The translations under genes were made by a program, and so were the position numbers. DNA of 34,564 bases from an uncultured Lentisphaerota bacterium (GTDB lineage: Bacteria; Verrucomicrobiota; Kiritimatiellia; RFP12; UBA1067). Positions 1-34,564 of this stretch are shown one piece after another (the first letter of the stretch is position 1; each line of letters starts with the position of its first letter). Location of the stretch: the NCBI GenBank assembly GCA_900321575.1, contig ONWT01000110.1:1-34564 (forward strand), read 5' to 3'. The notes below the pieces were generated by a model. It did not search any database and was not told the origin of the DNA. It saw only the letters and a program-made list of their open reading frames with translations.

Positions 1-69
1 AAAGGGCGGCCCGATCTCAAGGCGGCGCTTGACGCGGCGATAACGGAACTCAAGGAGCGGCGGAAATGA
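1..69 (+). CDS. C-terminal end of an unidentified protein (partial)
   Basis: Frame 1 is open from the window edge to a TGA at 67-69 and encodes 22 residues ending in LKERRK, a charged, helix-like tail. Its stop overlaps the ATG of the next gene in an ATGA arrangement, which supports a real, translationally coupled upstream gene. The fragment is too short to identify. The PDLKAALDAAITELK pattern resembles the last helix of periplasmic solute-binding proteins, but that is only an impression. Confidence 0.6.
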   Translation, partial: KGRPDLKAALDAAITELKERRK

Positions 70-1718
70 AAATGCGGCAAAGGCGCCTTGTGACGCGGCT
101 GATACTGTCGGTCATAATCGCGTTTCTCGCTTCGATGGTGCTCACATGGGCGCTTCATGCGAGAATCACAAAGCGCGAAATGACCAAACTTTTCGACAAG
201 GTCTTCTCGGATGTCGGCGCCGATATACGTAGCGTGGTCGACAGCCGAATGATACGCAAGGCGATGATTCTTCGCGACTGCTACTACGAGATGCGCAACG
301 AGCCGTGGTGGAACGATCCGGACGAGTCGAGCCGCCGCCTGAAAGAGCTTGCGACAGATCTGGGGGTTGACGAAGTCATCGTCGCCAATTCAGATGGATG
401 GCTCACCCACAGCGCACGGCGCGACGAGGTAATGGCGCTGAATTTCTGCGAGGCCGAGGGGCAGGCCCGTGAATTTGCGGATCTCCTGACCACCAAGACT
501 GAAATCGCGCAACCGCTTTTGCCAAATTCGCTGCGCGGCGAAAAGATCAAGTATGTCGGCGTATGGCTCCCTGATGGAGGCTTCGTGCAAGTCGGCGGCA
601 AGGAGGCAAGCGTTCGGAACATTTCGCGCACGGCCTTGACCGGTCTTACGAGAGACTGGCATGTGAGCGGTTCGGAGGGCGGCATCTTCATCACCACGGC
701 TGGAGGTACGGTCGTTTCGCATCCCAAGGCCGGCTACGAAGGGCGCCAATGGAAGATTCCCGGGGACGATTTCTATTGGGAGAAGCGCATTATCGAAGGC
801 TTCCCCGTTTACATCGTGGTGCCAAAGTCCGCCACAGTGGCGGACAGGCGAGTTCTCGTTACGACTTCGGCATTCCTGAACGGCATGGCGCTCGTCTTCG
901 CCGCGATACTCGTGGGCGTTGTTATCGCGCGCTACATACAAGACAGAATGCGCGAACAGTCCGCAAAAGAAATGGCGATGGCGAGATGCATTCAGGAAGG
1001 CGCGATGCCGAGAGTGTTTCCTCCATTCCCGGACGAACGCAGAATCGACATATTCGCGATGATGAACACCGCCAAAGAGGTCGGTGGAGATTTCTACGAT
1101 TTCTACTTTACGGGACACAACAAGGTGGTGTTTCTCATTGCCGATGTGAGCGGCAAGGGTGTCGGCGCGGCGCTTTATATGATGAGAGCGAAGACGACGA
1201 TCAAGGGTATTGCGCAGACAGGCTTGCCGATCGACGAGGTCGCCAAGCTGTCCAACGACGCGCTGAGCCGCGACAACGACGCGAACATGTTCGTGACCGT
1301 GTGGATCGGCGAGATCAATCTCGATACAGGTGTTCTGCAATATGTGAACGCGGGGCACAACCCGCCGATTTCGATTTGCGCTTCGGGCAAGGTGGACTAT
1401 ATGAAGGCAAGATCGGGGCTGGCGTTCGGTGCCATGCCCGGCGCGAAGTATAAATCGCACGAAGTCAAGCTTGAGAAGGGCGACACGATATATCTTTATA
1501 CGGACGGCATAACGGAGCAACCCAACATAAAGGGCGAACTTTACGGCGAAGAACGGCTTATCGCAGTATTGAAGTCGCGACTGGAAAGCGGAGTAAAGGC
1601 TGTGGATGGAGCTTTCTCACCGCTCATCGACATAATCTTCAACGACACCATGAATTATGGCGGCGAAGCCGAGCAGGCCGACGATTGCACCCAACTTGTG
1701 CTGCGTTACAACGGCTGA
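66..1718 (+). CDS. Membrane-anchored SpoIIE/RsbU-type PP2C serine phosphatase with extracytoplasmic sensor domain
   Basis: 550 residues. A transmembrane helix at about 10-29 is followed by a roughly 240-residue extracytoplasmic region (Cache-like in length and position), a second helix at about 270-292, and a C-terminal SpoIIE/PPM phosphatase domain (about 310-550). The phosphatase shows the metal-binding GGDFYDF (about 340), DVSGKG (about 360), NAGHNPP and YTDGITE motifs. The family dephosphorylates anti-anti-sigma factors, releasing partner-switch control of an alternative sigma factor in response to an external signal. No HAMP or PAS module is obvious between the second helix and the phosphatase. 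No anti-sigma kinase or STAS protein is nearby, so the output is unknown. The start is the ATG overlapping the previous stop; Met3 is an alternative. Confidence 0.9.
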   Translation: MKMRQRRLVTRLILSVIIAFLASMVLTWALHARITKREMTKLFDKVFSDVGADIRSVVDSRMIRKAMILRDCYYEMRNEPWWNDPDESSRRLKELATDLGVDEVIVANSDGWLTHSARRDEVMALNFCEAEGQAREFADLLTTKTEIAQPLLPNSLRGEKIKYVGVWLPDGGFVQVGGKEASVRNISRTALTGLTRDWHVSGSEGGIFITTAGGTVVSHPKAGYEGRQWKIPGDDFYWEKRIIEGFPVYIVVPKSATVADRRVLVTTSAFLNGMALVFAAILVGVVIARYIQDRMREQSAKEMAMARCIQEGAMPRVFPPFPDERRIDIFAMMNTAKEVGGDFYDFYFTGHNKVVFLIADVSGKGVGAALYMMRAKTTIKGIAQTGLPIDEVAKLSNDALSRDNDANMFVTVWIGEINLDTGVLQYVNAGHNPPISICASGKVDYMKARSGLAFGAMPGAKYKSHEVKLEKGDTIYLYTDGITEQPNIKGELYGEERLIAVLKSRLESGVKAVDGAFSPLIDIIFNDTMNYGGEAEQADDCTQLVLRYNG

Positions 1719-1864
1719 CCGGCCTATCAAGAGGAATATGTTTACGGCGATTCTCCCGCCTGAACCAAGGAATGCGTTTATTATGCCATTTGCTTCTGTC
1801 GCGGACGCCAAGAGAAGACTTTATTATATCAAATAACTGATGATTGTGCTCTCACTATGTTGTT

Positions 1865-1980
1865 TTAATGGGCACCTGCACGGACTTGATAGGTTGTGCC
1901 AATATAGAGTATTGTAGTGCCATCCGCTGGTATTTGAAAAGTCTTCGCATATTCTTTTGCCCATTCCCAGGGAGACGCGA
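1865..1980 (-). pseudogene. Possible C-terminal fragment of a degraded protein gene
   Basis: On the minus strand one frame reads about 37 residues of normal-looking protein (SPWEWAKEYAKTFQIPADG, then TTILYIGTTYQVRAGAH) ending at a TAA at 1865-1867. It has no start codon of its own, and the same frame runs upstream into the 22-bp repeat array, where a 22-bp period shifts the frame each unit and creates stops. It could be the surviving end of a gene cut off by the array. It could also be a chance open frame. Confidence 0.22.
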
Positions 1981-2134
1981 GAAGTCTACCGCGCCAGACT
2001 GACAAGTCTACCGCGCTAGACTGGGAAGTCTACCGCGCCGAACTGGGAAGTCTACCGCGGTAAACTTCATAATCTACCGCGCTAGACTTCGTAATCTACC
2101 GCGGTAGATTTCACAACCTGCCGCGCTAGACTTC
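1981..2134. repeat. Seven tandem 22-bp palindromic units
   Basis: Seven head-to-tail units start at 1981, 2003, 2025, 2047, 2069, 2091 and 2113, each exactly 22 bp with no spacers. The consensus is a perfect palindrome: GAAGTCTACCG followed by its reverse complement. By eye the units differ from it at 4, 4, 6, 1, 4, 3 and 6 positions. CCGCG at unit positions 9-13 is identical in all seven, and unit six contains the perfect 18-nt palindrome AATCTACCGCGGTAGATT. Units 1-3 end in GA or GG and units 4-7 in TC, so there are two subfamilies. A 22-bp pitch is about two helical turns, placing all centres on one DNA face. No coding frame runs through it. Confidence 0.93.
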
Positions 2135-2166
2135 ATCTTTCTTGCGGATAATCTGCATCACCCCTC

Positions 2167-2226
2167 TAACTGAAGTCAACATGTGCCGCGTTTGTTCGTG
2201 CGAACAACTAGGCGGAACGGCAGTTA
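2167..2226. other. Imperfect 60-nt hairpin with a TTGTTCG-TG-CGAACAA tip
   Basis: The outer arms TAACTG (2167-2172) and CAGTTA (2221-2226) are exact complements. The tip TTGTTCG (2192-2198) / CGAACAA (2201-2207) is a 7-bp stem with a 2-nt loop, and CCGC/GCGG segments can pair between them. The tip contains TGTTC-N4-GAACA (2193-2206), the form I recall as the verrucomicrobial LexA box. The outer arms resemble the R-box ends of an integron attC site. Neither reading is secure, because no SOS gene or integrase is adjacent. Confidence 0.4.
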
Positions 2227-2337
2227 TATATGCCCATCTCAAGCCGATCATCTGGATAGCGAGCGAACGTTGGCTCCAAGATGTGGCCGAAAGTTTCGGT
2301 GATCCAACCAGACGCCTTGCGCACACTCGGTAGAAAA

Positions 2338-2346
2338 TAGTATAAT
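2338..2346 (+). promoter_or_regulatory. -10 promoter element of the fucosyltransferase gene
   Basis: TAGTATAAT contains a consensus TATAAT hexamer (2341-2346). Only 9 nt separate it from the ATG at 2356, so a start site 6-7 nt downstream of the hexamer would give a transcript with almost no leader. Confidence 0.65.
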
Positions 2347-2355
2347 ACGTGGCAT

Positions 2356-3360
2356 ATGAACACAATAAGATATTGGACATCTCATGATAATAAGTCTTCG
2401 GCATATTGGAATGAGTGGTTTACCGCAACGTCTAGTGTGGTAAACCCACTAGAATTAGAGTTTTTGTATGATGAAAAGGCCCCTGATTATCTTTTTGTAA
2501 CAGAGCATATATACCATATTCCTCGGAGATTTAGAGAGTTTATTGAGTTAAACGATGGTCGTCGCATATCTGTTTTCGCAGGGGGCGAAGCGATTTCGCC
2601 TGATATGAATCTCTTTGACTATGCGTGTAGCTTTGATAAAACGCTGGTAAATGGAGACAGGTGTACCAGAAAGCCGCCATGTCTGTTCTTCAAGCATCAC
2701 ATATTCACACCATTAACTGAAGGATGTAAGGATGTTGTGTCAGAGCTGAAAAGTAAAACGGGTTTTTGCAACTTTATCTATTCTAATCCATCTGCCCACC
2801 CAAGACGTGATCAGTTGTTTTATGCAATTAGTCAATATAGGCAGGTAGACGCATTGGGACCACATCTAAATAATATAGGCAATAGGACTTCTCGAACATC
2901 GCATAACTGGCGAAGAATTCTTGTTGAGATGAAAAGACCTTATAAGTTTTCAATTGCTGCTGAAAATGCATGTTATGATGGATATGTGACAGAGAAGCTG
3001 ATATCTAGCTTTCAAGCACACACGATACCGATATATTGGGGTAGTCCTTCTGTCGCGGAAGAATTTAATCCAAAGGCCTTTATTAATGCCAATAAGTTAT
3101 CTGACGAGGAATTGATTGCTTTGGTCAAGAATATAGATGCGAATGATGAGTTGTGGTGTGAAATCGCTTCGCAACCTGCAATGACTAATGAACAGCAAGC
3201 AAATTTAGCCGTCGAAAGCGATCGGTTCGTAAAATTCAGTGCCGCTATATTCGATGCACGACCGCTAGAAGAAAAGAAGCGTGTGCCGGCAGGCTATTGG
3301 AATGATATTTATAAAAGATCGTTGATGAGGTGCGGCATGCCAAAATGGTTACGGTTTTGA
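2356..3360 (+). CDS. GT10 family alpha-1,3-type fucosyltransferase
   Basis: 334 residues, a usual size for bacterial GT10 enzymes. The family signature lies at about residues 198-240: an FSIAAENA block, then YVTEKL, then IPIYWGSP followed by FNPKAFI. This is the GDP-fucose-binding alpha-1,3-fucosyltransferase motif that also marks Helicobacter and animal FucTs. It should transfer L-fucose from GDP-fucose to a sugar of a surface glycan on the cytoplasmic side. There is no signal peptide or membrane helix. The gene is AT-rich relative to the housekeeping genes in this window, which suggests horizontal acquisition. Its 3' end overlaps the convergent ATP-grasp gene by 12 bp. Acceptor and linkage cannot be read from sequence. 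Confidence 0.92.
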   Translation: MNTIRYWTSHDNKSSAYWNEWFTATSSVVNPLELEFLYDEKAPDYLFVTEHIYHIPRRFREFIELNDGRRISVFAGGEAISPDMNLFDYACSFDKTLVNGDRCTRKPPCLFFKHHIFTPLTEGCKDVVSELKSKTGFCNFIYSNPSAHPRRDQLFYAISQYRQVDALGPHLNNIGNRTSRTSHNWRRILVEMKRPYKFSIAAENACYDGYVTEKLISSFQAHTIPIYWGSPSVAEEFNPKAFINANKLSDEELIALVKNIDANDELWCEIASQPAMTNEQQANLAVESDRFVKFSAAIFDARPLEEKKRVPAGYWNDIYKRSLMRCGMPKWLRF

Positions 3361-4302
3361 TTCTGGCAGTTTAAGCAATTCACCTAAACGATAATCCCAT
3401 TCAACTGGTTCAAAAGGCGTCATGCCGGCAAAGTGACAAAATGTCAATTCGCCAACTCTAAGTTGTGTGCCATCTACATAGAAGTCTACTCTTACAAAAG
3501 GGAATCGCGTTGCAAGTTTGCGGGCAACGCACAGCATTTCATTCCACTGTGGAGGTTTTGCAATCTCTGATTTGTTCACATTATAATGCTGCTTTATCGA
3601 AAGTCTCTCAAAGTTGGAAGAAAAGAATGTAAATGTCAGTTGCGCGTGTCCTTTATGTCTATTCTGCGCAATGAACATATTCAACGGCTCGCCGTTGTAG
3701 CAAAAGAACTTGTAGTCTGGCAAATCTCCGCATGCTTCAATGTATTTCTCTGCAACAATTTGCGGTTTTATCCCTTTGTAGCACCATTCAAAGAAATCAT
3801 AATAGTGATTGGACGAGGGACTCATCCAATCGTGAAGTTTCTTTTTGGTCGCCTCAACATCAAGATGGCTTTTGTCGGTACAGATTATGTTCTGTCCCGA
3901 ACCCCAATTAACTTTTAAGACAAACTTATTTGGCAAAGAGTTAAAATCTATGTCGTCTACATCTTCGTATACGCCTATAACAGGGACAAGATATTCCGCT
4001 CCAACCGTTTTCGAGATGTAGTCGCGAACCAATACCTTGTCGGCACATGTTTTGATAAGAGGATCATGGTAGTTTAAGTTTAGCCATTGGAGCTTCTCAT
4101 TAAAGCTTTTGGGATGAATTAGATCGGGAGAATACCCAACTGATTTTCTAAACATGCTGGATATGCAATATTCAATTTGCTTTTTTGTGAGACCTCTAAA
4201 TCTGTTTGCGTATAACCATGCGAATTTTGGTGAATGCCGGAAGCAATTGGCACAAAAGGACAAGGTATGGCGAAGAGGCTTGATTAGTTTGTCTTTCTGC
4301 AT
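3349..4302 (-). CDS. TupA-like ATP-grasp protein of polysaccharide gene clusters
   Basis: 317 residues. Diagnostic blocks are SFNEKLQWL (about 65), the ADKVLVRDYI stretch (about 86), FVLKVNWGSGQNI (about 127), VAEKYIE (about 179), DYKFFCYNGEP (about 191), and FVRVDFYVDG followed by GELTF near the C-terminus. These match the TupA-like ATPgrasp family (named after a teichuronopeptide synthesis protein), common in capsule and O-antigen clusters. ATP-grasp enzymes couple a carboxylate to an amine or other nucleophile through an acyl-phosphate, so an amide-linked amino acid or similar decoration is plausible; the substrate is unknown. It is second in a minus-strand pair, 29 bp behind the DUF616 gene, and AT-rich like its neighbours. 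Confidence 0.85.
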   Translation of the reverse strand: MQKDKLIKPLRHTLSFCANCFRHSPKFAWLYANRFRGLTKKQIEYCISSMFRKSVGYSPDLIHPKSFNEKLQWLNLNYHDPLIKTCADKVLVRDYISKTVGAEYLVPVIGVYEDVDDIDFNSLPNKFVLKVNWGSGQNIICTDKSHLDVEATKKKLHDWMSPSSNHYYDFFEWCYKGIKPQIVAEKYIEACGDLPDYKFFCYNGEPLNMFIAQNRHKGHAQLTFTFFSSNFERLSIKQHYNVNKSEIAKPPQWNEMLCVARKLATRFPFVRVDFYVDGTQLRVGELTFCHFAGMTPFEPVEWDYRLGELLKLPESKP

Positions 4303-4331
4303 TAGAACACCCCGCTTTTAAGATATGTTTT

Positions 4332-5207
4332 TCAAGTTTTGCGCCTATGCGGAAATACACAGAAGTCATTTGCAAGGAATCTGGCATTTGGAATGGAAAT
4401 GTCTGATATTTGCATTCCGTTTTTCCACAACAACCATGCCAAAGACAGTTGGTCCCTACGAGAGTATTTTTCTATCATTTCCCACCATTCGCGCATCATG
4501 GCAATTACTGATGGTTCGTTGTGGCGCCTGTACAGAATGCCGTTTTCGGTCAGGCCATAGTTTTTCGGCATCCCAGACGATGAGACGAGCCTTCGCTCTT
4601 GAAGAATCTTTCTAGGGTTGTCGAGGAACTCCGACAGAACAAAATCAAACTCTTGGTAGATGCAATTACGCGTCGGATGTCTAGGTAAAATGAAAGGCAT
4701 GCCGATATCACGGATGGCATTAAAGAGGTAGGGTGAAAGTATATCGATGTTTGCATCAATATATATGCTCTCATTGTATTCGGGAAACAATACATGAGGA
4801 TGCATTTTGTGCCAACGATTATTTCTGGTGTTGTCGAGCTGATTAAAGGCTAAAGGCTTGATTTCCCAAATCCCAATATGCCCGGCTGCAATGTCCTCAG
4901 CATCATCCGTAAAGCATATATAATCCCAATCTGGATTTATATATCCAGGGCAAGCGATTTCCCTTATGTCATCATAGCCATTTGTGATGCAGGTATATAT
5001 GACAGAGGATGCTTTGCGTGTTTTTTTGTTGGCAAGATAGCTGTTTATGGCCTGGTTGTCGATGCGTCGCACATGCGTCGCTTTAGGTAGTAGCTTGGCA
5101 GTCTCTGTGTAGTAAGACTTTCCCCTTATCCAAAAAGGGAAATCTCTTTTAAGTCTATACCATATACCCCATGGTGAGGAAAGATAAGTCTTGATTCGAA
5201 GTTTCAT
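4332..5207 (-). CDS. DUF616-family glycosyltransferase-like protein
   Basis: About 291 residues from the preferred start. The core has YTCITNGYDD (about residue 70), DWDYICFTDD (about 92), NRWHKMHPH and YIDANIDI, the last a DxD-like nucleotide-sugar/metal motif, then QLSLAWLLWK. These are features of the DUF616 family, annotated in many surface-glycan clusters as glycosyltransferase-domain proteins. I place the start at ATG 5207. The upstream in-frame ATG at 5237 lies inside TGATACAAT, a copy of the promoter element found inverted at 5307-5315, so that segment is more likely promoter than coding. A weak AGGA before 5237 keeps the longer form possible. Donor and acceptor are unknown. Confidence 0.8.
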   Translation of the reverse strand: MKLRIKTYLSSPWGIWYRLKRDFPFWIRGKSYYTETAKLLPKATHVRRIDNQAINSYLANKKTRKASSVIYTCITNGYDDIREIACPGYINPDWDYICFTDDAEDIAAGHIGIWEIKPLAFNQLDNTRNNRWHKMHPHVLFPEYNESIYIDANIDILSPYLFNAIRDIGMPFILPRHPTRNCIYQEFDFVLSEFLDNPRKILQERRLVSSSGMPKNYGLTENGILYRRHNEPSVIAMMREWWEMIEKYSRRDQLSLAWLLWKNGMQISDISIPNARFLANDFCVFPHRRKT

Positions 5208-5227
5208 TGCTAGATGTAATTTACAAT

Positions 5228-5236
5228 ATTGTATCA
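5228..5236 (-). promoter_or_regulatory. Extended -10 promoter for the minus-strand DUF616/ATP-grasp pair
   Basis: Read on the minus strand this is TGATACAAT, an extended -10 (TG-N-hexamer). A start about 7 nt downstream would leave roughly a 14-nt leader before ATG 5207. The same 11-nt string TGATACAATAT occurs facing away at 5307-5317. Confidence 0.5.
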
Positions 5237-5261
5237 TATTATTCCTACGTGATGTGTGATG

Positions 5262-5281
5262 AAATTACTATTCGGTAATTT
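5262..5281. repeat. Inverted repeat between divergent promoters
   Basis: AAATTAC (5262-5268) and GTAATTT (5275-5281) are exact complements separated by 6 nt. The repeat lies centrally between the two outward-facing TGATACAAT elements. It could be an operator for a shared regulator or just a chance AT-rich palindrome. Confidence 0.35.
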
Positions 5282-5306
5282 TATTTAACCATGATCAAGT
5301 AAAATT

Positions 5307-5315
5307 TGATACAAT
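5307..5315 (+). promoter_or_regulatory. Extended -10 promoter for the GT4/DUF5672 pair
   Basis: TGATACAAT is an extended -10 element facing right and the mirror image of the one at 5228-5236. A start near 5322 would give about a 38-nt leader to the ATG at 5360. This is why the in-frame TTG at 5306 is rejected as a start. Confidence 0.5.
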
Positions 5316-5359
5316 ATAAAGAAATTCAAAAAAGATGGAAGTTGTTGCCAGCGAGCTAT

Positions 5360-6610
5360 ATGATGCCGCGTATTAGAGAAATGATTGAAAAGGTTCGTGT
5401 GTGGGGGTTGACGGGAATCGTCAATTTCTTCAAGAGGGAATATGCATTTAGGATTCAGCGTCGTCGGCTTGAACGGCTTGCGCGAAAATCCAAAGCCGCG
5501 ATCCAAGTGCGTGGTATAACCGTGATTGGTGATATAACGTCAAGGGTTTCGTTGAGCAAAACTTTGCGGGACTTCATTCTTGATTTGAGAGACGCTGGCG
5601 TACCATGTCAGTCGTATGACACATGTTTAAGGCCAGAGATTCCGCCGAAAGATTCCGTGCGCGTTGTGACACCTCCTGGCGAATTTGATCTTCATCGCTA
5701 CTCACACATTGTCATGATGTATCGTAGCCCTTTGCCGAAGGATGCCGGAGTCGGCCATGTTTGCGCGAGAATCGCGTTCCATGACAGTGAGCACGGTGTT
5801 CACGATACGATGCCGTTTTTGCGAGAGAGCGGCGACGCGATAATCGCAATGTCGGACTTCAACTACAACTACTTCAAGATGGCATTTGTCAACCAGCCAG
5901 TTTACAAGATAACATATCCATTTCGTTTCAAGTCAAGAGTGGCTACACCCCGCGAGGAGTTGCGCAAAAAGTATGGCATTTCGCTGGATGATTTTGTCGT
6001 GTTCTTCAACTTTGACTTTGGTTCATATTACCGCAAGAACATCCCTGCCGCGCTAAATGCCTTTGCGTTAGCATTTAAGGGCGATGCAAAGGCTAAACTG
6101 CTTTTCAAGACAAAGGGGGCGAAAGAAAACCCAAGACAGTTCTCGGAAATGATGCGGCTTGTCGCGACGCTAGGAATCGGCAATCAGTTTGTACATGTTG
6201 CTAATTATCTTCCAAGGGCAGACGTTGACGGCCTTACTTCCGCATGCGACGTGTATATGTCGCTTCACAAATCGGAAGGTTTTGGAATAGGAATGGCCGA
6301 GGCCATGAGCCAGGGCAAGCCTGTTGTCGCAACAAACTGGAGCGCAAATACTGAGTTCTGCAAAGAGGATACTGCATGGCTTGTCCCATATGACATGGTG
6401 CCGATTCTACCGCATGAATATCCACCTTCCATGGTCGAATGGGCGAGCGCGGATGTTTCTGTCGCGGCGAAGATGCTTCGTGAGATACGTAGCAAACCAG
6501 ATGTGGTGCGAAAAAGAGCCGAGTTGGGCCGACGTTTCATAAAAGAGCGATATTCTATTGAACGGTTCAAGTCCGATGTTGATCGTTTTTTAGATAGTGG
6601 CGTAGAATGA
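5360..6610 (+). CDS. GT4 (group 1) glycosyltransferase
   Basis: About 416 residues from ATG 5360. The C-terminal GT-B domain is clear: LFKTKGAKENPRQ, VANYLPRADV (about 280), SCDVYMSLHKSEGFG (about 295), then MAEAMSQGKPVVATNWSAN, which carries the EX7E-like nucleotide-sugar-binding motif of GT4 retaining enzymes. It would add a sugar from a nucleotide donor to a growing surface glycan in the cytoplasm. Its stop overlaps the ATG of the next gene (ATGA), so the two are probably translated together. The 5' part is AT-rich and the composition rises toward the genome norm along the gene. Specificity cannot be told. Confidence 0.88.
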   Translation: MMPRIREMIEKVRVWGLTGIVNFFKREYAFRIQRRRLERLARKSKAAIQVRGITVIGDITSRVSLSKTLRDFILDLRDAGVPCQSYDTCLRPEIPPKDSVRVVTPPGEFDLHRYSHIVMMYRSPLPKDAGVGHVCARIAFHDSEHGVHDTMPFLRESGDAIIAMSDFNYNYFKMAFVNQPVYKITYPFRFKSRVATPREELRKKYGISLDDFVVFFNFDFGSYYRKNIPAALNAFALAFKGDAKAKLLFKTKGAKENPRQFSEMMRLVATLGIGNQFVHVANYLPRADVDGLTSACDVYMSLHKSEGFGIGMAEAMSQGKPVVATNWSANTEFCKEDTAWLVPYDMVPILPHEYPPSMVEWASADVSVAAKMLREIRSKPDVVRKRAELGRRFIKERYSIERFKSDVDRFLDSGVE

Positions 6611-7434
6611 GTGCCGCTGCAAATGATATAGCCGCCAATGGCAAGGTCAGTCTGCGGAAGTGGCAACTAGAGCGATTGCCAGTTCTTCGTGAGACGCGAT
6701 TTCTTGTATCTAATCATTTTGATGATGTTACGATAGTTGCGTATTCCTTCCCTGCAGAAGGCGATGAAGATGCTTTTGACTTTTTAGAGTGTTCCATATT
6801 GCAGAGCTGGGCTGTTCTCGGGATGTTAAAGGCAACGATTGTGTCAAATCGACGATTCCCCAAGGTTGATGCATTCGCCGAGGCGCATGCCGACTGGGTC
6901 GATGTTCAGATTGAGCCGTCGCTGGTTCCTGGAAGGATTGAGTCGATGAGTGCAGATTGCGATGGTCGCTTGCATTCCCGCTTCAATACACCATATTGCC
7001 TTGTTGTGCAGGACGATGGCTTCCCTCTTAAAAACAATCTTGATGAGTTTCTTGGTAAGTATGACTACGTGGGCGCGCCATATGTCCGAATCGCGTGGTG
7101 GCGTTCTGTTATTTGCGCCTTGCTTGGGATGTGGGTTTCCAACGGTGGCTTCTCCTTGAGGTCTAAGCGGATATGCGAGGCTGCGGCGTATTGGTGGGAA
7201 CGGAAATACAAATCATGTCATCCTAGCGAGAAGACTATTGATGACCTTTACTACACTAGGACATTGCCGCTTCGACATTTGTCGTATAGAATCAAATACA
7301 AAATCGCAAATCACCGAACAGCCCTTCGCTTTTCGTACGACGATATAGTTTGTCAGCCAATCACGGTAAAACCTTTTGGATTTCACCGAGCTTCGACATT
7401 CGAGTTGTTAAGGCAGAAGTTTCCTGATATGTGA
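6607..7434 (+). CDS. DUF5672-family glycosyltransferase-like protein
   Basis: 275 residues. The recognisable segment is FNTPYCLVVQDDGFPL (about 120), then KYDYVGAPY (about 143) and WVSNGGFSLRSKR (about 170), the pattern of DUF5672 proteins encoded in glycan clusters and regarded as GT-A-like glycosyltransferases. The QDDG acid pair may bind metal and nucleotide sugar. No membrane helix or signal peptide is present. It begins at an ATG overlapping the GT4 stop by 4 bp. It is followed by the REP-like region rather than by another glycan gene. Confidence 0.75.
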   Translation: MSAAANDIAANGKVSLRKWQLERLPVLRETRFLVSNHFDDVTIVAYSFPAEGDEDAFDFLECSILQSWAVLGMLKATIVSNRRFPKVDAFAEAHADWVDVQIEPSLVPGRIESMSADCDGRLHSRFNTPYCLVVQDDGFPLKNNLDEFLGKYDYVGAPYVRIAWWRSVICALLGMWVSNGGFSLRSKRICEAAAYWWERKYKSCHPSEKTIDDLYYTRTLPLRHLSYRIKYKIANHRTALRFSYDDIVCQPITVKPFGFHRASTFELLRQKFPDM

Positions 7435-7439
7435 TAAGA

Positions 7440-7458
7440 ACCGTTACTGTGAAACGGT
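7440..7458. repeat. Short hairpin after the DUF5672 gene
   Basis: ACCGTT (7440-7445) and AACGGT (7453-7458) form a 6-bp stem with a 7-nt loop, 5 nt after the stop codon. No T-run follows, so it is at best a weak transcription terminator. It may instead belong to the REP-like element. Confidence 0.35.
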
Positions 7459-7480
7459 AGTAGCCGTTTCTGCTTCCGTA

Positions 7481-7497
7481 ATGGCTGCGGGCGCCAT
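7481..7497. repeat. REP-like hairpin
   Basis: ATGGC (7481-7485) and GCCAT (7493-7497) form a stem around a 7-nt loop. The loop region carries CTGCGGGCG, shared with the hairpin at 7701-7729. Confidence 0.4.
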
Positions 7498-7505
7498 CGC
7501 GTTAC

Positions 7506-7631
7506 CTACTGCGGCAAGTATCGAGAAGCAATTTTTCCGCTATCGCTTTCGCTAGGGCGCGGGTGGGTAGTGGCGGTTATGAAATAAAAGCCGCGGCCGA
7601 CGTAGTCATGCTCTTTTAGGCGATGGTTCAT
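7506..7631 (-). pseudogene. Truncated N-terminus of a REP-associated Y1 transposase (RAYT)
   Basis: The minus-strand ATG at 7629-7631 overlaps the stop of the upstream glycosyltransferase-like gene (ATGA). The frame runs 41 codons to a TAG at 7506-7508. Residues 5-22, LKEHDYVGRGFYFITATT, match the opening of RAYT/IS200-like Y1 transposases, which typically begin with a basic residue, then DYDY, a Gly, YF-(V/I)T and a short beta strand. The rest of the normally 150-250-residue protein, including the HUH and catalytic Tyr motifs, is absent. Identification rests on this one motif, so a random small ORF remains possible. Confidence 0.45.
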
Positions 7632-8509
7632 TTCGAGCCCCCTGCAGGCTGGGGCTCGCTACCTACCGCAGTAGTTGCAATTGCAGGAAGGCTGGTTGAT
7701 AGGGAGGCGCCGCCTGCGGGCGTCTCCTTTGCCCCTAGGTCGAAGCGGTTTTGGGCCCTAACCAGAAGCGTGGTTGGAACTATTCTGAATATCAGCCCCT
7801 TAACTCCTTCGATAAGGCGAATCTTGAATGGCGGGAGCGTTCTGGTTATGCCAGTAAGGTCGATGTTGTTTTCGCGGCAGACATCCAGGCCGAACTTTTC
7901 CCAGTAGCCTTTATGTACGGCATCCACGAAAGGGAACTCTTTTGTTTGCGTGACGAGAAGAGGGCGCTTTTCATCCCCTACCATAAAAGAACCATATCGC
8001 TCGAATTCCCATGCGCTCTTGTTGCGCCTTGCCAGCGCGAGCAGGAAATTCCGATTCCAGATACTTGTCTGGCAAGTTACGCAGTACGCTTTGTTCTTGG
8101 GCATCTCCAGCAAATCGCTGCCGTCGACAATGCGTTCTCCAGGCGGAAGCGGATTGAGCCGAAGACTGGCGGAATCATATTGTTTTGCTTCATTTAGGCG
8201 CAACAGAAAGCGTGCCGTGTCGACAGGCTCCGAAAGAAAGTAGTCGTTCATCAACATCAGCACATAGGGCGACTCTATCTTCTCCAATGCCTCGGCCAGC
8301 ATCTCGCACCATGTCTTTCCGCGTCCTGTGAGGATGGCGCGATCGAATCCCTCGGTGGCAATCGTTTCGGAAAGCAGTGTAGTTTCGAATGGACAATCCG
8401 GCCAAAATTTGCGCCAAAGGGCAATGAATGGCTTTTCGACATCATTGTATTTGTCGCACGAGCAGACGAGGACAGTGCAGTCGTGGTTTTTTATTTTGGG
8501 CATTTCCAT
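7628..8509 (-). CDS. Glycosyltransferase-like protein of a capsule/O-antigen cluster family
   Basis: About 293 residues from ATG 8509 (ATG 8503 is equally possible). The N-terminal half resembles a family often seen in glycan clusters: VLVCSCDKYND (residue ~14), WRKFWPDCPFE, GRGKTWCEMLAEAL, then YVLMLMNDYFLSEPVDT (~80), where an acid pair precedes YFL as in GT-A folds. I know no firm name. The start overlaps the flippase 3' end by 19 bp, so the two are coupled. The last ~33 residues, rich in Ala/Thr/Pro/Gly, are encoded by REP-like hairpins at 7634-7658 and 7701-7729 and do not look like part of the original protein. The longer upstream reading frame is only antisense to the flippase. Confidence 0.7.
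   Translation of the reverse strand: MEMPKIKNHDCTVLVCSCDKYNDVEKPFIALWRKFWPDCPFETTLLSETIATEGFDRAILTGRGKTWCEMLAEALEKIESPYVLMLMNDYFLSEPVDTARFLLRLNEAKQYDSASLRLNPLPPGERIVDGSDLLEMPKNKAYCVTCQTSIWNRNFLLALARRNKSAWEFERYGSFMVGDEKRPLLVTQTKEFPFVDAVHKGYWEKFGLDVCRENNIDLTGITRTLPPFKIRLIEGVKGLIFRIVPTTLLVRAQNRFDLGAKETPAGGASLSTSLPAIATTAVGSEPQPAGGSK
7634..7658. repeat. REP-like hairpin overlapping a gene end
   Basis: CGAGCCCC (7634-7641) and GGGGCTCG (7651-7658) form a perfect 8-bp stem with a 9-nt loop containing CTGCAG. It lies inside the last codons of the minus-strand glycosyltransferase-like gene and just before the transposase fragment. Confidence 0.7.
7701..7729. repeat. REP-like hairpin inside a coding tail
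   Basis: GGAGGCGCC (7703-7711) pairs with GGCGTCTCC (7719-7727) with one G-T wobble, extendable by two more pairs. It lies inside the 3' part of the minus-strand gene, where it encodes a Pro/Ala/Gly-rich stretch. Confidence 0.65.
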
Positions 8510-9813
8510 ATCATCAGAGCAAGCCGCAATACGCCGATGCCCGTCAGCCACCAGAGCATTGCGGGGAGCGTTGTTATGTTGTGGACAGCGAGGAAGTTCG
8601 CCACGCTTGGCGGCAGCCACGACACGAAGTATCCGTAGCCCGTGACGCAAAGCAAGAGCACGGCGTTCAAAAGGTTGAGTGGAATCAGCCATTTGAGGTA
8701 ACCGAAGCGTTCCGCCGATATCGCGGCTGTCGTGTAAAGGCCCACAACGCATGCAAGGGCGGTGATTCCTGTTTGCCACGGTATGGCCCACCAATAGGCG
8801 GAATACTGTTCGCCGTGCGGCAAAAGCCGCAAAACCGGTTCGCCTATGAAAAAGAACGGCACGGCCACAAGGCCGCAGAAAGCCAGCGTCGCGGCCGAAG
8901 CCTTAAGCAGCAGCGGCCGCATATCCTTGCCTTTCGCCGCGAGTTCCGCAGTGAAGGGGAATATCGTGAAGACCAGCGTGGCATTCAGAAATGTTGCGAT
9001 TTCCGAAAAGCGGGTAGCCATATAGTAGCCTGCCGAATCAAGATCGGGCAATCTTTGCCGCAAAACTGTCGTTTCGACAAGAGAGGATATTCCGGACGCG
9101 AGCGCACTGGCCGCAAAAACAAGGAAGAGCTTGAGGAACCGTCTTACGACCGTCTTGTTCCAGTAAGGCTCGGGTTTCGCCGACAACTCTTTTCTCAGAC
9201 AAAACACCGAGGCTGCCATATTGAAGATAGGCGTGACCGACTGTCCGACGAAATAGCCTGAAAGTGCGCGAAAAGGCATCGTGACAAGCATGGCCACAAG
9301 CCTTATCGGCGCGGCTATTACATTTATCATGGAGTATTGGCGAAACTTCTTGAGCGATTGCATCGCGTTGAGGTATATCGGCGAGACGGTCCCGACAAAC
9401 GCGGCGAACAATATCAGAATGCCGAGGGAGCCTTCGACGATTCTAATTCTTTCAAGGAATAGCGGCAGCATGAAGCGCGAAGCGACGATCGCGATGAAGA
9501 GAAATACGGCCGCAGAGACAAACACGCCGCGCATCAGCGTTTTCAGCTTGCCGAATTCGCGCGACACGGTCAGGCGCGTCAATTCATTGCGGAAAGTGTT
9601 GGCGAAGACTGCGACGGGGAGGGCCAGAAAGTTTGCGAAGTTCGCGAGCGGCATCACCGCGCCAAGCTCGGAGGGGGCCACGTACTTCGGCACGAGCCAC
9701 AGTCCGACGAAGGCGTTTAACAGATCAGCGGCGCGGCAGGCAATGAAAAGCATCAGCGAATACCACCAGAAATCGCCTAATTTCTCATGCAACCTATAAA
9801 GGAATCTTTTCAT
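8491..9813 (-). CDS. Wzx-like oligosaccharide flippase
   Basis: 440 residues with about 12 hydrophobic helices across the whole length and basic connecting loops, the layout of the MVF/polysaccharide-transport superfamily. The N-terminus (about 15-70) has a characteristic long first helix pair ending in NFANFLALPVAVFANTFRNELTR. It would flip lipid-linked glycan units from the cytoplasmic to the periplasmic face of the inner membrane, serving the glycosyltransferases of this island. Its promoter lies almost on top of the start codon, predicting a leader of about 5 nt. It overlaps the following gene by 19 bp. No polymerase (Wzy) or ligase is in the window. Confidence 0.85.
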   Translation of the reverse strand: MKRFLYRLHEKLGDFWWYSLMLFIACRAADLLNAFVGLWLVPKYVAPSELGAVMPLANFANFLALPVAVFANTFRNELTRLTVSREFGKLKTLMRGVFVSAAVFLFIAIVASRFMLPLFLERIRIVEGSLGILILFAAFVGTVSPIYLNAMQSLKKFRQYSMINVIAAPIRLVAMLVTMPFRALSGYFVGQSVTPIFNMAASVFCLRKELSAKPEPYWNKTVVRRFLKLFLVFAASALASGISSLVETTVLRQRLPDLDSAGYYMATRFSEIATFLNATLVFTIFPFTAELAAKGKDMRPLLLKASAATLAFCGLVAVPFFFIGEPVLRLLPHGEQYSAYWWAIPWQTGITALACVVGLYTTAAISAERFGYLKWLIPLNLLNAVLLLCVTGYGYFVSWLPPSVANFLAVHNITTLPAMLWWLTGIGVLRLALMIWKCPK

Positions 9814-9824
9814 CGTGTGCGAGT

Positions 9825-9835
9825 ATTATACCATA
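9825..9835 (-). promoter_or_regulatory. Extended -10 promoter of the flippase operon
   Basis: The minus strand reads TATGGTATAAT with the hexamer at 9830-9825. Eleven nt separate it from ATG 9813, so the transcript would start about 4-5 nt before the start codon. Confidence 0.75.
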
Positions 9836-9867
9836 TTTGCGCCAAGGCACGAATCGAGGCCGGTATT

Positions 9868-9878
9868 TTTGGTATAAT
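9868..9878 (+). promoter_or_regulatory. Extended -10 promoter of the thiamine pyrophosphokinase operon
   Basis: TTTGGTATAAT, hexamer 9873-9878, 8 nt before the GTG at 9887. It faces away from the flippase promoter, with 32 bp between the two elements. A leaderless transcript is expected and there is no room for a Shine-Dalgarno site on the mRNA. Confidence 0.75.
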
Positions 9879-9886
9879 ATCCGTCT

Positions 9887-10480
9887 GTGAAAAAATCTGT
9901 CGTTATACTTGCCGCAGGGGATTTCCCCCGCAAGGGCGGCACTGCCTGGCGCATCTTGGAGAATGCGGACGTCGTCGTTTGCTGCGATGGCGCGGCGGAT
10001 GCTTTTCGCCGCAGGTTTTCGAGGGAGCCTGATTTCGCCGTGGGCGATTGCGACAGTCTGAAGGGCGAGTTTGCGAATGTGGTCCGTATTGCCGAGCAAG
10101 ACACGAACGATCTCGAAAAAGCGGCGAAGTTTTGCCGTGCGAAGGGCTGGCGAAATCCGGTCGTGCTCGGCGCGACGGGCAAGCGCGAAGACCATACGAT
10201 AGGGAATGTCTTTCGGGCGATGGATCTCGGGCTTGAGATTGTTTCGGACTATGGCCGTTTCGTTCCGTTTTGCGGGCGCAAAACGTTTGCCGTGCAGAAA
10301 GGCTCCGCAATTTCAGTTTTTGCGGCAGATCCTGCGGCGCGAATGTCGTCAACAGGTCTTCAATGGCCTTTGGATGGCGTAGTGTTCGCGAATCCCTACT
10401 GCGCCACGCTTAACCGCGCGACAGGCGAAAAGGTTGTCATCGAAACAGACAGGCGCGCGTGCGCATATATTGCGAGGTAG
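9887..10480 (+). CDS. Thiamine pyrophosphokinase
   Basis: 197 residues starting at GTG. Motifs of the Thi80/ThiN family: a Gly-rich AAGDFP start, VVCCDGAAD (about 28), the substrate-binding FAVGDCDSL (about 49), EQDTNDLEKA (about 69) and VLGATGKREDHTIGN (about 92). The enzyme transfers pyrophosphate from ATP to thiamine, making thiamine diphosphate, the cofactor of the 2-oxoacid oxidoreductase encoded at 14287-16742. It heads an operon with maf, folB, murI and others. The GTG start directly behind the -10 element suggests leaderless initiation on a non-ATG codon, which is unusual. Confidence 0.9.
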   Translation: MKKSVVILAAGDFPRKGGTAWRILENADVVVCCDGAADAFRRRFSREPDFAVGDCDSLKGEFANVVRIAEQDTNDLEKAAKFCRAKGWRNPVVLGATGKREDHTIGNVFRAMDLGLEIVSDYGRFVPFCGRKTFAVQKGSAISVFAADPAARMSSTGLQWPLDGVVFANPYCATLNRATGEKVVIETDRRACAYIAR

Positions 10481-10486
10481 TGTGAA

Positions 10487-11014
10487 ATGACGGTAACGCT
10501 TGCCAGCGGAAGCCCCAGAAGGGCAAAGATATTGTCGGCTCTAGGCGTCCGGTTCGATATTATCAAGACGGACGCGCAAGAGGTGTCGTATCCCGAAGAC
10601 CCCGAACGCACCGTCGTGGAGAACGCTCTGGCGAAAGGCGCTGCGGCGGCCGGGTGCCGTAATGTGCTTTCGGCGGACACGATCGTCTGGTTCGCCAGCA
10701 AGATATACGGCAAGCCGCGCGACCTCGACGAAGCGCGAGTGTTTTTGCGGGAACTTTCGGGAAAAACACATACCGTATTCACCGGTGTTGCTTTCGACGG
10801 ACAGGCGAAGGTCGTAAAGAGCGATGTTACGTTCCGCCCGCTGAGCGACGAAAAAATAGACGAATATGTGCGGCGCGTCCGCCCAACCGACCGTGCAGGC
10901 GCATATGACATAGACGAAAGCGGCGATCTTATCGTCGAGCATTGGACTGGCAGCTACGAAAACATAATGGGGTTGCCCGTCGAGCCGCTTAGAGAATGGG
11001 GAATTGTGGAATGA
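10487..11014 (+). CDS. maf: Maf family nucleotide pyrophosphatase
   Basis: 175 residues, slightly shorter than the usual 190-200. Signature blocks are LASGSPRRAKIL (residues 5-16), the SADTIV strand (about 65), SGKTHTVFTGVA (about 88), and AGAYDIDESGDLIVEHWTGSYENIMGLP (split: AGAYDIDESG, then YENIMGLP). Maf proteins hydrolyse dTTP/UTP or modified nucleoside triphosphates to the monophosphate, a housecleaning role. Its stop overlaps the folB start (ATGA). Confidence 0.93.
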   Translation: MTVTLASGSPRRAKILSALGVRFDIIKTDAQEVSYPEDPERTVVENALAKGAAAAGCRNVLSADTIVWFASKIYGKPRDLDEARVFLRELSGKTHTVFTGVAFDGQAKVVKSDVTFRPLSDEKIDEYVRRVRPTDRAGAYDIDESGDLIVEHWTGSYENIMGLPVEPLREWGIVE

Positions 11015-11352
11015 TGGAACTTCTTCTCAATGATCTGGCCGTTGACTGCATAATCGGCGAAAGAGCCGACGAGCGCAATCGTGCGCAGCGGCTAAGAGTG
11101 GATGTCGCGCTGAAGGTCGAAGGCAAGGCCGACGAGACCGACGATCTTGCAGACACTGTAGACTATGCGGCCCTTGCGGACAGAATCCGCAGCGCGCTTG
11201 TCGAGGCGAAATGCAAAATGATAGAGCGCGCCGCCAGGATCGTATATGAATTGTGCCTTGAAGAGAAGCGCGTCGCTTCCGCCGAAGTCGCAGTTACGAA
11301 GGCCGGTGCGGTTGCGGGGTTGGGCTCGGCGACCGTGAAGTACAGGGGGTGA
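11011..11352 (+). CDS. folB: Dihydroneopterin aldolase
   Basis: 113 residues from ATG 11011, which overlaps the maf stop by 4 bp. The FolB fold is shown by LNDLAVDCIIGERADERNR at the N-terminus (the family usually has IG-x-x-xxE-R), a DTVDYAALADRI block (about 47) and the conserved Glu in KCKMIERAARIVYE (about 68). It converts 7,8-dihydroneopterin to 6-hydroxymethyl-dihydropterin and glycolaldehyde in folate synthesis. No other folate gene is adjacent. An upstream in-frame ATG at 10996 would add five residues but deepen the overlap. Confidence 0.88.
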   Translation: MMELLLNDLAVDCIIGERADERNRAQRLRVDVALKVEGKADETDDLADTVDYAALADRIRSALVEAKCKMIERAARIVYELCLEEKRVASAEVAVTKAGAVAGLGSATVKYRG

Positions 11353-11358
11353 AACGCA

Positions 11359-12132
11359 GTGGCGGTCTCGGCGAATACGTCTCCGGACAATCGTCCTGTC
11401 GGCTTCTTCGACAGCGGGCTTGGCGGGCTTTGCATACTTGAAGCCTTCAAGAAGGCGTGCCCTGCGGAAAATACGGTGTATATCGCCGACTCGGCGAACT
11501 GTCCGTACGGCAATCGTCCTGCGGACGAGATACGCCGCATCTCTTTCGCGAACACGCGCGAGCTGCTGTCCAAGTACGGTTGCAAGATGATAGTCGTGGC
11601 GTGCAATACTGCGACAGCGGCCGCGATAGACGCGTTGAGAGAAAGCTTTCCGGAGACTCCTTTTATCGGCATCGAGCCCGCAATCAAGCCTGCGGCGCTG
11701 AACTCGAAAAGCGGAGTCGTCGGCGTGCTTGCCACGGCGGGGACTTTCAACGGCCGCCTGTACAGGGAAACGACTGCGCGATTTGCGCGGGACGTAACCG
11801 TAATCGCGGCCGTTGCCGACGAGTTTGTCGCGCTGGTCGAACGTGGCGAGACGTCGGGCATCGAGGCGGAGCGCACGGTAAAGGCCAAGGTCGAGCCGCT
11901 CTTGGCGGCAGGGGCCGATCATATCGTGCTCGGCTGTACGCATTTTCCGCACCTGAAACATCTTATGGAAAAGGTTGCCTGCGGACGCGCCGAAGTGGTA
12001 GACCCTTCGGACGCGGTTGTGCGGCAGGCGGAACGTGTGCTGGCAAAGATGAATCTGAAAGGCGCGACAGACGCGCCATACCACAAGTTTATCCGTACAA
12101 AAGGAGGCGGCGATGTCCAGACTTGCTGTTGA
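11359..12132 (+). CDS. murI: Glutamate racemase
   Basis: 257 residues from GTG 11359, preceded by AGGGGGTG at a good distance. All catalytic motifs are present: FFDSGLGGL (about 16), DSANCPYG (about 46), VVACNTATAAA with catalytic Cys (about 82) and LGCTHFPHL with the second Cys (about 193). The enzyme makes D-glutamate for peptidoglycan, so the cell builds a murein wall. The gene's last 20 bp overlap the next gene in another frame; the strong AAGGAGG at 12101-12107 used by the aminotransferase lies inside murI. Confidence 0.95.
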   Translation: MAVSANTSPDNRPVGFFDSGLGGLCILEAFKKACPAENTVYIADSANCPYGNRPADEIRRISFANTRELLSKYGCKMIVVACNTATAAAIDALRESFPETPFIGIEPAIKPAALNSKSGVVGVLATAGTFNGRLYRETTARFARDVTVIAAVADEFVALVERGETSGIEAERTVKAKVEPLLAAGADHIVLGCTHFPHLKHLMEKVACGRAEVVDPSDAVVRQAERVLAKMNLKGATDAPYHKFIRTKGGGDVQTCC

Positions 12133-13375
12133 TGGCGGAGAGAAAATCCAAAAGACGCCATTCCCCCAATGGCCGAAGTTCGACAGAAATGCCGAGCGGA
12201 GCGTGATAGGCGCCATGCGCTCTGGGAAGGTCAATTATTGGACAGGTCTTTGCGGAAGAAACTTCGAGAGCGCTTGGTCGAAATGGCTCGGCTGCCGTAA
12301 CGCCATCACGGTTTCGAACGGAACAGCGGCCTTGCATTTGGCGCTCACGGCGCTCGGCGTCGGCTCGGGCGATGAAGTCATTTGCACGTCATATTCGTTC
12401 ATAGCGTCTTCTTTCTGCGCACTCCAGGCGGGGGCGATACCCGTGTTCTGCGATGTGGGCGAAGACCATATTATAGATCCGTCCAAGATCGAGCCTCTCA
12501 TCACAAAACGCACGAAAGCGATAGTTGTGGTGCATCTGTACGGCATGGTGGCGGATATGGATCCTATAATGTCCATTGCGAAGGCACACGGCCTTTTCGT
12601 CGTCGAGGATTGCGCCCAATGCATTGGCGGCGTCTACAAGGGACGGAAGGCGGGCACGATTGGCGATGCGGGCTGTTTTTCGTTCTGCCACTCCAAGCAG
12701 ATTACGACAGGCGGCGAAGGCGGCATGGTGTGCTGCAACAACGACGCCTTGGCTTGGACCATACGGTCGCTCAGAGACCATGGCACGGACGTGAAAGCGA
12801 AATTGGAGGGCAAGTCTTCCACAAGCGCGAGACCCTATTCGCACATACGGGTCGGATACAATTTCAGGATGACGGAACTTCAAAGCGCGATCGGCTTGAG
12901 CGAACTCGCGCGCTATGACGAGTGGAACCTTGTCCGGCGAAGAAAGCTCGGTCGCAAGCTTGTCGCGGCTTTGTCGAAACATCCGCTCGTGAAGTTTGCG
13001 CCTGTGGACACGGACGAACGCGTCAACAGTTATTGGCTGGCGCCGTTCGTTCTCAAGGAAGAGCTCTTGACGGTTTCCGTTTCCCGGTTTATCGAAGCCG
13101 TGCAGGCAGAGGGTGTAGGCGCGTATGCCATATTCTGGCCCGAAATGTACAGGGAAGACGCCTATGTGAAGCGAGTGGGCTTCGGCGGGAGAAACTATCC
13201 CTTCAACGATCCGGCCAACGGCAACCCCGAATGGTCGGCCGTCGATTGTCCCGTCGCCCGCAAGATGGCGTCCGCGACAATAGCATTCTGGACCCACCCC
13301 ACATATACTATGAGGAATATGGACGCAGACATAAAAGCCTTCAGAAAAGTCGCCTGCGCCTATATGAAGCACTAA
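12113..13375 (+). CDS. DegT/DnrJ/EryC1/StrS-family PLP-dependent aminotransferase
   Basis: 420 residues. Features: the SNGTAALHLAL phosphate-cup motif (about 68), CTSYSFIASS (about 91), VVEDCAQCIGG with the PLP-binding Asp (166), and catalytic Lys195 in FCHSKQITTGGEGG, then a C-terminal YNFRMTELQSAIGL block. The family transaminates keto-sugars for surface glycans or antibiotics; some act on inositols. The sugar here is unknown, but the glycan island a few kb upstream is a plausible user. AAGGAGG 5 nt before the ATG fixes the start. It overlaps murI by 20 bp. Confidence 0.9.
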   Translation: MSRLAVDGGEKIQKTPFPQWPKFDRNAERSVIGAMRSGKVNYWTGLCGRNFESAWSKWLGCRNAITVSNGTAALHLALTALGVGSGDEVICTSYSFIASSFCALQAGAIPVFCDVGEDHIIDPSKIEPLITKRTKAIVVVHLYGMVADMDPIMSIAKAHGLFVVEDCAQCIGGVYKGRKAGTIGDAGCFSFCHSKQITTGGEGGMVCCNNDALAWTIRSLRDHGTDVKAKLEGKSSTSARPYSHIRVGYNFRMTELQSAIGLSELARYDEWNLVRRRKLGRKLVAALSKHPLVKFAPVDTDERVNSYWLAPFVLKEELLTVSVSRFIEAVQAEGVGAYAIFWPEMYREDAYVKRVGFGGRNYPFNDPANGNPEWSAVDCPVARKMASATIAFWTHPTYTMRNMDADIKAFRKVACAYMKH

Positions 13376-13391
13376 TGGACAAGGAGGTACC

Positions 13392-14048
13392 ATGAAAAGA
13401 GCACCCGGCAAATACACAAGGGGAGAAGAAATCGCCAACGCGGTCACGCATGTGGTCGGTTCGCATCTTGGCGCCGCGATGTTGGCGCTTCTCGTATGGC
13501 AAGGCGCGACCAGCGACGTTGATGTCGGCTGGAAGGTCACGTCCGCCTCGATCTTCGGTTTTTCGATGATTCTTCTCTATGCAGTTTCGTCGGCCTATCA
13601 CACGGTAACATATCCTCCAGCGAAGCGTGTTCTGCATATCATGGATCATATGGCGATATATTTTCTAATCGCAGGCAGCTATACGCCTTTTTGTCTCGTG
13701 ACATTGAGGCCGGAGCATCCTGCTTTGGCGTGGTCGATATTCGGCATAGAATGGGGCGCTACGATTGCGGGGATTTTCTTCAAGCTGAAGACTACGGGAA
13801 AATTCCGTTACCTGTCGACAAGCGCGTACGTGCTGATGGGTTGGGCGGCCCTCGCCGCCATCGCACCGCTCGTCCGGACATTGCACGGCCTCGGCACGAT
13901 GTGGCTGACCCTCGGCGGGGGACTGTACACGCTGGGGTGCGTCTTTTATCTTTGGAAGTCTTTGCCCTACGCACACATGGTCTGGCATCTTTTCGTGCTT
14001 GCCGGCACCATCTCGCACTTCTTCTGCGTCCTGTGGTATGTAATGTGA
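13392..14048 (+). CDS. Hemolysin III (HlyIII/PAQR) family membrane protein
   Basis: 218 residues with seven predicted membrane helices. Family zinc-site signature: SSAYHT in helix 2 (about 60), MDHMAIYFLIAGSYTPF (about 78) and HMVWHLFVLAGTISHF in the last helix (about 195). Bacterial members (YqfA-like) are linked to membrane-lipid homeostasis and are PAQR relatives with putative hydrolase activity; hemolysis is not their established natural role. AAGGAGG (13381-13387) sets the start. It is the last gene of the operon that begins at 9887. Confidence 0.9.
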   Translation: MKRAPGKYTRGEEIANAVTHVVGSHLGAAMLALLVWQGATSDVDVGWKVTSASIFGFSMILLYAVSSAYHTVTYPPAKRVLHIMDHMAIYFLIAGSYTPFCLVTLRPEHPALAWSIFGIEWGATIAGIFFKLKTTGKFRYLSTSAYVLMGWAALAAIAPLVRTLHGLGTMWLTLGGGLYTLGCVFYLWKSLPYAHMVWHLFVLAGTISHFFCVLWYVM

Positions 14049-14061
14049 CTCGGACGCCAAA

Positions 14062-14072
14062 TATGGTATAAT
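14062..14072 (+). promoter_or_regulatory. Extended -10 promoter of the 2-oxoacid oxidoreductase operon
   Basis: TATGGTATAAT, hexamer 14067-14072, 14 bp after the HlyIII stop. It leaves about a 14-nt leader carrying GAGGT (14082-14086), 6 nt before ATG 14093. Confidence 0.75.
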
Positions 14073-14092
14073 ATCCACAATGAGGTTTAGAT

Positions 14093-14290
14093 ATGGTTGT
14101 AGTCGATAATGAAAATTGCAAGGGATGCGGACGTTGCGTCGCCGCATGCCCCAAGAAATGCCTCGAGTTGGGCGAAAAGCTCAATTCGATGGGCATAAAG
14201 GCTGTCCAATACAAGGGCGAAGGTTGCATAAGCTGCGGCATATGCTTTTACAATTGTCCAGAACCGTATGCATTGAAGGTTGAAAAATGA
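14093..14290 (+). CDS. 2-oxoacid:ferredoxin oxidoreductase delta subunit (2x[4Fe-4S] ferredoxin)
   Basis: 65 residues. Two four-cysteine clusters: CKGCGRCVAACP (about 9-20) and CISCGICFYNCP (about 45-56), each the C-x2-C-x2-C-x3-CP pattern of bacterial ferredoxins. It would pass electrons from the thiamine-diphosphate site to soluble ferredoxin. Its stop overlaps the alpha-subunit start by 4 bp. Also called KorD or VorD depending on the substrate, which the sequence does not settle. Confidence 0.92.
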   Translation: MVVVDNENCKGCGRCVAACPKKCLELGEKLNSMGIKAVQYKGEGCISCGICFYNCPEPYALKVEK

Positions 14291-15342
14291 CTAAATTCGT
14301 CAAAGGCAACGAAGCCGTCGTGATGGGTGCGCTCTATGCGGGGTGCGACCTTTATTTCGGCTATCCGATCACACCCGCGAGCGAAATCGCGCACGGAGCC
14401 GCAAAATGGTTCCCGATGCTTGGGCGCACATTTGTTCAGGCTGAATGCGAAACCGCGTCCATAAACATGATGTTCGGCGCGGCCGGTGCGGGAAAGCTTT
14501 GCATGACCGCTACGAGCGGTCCCGGCTTTTCGCTGATGCAAGAGGGTATTTCGTACCTCGCCGGCGCGGAATTGCCCGCAGTCGTCGTGAACATAAACCG
14601 TGCGGGGCCTGGTCTCGGCAATGTTTACCCCGAGCAGAGCGATTACACCCCCGCCGTCAAGGGCGGCGGCCACGGCAGCTACCAGACGTTCACTCTTGCG
14701 CCTGCCAGCGCACAGGAAATGTTCGACCTTACCGTGAAGGCGTTCGAGATGGCCGCGAAGTGGCGCACGCCCGCCGTGGTCTTTGCGGACGGCCTCCAAG
14801 GGCAGATGATGGAGACGGTCGAAATGCCCTCCGACGAACTGCCCAGGCCCGATTTCAGCGAGTGGGCCGCGCAAGGAGAGCCCAAGACGAGAACGAATCT
14901 CGTCAAGTCGATATATCTCGACGCGGCTCAGCAGGAACAATTCAACCGCCATCTGCAGGACAAATACGCGCAGATGCGCGAAGACGCCATCGGCGAGGCG
15001 TATCTCGCTGATGACGCCGAATTGCTCATCGTCGGCTATGGCATATCCGGCAGAATCGCCCGCACCACTGCGGAAGAGCTCCGCAAGGCCGGCGTCAAGG
15101 CAGGTGTGTTCCGTTCGGTGACGCTAAATCCGTTCCCGAGGCAGATGCTAGCGTCCGTCGCCAAAGGGCGCAAGATAATGTGCATCGAGCTCGATGCGGG
15201 ACAATTTGCCGATGATGTCCGCCTGAATCTCGCTAAGGCGGGTCTGGGCGCCGAGGCGGCGAATGTGGCGATGATCAACCGCATGGGCGGCGAAGTCGTG
15301 TCGGTCGATGATGCGGTAAAATTCGCGAAGGAGATGGTCTGA
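14287..15342 (+). CDS. 2-oxoacid:ferredoxin oxidoreductase alpha subunit (VorB/KorA type)
   Basis: 351 residues. The N-terminal pyrimidine-binding domain opens with KGNEAVVMGALYAGCD, then YFGYPITPASEI (about 22), QAECETASI, MTATSGPGFSLMQEGI (about 76) and NINRAGPGLG. The C-terminal transketolase-like domain follows from about residue 235. It is closest in pattern to the VorB/KorA group (branched-chain 2-oxoacid or 2-oxoglutarate oxidation to the acyl-CoA with reduced ferredoxin). The enzyme is oxygen-sensitive and points to an anaerobic lifestyle. It overlaps both neighbours (ATGA at each end). Confidence 0.92.
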   Translation: MTKFVKGNEAVVMGALYAGCDLYFGYPITPASEIAHGAAKWFPMLGRTFVQAECETASINMMFGAAGAGKLCMTATSGPGFSLMQEGISYLAGAELPAVVVNINRAGPGLGNVYPEQSDYTPAVKGGGHGSYQTFTLAPASAQEMFDLTVKAFEMAAKWRTPAVVFADGLQGQMMETVEMPSDELPRPDFSEWAAQGEPKTRTNLVKSIYLDAAQQEQFNRHLQDKYAQMREDAIGEAYLADDAELLIVGYGISGRIARTTAEELRKAGVKAGVFRSVTLNPFPRQMLASVAKGRKIMCIELDAGQFADDVRLNLAKAGLGAEAANVAMINRMGGEVVSVDDAVKFAKEMV

Positions 15343-16742
15343 TGGCGACGATTGAACAAAAGGGGATGTACAAGGTCTTCCCCAGAAGCGGTAAGAATGT
15401 CAGCTTCACACACTATTGCCCTGGTTGCGGCCACGGCATAATAAACAAGCTCATAGCCGAGGCCTGCGCCGAACTCGGCCTTCAGGATCGCACGATATTC
15501 GTCGATCCCGTCGGTTGCGGCGTGTTCACGTATTATTACTGGGATGCCGCCCACATATCGGCCGCCCACGGCAGGGCCAGCGCAGCCGCGACAGGCGCGT
15601 GCCGTGCCCGTCCGGATGCGGTGACGATCGCCTATCAGGGCGACGGCGATCTTGGCGCCATCGGCTTCAACAACGCTTTCCAGGCGGCCAGCCGCGGCGA
15701 GAAGTTCGGATGCATCTTCGTCAACAATTCGCTTTACGGCATGACTGGCGGACAAATGGCGCCGACCACGCTCGACGGCGAGACGACGACCACTACGCCG
15801 TTTGGACGCGATCCCGCTCTGACGGGCCACCCGCTGCACGTGTGCGAAGTGTTCGCGCAGCTGAAGGCTCCCGTCTACATCGCCCGTGTTTCGGTCGCCG
15901 ATACGCGCCGCATAATGCAGGCGAAGCAGGCCATACGCAAGGTGTTCGAGATACAGCGCGACAAGAAGGGCTATGCGATGCTTGAGATTCTTGCGCCGTG
16001 TCCGACGAACTTCAAAATGAACGCACAGGATGCCGCCGCCTTTTGCATGAACGAGATGGAGAAAGAATTCCCTCTCGGCGTGTTCAGGGACGAAACCGGT
16101 CGCGAGCCTCTCCCGCAACGCGCCATTCCGCACTCTTCCTGCTGCGCTGAACTTTTCGCCGAGAAGGTCGCAGTCGCGCCTGCCGTGAACGACACTTCGT
16201 TCGCCGAACGCCGCTTCAAGTTCGCCGGCTATGGCGGGCAGGGAATCCTCTCGCTCGGTCTCGCTATCGCCGAGGCCGCGCGACTCGAGCGTCGCCATAC
16301 GTTGTGGTTTCCGAGTTACGGTCCCGAACAGCGCGGCGGCAGCGCCAACTGTTCTGTCGTCGTTTCGGGCACGCCGATCGGGTCCCCGACGGTCGAACAC
16401 CCCGATGTTCTCGTGTGCATGAACCAACCCGCCTACGAACGCTTTGCCGGCGATGTGAAAAAAGGCGGCGTGGTGATTGTCGATTCCACCGTTCCCGTGA
16501 AGATTCAGCCGCCCGAAGGCGTCAAGCTTATCGTATGGCCGGCGATCAGGATGGCCGAAGAGTTTGGTGTGCCCAAGGCGGCGAACACGATGATGCTTGC
16601 GGCTCTCAAGAAGTTCGGCTGCACGGGCCTTTCGGGCGAGAGCCTTGAAGAGGCGTTGGTGGCGAGCTTTAAGAAGAAACCCGCTCTCGGCGAAAAGAAC
16701 CGCGAACTTCTGCGGCAGGCGGAATCGAGGGATATCGGCTGA
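15342..16742 (+). CDS. Fused beta-gamma subunit of 2-oxoacid:ferredoxin oxidoreductase
   Basis: 466 residues made of two parts. Residues ~1-275 are the thiamine-diphosphate-binding beta subunit: CPGCGHGI (~25), then AYQGDGDLGAIGFNNAF with the GDG...NN motif (~99) and NNSLYGMTGGQ. Residues ~291-466 are the gamma subunit: FAGYGGQGILSLGLAIAEA, YGPEQRGGSANC and a Rossmann-like DVLVCMNQPAYERF. In many relatives these are separate proteins of about 250-280 and 180 residues; here a short linker joins them without a stop. Together with the ferredoxin and alpha subunit it completes the enzyme. The start overlaps the alpha stop by 1 bp. Confidence 0.93.
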   Translation: MATIEQKGMYKVFPRSGKNVSFTHYCPGCGHGIINKLIAEACAELGLQDRTIFVDPVGCGVFTYYYWDAAHISAAHGRASAAATGACRARPDAVTIAYQGDGDLGAIGFNNAFQAASRGEKFGCIFVNNSLYGMTGGQMAPTTLDGETTTTTPFGRDPALTGHPLHVCEVFAQLKAPVYIARVSVADTRRIMQAKQAIRKVFEIQRDKKGYAMLEILAPCPTNFKMNAQDAAAFCMNEMEKEFPLGVFRDETGREPLPQRAIPHSSCCAELFAEKVAVAPAVNDTSFAERRFKFAGYGGQGILSLGLAIAEAARLERRHTLWFPSYGPEQRGGSANCSVVVSGTPIGSPTVEHPDVLVCMNQPAYERFAGDVKKGGVVIVDSTVPVKIQPPEGVKLIVWPAIRMAEEFGVPKAANTMMLAALKKFGCTGLSGESLEEALVASFKKKPALGEKNRELLRQAESRDIG

Positions 16743-17554
16743 TGGCGGTCAAGCGCGTCCATTTTCACGTCAATGCCGACAAGCCGGAGGCAAAGTCCGC
16801 CTACGAAAGCTTGGCCGGCCGGTTGCCCGCCTACGGCATGGAGCTATGCGAAAAGGGCGCGGACGCCGATATGGTGATTGCGCTTGGCGGCGACGGCACG
16901 ATTCTGAGAGCGGCGAGAATCCATCGCGAAAAGCCCATAGCGGGTTTCAACCTTGGCGGCCTCGGCTATCTCGCGAGCGTCGAAAAGCGCGATTTCGGCA
17001 ACGCTCTTTCGATGTTGTCGAAAGGACGCTTCTCGATAGTCCGCCGCACCATGCTCGAGGCCAGGCGCAAGGGCGACGCGAAAGCTGCCGCGATTGCGCT
17101 TAACGACATCGTGCTCATGCGCGAACTTTCAGGCCATGCGGCCATGCTCGATCTGTCTGTCGACGGGCGGGGTGTCGCGCGTTATTTCGCAGACGGCCTC
17201 GTCATAGCGACGCCAACGGGCTCTACCGCCTACTCTCTCGCCGCAGGCGGCCCTGTGTTGATGCCCGATTCAGCGAGTTTTGTCGTCACGCCGATGAATC
17301 CGCATGCGCTCGGAGTCCGTCCGATGGTCGTCAGCGACAAGGTTTCCCTGTCGGCCACCCCTAGAGCGAGGGATTGCGGACGCGATGTCAAAATCGGCGT
17401 ATATGCCGATGGAGAGAACGTGATGATGCTCGCGGACGGTGAAACCATCGAAATGAAGAAATCCCCCGAATGCGCGCTCTTTGTCGAGTTTCCCGGGGGC
17501 GATCCGTATGAAGTGCTGTCCCGCAAACTCGGCTGGAGCGGCAGTATGGTTTGA
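16742..17554 (+). CDS. nadK: NAD kinase
   Basis: 270 residues. Motifs: IALGGDGTILRAAR (about 46, GGDG at 49-52), the FNLGGLGYLA loop (about 69), ALNDIVLMRELS (about 119) and ATPTGSTAYSLAAGGP (about 160). NadK phosphorylates NAD to NADP. It begins on the last base of the oxidoreductase stop codon and is followed after 3 bp by the DUF58 gene, so it is embedded in one long operon. Many homologues have NE where this has ND in the LNDIV motif, a conservative change. Confidence 0.93.
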   Translation: MAVKRVHFHVNADKPEAKSAYESLAGRLPAYGMELCEKGADADMVIALGGDGTILRAARIHREKPIAGFNLGGLGYLASVEKRDFGNALSMLSKGRFSIVRRTMLEARRKGDAKAAAIALNDIVLMRELSGHAAMLDLSVDGRGVARYFADGLVIATPTGSTAYSLAAGGPVLMPDSASFVVTPMNPHALGVRPMVVSDKVSLSATPRARDCGRDVKIGVYADGENVMMLADGETIEMKKSPECALFVEFPGGDPYEVLSRKLGWSGSMV

Positions 17555-17557
17555 CGT

Positions 17558-18448
17558 ATGGCGACGGACGTAAAAGAATTGATGGCTAAAGTGGGGAGGA
17601 TCCGCATCCTCACCAACCGCCTTATCGACGATCGGCTCAGCGGCGATTACCATTCCACGTTCAAAGGCCAGGGCGTCGAGTTCGATGAAGTGCGGCCTTA
17701 TATCGCCGGGGACGATGTTCGGACTATCGACTGGAATGTGACCGCCCGCACAGGCATACCGTACATAAAGCGTTTCTCTGAAGAGCGCGAATTGACCGTC
17801 GTTTTTCTCGTCGATGTTTCCGGTTCCCAGGGGTATGGTTCGCGCAACCGCTCGAAGATGGAGCTTGCGGCCGAGATAACGGCTCTTTTGGCGCTTACTG
17901 CGATTCGCAATCAGGACAAAATCGGCCTAGTGCTGTTCTCTGACACCATAGTGAAATACATTCCGCCCCGAAAGGGACGCGACAGCGTCATGCGGCTTGT
18001 GCGCGAAGTCATCGCCGCCGAGGATGGCGCCCGTGGCGGTACCGACATTGCAATGGCGCTCAAATTCCTGAACAATGTCCAGAAGAGACGGTCGGTCGTC
18101 TTTCTCGTTTCCGACTTCATGTCCGACCCGCAGAAATACGGCAATCTGCTCCGTGCTACCGCTCACCGCCACGATGTGGTTTGTGTGCATGTCAGCGATC
18201 CGGCTGAATGTGCGTTGCCCGATGCGGGTCTCGTGGAGTTGGAAGATCCCGAAACCGGTGATATTGTCCTTGTCGATACCTCAAGCGCTAAAGTGCGAAG
18301 TGCGTTCGCCGAAAAGGCGCGGGAGGACGTCGAAGAACTGCGGCGTTTTTTCGTGAAGAACGGCATCGACACCTTGAGCATTGCTACAGACAGGCCTTAT
18401 ATCAACGAGGTGCGCTCTCTCTTCAGGCGCCGGGCGAGAAAGAGGTGA
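17558..18448 (+). CDS. DUF58 protein of the MoxR/Bat family cluster
   Basis: 296 residues, cytosolic. It has the DUF58 core: SGDYHSTFKGQGVEFDEVR (about 28), then the AGDDVRTIDWNVTAR stretch (about 49) and FLVDVSGSQG (about 84), a vWA-like MIDAS segment (DxSxS). DUF58 proteins are normally encoded next to a MoxR AAA ATPase and the Bat proteins, a system linked to envelope stress tolerance, though its chemistry is not established. Here no MoxR gene is adjacent. It is followed after 4 bp by the BatD-like gene. Confidence 0.88.
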   Translation: MATDVKELMAKVGRIRILTNRLIDDRLSGDYHSTFKGQGVEFDEVRPYIAGDDVRTIDWNVTARTGIPYIKRFSEERELTVVFLVDVSGSQGYGSRNRSKMELAAEITALLALTAIRNQDKIGLVLFSDTIVKYIPPRKGRDSVMRLVREVIAAEDGARGGTDIAMALKFLNNVQKRRSVVFLVSDFMSDPQKYGNLLRATAHRHDVVCVHVSDPAECALPDAGLVELEDPETGDIVLVDTSSAKVRSAFAEKAREDVEELRRFFVKNGIDTLSIATDRPYINEVRSLFRRRARKR

Positions 18449-18452
18449 AATC

Positions 18453-19376
18453 ATGACAGCGGCGCTATTGTTGGCGGCATCGTTGCTGGCGATGCAGAAA
18501 AACGGCATCGAACTCACCTTGGACGGCAATCCCGAGGTGATAGATCCAGCAAGAAGTGTTTTCGTGAAGCTTACGCTGAAATATCCCCACGATATGACTG
18601 TGGCGCCGCCCGATTTGCGCGATCGGGTGCGCGGGTTTTCCGTCGCGGAAGATTTCGAGGAGGCTCCTGTCGCCGACAAGGCGGGCTACATCACCCAGAT
18701 CGCAAATTGGCGTCTCGTGCCTGAGCCGGTTGCCGAAGAATACAAGATCGCGCCGTTTGCGGTCATGGCTTCTCCGCGCCTCTTGTCTTCGCGCAATGAT
18801 GAAGGCAAGTTCTCGTTCTACACGAAACCCGTTTATTTCAAACAGCCGCCTCCGCGCGAGAATGTGGACGGAGAGATGGAGGTGTCGGCGAAAAAAGACA
18901 TTCCGCCGCTGACATGGAAGCTTTTCGGACTGGCCGTAGCCGCTTTAGCCGCGCTTTGCGCATTGATTGCGCTTGTCGTGTACGCGCTTCTGCTGTTGGC
19001 CCGTCGAGTAAAAGAACATCGCATGAGCCCGATCGAGCGGGCGTGGGCAGAGCTTGGTAGGCTTCTTGAAAAAGATCTCCCCGGCAAGGGTCGCTTCAAA
19101 GATTTCTATGTCGAGCTTACGATGGTAGTAAGGCGTTATGTTCAGCGCAAATACGGCATCAAAGCGCCGCATATGACCACCCAAGAGTTTTTGGCGGAGT
19201 GCAGTTCGGCGCAGGGCCGTGTCGGCGATACGGGCGCCCTAAAGCGCTTCCTGGAAAGCGCCGACATGGTTAAATTCGCCGGTGTCGAGGCTACGTCCGA
19301 TATGGCGCTAAACGCCACGTCCGCCGCACGCCAATATCTCGAATGCGATTCGTCGTCGGAGGTGAAGGCGAAATGA
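18453..19376 (+). CDS. BatD-like / DUF4381-like membrane protein
   Basis: About 307 residues from ATG 18453, preceded by AGAGGTGA. A longer frame from 18381 is only overlap with the DUF58 gene. A short hydrophobic N-terminus (LLLAASLLA) looks like a signal sequence. It is followed by a roughly 130-residue extracytoplasmic beta-rich region, one membrane helix at about 152-178, and a cytoplasmic domain with the ERAWAELGRLLEKDL and FYVELTMVVRRYVQRKYG blocks. This matches the small BatD/DUF4381 proteins found between DUF58 and BatA genes. The stop overlaps the BatA-like start (ATGA). Confidence 0.72.
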   Translation: MTAALLLAASLLAMQKNGIELTLDGNPEVIDPARSVFVKLTLKYPHDMTVAPPDLRDRVRGFSVAEDFEEAPVADKAGYITQIANWRLVPEPVAEEYKIAPFAVMASPRLLSSRNDEGKFSFYTKPVYFKQPPPRENVDGEMEVSAKKDIPPLTWKLFGLAVAALAALCALIALVVYALLLLARRVKEHRMSPIERAWAELGRLLEKDLPGKGRFKDFYVELTMVVRRYVQRKYGIKAPHMTTQEFLAECSSAQGRVGDTGALKRFLESADMVKFAGVEATSDMALNATSAARQYLECDSSSEVKAK

Positions 19377-20392
19377 ATCTGGCGAATCCTTGGGCCTTGC
19401 TTATGGCGCTGCCGCTCACCATTGCCGCGTGGCGGCTTCTCAGGAGAGCTCGCCGATCTGGCGTGCGCTATTCGGCGATAGCGCGCCTGCCCGCGAAGTC
19501 CGCAGGGTGGCGCGCCAGACTGGCCGCCTTGACGCCGTATGTCATGATTGCGGGGCTTTCCATGATGGTAGGCTCTTCCGCCAGACCCAGATCGCCATTG
19601 TCCCGCCAAGACAAAAGCGTGGATTCGATTGCGATTGCCATCGCTGTCGATGTGTCGGGGTCCATGTTGGCGCTTGATCTTACCCCGAAGGGACAAAAGT
19701 TCTCGATGGACACGACCCGTCTGGCGATTGCGAAGAAACTTTTCGCGGAGTTTGTCGAGAAACGCCCGGACGACCTTATCGGCCTTGTCACATTCGGCAC
19801 GTATGCCGCAACCCCATCTCCTCTTACGGCAGACCACGATGCGCTTTTGAATGTGCTCAAAGGCGTCGAAATACCGTTTCTGGACGAAGGGGAGCAGCGG
19901 ACCGCTATCGGCGACGGCCTCGCCACCGCTTTGGCGCGGCTGAAAGAAGCCCGTCCGAAATCCAAGATCGTCATATTGCTGTCGGACGGCGAGAACAATA
20001 CTGGCGCCGTCGAACCGGACGAAGCCGCAAAAGCCGCCGCCGCCATGGGCATAAAGGTGTATGCCATCGGCGTGGGCACTCGGTCGCAGCGAACTCCGGT
20101 ATTGGCGCCTATCCCTTTCGGCCGCATGACAATACAGTATGCAAATATGGAGTTTGACGAGCATCAGCTCAAATCCATCGCCTCAACAACAGGCGGAAAA
20201 TACTTTTCAGTAAACGACCGCGACTCGCTTGAAGAAGCTCTCGAGGAGATTGACAATCTCGAAACGACGCGCATCGAGACCAGCACATATGAACGGTATG
20301 CCGAACATTTTCCGCCGTTTCTTCTTGCTGGTGCGCTCCTGATTCTCGTCGCCACCTCTCTCTCCATGCTCGCAGTCAGACGCCTGGCTTGA
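19373..20392 (+). CDS. BatA-like von Willebrand factor A membrane protein
   Basis: 339 residues from ATG 19373, whose ATGA overlap fixes the start. Two membrane helices near residues 5-20 and 48-62 precede a vWA domain (about 80-290) with an intact MIDAS: DVSGSMLALD (about 91), the conserved Thr region in FGTYAATPSPLT, and LLSDGENNTGAVEP (about 200). A C-terminal helix (FLLAGALLILVATSLSML) ends the protein, as in BatA. The BatB, TPR-containing BatC and MoxR genes of the classical operon are missing here. It is the last gene of the transcription unit starting at 14062. Confidence 0.88.
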   Translation: MNLANPWALLMALPLTIAAWRLLRRARRSGVRYSAIARLPAKSAGWRARLAALTPYVMIAGLSMMVGSSARPRSPLSRQDKSVDSIAIAIAVDVSGSMLALDLTPKGQKFSMDTTRLAIAKKLFAEFVEKRPDDLIGLVTFGTYAATPSPLTADHDALLNVLKGVEIPFLDEGEQRTAIGDGLATALARLKEARPKSKIVILLSDGENNTGAVEPDEAAKAAAAMGIKVYAIGVGTRSQRTPVLAPIPFGRMTIQYANMEFDEHQLKSIASTTGGKYFSVNDRDSLEEALEEIDNLETTRIETSTYERYAEHFPPFLLAGALLILVATSLSMLAVRRLA

Positions 20393-20405
20393 CCATTAAC
20401 CGCCA

Positions 20406-20423
20406 GCGGCGGTGTTTCGCCGC
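20406..20423 (+). terminator. GC-rich hairpin behind the BatA-like gene
   Basis: GCGGCG (20406-20411) and CGCCGC (20418-20423) form an all-GC 6-bp stem with a 6-nt loop, 13 nt after the stop codon. A proper T-run is lacking, so termination here is only likely by position. Confidence 0.35.
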
Positions 20424-20449
20424 CTTGGTTCGCTCGCGCCGCATGAAGC

Positions 20450-20539
20450 GGTAATCTTGGGTAATCGGGTAATGCCTATGGGTGGAAGACGGGCTGGAGT
20501 AGTGGGACATCTGGGACGAATGGGACAACTGGGACGGTC
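20450..20539. repeat. Short-period repeats: GGTAAT triplet and a 9-bp GGGAC array
   Basis: GGTAAT occurs at 20450, 20460 and 20468. After that, GGGACatct, GGGACgaat, GGGACaact and GGGACggtc run head to tail at 20504-20539, four units with an exact 9-bp period. The region 20393-20667 has no gene. A reading frame through the array would give a Trp-Asp-x repeat, but it has no suitable start. Confidence 0.75.
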
Positions 20540-20622
20540 CTAGAGATCCCATTAAAAGGAGCTTGCCAGAACAATGAAGGGCGAATGTCGGCCTATGCGC
20601 TGGTTGCGCTGATGGACGACAT

Positions 20623-20633
20623 TATGGTATAAT
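20623..20633 (+). promoter_or_regulatory. Extended -10 promoter of the infA operon
   Basis: TATGGTATAAT, hexamer 20628-20633, about 27 nt of leader before ATG 20668. No good -35 hexamer is visible (TTGCGC at 20604-20609 is the nearest, with an 18-nt spacer). Confidence 0.75.
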
Positions 20634-20667
20634 ACACAAGTTTTACAGGTAAAATAAGGTTAAACGA

Positions 20668-20916
20668 ATGGCGAAAGAAGAAGATCAGGCGATTGAGGTC
20701 ACAGGTACTGTGACCAAGGTTCTGCCTGCAACTATGTATAAGGTAAGGCTGGAGAACGGCCACGAAGTGTTGGCGCACATTTCCGGCAAGATGCGCAAAT
20801 TCTTCATTAAGATTGCGATTGGCGATACCGTTACGGTCGAGATTTCTCCGTACGATCTCGGCAAGGGGCGCATAACCTACCGCCATAAAGACCAGACTCC
20901 GCCACCTGCGCACTGA
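20668..20916 (+). CDS. infA: Translation initiation factor IF-1
   Basis: 82 residues, about ten more than the 72-residue E. coli protein. The S1-like OB fold is evident: [20 protein letters not shown], then [15 protein letters not shown] and [23 protein letters not shown] (in short segments). IF-1 binds the ribosomal A site with IF-2 and IF-3. The C-terminal QTPPPAH tail is extra. AAGG lies about 8 nt before the ATG. Confidence 0.95.
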
Positions 20917-20976
20917 GGCGCGAAGGCGACGACAATTTAAACCAGATCAACATACCAACCCGAAAGGAAACACATC

Positions 20977-21741
20977 ATGTCAGGTCACAGCCACTGGGCG
21001 ACAATCAAGCGCGCGAAGGGCGCGGCAGACGCCAAGAAGGGCAAGATATTCTCCAAGCTCGGCAAGGAGATTACAATTGTAGTTAAGGCCAAGGGAGGGA
21101 ATCCCGACAACAACCCGACGCTGCGTACGCTCATCGCGAAGGCCAAGGCGGCGCAGATGCCCAACGACAACATTGACCGCGCCATCAAGAAGGGTACCGG
21201 CGAGCTCGAGTCGGCGGCTCTCGTCGACGCCCAGTACGAGGGCATCAAGGGCGGTGTCGCGTTCGTGGTCAACGTGCTTACCGACAACAAGAACCGCGCG
21301 GCCGCCGAAGTCGGCAACGTGTTCAAGAAGAACGGCCTCGAATTCGCCAAGCAGGGCAGCGCTTCGCGCCTCTTCGACCGCAAGGGTCAGATCATGATTC
21401 CCGCAGCGGACGGCGTTGACGAAGACACAGTGATGATGACGGCTCTCGATGCGGGCGCCGAAGACGTGGTCGCGGAAGACGGCGGCTTCACGGTCAAGTG
21501 CCAGCCCAACGATTTCACGGCCGTTCTCGAGGCGATCAAGGCCGCGGGCATCGGCGTCGACGAGGAGAACTCTTCTGTCGGCCTCGTGCCGAACATGACC
21601 ACGCCGGTCAGTGATGTCGCGACGGCGAAGTCGCTCCAGAAATTCATCGACATGCTCGAAGATCTCGAGGACGTTCAGGACGTCTACAACAACATGGAGA
21701 CGACCGACGAGGTCGATGCGGCGCTCGAAGCCGAGGGCTGA
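20977..21741 (+). CDS. YebC/PmpR (TACO1) family protein
   Basis: 254 residues. The family N-terminus MSGHSHWATIKRAKGAAD is exact, followed by RTLIAKAKAAQMPNDNIDRA (about 45) and, in the middle, the conserved GG-x-xxxVNVLTDNKNRAA segment. YebC proteins are described both as transcription regulators and, more recently, as ribosome-binding factors that help translation of difficult stretches; which applies here is not visible. The gene shows strong use of C-ending codons, as expected for high expression. AAAGGA stands before the ATG. Confidence 0.95.
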   Translation: MSGHSHWATIKRAKGAADAKKGKIFSKLGKEITIVVKAKGGNPDNNPTLRTLIAKAKAAQMPNDNIDRAIKKGTGELESAALVDAQYEGIKGGVAFVVNVLTDNKNRAAAEVGNVFKKNGLEFAKQGSASRLFDRKGQIMIPAADGVDEDTVMMTALDAGAEDVVAEDGGFTVKCQPNDFTAVLEAIKAAGIGVDEENSSVGLVPNMTTPVSDVATAKSLQKFIDMLEDLEDVQDVYNNMETTDEVDAALEAEG

Positions 21742-21777
21742 GCCGGTCAAACATCACAACGTCAACGGAGACTTTAA

Positions 21778-22152
21778 ATGAAACTCGAACATGTGGCGAT
21801 CGACGTGCCTGACGCAGAGGCGTTCAAGGCTTGGTGGTGCAAGAATCTCGGTTTTCGCGTTTCTTCGAATCCCGGGTTCATAATGGACGATTCCGGCGAG
21901 GCCGGGCTCGAAGTCTACCGCACGGGCGAGACGCCTGCCGCGCCCGACTACAAGGCGATGAATTCTATGACGTTCCACGTCGCTTTCGTCTCCGACGACG
22001 TTAAGGCCGATGTCGACCGTCTCGTCGCCGCCGGAGCGACTCTTGAGCAGCTAAAGCTGGAGAATCCCGCTTTCCACATGGCGATTCTGCGCGATCCGTG
22101 GGGAGTGGCGATTCAGCTCTGCCGCCGCGAGAAGTCGATTTTCATCAAGTAA
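21778..22152 (+). CDS. VOC-superfamily (glyoxalase-like) protein
   Basis: 124 residues forming one VOC module pair: MKLEHVAIDVPD at the start with a candidate metal His5, FKAWWCKNLGF, GLEVYRTGE, FHVAFVSDDVKADVDRLVAAG (in parts) and FHMAILRDPWGVAIQLCRR at the end. Candidate ligands are His5, a Glu near residue 43 and a His/Glu near the C-terminal strand. The substrate is unknown; the glyoxalase name describes the fold only. CGGAGA precedes the ATG. Confidence 0.85.
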   Translation: MKLEHVAIDVPDAEAFKAWWCKNLGFRVSSNPGFIMDDSGEAGLEVYRTGETPAAPDYKAMNSMTFHVAFVSDDVKADVDRLVAAGATLEQLKLENPAFHMAILRDPWGVAIQLCRREKSIFIK

Positions 22153-22170
22153 AACGACATAGCGCCGCGC

Positions 22171-23031
22171 ATGGCAAGCTACACGACAGCTTCGGAAAAA
22201 GCGGCAGTGCTGATGGAGGCACTGCCGTATATCCAGGATTTCAAGGGCTCGGTCGTTCTGCTGAAGCTCGGAGGGTCCGTCATGGAGGTCGAGGAGAATC
22301 TCGACTCTCTCATGGGCGATATCGCGCTCATGAACGCTGTCGGAATCAAGGTTGTCATAGTGCACGGCGGCGGCAAGGCGATATCGAGGGCGATAAAGGA
22401 GAGCGGTCACGAGCCGCTCTTTCTGGACGGTCTCAGGGTGACCGACGACAAGACCTCGGAGATAGTGCGGCGAACCCTGAACAATGTCGTCAACCCCGAT
22501 CTCGTGCGCCGTCTGCAGGAGCGCGGGGCCAACGCCAGGCCGCTGCACGGCAACTGGATATTCACGGCACGCCGCATAACCGAGCCGGACCGCGGTTACG
22601 TCGGGCGCGTTGTCGCAGTCGATACGCGTGCAGTGTGCGAGATGCTCGATGCCGGCATAGTGCCGGTCGTCACTCCGCTGGGAACAGGCGAAAGCGACCA
22701 GCATCTATACAATGTCAATGCCGACTTTGCCGCCGCAGCGCTCGCCAAGGCTCTAAAAGTCCGCAAATTTGCGCTCGTATCGGACGTGCCCGGTCTGCTT
22801 CGAGATCCGGAAGATCCAACGACGCTGTTCTCGACCCTCAGTCTGAGCGAGGTCGATTCGCTCAAGCGCGAAGGGGTCATATCGGGAGGGATGCTCCCAA
22901 AGATTGAAAGTTGCGAAGACGCCATACGTGCGGGAGTGCGAAAGGTGCACCTCGTGGACGGGCGAATGGCGCATTCGCTGCTGCTTGAAATATTCACGCG
23001 TGAAGGCGTGGGAACGGAGATAATGGAATGA
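22171..23031 (+). CDS. argB: Acetylglutamate kinase
   Basis: 286 residues. Amino-acid-kinase motifs: VLLKLGGSVME (about 29), VIVHGGGKAIS (about 64), LFLDGLRVTD (about 86), a FTARRITEPDRG insertion and YNVNADFAAAALAKAL (about 177), then GGMLPKIESCEDAI near the C-terminus. It phosphorylates N-acetyl-L-glutamate, the second step of arginine synthesis. The stop overlaps the argD start by 4 bp. No good Shine-Dalgarno site precedes the ATG. Confidence 0.95.
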   Translation: MASYTTASEKAAVLMEALPYIQDFKGSVVLLKLGGSVMEVEENLDSLMGDIALMNAVGIKVVIVHGGGKAISRAIKESGHEPLFLDGLRVTDDKTSEIVRRTLNNVVNPDLVRRLQERGANARPLHGNWIFTARRITEPDRGYVGRVVAVDTRAVCEMLDAGIVPVVTPLGTGESDQHLYNVNADFAAAALAKALKVRKFALVSDVPGLLRDPEDPTTLFSTLSLSEVDSLKREGVISGGMLPKIESCEDAIRAGVRKVHLVDGRMAHSLLLEIFTREGVGTEIME

Positions 23032-24227
23032 GCAACAACACACAGGACCTACTTGACGTATATAAAGCCAATGTCATGCCGACATATTCGCCTTCGCTGG
23101 TGCTTGCCAGCGGTAGCGGCGTGACGGTGCGCGACGTTGACAATCGCGTCTATTACGATTTCACGAGCGGGATCGGCGTTCACAACGTCGGCCATTCGAA
23201 TCCGAGAGTCGTTGAGGCGATCAAAGAGCAGTGCCAGTCGCTCACGCACTGTTCGAATCTATTCGTCAATACTCCGATGACGCTTCTCGCGAAGAAGCTT
23301 GTGGAGCTTTCTGGCCTTGGCGGCAAGGTGTTCTTCTGCAATTCCGGCGCGGAAGCGAACGAAGCGGCCATCAAACTTGCCCGCAAGTGGGGTTCGCAGA
23401 ACGGCGGACGTTACGAAATAGTCACGATGAGGCAGGGCTTTCACGGCCGCACTCTCGCGACGCTGGCCGCCACGGGGCAGTCGTGGTGCCAGGAGGGATA
23501 CGATCCGCTGCCGGTCGGTTTCGCATATGCAGATTTCAACGATATCGAGAGCGTCAAGGCGGCGGTCACCGACAAAACGGTCGCGATAATGCTCGAAGCC
23601 GTGCAGGGCGAAGGCGGCGTGACTGCGGCCACGCCTGAATTTATGGCGGCGGTCAGGGCGCTTTGCGACGAGAAGAATCTGCTTATGATATGCGACGAGG
23701 TGCAGTCCGGAATGGGCCGCACCGGCAATTGGTTCGCCTGGCAGGGTTACGACGTCAAGCCCGACATGTTCACGCTCGCGAAGGCGATTGCGGACGGCAT
23801 CCCGATGGGCGCGCTCGTTTCCAACGGCAAGCTTGCCGATGTTTTCACGCCCTCTTCGCACGCTTCGACATTCGGCGGCAATCCCGTCGCCTCCGCTGCG
23901 GCTCTCGCGGTGATCGACGTCATCGAGGAGGAAGGCCTTTTGGAGAATGTGGCCAAGATATCGACGCTCTTCCGCGAGGCGCTTCAGGCTCTCGTCGACA
24001 AGTACGACAAGCTTCTTGAAGTGCGCGGCAAGGGTCTCATGGTCGGGCTCGTCGTCGACGGCGACGCGAAGGAAGTTGTCGAAGCCCTTCAGGGGCAGAG
24101 CATTCTCGCTCTTACGGCCGGTCCCAATGTCGTCAGATTCCTGCCGCCGCTCACGCTCGGCGAGGATGATCTCGAGGATGCGGTCGATATGATCAGCGAC
24201 GCGCTAGACTGCATCTACGGCGAGTAA
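23028..24227 (+). CDS. argD: Acetylornithine aminotransferase
   Basis: 399 residues, class III aminotransferase. Landmarks: YDFTSGIGVHNVGHSNP (about 43), FCNSGAEANEAAIKLAR (about 103), GFHGRTLATLAATGQ, LEAVQGEGGV (about 187), CDEVQSGMGRTG with the PLP-binding Asp (about 222) and catalytic Lys252 in TLAKAIADGIPMGA. It transaminates N-acetylglutamate semialdehyde to N-acetylornithine and may also serve as succinyl-DAP aminotransferase. It is coupled to argB by an ATGA overlap. Confidence 0.95.
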   Translation: MSNNTQDLLDVYKANVMPTYSPSLVLASGSGVTVRDVDNRVYYDFTSGIGVHNVGHSNPRVVEAIKEQCQSLTHCSNLFVNTPMTLLAKKLVELSGLGGKVFFCNSGAEANEAAIKLARKWGSQNGGRYEIVTMRQGFHGRTLATLAATGQSWCQEGYDPLPVGFAYADFNDIESVKAAVTDKTVAIMLEAVQGEGGVTAATPEFMAAVRALCDEKNLLMICDEVQSGMGRTGNWFAWQGYDVKPDMFTLAKAIADGIPMGALVSNGKLADVFTPSSHASTFGGNPVASAAALAVIDVIEEEGLLENVAKISTLFREALQALVDKYDKLLEVRGKGLMVGLVVDGDAKEVVEALQGQSILALTAGPNVVRFLPPLTLGEDDLEDAVDMISDALDCIYGE

Positions 24228-24242
24228 GAAGCAAGGAGAAAA

Positions 24243-25553
24243 ATGTCCGAAATCCGTGTTCGCTTCGCCCCGTCGCCGACGGGCAAGGTGCATATAGGCA
24301 ATATCCGCGCGGCCATCTACAACTGGCTCTTCGCGCGCCATACCGGCGGCAAGTTTCTGTTGCGCATAGAAGACACCGACCTCGAAAGGTCCACGCCCGA
24401 AGCCATCCAGGCTCTCTTCGAGTGCATGGAGTGGCTCAAACTGGACTGGGACGAAGAGGTGTTCTACCAGACCAAGAACGTGAAGCGCCACCTTGAGGTC
24501 GTCGATCGGCTGCTCGCATCCGGCCATGCCTACAAGGTTGAGAAGACTTCGAGGGACGGCAAGACGGGCGTCGTTACGATGTTCAGGATGCCGAAGGAAG
24601 GCGTAATCGAATTCGACGACATCGTCAAAGGACACATGGCAAAGAAGGCCGAAGACATTCAGGACTTTGCCATCGTCCGCAGCGACGGCTCGCCGATATT
24701 CCATATCGCCAACGTGGTGGACGACATTGATCAGCGTGTTACGCACATAATACGAGGAGACGACCATGTCGAAAACACGTTCAAGCATATTTGCATCTTC
24801 AAGGCCTTGGGCGCGCCCGTGCCGAAGTATGGACATCTCTCCATGATAGTCAATCAGCAAGGCAAGCCGTATTCGAAACGCGACGGCGCGGCGTTCGTAG
24901 GAGAATTCCGCGAACAGGGGTATATACCTGACGCGCTATTCAACTATCTGCTGCTTCTCGGGTGGAACCCCGGCGACAACCGCGAAGTGCTTTCGCGCGA
25001 AGAGATGGTGGCGCTGTTCGAGCTCGAGAAGGTTCACGTGACGGCGGCGATGTTCGATCTGAAGAAGCTGCAGTGGATGAACGGCGAATACGTCAAGCGC
25101 CTGCCCCGTGAAGTGTTCGAGAGAGAACTGCGCGCCCGCGTCGAAGCTGCAGGCCTGTCCATACCTGAAGGGTTCGACATGCCCGCGCTCATCGACCAGA
25201 TGCAGGTCAGGACGAAGTTCCTCAACGACATGCCGTCTAACATCGCCTACTTCTTTACCGACGATTATCCTTACGACGAAAAGTCCGTCGAGAAGCGCCT
25301 GAAGAAGGACGGCGTCAAAGACACTCTGATTGATCTCGTAAAGAGATTTTCTTCCGTTTCGGAGTGGAAGGCGCCTGTTTTGGAGGCTCTCGTCAAAGAA
25401 CTGAGTCAGGGCAACGGCATGGGGCCGTGGGTGCATCCGATACGTGTAGCGGTTTCGGGGAGAATGGATGGTCCCGGGCTATTCGAAATGCTGGAAATCC
25501 TCGGCAAGGAGAAAACCCTTGCCCGTCTGCAAAAGACGGCGAGCATGTTGTGA
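24243..25553 (+). CDS. gltX: Glutamyl-tRNA synthetase (short form)
   Basis: 436 residues, below the common 465-500. The class I signatures are present: APSPTGKVHIGN (about 8; HIGN for HIGH), LRIEDTDLERST (about 40), HIIRGDDHVENTFKH (about 166) and the KMSKS-equivalent KPYSKRDG (about 215). The stretch between GHAYKVEK and FDDIVKGH is about 30 residues shorter than in most GluRS and lacks the zinc-binding Cys pair seen in, for example, E. coli. The C-terminal anticodon-binding domain remains. GCAAGGAG stands before the ATG. Whether it also charges tRNA-Gln cannot be told; no gatCAB is in the window. Confidence 0.93.
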   Translation: MSEIRVRFAPSPTGKVHIGNIRAAIYNWLFARHTGGKFLLRIEDTDLERSTPEAIQALFECMEWLKLDWDEEVFYQTKNVKRHLEVVDRLLASGHAYKVEKTSRDGKTGVVTMFRMPKEGVIEFDDIVKGHMAKKAEDIQDFAIVRSDGSPIFHIANVVDDIDQRVTHIIRGDDHVENTFKHICIFKALGAPVPKYGHLSMIVNQQGKPYSKRDGAAFVGEFREQGYIPDALFNYLLLLGWNPGDNREVLSREEMVALFELEKVHVTAAMFDLKKLQWMNGEYVKRLPREVFERELRARVEAAGLSIPEGFDMPALIDQMQVRTKFLNDMPSNIAYFFTDDYPYDEKSVEKRLKKDGVKDTLIDLVKRFSSVSEWKAPVLEALVKELSQGNGMGPWVHPIRVAVSGRMDGPGLFEMLEILGKEKTLARLQKTASML

Positions 25554-26506
25554 GCAGACTGCTTGTAGGCTATAACGCTGCCGACCTGTACGAGAAGGGG
25601 CGTCGAGGCGCAAAACGCACGTCGTCTCTTCTTGACGGGGATGTCACATGCCATGTGCTGGACATATATCAGCGTCATGCCATAGAAAGGGCCCACCACG
25701 CCAAGGCGGTATGCTCGCCCCATTTGCCGGAAGGCGATTGGGACGAGATATATTTCAAGACCGGCCCGAAACATATGAGCGGCGAATTGTCGCTCGATAT
25801 GCTTCAAGAGATTGCGAAGCTTCTGGGCGGCGACATAAAAACACCGCGCTTCCATCTTGATTTTGACGGGAAAGAGCGCGACAAAAACGAACTTCTCGCA
25901 AAGATTTTGGACGATCCCTCCCGCATGAGGGATTTTTCGTGCAAGTGGAAAGCGAGTGTCCAGGGAATATCCCCGATTGAGCTGACCAGCTTTCCGGGAT
26001 GCTTCTGCCATCGCCGTCCCGACGACGGCGGACTCGCTTTGGCCGAAGTTGTCTCAAGAGAGCTTAAAGAGGTGTCGAACGAAAAGGGGCATCTGCGGCT
26101 TCTCGACATGGGATGCGGATGCGGGCTTGTCGGCTTTCTCGTCGCTTCGGCGGTCAAAGGCATCGGCCTTGTGATGGTAGACTCCCATTCGCGTGCGGTA
26201 GAGGCGGCTACACTGAACTCGAAGACTCTCGGGATACCCGCCGAAGTAATACTCGCCGACAACGGTACGCCAACGAGGATGGATTGTTCGTTCGATGTCT
26301 TCGTCGGCAATCCGCCTTACTATTCGGACTACAGAATAGCGGAGGTTTTTCTTGATACGGCCAAAAGGGCGCTCAAAAAGGGCGGACTGTGCTATACGGT
26401 TGTCAAGAACGATGCCGGACTTAGACCCGTCCAGGAACGTTACTTTCCTTCCGTCGAGGTCATTCGCCGCAGAGGCTACTGCATACTCAAGTCAATTATG
26501 GTATAA
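25550..26506 (+). CDS. RsmC/RlmG-like class I methyltransferase
   Basis: 318 residues from GTG 25550, overlapping the gltX stop by 4 bp (GTGA). The C-terminal half is a Rossmann methyltransferase with LLDMGCGCGLVGFL (SAM motif I, about 184), VMVDSHSRAVEAA (motif II) and FVGNPPYYSDY (about 250), the NPP[FY] motif of N-methyltransferases. The arrangement fits the RsmC/RlmG type that methylates a guanine N2 of rRNA. The N-terminal half is diverged, as is normal. Its stop codon lies inside the -10 hexamer of the next promoter. Confidence 0.78.
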   Translation: MSRLLVGYNAADLYEKGRRGAKRTSSLLDGDVTCHVLDIYQRHAIERAHHAKAVCSPHLPEGDWDEIYFKTGPKHMSGELSLDMLQEIAKLLGGDIKTPRFHLDFDGKERDKNELLAKILDDPSRMRDFSCKWKASVQGISPIELTSFPGCFCHRRPDDGGLALAEVVSRELKEVSNEKGHLRLLDMGCGCGLVGFLVASAVKGIGLVMVDSHSRAVEAATLNSKTLGIPAEVILADNGTPTRMDCSFDVFVGNPPYYSDYRIAEVFLDTAKRALKKGGLCYTVVKNDAGLRPVQERYFPSVEVIRRRGYCILKSIMV

Positions 26507-26507
26507 T
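26497..26507 (+). promoter_or_regulatory. Extended -10 promoter of the M50 protease operon
   Basis: TATGGTATAAT, hexamer 26502-26507, only 7 nt before ATG 26515. It doubles as the last codons of the upstream gene (ATG GTA TAA). A transcript from it would begin at or next to the start codon. Confidence 0.75.
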
Positions 26508-26514
26508 ACAACCA

Positions 26515-27255
26515 ATGCTGAATTCAAGATATAGAGTATGTGAACTCTTCGGGATTCCGATTTATGTGAATCTCTCCTTTCTGATACTGTTGCTGCTCTT
26601 CATGTCCGATTTCGGTTCGTTCAGCCTTGGGCTTGCGGCGGCGTTTGTGTTGGCGATATCGGTAACATTGCACGAGCTTGGCCATGCGCTTACTGCGCAA
26701 GCTTTCGGCTACAGGACAAAAGACATAACGCTTTCGTTGCTTGGGGGGTGCGCTTCGCTTATTGCGCTGCCGCGCAAAGCGTGGCAAGAGCTTCTTACGG
26801 CGGCGGCCGGTCCGCTAGTCAGTTTTGCGCTCGCGGGGATAGTGTTGCTGCTTGATGTTCTTGGCGTCCGTGTCGCCAATATCTGGCTTAGAAACGTGCT
26901 GAATTATATGTTTTGGGTCAATGTTATGCTTGGTACCTTCAATCTGCTGCCGGGATTTCCCATGGATGGCGGACGAATCTTTCGCTCTGCGATGCGGGCC
27001 TTCATGTCCAGGGCGCAAGCCACGTTTATCGCCATGTGGGTAGGGCGTATCGTGGCGATTTTGTTGGGACTGCGCGGCCTGTGGTCGATCGTGAACGGCG
27101 GAGGCTGGGGCTTCGTCTCCATAATGATCGCCTGGATGATATGGCAGGAAGGCTGGCGGGAATATATGGTCGCCAGGATGGAGGCGGATTTCCGCCACTG
27201 GACGCAAGAAGATTTCAATGCCAAAGTTTCACCACCACCATATGAAAGGAGTTAA
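26515..27255 (+). CDS. Site-2-type zinc metalloprotease (M50 family)
   Basis: 246 residues, mostly membrane helices. The zinc motif HELGH is at residues 53-57 inside VTLHELGHALTAQAFGY. The second site, LLPGFPMDGGRIFRS (about 146), supplies the Asp ligand. The N-terminal PIYVNLSFLILLL resembles SpoIVFB-like S2P proteins. Such enzymes cut transmembrane segments of regulators such as anti-sigma factors; the substrate is unknown. No CBS domain is present. Because the promoter abuts the ATG, the mRNA is probably leaderless. Confidence 0.9.
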   Translation: MLNSRYRVCELFGIPIYVNLSFLILLLLFMSDFGSFSLGLAAAFVLAISVTLHELGHALTAQAFGYRTKDITLSLLGGCASLIALPRKAWQELLTAAAGPLVSFALAGIVLLLDVLGVRVANIWLRNVLNYMFWVNVMLGTFNLLPGFPMDGGRIFRSAMRAFMSRAQATFIAMWVGRIVAILLGLRGLWSIVNGGGWGFVSIMIAWMIWQEGWREYMVARMEADFRHWTQEDFNAKVSPPPYERS

Positions 27256-27288
27256 TCGTATATCATGACCCAGTACGCAGGAGATTTT

Positions 27289-28233
27289 ATGGTCTTTTCG
27301 GGTACGGCGAATCCGGCGCTCGCCGAGAAGGTCGCCAACTACCTCGGGAAGCCTCTCAACAAAATCGACATAAAGCACTTTCCTGACGGGGAAACTTTCT
27401 GCCAGGTGATCGATCCTGTCCGCGGTCGCGACGTGTTCGTGATACAGTCCGGCTCGCCGAAGCCGAATGACGCGTACATGGAACTCTTTATCATCATGGA
27501 TGCTCTCCGTCGCGGTTCGGCCGCCCGCATAACCGCTGTGCTGCCATACTATGCATACGCCCGCCAAGACCGCAAGGATCAACCACGCGTGCCGATTACG
27601 GCGCGTTTGATAGCGAATCTTCTTCAGAGGGCAGGTGCCGATCGCGTTCTCGCGATGGATTTGCACGCCAACCAGATTCAGGGTTTCTTCGACATTCCGC
27701 TTGACCACCTCAAGGCAGAGCCGGTGATTCTCAAATACATTCGCGATCAGCATTGGGCCAAGCCCGTTGTCGTCTCGCCCGATACCGGCGGGGCGAAGAC
27801 TGCTTACGGCTACAGCCGCAAGCTCGGGTGCGGACTCGCCATCGTCGCAAAGCAGCGCACGGGAGATTCGACGGTGGATGCGTTCAGTGTAGTCGGCGAC
27901 GTAAAGGACTGCGACGTCATAATGATAGACGATATGACGGCGACAGGCGGTACGCTTTCTGCTGCGGCCAAGATGTGCCGCGAGAACGGGGCCAAGTCGG
28001 TGCACGCTTTCGTTTCGCACTTTCCCCTCACCACGAAGGGTGTCGAGCGCCTTACGGCCGAGACGCAGCTTGACGAACTTGTCGTGACGGATACGATACC
28101 GCTCCGCGAGGGATTCGACCCCGCGAAGCTCCCGTTCAAGCTTACGCAGCTCTCTGTCGCGCCGCTCATCGGCGAGGCAATCAAGCGTACGCACGACAAC
28201 GCTTCGATCAACGACCTGTTCAATCACGAATGA
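27289..28233 (+). CDS. prs: Ribose-phosphate pyrophosphokinase
   Basis: About 314 residues from the preferred start. PRPP synthetase motifs: MVFSGTANPALAEKV, FPDGETFCQV (about 31), LPYYAYARQDRKD (about 86), MDLHANQIQGFF with catalytic His, VVSPDTGGAKTA and the PRPP-binding IMIDDMTATGGTL (about 215). It makes PRPP from ribose 5-phosphate and ATP for nucleotide, His and Trp synthesis. ATG 27289 has AGGAG five nt upstream (27279-27283) and begins at the usual family N-terminus. ATG 27265 would add eight residues but its AGGAG is 13 nt away. Confidence 0.93.
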   Translation: MVFSGTANPALAEKVANYLGKPLNKIDIKHFPDGETFCQVIDPVRGRDVFVIQSGSPKPNDAYMELFIIMDALRRGSAARITAVLPYYAYARQDRKDQPRVPITARLIANLLQRAGADRVLAMDLHANQIQGFFDIPLDHLKAEPVILKYIRDQHWAKPVVVSPDTGGAKTAYGYSRKLGCGLAIVAKQRTGDSTVDAFSVVGDVKDCDVIMIDDMTATGGTLSAAAKMCRENGAKSVHAFVSHFPLTTKGVERLTAETQLDELVVTDTIPLREGFDPAKLPFKLTQLSVAPLIGEAIKRTHDNASINDLFNHE

Positions 28234-28805
28234 AGGTTGTCGTAGGGCTGGGCAATCCAGGCCAGCAATACGCGGATACGCCTCATTCAATCGGGTTTGA
28301 GGCGGTTGACGCGCTGGCCGCCGGGATTGGTGCCGCTTGGGAGCCTAAGAAGGCTTTCAAGTGCCTTATGGCTAGGGGAACGCTGAAGGGCGTTCCCGTA
28401 TTGCTCATAAAGCCGCAGACTTTTATGAACCTCTCCGGAGAGTCTGTAGCCCCGGCAGTAAAATACAACAATGCGCAGGCTTCGGATCTGCTAGTGGTGC
28501 AGGACGATATCGACCTGCCTGCTGGTCGCATCCGCATCAGAAACGGCGGTTCTTGCGGCGGACACAACGGCGTGCGCAACATTATCGAGCATCTTGGGAC
28601 ACAATCTTTCACGCGGCTGAAACTCGGTGTCGGCAAAGAGAGGGGTAATGTCATCGGGCACGTCCTGGGCAAATTCGACCCCGAGACCAGGAAGGTCATG
28701 AATGTAGTGGTGGAGGAGGCCGTCAAAGCGATTGCGGCAATAGTGTGCGAAGGGCCCGACAAAGCCATGAATTTGTTCAATTCTTTCAATGCAACGGCAG
28801 GGTGA
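28230..28805 (+). CDS. pth: Peptidyl-tRNA hydrolase
   Basis: 191 residues. Motifs: VGLGNPGQQYADTPHSIGF with catalytic His19, KPQTFMNLSGESV (about 68), VVQDDIDLPAGRIRIR with the conserved Asp (about 92) and GSCGGHNGVRNI (about 108). It frees tRNAs from prematurely released peptidyl-tRNA. The Asn-Thr-Arg/Lys-His motif of most homologues is Asp-Thr-Pro-His here. The ATG overlaps the prs stop by 4 bp. Confidence 0.94.
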   Translation: MKVVVGLGNPGQQYADTPHSIGFEAVDALAAGIGAAWEPKKAFKCLMARGTLKGVPVLLIKPQTFMNLSGESVAPAVKYNNAQASDLLVVQDDIDLPAGRIRIRNGGSCGGHNGVRNIIEHLGTQSFTRLKLGVGKERGNVIGHVLGKFDPETRKVMNVVVEEAVKAIAAIVCEGPDKAMNLFNSFNATAG

Positions 28806-28810
28806 TCAAA

Positions 28811-30000
28811 ATGCAGACCGTAACAACTCAGATTAAAAACTCAATGGCATCGTCCAGCTGGATTCGCCGAATGTTCGAAAAGGGGCTGGAGCTTAAAAAG
28901 CAGTATGGCGAAGACGCCGTATGCGATTTCTCGCTGGGCAATCCCGACGTGCCGCCGCCGGAGCGCACGAAAGACGCACTTGCGCATATTGCGGAAAATG
29001 CGGTAAAACCGCTTGGCCTCGGCTATTGCCCGAACGCCGGCATACCCGCCGTTCGCGAAACGATGGCCAACGCGCTCACCGTACAGCAGGAAATGCCAAT
29101 CGGCGCCAAGGATGTCGTAATGACAGTAGGTGCCGCAGGTGCTCTCGTGTCGTTTTTCAGGGCTGTCATCGAGCCTGGCGACGAAGTGATTACGCCCGCG
29201 CCCTATTTCGTCGAGTACGGAGCCTATTGCGGACATTTCGGCGGTATCCTGAAACCGGTTCCGTCGTTGCCGCCGACATTCCGTCCGGATGTAGCCGCAA
29301 TCGCGGCTGCGGTGACACCAAGGACACGTGCGATAATCGTCAACTCGCCGAACAATCCGACCGGGTGCATATATTCTCTGGAAGACCTGAAACAGCTCGC
29401 AGCTGTGGTCGATTCGGTCAACGAAACACGTGAGCGGCCACTCTTTCTTCTTTCGGACGAGCCGTATCGCGCGTTCGCTTACGATGGAGCGAAAGTTCCG
29501 GCGATACTGCCGCTTACAAAATTCGCCTGCGTCCTCGGCAGCTTTTCGAAGACTCTCTCTCTTGCCGGCGAACGCATCGGATACTTTGTGGCCAATCCCG
29601 AAATGCCCGACCAGACGTCGCTTATCGCCGCAGTTACGCTCACCAACCGCACTCTTGGATTCGTCAACGCTCCGGTAATAGGCCAGCGTCTTGCGGCAGA
29701 ACTTGTGAACGAGACTGTCAATCTCGATATCTACAACAGGCGCCGCCTGTTGATGGCGAAGGTTCTTGCCGATGCTGGCATAGAGTTCGAAATGCCCAAA
29801 GGGGCTTTTACTTCTTTGCCAAGAGTCCTGTCGAGGATGATGCCGTTTTCGTTGATGCGCTCCTGAAGGAGAAGATTCTGGTCGTGCCGGGTAAGGGGTT
29901 CGGCTTTGGCGGATACGTGCGGCTCAGCTGCAGCGTGGACGAGAAGATAATAATCCGCTCGGCCGAAGGTTTCAAGCGTGCAATGGCGCAGTTCCAGTAA
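28811..30000 (+). pseudogene. Class I/II PLP-dependent aminotransferase, broken by a one-base frameshift
   Basis: From ATG 28811 the frame encodes a class I aminotransferase: FSLGNPDVPPPE (about 40), NSPNNPTGCIY (about 178), SDEPYRAFAYD with the PLP Asp/Tyr, and SFSKTLSLAGERIGYF with catalytic Lys. After KGAF (29798-29809) it loses homology and stops at 29866. The expected C-terminus (YFFAKSPVEDDAVFVDALL, later VPGKGFGFGGYVRLS) continues in the -1 frame from 29809 to the TAA at 29998-30000. The shift lies at TTTT (29806-29809), where five T would restore one 397-residue protein. This could be a sequencing/assembly slip or a real mutation. Substrate unknown. Confidence 0.85.
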
Positions 30001-30001
30001 G

Positions 30002-31282
30002 ATGCACGGCGATTCTGCTAGTCCTCTCGCCGCCAGAATGCGGCCTCAGACAATTGAAGAAGTCGTCGGCCAAGACCATATTCTTGGGCCTGGGAAACTG
30101 TTGAGAAGGGTGATCGAGGCCGATCGCCTGACAAATGTGATTTTCTACGGTCCGCCAGGCTGCGGAAAGACCACTCTTGCCGAAGTCATTGCCAAGGCGA
30201 CGAAGCGGAATTTCGTGCGCGCATCTGGCGTATTGTCCAATGTGGCAGATATCCGCGCGATATGCAATCGCGCAAGAAACGAACTTGGCGGAGAGGGGAC
30301 GATTCTCTTCATTGATGAATTGCACCGCTTTAACAAGTCGCAGCAGGATATTTTGCTGCCATATGTCGAAGACGGAACTGTCGTTTTGATCGGTGCCACT
30401 ACACACAACCCTAATTTCTTCATAAACACGCCGTTGACTTCCCGTTCGCTGGTTTTCGAGCTAAAACCGCTCTCTCCCCAAGCCATAGGGATTCTTCTGG
30501 ACCGTGCAGTACGCGATAAGGAAAATGGGGTTGGCGATATCAATGTCGTCTTTGACGAGGACGCGAAAAACTTTCTGGCGACTATTTCGGAAGGAGACGC
30601 GAGGCACGCTTTGACTGCGCTCGAAATAGCTGTTCGTTCCACAGCTACGGACGATGAAGGGCGCGTCCATCTAACTCTGGACATAATCCAGGAGTGCGTA
30701 CAACGTCGCCAAGTGAAATACGACAAGACCGAAGAAGGACACTACGATACGATTTCGGCCTTCATAAAGTCAATTCGAGGCAGCGATCCGGACGCGGCGA
30801 TATACTGGCTGGGCAAGATGCTGGTTGCTGGCGAAGATCCCCGTTTCATAGCTCGGCGGCTTGTGATTAGCGCATCGGAAGATATCGGCAACGCCGACCC
30901 TAGAGGCTTGACCGTCGCAGTGGCCGCAATGCAGGCGTGCGATTTTGTAGGTATGCCCGAATGCGCAATAAACCTTGCACAGGCCACGACCTATCTAGCT
31001 TCGGCGCCAAAATCCAATGCGAGTTGCATGGCGATTTCCGAGGCGATGGCTGATATAGAAAGCGGAGCGGTTCAGCCCGTTCCCGAACATCTCAAGAACA
31101 AACACATAAAAGCGATCGGCTCCAACGAAGTCACCGAATACAAATATCCGCATAACTTTGCCAACCATTATGTGAAGCAGGAATATATGTATGCGCCAAA
31201 GCAGTATTACCGCCCGACGCAACAGGGATATGAAGCGACAATAGGGAAGAGACTTGAAGCACTAAAGCCTAAGTTTACATAA
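30002..31282 (+). CDS. rarA: Replication-associated recombination protein A (AAA+ ATPase)
   Basis: 426 residues from ATG 30002. RarA/MgsA/WRNIP1 signatures: LAARMRPQTIEEVVGQDHIL (about 8), Walker A GPPGCGKTTLAEVIA (about 46), Walker B ILFIDELHRFNKSQQD (about 101), IGATTHNPNF (sensor 1) and the C-terminal YKYPHNFANHYVKQEY block. It acts at stalled replication forks and loads or remodels DNA together with SSB. It starts 1 bp after the restored aminotransferase stop and lacks a strong Shine-Dalgarno site, so it may depend on coupling to that gene. Confidence 0.93.
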   Translation: MHGDSASPLAARMRPQTIEEVVGQDHILGPGKLLRRVIEADRLTNVIFYGPPGCGKTTLAEVIAKATKRNFVRASGVLSNVADIRAICNRARNELGGEGTILFIDELHRFNKSQQDILLPYVEDGTVVLIGATTHNPNFFINTPLTSRSLVFELKPLSPQAIGILLDRAVRDKENGVGDINVVFDEDAKNFLATISEGDARHALTALEIAVRSTATDDEGRVHLTLDIIQECVQRRQVKYDKTEEGHYDTISAFIKSIRGSDPDAAIYWLGKMLVAGEDPRFIARRLVISASEDIGNADPRGLTVAVAAMQACDFVGMPECAINLAQATTYLASAPKSNASCMAISEAMADIESGAVQPVPEHLKNKHIKAIGSNEVTEYKYPHNFANHYVKQEYMYAPKQYYRPTQQGYEATIGKRLEALKPKFT

Positions 31283-31321
31283 TCTGCCTTATTGGAAGCG
31301 GATGCGTTTGCTTTTGAATTA

Positions 31322-31332
31322 TTTGGTATAAT
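31322..31332 (+). promoter_or_regulatory. Extended -10 promoter of the membrane/coiled-coil gene
   Basis: TTTGGTATAAT, hexamer 31327-31332, giving about a 20-nt leader with ACGGAG before ATG 31359. Confidence 0.75.
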
Positions 31333-31358
31333 ATACGCATAATTTACGGAGACAACCA

Positions 31359-32225
31359 ATGGACACAGAAATACCGCAGAATGCACTCAGCGTATACGGC
31401 CAGGATTCTGGCGTGGATGATTTTCCAGTGTTAAAGGCATTTCAGCAATACATAGATGCGGAACAAAACAAAGCACGACGCAGGATGGTTACGCTTTGCA
31501 TCTTTTTCGGTGCGCTTATGGCGATAGTCGTAGCCGTATTCATGTTCATGCTGTATGGCATCAATGAGCGCAACCAGCTTTTGAGCGACAGGCTTGTGGA
31601 ATACGCGATGCGCGATCGCGACCGACTCATCGCACAGCCTCCGCAGCCTGTTGTGCAGTCCGTGCCCGACAACTCGGCGAACGAGGCTGCAATGCGGGCA
31701 ATGACCGACACATTGCTGGCGCTCCAGAAACAGATGGCGGAGCAACAGCAGTCGCAGTCGGCGCAACAAAAAGCACCGCCGACATACGAGGAAATGGAAA
31801 TTGAGAGAAAAACACGGGAAGCTGAAGAGAAAATCAGAAGGGCAAGAGCCCTTCTCGATGCCGAAAAGAAGAAACTTGCCGAAGAGCGCGAGAAACTTCA
31901 TTATGAAGAGGTCGAGCGCCAACGTCGCCGCCTCTATCCCGAATACTACGAAAACCAAGCGGCGACAAAGCCCTCAGAGACGCCCTCTACACCGACGGCA
32001 ACCAAACAAACATCGGCGAACAAACCGATCAAACCTCAAATTTCCGATAGCGATATCGCCGACATTCTGCGCGAGGTTGACGATGCTACAGGAATCCATG
32101 ATGCCGACGCAGAAGATATAGATGACGATTTCGAAGACGCCATCGAGTATTTCAGCGATGACGAATATCAAATCCCCGTAAAAATCGAGGGAACGTCCAC
32201 AAAGTGGCACGTTCCCCTCGACTGA
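31359..32225 (+). CDS. Single-span membrane protein with coiled coil and acidic tail, unknown function
   Basis: 288 residues; I do not recognise a family. Order: a cytoplasmic N-terminus of about 42 residues, one membrane helix (MVTLCIFFGALMAIVVAVFM, about 44-66), a Gln/Pro-rich spacer, a Lys/Glu/Arg-rich coiled coil (about 145-195, with EEKIRRARALLDAEKKKLA), a Ser/Thr/Pro linker, and an acidic tail (about 225-275, ADAEDIDDDFEDAIEYFSDD). The layout resembles structural or scaffolding proteins. It is a single-gene unit with its own promoter. The last codons, KIEGTSTKWHVPLD, are written by the stem-loop of a terminator. Confidence 0.7.
   Translation: MDTEIPQNALSVYGQDSGVDDFPVLKAFQQYIDAEQNKARRRMVTLCIFFGALMAIVVAVFMFMLYGINERNQLLSDRLVEYAMRDRDRLIAQPPQPVVQSVPDNSANEAAMRAMTDTLLALQKQMAEQQQSQSAQQKAPPTYEEMEIERKTREAEEKIRRARALLDAEKKKLAEEREKLHYEEVERQRRRLYPEYYENQAATKPSETPSTPTATKQTSANKPIKPQISDSDIADILREVDDATGIHDADAEDIDDDFEDAIEYFSDDEYQIPVKIEGTSTKWHVPLD
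32185..32221. terminator. Intrinsic terminator between convergent genes, inside coding sequence
   Basis: TCGAGGGAACGT (32185-32196) pairs with ACGTTCCCCTCGA (32209-32221) with one bulged C, and the loop contains a further CCAC/GTGG stem. On the minus strand it is followed directly by TTTTT (plus-strand AAAAA at 32180-32184), a classical rho-independent terminator for the fucose genes, 27 bp past the fucI stop. On the plus strand TTTGTT follows about 5 nt after the hairpin, so it may also work weakly that way. Confidence 0.85.
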
Positions 32226-32247
32226 TTTGTTCGGAAACTCCGCTTAA

Positions 32248-34047
32248 TCAGCGGTTTGTCGCGTATAGCGGACCGAAGTTCTTGCACGCGCGGTAGTCCG
32301 CGCCTGTCGGATCGTCCGAAGCGCCGAAGAGTCCCCAGCAATGAGGCTGGTATACTTGTTCTTCGGGCACATTGTGCATCGCGACAGGGATTCTCAGCAT
32401 GGACGCTAGCGTGATCAGGTCGGCGCCGATGTGGCCATAGGCGATTGCGCCATGGTTCGCCGCCCAGGCGTTCATTACTGAGTAGACATCCTTGAAGAAA
32501 CCCTTCCCTGTGAGACGGGGAGTGAACCACGTGCAAGGCCATTCGGGGTTTGTGCGGAGCATAAGCTTTTCGTTCTGAGCCTTGTCTAGCTCGACCGACC
32601 ACCCTTCGGCAATCTGTAGCACGGGCCCCTGCCCTTTCACATAGCTTATACGCGTCATCGTAAGCGGCATGCCGGCAGGAGTCAAGAACGAACTCGAGAA
32701 GCCGCCGCCACGGAAATATTCCACTCCGGCCGGAACCCACTTCGTCGCCTTCATTGTGGCATCAATGTCCTTTTGCGAGACATCCCACCAATTTTTGAAG
32801 ACGCGCTTGCCCTTCTCCTTCATTTCACCAGCGGCATCAAGGCAGCAGCTGCCGGAATTCAGGAGGTGGATTATGCCCTGCTTGGCGATACCAGAGAGCC
32901 CCTTCCCGGTGGTACGCTTCACGGAGGCATCGCTCCAGTATGTGCGCACATCGGCGAACATGGACGCCTTGTTCGTCAAGAGATACATGAGCAACATGCA
33001 TACGCCGTTTAGCGAGTCGTTTTCGGTGGCGACCACTTGCGGCATCTTCGGCCCGTTCCAGTCGAACGAAGTGTTGCAGAAAGCCTCCATAAAGTCGCCA
33101 TTCGGCCAATGGTCGGTCCACTGCCGCTGCCCCTGGAAGCCCGCCGCTATGGCATTGCGCCCTACGGCCTCCTCGCCAAAGCCCATCTCGGCCAGTTTTG
33201 GATTGCCGACCATCATATCGCGCATTATTATCGCCATCTTGACGACATATTCCCAGTCGGCATCCTTCTGCTCGCGGGTTTTCTGTATGTTCTTCGGATT
33301 GTAGTCCTTGCCCTCTTTGCAGAACTTCTTGACCCAAGCAAGAGCCTTGCCGTACTCTTCCTTGTCGTAGATTCCCTCGGCGATGCGACGTTCGATCTCG
33401 CACATGTCCATATTCTCTGGACGCATTCCCAGATAATCCTGGAAGAAGTCCACATTGACGAACGAACCGGCGATACCCATCGCGCTCGAGCCGACCGAGA
33501 GGTAGCTCTTGCCCTTCATCATCGCTACAGCGAGACCGGCCTTGACGAAACGGAGAATCTTTTCTTTCACGTCTTCAGGCACGCTGGTGTCGGTGGCGTC
33601 CTGCACTTCGCGTCCATATATGCCGTAAGTGGGCATTCCCCTTTGCGCATAGCCCGCGAGCATGCAGGCCAGATATACCGCGCCGGGACGCTCGGTGCCA
33701 TTGAATCCCCATACCGCTTTGGGAATCTGGGGATCGGCATCCATCGTTTCCGTTCCGTAGCACCAGCAAGGCGTCACGGAAAGCGAAACGCCGACATTGT
33801 TCTCGCGGAACTTCTTCGCGCACTTTTCCGCCTCGTAGACGCCGCCGATCGTGGTGTCTGCGATGACACACTCGACGGGCGAGCCGTCGGGATATTTCAG
33901 ATTGGACGAAATCAGCTTGGCCGCCGTTTCGGCCATCTTCATCGTCTGCACTTCAAGCGATTCGCGGACGCCACGACGGCGCCCGTCAATGATAGGACGG
34001 ATGCCGACCTTGGGGAATCCGTTCATGGTCCATACTGTTTGATTCAT
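32248..34047 (-). CDS. fucI: L-fucose isomerase
   Basis: 599 residues, close to the 591 of E. coli FucI and alike along its whole length: [19 protein letters not shown] near the start, [11 protein letters not shown] (about 91), [15 protein letters not shown] (about 113), [18 protein letters not shown] and [10 protein letters not shown]. The Mn-binding residues are present: Glu342 in [10 protein letters not shown], Asp366 in FADVRTYW and His532 in WAANHG. It converts L-fucose to L-fuculose (and may accept D-arabinose). AAGGAGTG precedes the ATG, which starts 1 nt after the permease stop. Fuculokinase and aldolase genes are not in the window; they may lie elsewhere. Confidence 0.97.
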
Positions 34048-34048
34048 T

Positions 34049-34564
34049 TCACTCCTTGTTTGTAGTGTTTGTTCTGAAAATCAACGCATACGCCATCACT
34101 ACGGCGAAGCATATCGCCGGCACGATGAACGACGCTCTGAGAGACATTTGCGAAAGCTTCAGATTCGCATCCCACATCGCGTCGAAACAACGCGTCGCGA
34201 TGCACCAGAAACTGCCGCTGTCACCGATAATCCCGGCCATCCAAGGCGTGATTATCGCACCGCCGAGAATCGCCATGATAAGGCCCGACGCGCCCAGCTT
34301 GAGCGCCCTCTGGTCGAGACCTCCAAGCGCCATGCCGTATATTGTCGGGAACATCAGCGACATGAAACCGCTCATCGCCACGAGGCAGAGTATGTTGAGC
34401 GAGAACGGAAGACCCTTCACGGTGAACAAAACATTCGTTGGCAAAAGCATTACTCCAGCGCAGCACACTATCGCGCACGCCGCGAATATCGCCATCATGA
34501 CCGCCGGATTTAAGAACTTCATGAGCCATGTCGCGATCCAGCGGCACACAATGAACAGCACTAT
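34049..34564 (-). CDS. fucP: L-fucose permease, FucP-like MFS transporter (partial, C-terminal half)
   Basis: The last 171 residues are present; the gene starts beyond the window edge, and the codon before the first apparent start is in frame. Five or six membrane helices remain, with [16 protein letters not shown] and a [21 protein letters not shown] stretch (split here), the pattern of the C-terminal half of the FHS/FucP family of sugar:H+ symporters. It would import L-fucose for the adjacent fucI. The stop is 1 nt before fucI, so the two form an operon. Confidence 0.85.

What the first reader, a model, noticed from the sequence alone, without database searches (positions are those of the whole stretch)
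1981..2134. Seven contiguous 22-bp palindromic units at exact two-turn spacing
Each unit is a degenerate copy of one perfect 22-nt palindrome, and the seven follow each other without spacers. Conservation is strongest at the dyad centre (CCGCG invariant) and on the left arm. Two end-subfamilies (units 1-3 versus 4-7) suggest block duplication. The array sits exactly where GC-rich housekeeping DNA gives way to the AT-rich glycan island. It does not match CRISPR (no spacers) or REP structure that I know. Possible roles: a multi-site operator for a dimeric regulator, an integration or recombination site, or a phage/plasmid-type iteron.
Basis: seen in the sequence. Interest (0 to 1): 0.75.

Follow-up and report, generated by a model that had tools for sequence, protein, structure and literature searches.

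The report
Intergenic array of 22-bp palindromes
The seven back-to-back 22-letter palindromes are one copy of a short repeat scattered between genes in this gut bacterium and a sister species, and related species and some Bacteroidota carry unrelated palindromes in arrays of the same 22-letter step, which makes that step, not the sequence, the thing to explain.

Summary
In detail: seven contiguous 22-bp units at 1982-2135, each a degenerate copy of AAGTCTACCGCGSTAGACTT. It is not a private expansion. The same element occurs at two more places in this genome, at eight in one congeneric species (Kiritimatiellae bacterium RGIG1481, goat abomasum), and in none of about 57 other congeners. Copies share the order of their units, so complete elements were copied; arrays did not grow separately at each site. 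Both halves carry mirror-image linkers, and several copies share short flanking modules. It lies between unrelated genes. No operator, integrase, CRISPR, terminator or RAYT system was found. It works like BOX elements (Streptococcus) and BrickBuilt (Porphyromonas gingivalis): a short non-autonomous intergenic repeat with a tandem core. Its sequence was not compared with theirs.

The unexpected result lies outside the window. At one locus in congeners, and in random samples, unrelated palindromes recur in arrays of the same 22 (sometimes 23) bp step. Some are very numerous: G019 has about 335 tandem matches of its own family, Bacteroidota genomes G198 and G221 about 200 each of another. Arrays with other steps were mostly coding triplet multiples and not palindromic. 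The step looks constrained while the sequence is free. What sets the step, and what moves the elements, is not shown.

The parts
1982..2135 (+). Tandem core: seven contiguous 22-bp units, consensus AAGTCTACCGCGSTAGACTT plus 2 bp
   Evidence: homologous arrays at G000:C49, G000:C92 and eight G047 loci
1982..2047 (+). Left half, units 1-3, linkers of the TGACAA/TGGGAA type
2048..2069 (+). Central unit 4, where linker polarity flips
2070..2135 (+). Right half, units 5-7, linkers of the TTCATA/TTCGTA/TTCACA type, roughly the mirror image of the left half
1968..1981 (+). Possible 5' leader end (GGGAGACGCGAG, a decayed half unit); weak, boundaries inferred
   Evidence: by comparison of the 5' flanks; inference
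2136..2190 (+). Possible 3' tail module (TTGCGGATAATCTGCATCACCCCTCTAACTGAAGTCAA...), similar to the tails of G047 C46/C34b and, by eye, C19
   Evidence: BLAST match of G047 C46 to window 1985-2190 at 77%; alignment

Best explanation
The array is the core of a short, non-autonomous, dispersed intergenic repeat that works like BOX or BrickBuilt elements: a short leader, n x 22-bp palindromic units (one remnant of a single unit, otherwise 6-8 in this species pair) and a short tail. Shown: complete multi-unit elements with a conserved unit order were copied to several intergenic places in two sister species, and unit number differs between copies. Also shown: other congeners and some Bacteroidota carry unrelated palindromes in arrays of the same 22-23 bp step. 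Inferred: copies spread by an unidentified transposase acting in trans, helped in places by segmental duplication; unit number changes by slippage or unequal exchange; and the 22-bp step is kept because the palindromes act as a phased series, either protein dimers spaced two DNA turns apart or stacked hairpins in single-stranded DNA or RNA. Any effect on neighbouring genes is a by-product or a local co-option.
For: Dispersed copies: 3 arrays plus a single-unit remnant in the window's genome and 8 arrays in G047. Same-position units across copies are 80-90% identical against about 74% for other positions; permutation P = 0.04 for the window copy and 0.0002-0.007 for the other six. Species-restricted: none in the other congeners by tandem pattern beyond single chance-level hits or by BLAST, only these two genomes with arrays in 388 of the phylum, no match in the plasmid and phage collections. 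Intergenic beside unrelated genes. Short complementary flanks such as GCACCAAATAAGAA...TTCTTATTTGGTGC in one copy. Fixed step with free sequence: L192, L195, L197 at the M50 locus and random samples: 22 arrays of step 22/23 with a palindromic excess (Fisher P = 1.7e-6) against 21 arrays of other steps without (0.98). G019: about 335 tandem matches of its own family. G198 and G221: about 200 each, with leader- and tail-like flanks.
Against: No transposase was tied to the element, no empty site with a target-site duplication was found, and terminal repeats are short and imperfect. Two of the eight G047 copies share flanking host DNA with another copy (C33 with C8, C34b with C46), which is segmental duplication rather than clean transposition. 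The ordered array does not fold much better than unit-order permutations (mean z -0.8), so a long hairpin as the selected form is only weakly supported. The palindrome statistics pool arrays that are partly from the same family, and G019, G005 and G008 were sampled because they already showed arrays; in the eight species sampled without that bias only 1 array of step 22 and 3 of step 23 were found in 0.53 Mb.
Confidence: 0.77

Rival explanations
1. Multi-site operator or nucleoid-protein landing array: each 22-bp palindrome binds a protein dimer, two helical turns apart on one face, and the array serves gene regulation or DNA organisation.
For: The exact two-turn step and palindromic units are what cooperative dimer arrays need. 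The step is kept across unrelated sequences. Many arrays lie upstream of a gene start (M50 locus in four species).
Against: Flanking genes have no common function. The family is absent from almost all congeners. Unit sequence differs completely between congeners, and one genome (G005) seems to hold several families, which a single sequence-specific protein would not tolerate.
Confidence: 0.13
2. Recombination or integration site for variable islands; arrays mark the borders of acquired DNA.
For: The window array borders a lower-GC glycan-gene island. Gene order breaks at or near the array at C8/C49, C34a and C55.
Against: No integrase or recombinase was noted beside the arrays. The two species are about 75-80% identical, so gene order may break often anyway; no baseline was measured.
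Confidence: 0.06
3. Passive minisatellite: hairpin-prone palindromes, perhaps old terminators, multiply by replication slippage at each site, and 22 bp is simply the size that hairpin slippage favours.
For: Unit number varies and identical neighbouring units occur (C8 has three identical units). Unrelated palindromes show the same step.
Against: Conserved unit order across dispersed copies shows that finished arrays were copied. No terminator-like site beside the window array.
Confidence: 0.1

Closest known systems
BrickBuilt MITE of Porphyromonas gingivalis (PMC4596501)
   Same: Tandem units of 23 nt without spacers, leader and tail modules, variable unit number, 19 strictly intergenic copies, restricted to one or two sister species, predicted long stem-loops.
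   Different: Other phylum, unit 22 bp and clearly palindromic here, fewer units (6-8), no long leader or tail, no IS5-like terminal repeats seen; sequences were not compared.
BOX elements of Streptococcus pneumoniae (PMC3049150)
   Same: Modular boxA-(boxB)n-boxC design with a variable tandem core, dispersed, folding into stem-loops, presumed non-autonomous.
   Different: Different phylum and module design; boxB is not described as a 22-bp palindrome (general knowledge: about 45 bp); sequences were not compared.
REP / BIME / REPIN elements with RAYT transposases (PMC3733652, PMC3116915)
   Same: Short extragenic palindromes, clustered, species-restricted; this unit even contains GTAG internally.
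   Different: Contiguous units at a fixed step, no end tag, and no RAYT-type gene next to an array.
Plasmid iterons (e.g. the 22-bp repeats of R6K, from general knowledge)
   Same: Contiguous 22-bp repeats.
   Different: Many chromosomal copies between ordinary genes, no initiator gene noted, units palindromic.

Membership tests
BrickBuilt MITE | Sequence similarity to the 23-nt repeat, leader or tail | not tested
   BrickBuilt sequence was not compared; the paper reports BLASTn matches only in Porphyromonas (PMC4596501)
BrickBuilt MITE | Contiguous tandem units flanked by leader and tail, strictly intergenic, several dispersed copies | tested here: met
   (flanking modules short, seen in a subset of copies)
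BrickBuilt MITE | IS5-like terminal inverted repeats (GAGACCTTTGCA type) | tested here: not met
   No such ends by eye next to the arrays; short complementary ends GCACC...GGTGC instead
MITE in general | Terminal inverted repeats and target-site duplications | tested here: inconclusive
   Short imperfect complementary ends in some copies; no duplication seen by eye; no empty site available
BOX element | boxA/boxB/boxC sequence | not tested
   Only the architecture was compared
REP/REPIN with RAYT | Dedicated Y1 (RAYT) transposase flanked by the repeats | tested here: not met
   PF01797 not found in G000 and G192; two hits in G047 without units nearby; both drafts are incomplete
CRISPR array | Unique spacers between repeats | tested here: not met
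   Units contiguous, no spacers
Intrinsic terminator | GC-rich hairpin followed by a T run | tested here: not met
   No terminator-like site in 1650-2420
Known structured RNA | Match to an Rfam family | tested here: not met
   No match in the window or seven array loci
Operator of one regulon | Arrays next to one gene family | tested here: not met
   Unrelated neighbours

The most novel reading that the evidence does not exclude
Palindrome arrays with a constant step of about 22 bp and freely changing sequence are a widespread, unrecognised class of bacterial intergenic element in at least two phyla (Kiritimatiellae in Verrucomicrobiota, and Bacteroidota). Each species renews its own family, and an unknown ruler (a two-turn protein-DNA spacing, or an RNA or single-stranded DNA hairpin stack) fixes the step. 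BrickBuilt would be one member.
Probability: 0.35. Interest if true: 0.75.

Novelty: new variant of a known kind. Interest (0 to 1): 0.55.

Why it matters
Species-specific intergenic repeats are usually described one at a time, by sequence. If their unit step is conserved while the sequence is not, then a common mechanism acts on the spacing, and it can be tested by counting steps across complete genomes. It would connect BOX-like and BrickBuilt-like elements, offer markers for uncultured rumen bacteria, and point to an unknown binding protein or copying machinery.

Tried and rejected
Plasmid, phage and viral collections: no match to the array or its core; the one viral hit for the tandem pattern was a simple repeat. 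Exact tandem pattern in 84,980 species genomes: apart from the goat species and the Bacteroides MAG G192, single hits without a comparable array; Sporosarcina has a 21-bp array of another kind. RAYT link: not supported. Selected global hairpin: global pairing scores slightly above local pairing, but permuting unit order costs little stability, and linker mirror symmetry is not significant per element (one search used a window off by one and is void). Shared ancestry of the TCTACC...GGTAGA core between Kiritimatiellae and Bacteroides G192: left open; the hit came out of a very large search and the shared stretch is about 10 bp, so convergence is possible. Literature on a constant 22-bp step with changing sequence: none found in the held library; absence there is weak evidence.

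Full report
Observation. The window holds seven contiguous 22-bp units at 1982-2135. The consensus is AAGTCTACCGCGSTAGACTT plus two linker bases. CCGCG is invariant and the left arm is better kept than the right. Self-match at lag 22 over the array is 107 of 132; 200 Markov simulations of the window never exceeded 61. The array lies between an RsbU-like SpoIIE phosphatase gene (66-1718) and a family-10 glycosyltransferase gene (2356-3360) that opens a run of glycan genes. The composition change begins at the end of the phosphatase gene, not at the array.

Relatives of the same family. In the window's genome (a draft of 1.44 Mb in 119 contigs, 82% complete) the unit recurs at C49 and C92, seven units each, and once as a single-unit remnant at C31. 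One other species of the genus, G047 (identified through its contigs as Kiritimatiellae bacterium RGIG1481 from goat abomasum), has eight arrays of 6-8 units. No other congener has the family, by tandem pattern (single chance-level hits only) or by BLAST with an array in the query. In a sample of 388 genomes of the phylum only these two show arrays.

Copies are copies of one ordered element. Units differ in their right arm and linker, and the types come in the same order in different copies. Same-position identity between elements is 0.80-0.90, other positions about 0.74; permuting the unit order of one element gives P = 0.04 for the window copy and 0.0002 to 0.007 for the other six elements compared (for C34a one duplicate unit was left out). 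Linkers in the left half are of the type TGRSAA and in the right half TTCNNA, roughly mirror images, with the flip at the central unit. One copy, C34a, has perfectly complementary ends GCACCAAATAAGAA and TTCTTATTTGGTGC. As single-stranded DNA the region folds far better than shuffles (z = -5.8), but most of this comes from the units themselves, since permuting their order costs little (mean z -0.8).

Context. The arrays lie in gaps between genes that have nothing in common: glutamine synthetase III, an M50 peptidase, a LysR regulator with an Na+/H+ antiporter, an alpha-amylase, an HU-like protein, an ORF6N protein, and others. There is no Rfam match and no terminator-like site next to the window array. 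Two pairs of G047 copies share host DNA: C33 shares about 310 bp of the glutamine synthetase 5' region with C8, and C34b carries pieces of the HU-like gene beside C46. Between the two species gene order breaks at or near the arrays at C8/C49, C34a and C55; the background rate of breaks was not measured.

A wider pattern. At the M50 peptidase locus, where G047 has array C34a, three other congeners have arrays of unrelated sequence and nearly the same step: G019 with CCAATGGGCATTGG (22 bp, seven units), G005 with TTCAATAGATG... (22 bp, four units, hardly palindromic) and G008 with CCTCGCGAGG (23 bp). Stretches of eleven congeners, four outgroups and several Bacteroidota were then scanned for tandem arrays of any step from 15 to 35 bp, together with the M50-locus loci. 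Of 43 arrays, 22 had a step of 22 or 23 bp; the other 21 were nearly all multiples of three, mostly in long open frames. The 22/23-bp arrays are palindromic beyond shuffles of their own units (Fisher P = 1.7e-6, 8 of 22 below 0.05), the others are not (0.98, 0 of 21). Two cautions: arrays of one family are not independent, and G019, G005 and G008 were chosen because they already showed arrays. Among the eight species sampled without that bias there was one array of step 22 and three of step 23 in 0.53 Mb, and the 22-bp one (G032) is palindromic at P = 0.05.

Some families are abundant. G019 has 335 tandem matches of its own family, both strands counted, and only one other congener has any (2). 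In Bacteroidota, G192 (an uncultured Bacteroides MAG) has about eight loci with 22-bp units sharing TCTACC...GGTAGA with the window family but with other linkers, and none of the other 198 genomes searched around it has them. G198 and G221 have about 200 tandem matches each of TTCTTTTGTACAAAAGAA at a 22-bp step, both strands counted; the fetched loci show mostly four units with similar leader- and tail-like flanks.

Reading. The window array is the core of a short dispersed intergenic repeat. Its design is closest to BrickBuilt of Porphyromonas gingivalis (23-nt units without spacers, leader and tail, 19 intergenic copies, limited to sister species; PMC4596501) and to BOX elements (PMC3049150). 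I do not file it as a member of either, because their sequences were not compared and BrickBuilt's terminal repeats were not seen. How it moves is inferred: no transposase was linked (Y1 transposases were not found in this draft genome and are not next to arrays in G047), and no empty site with a duplication was available. Why the step is 22 bp is open. Two turns of DNA for a phased protein array, or a stack of hairpins, are the obvious candidates, and neither is tested. The claim that the step is constrained while sequence is free is the most interesting outcome; it needs a genome-wide count on complete genomes.

Noticed in passing
window 2356-9813: Lower-GC run of glycan genes: a family-10 fucosyltransferase-like gene, a TupA-like ATP-grasp gene, a TOD1/MUCI70-like glycosyltransferase, a group 1 glycosyltransferase, a DUF5672 gene and a multi-pass membrane protein that looks like a polysaccharide flippase.
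   Followed up: partly
L020 4676-4735 (G000:C31, about 12690): Single-unit remnant of the element (TGCAACGCGTGAGAAGTCTGCCACGGTAGACTTCCCAGCAGTTGCG) shortly after a stop codon, with complementary ends TGCAAC/GTTGC.
   Followed up: partly
L192 1214-1373, L208 10479-10575, L214 204-346 and 14066-14214: G019, a congener, has a very abundant 22-bp palindromic array family CCAATGSSCATTGG, about 335 tandem matches in the genome.
   Followed up: partly
L273 1260-1348, L274 3101-3184, L313-L321: Two Bacteroidota genomes share a 22-bp family TTCTTTTGTACAAAAGAA, mostly four units per array, with similar flanks; some arrays lie on an 84-kb second contig.
   Followed up: partly
L112 506-1194: Sporosarcina sp. 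JAI121 has an array of about 33 copies of a 21-bp unit CGACCGTATCCCGCGGTAGAC.
   Followed up: no
L100 3344-3682 next to array C33: Truncated duplicate of the glutamine synthetase III start lies next to an array in G047, suggesting duplication of host DNA together with the element.
   Followed up: partly
L295 8012-8138 and 8345-8429: G032 has a 22-bp and a 23-bp palindromic array of different sequence about 200 bp apart.
   Followed up: no
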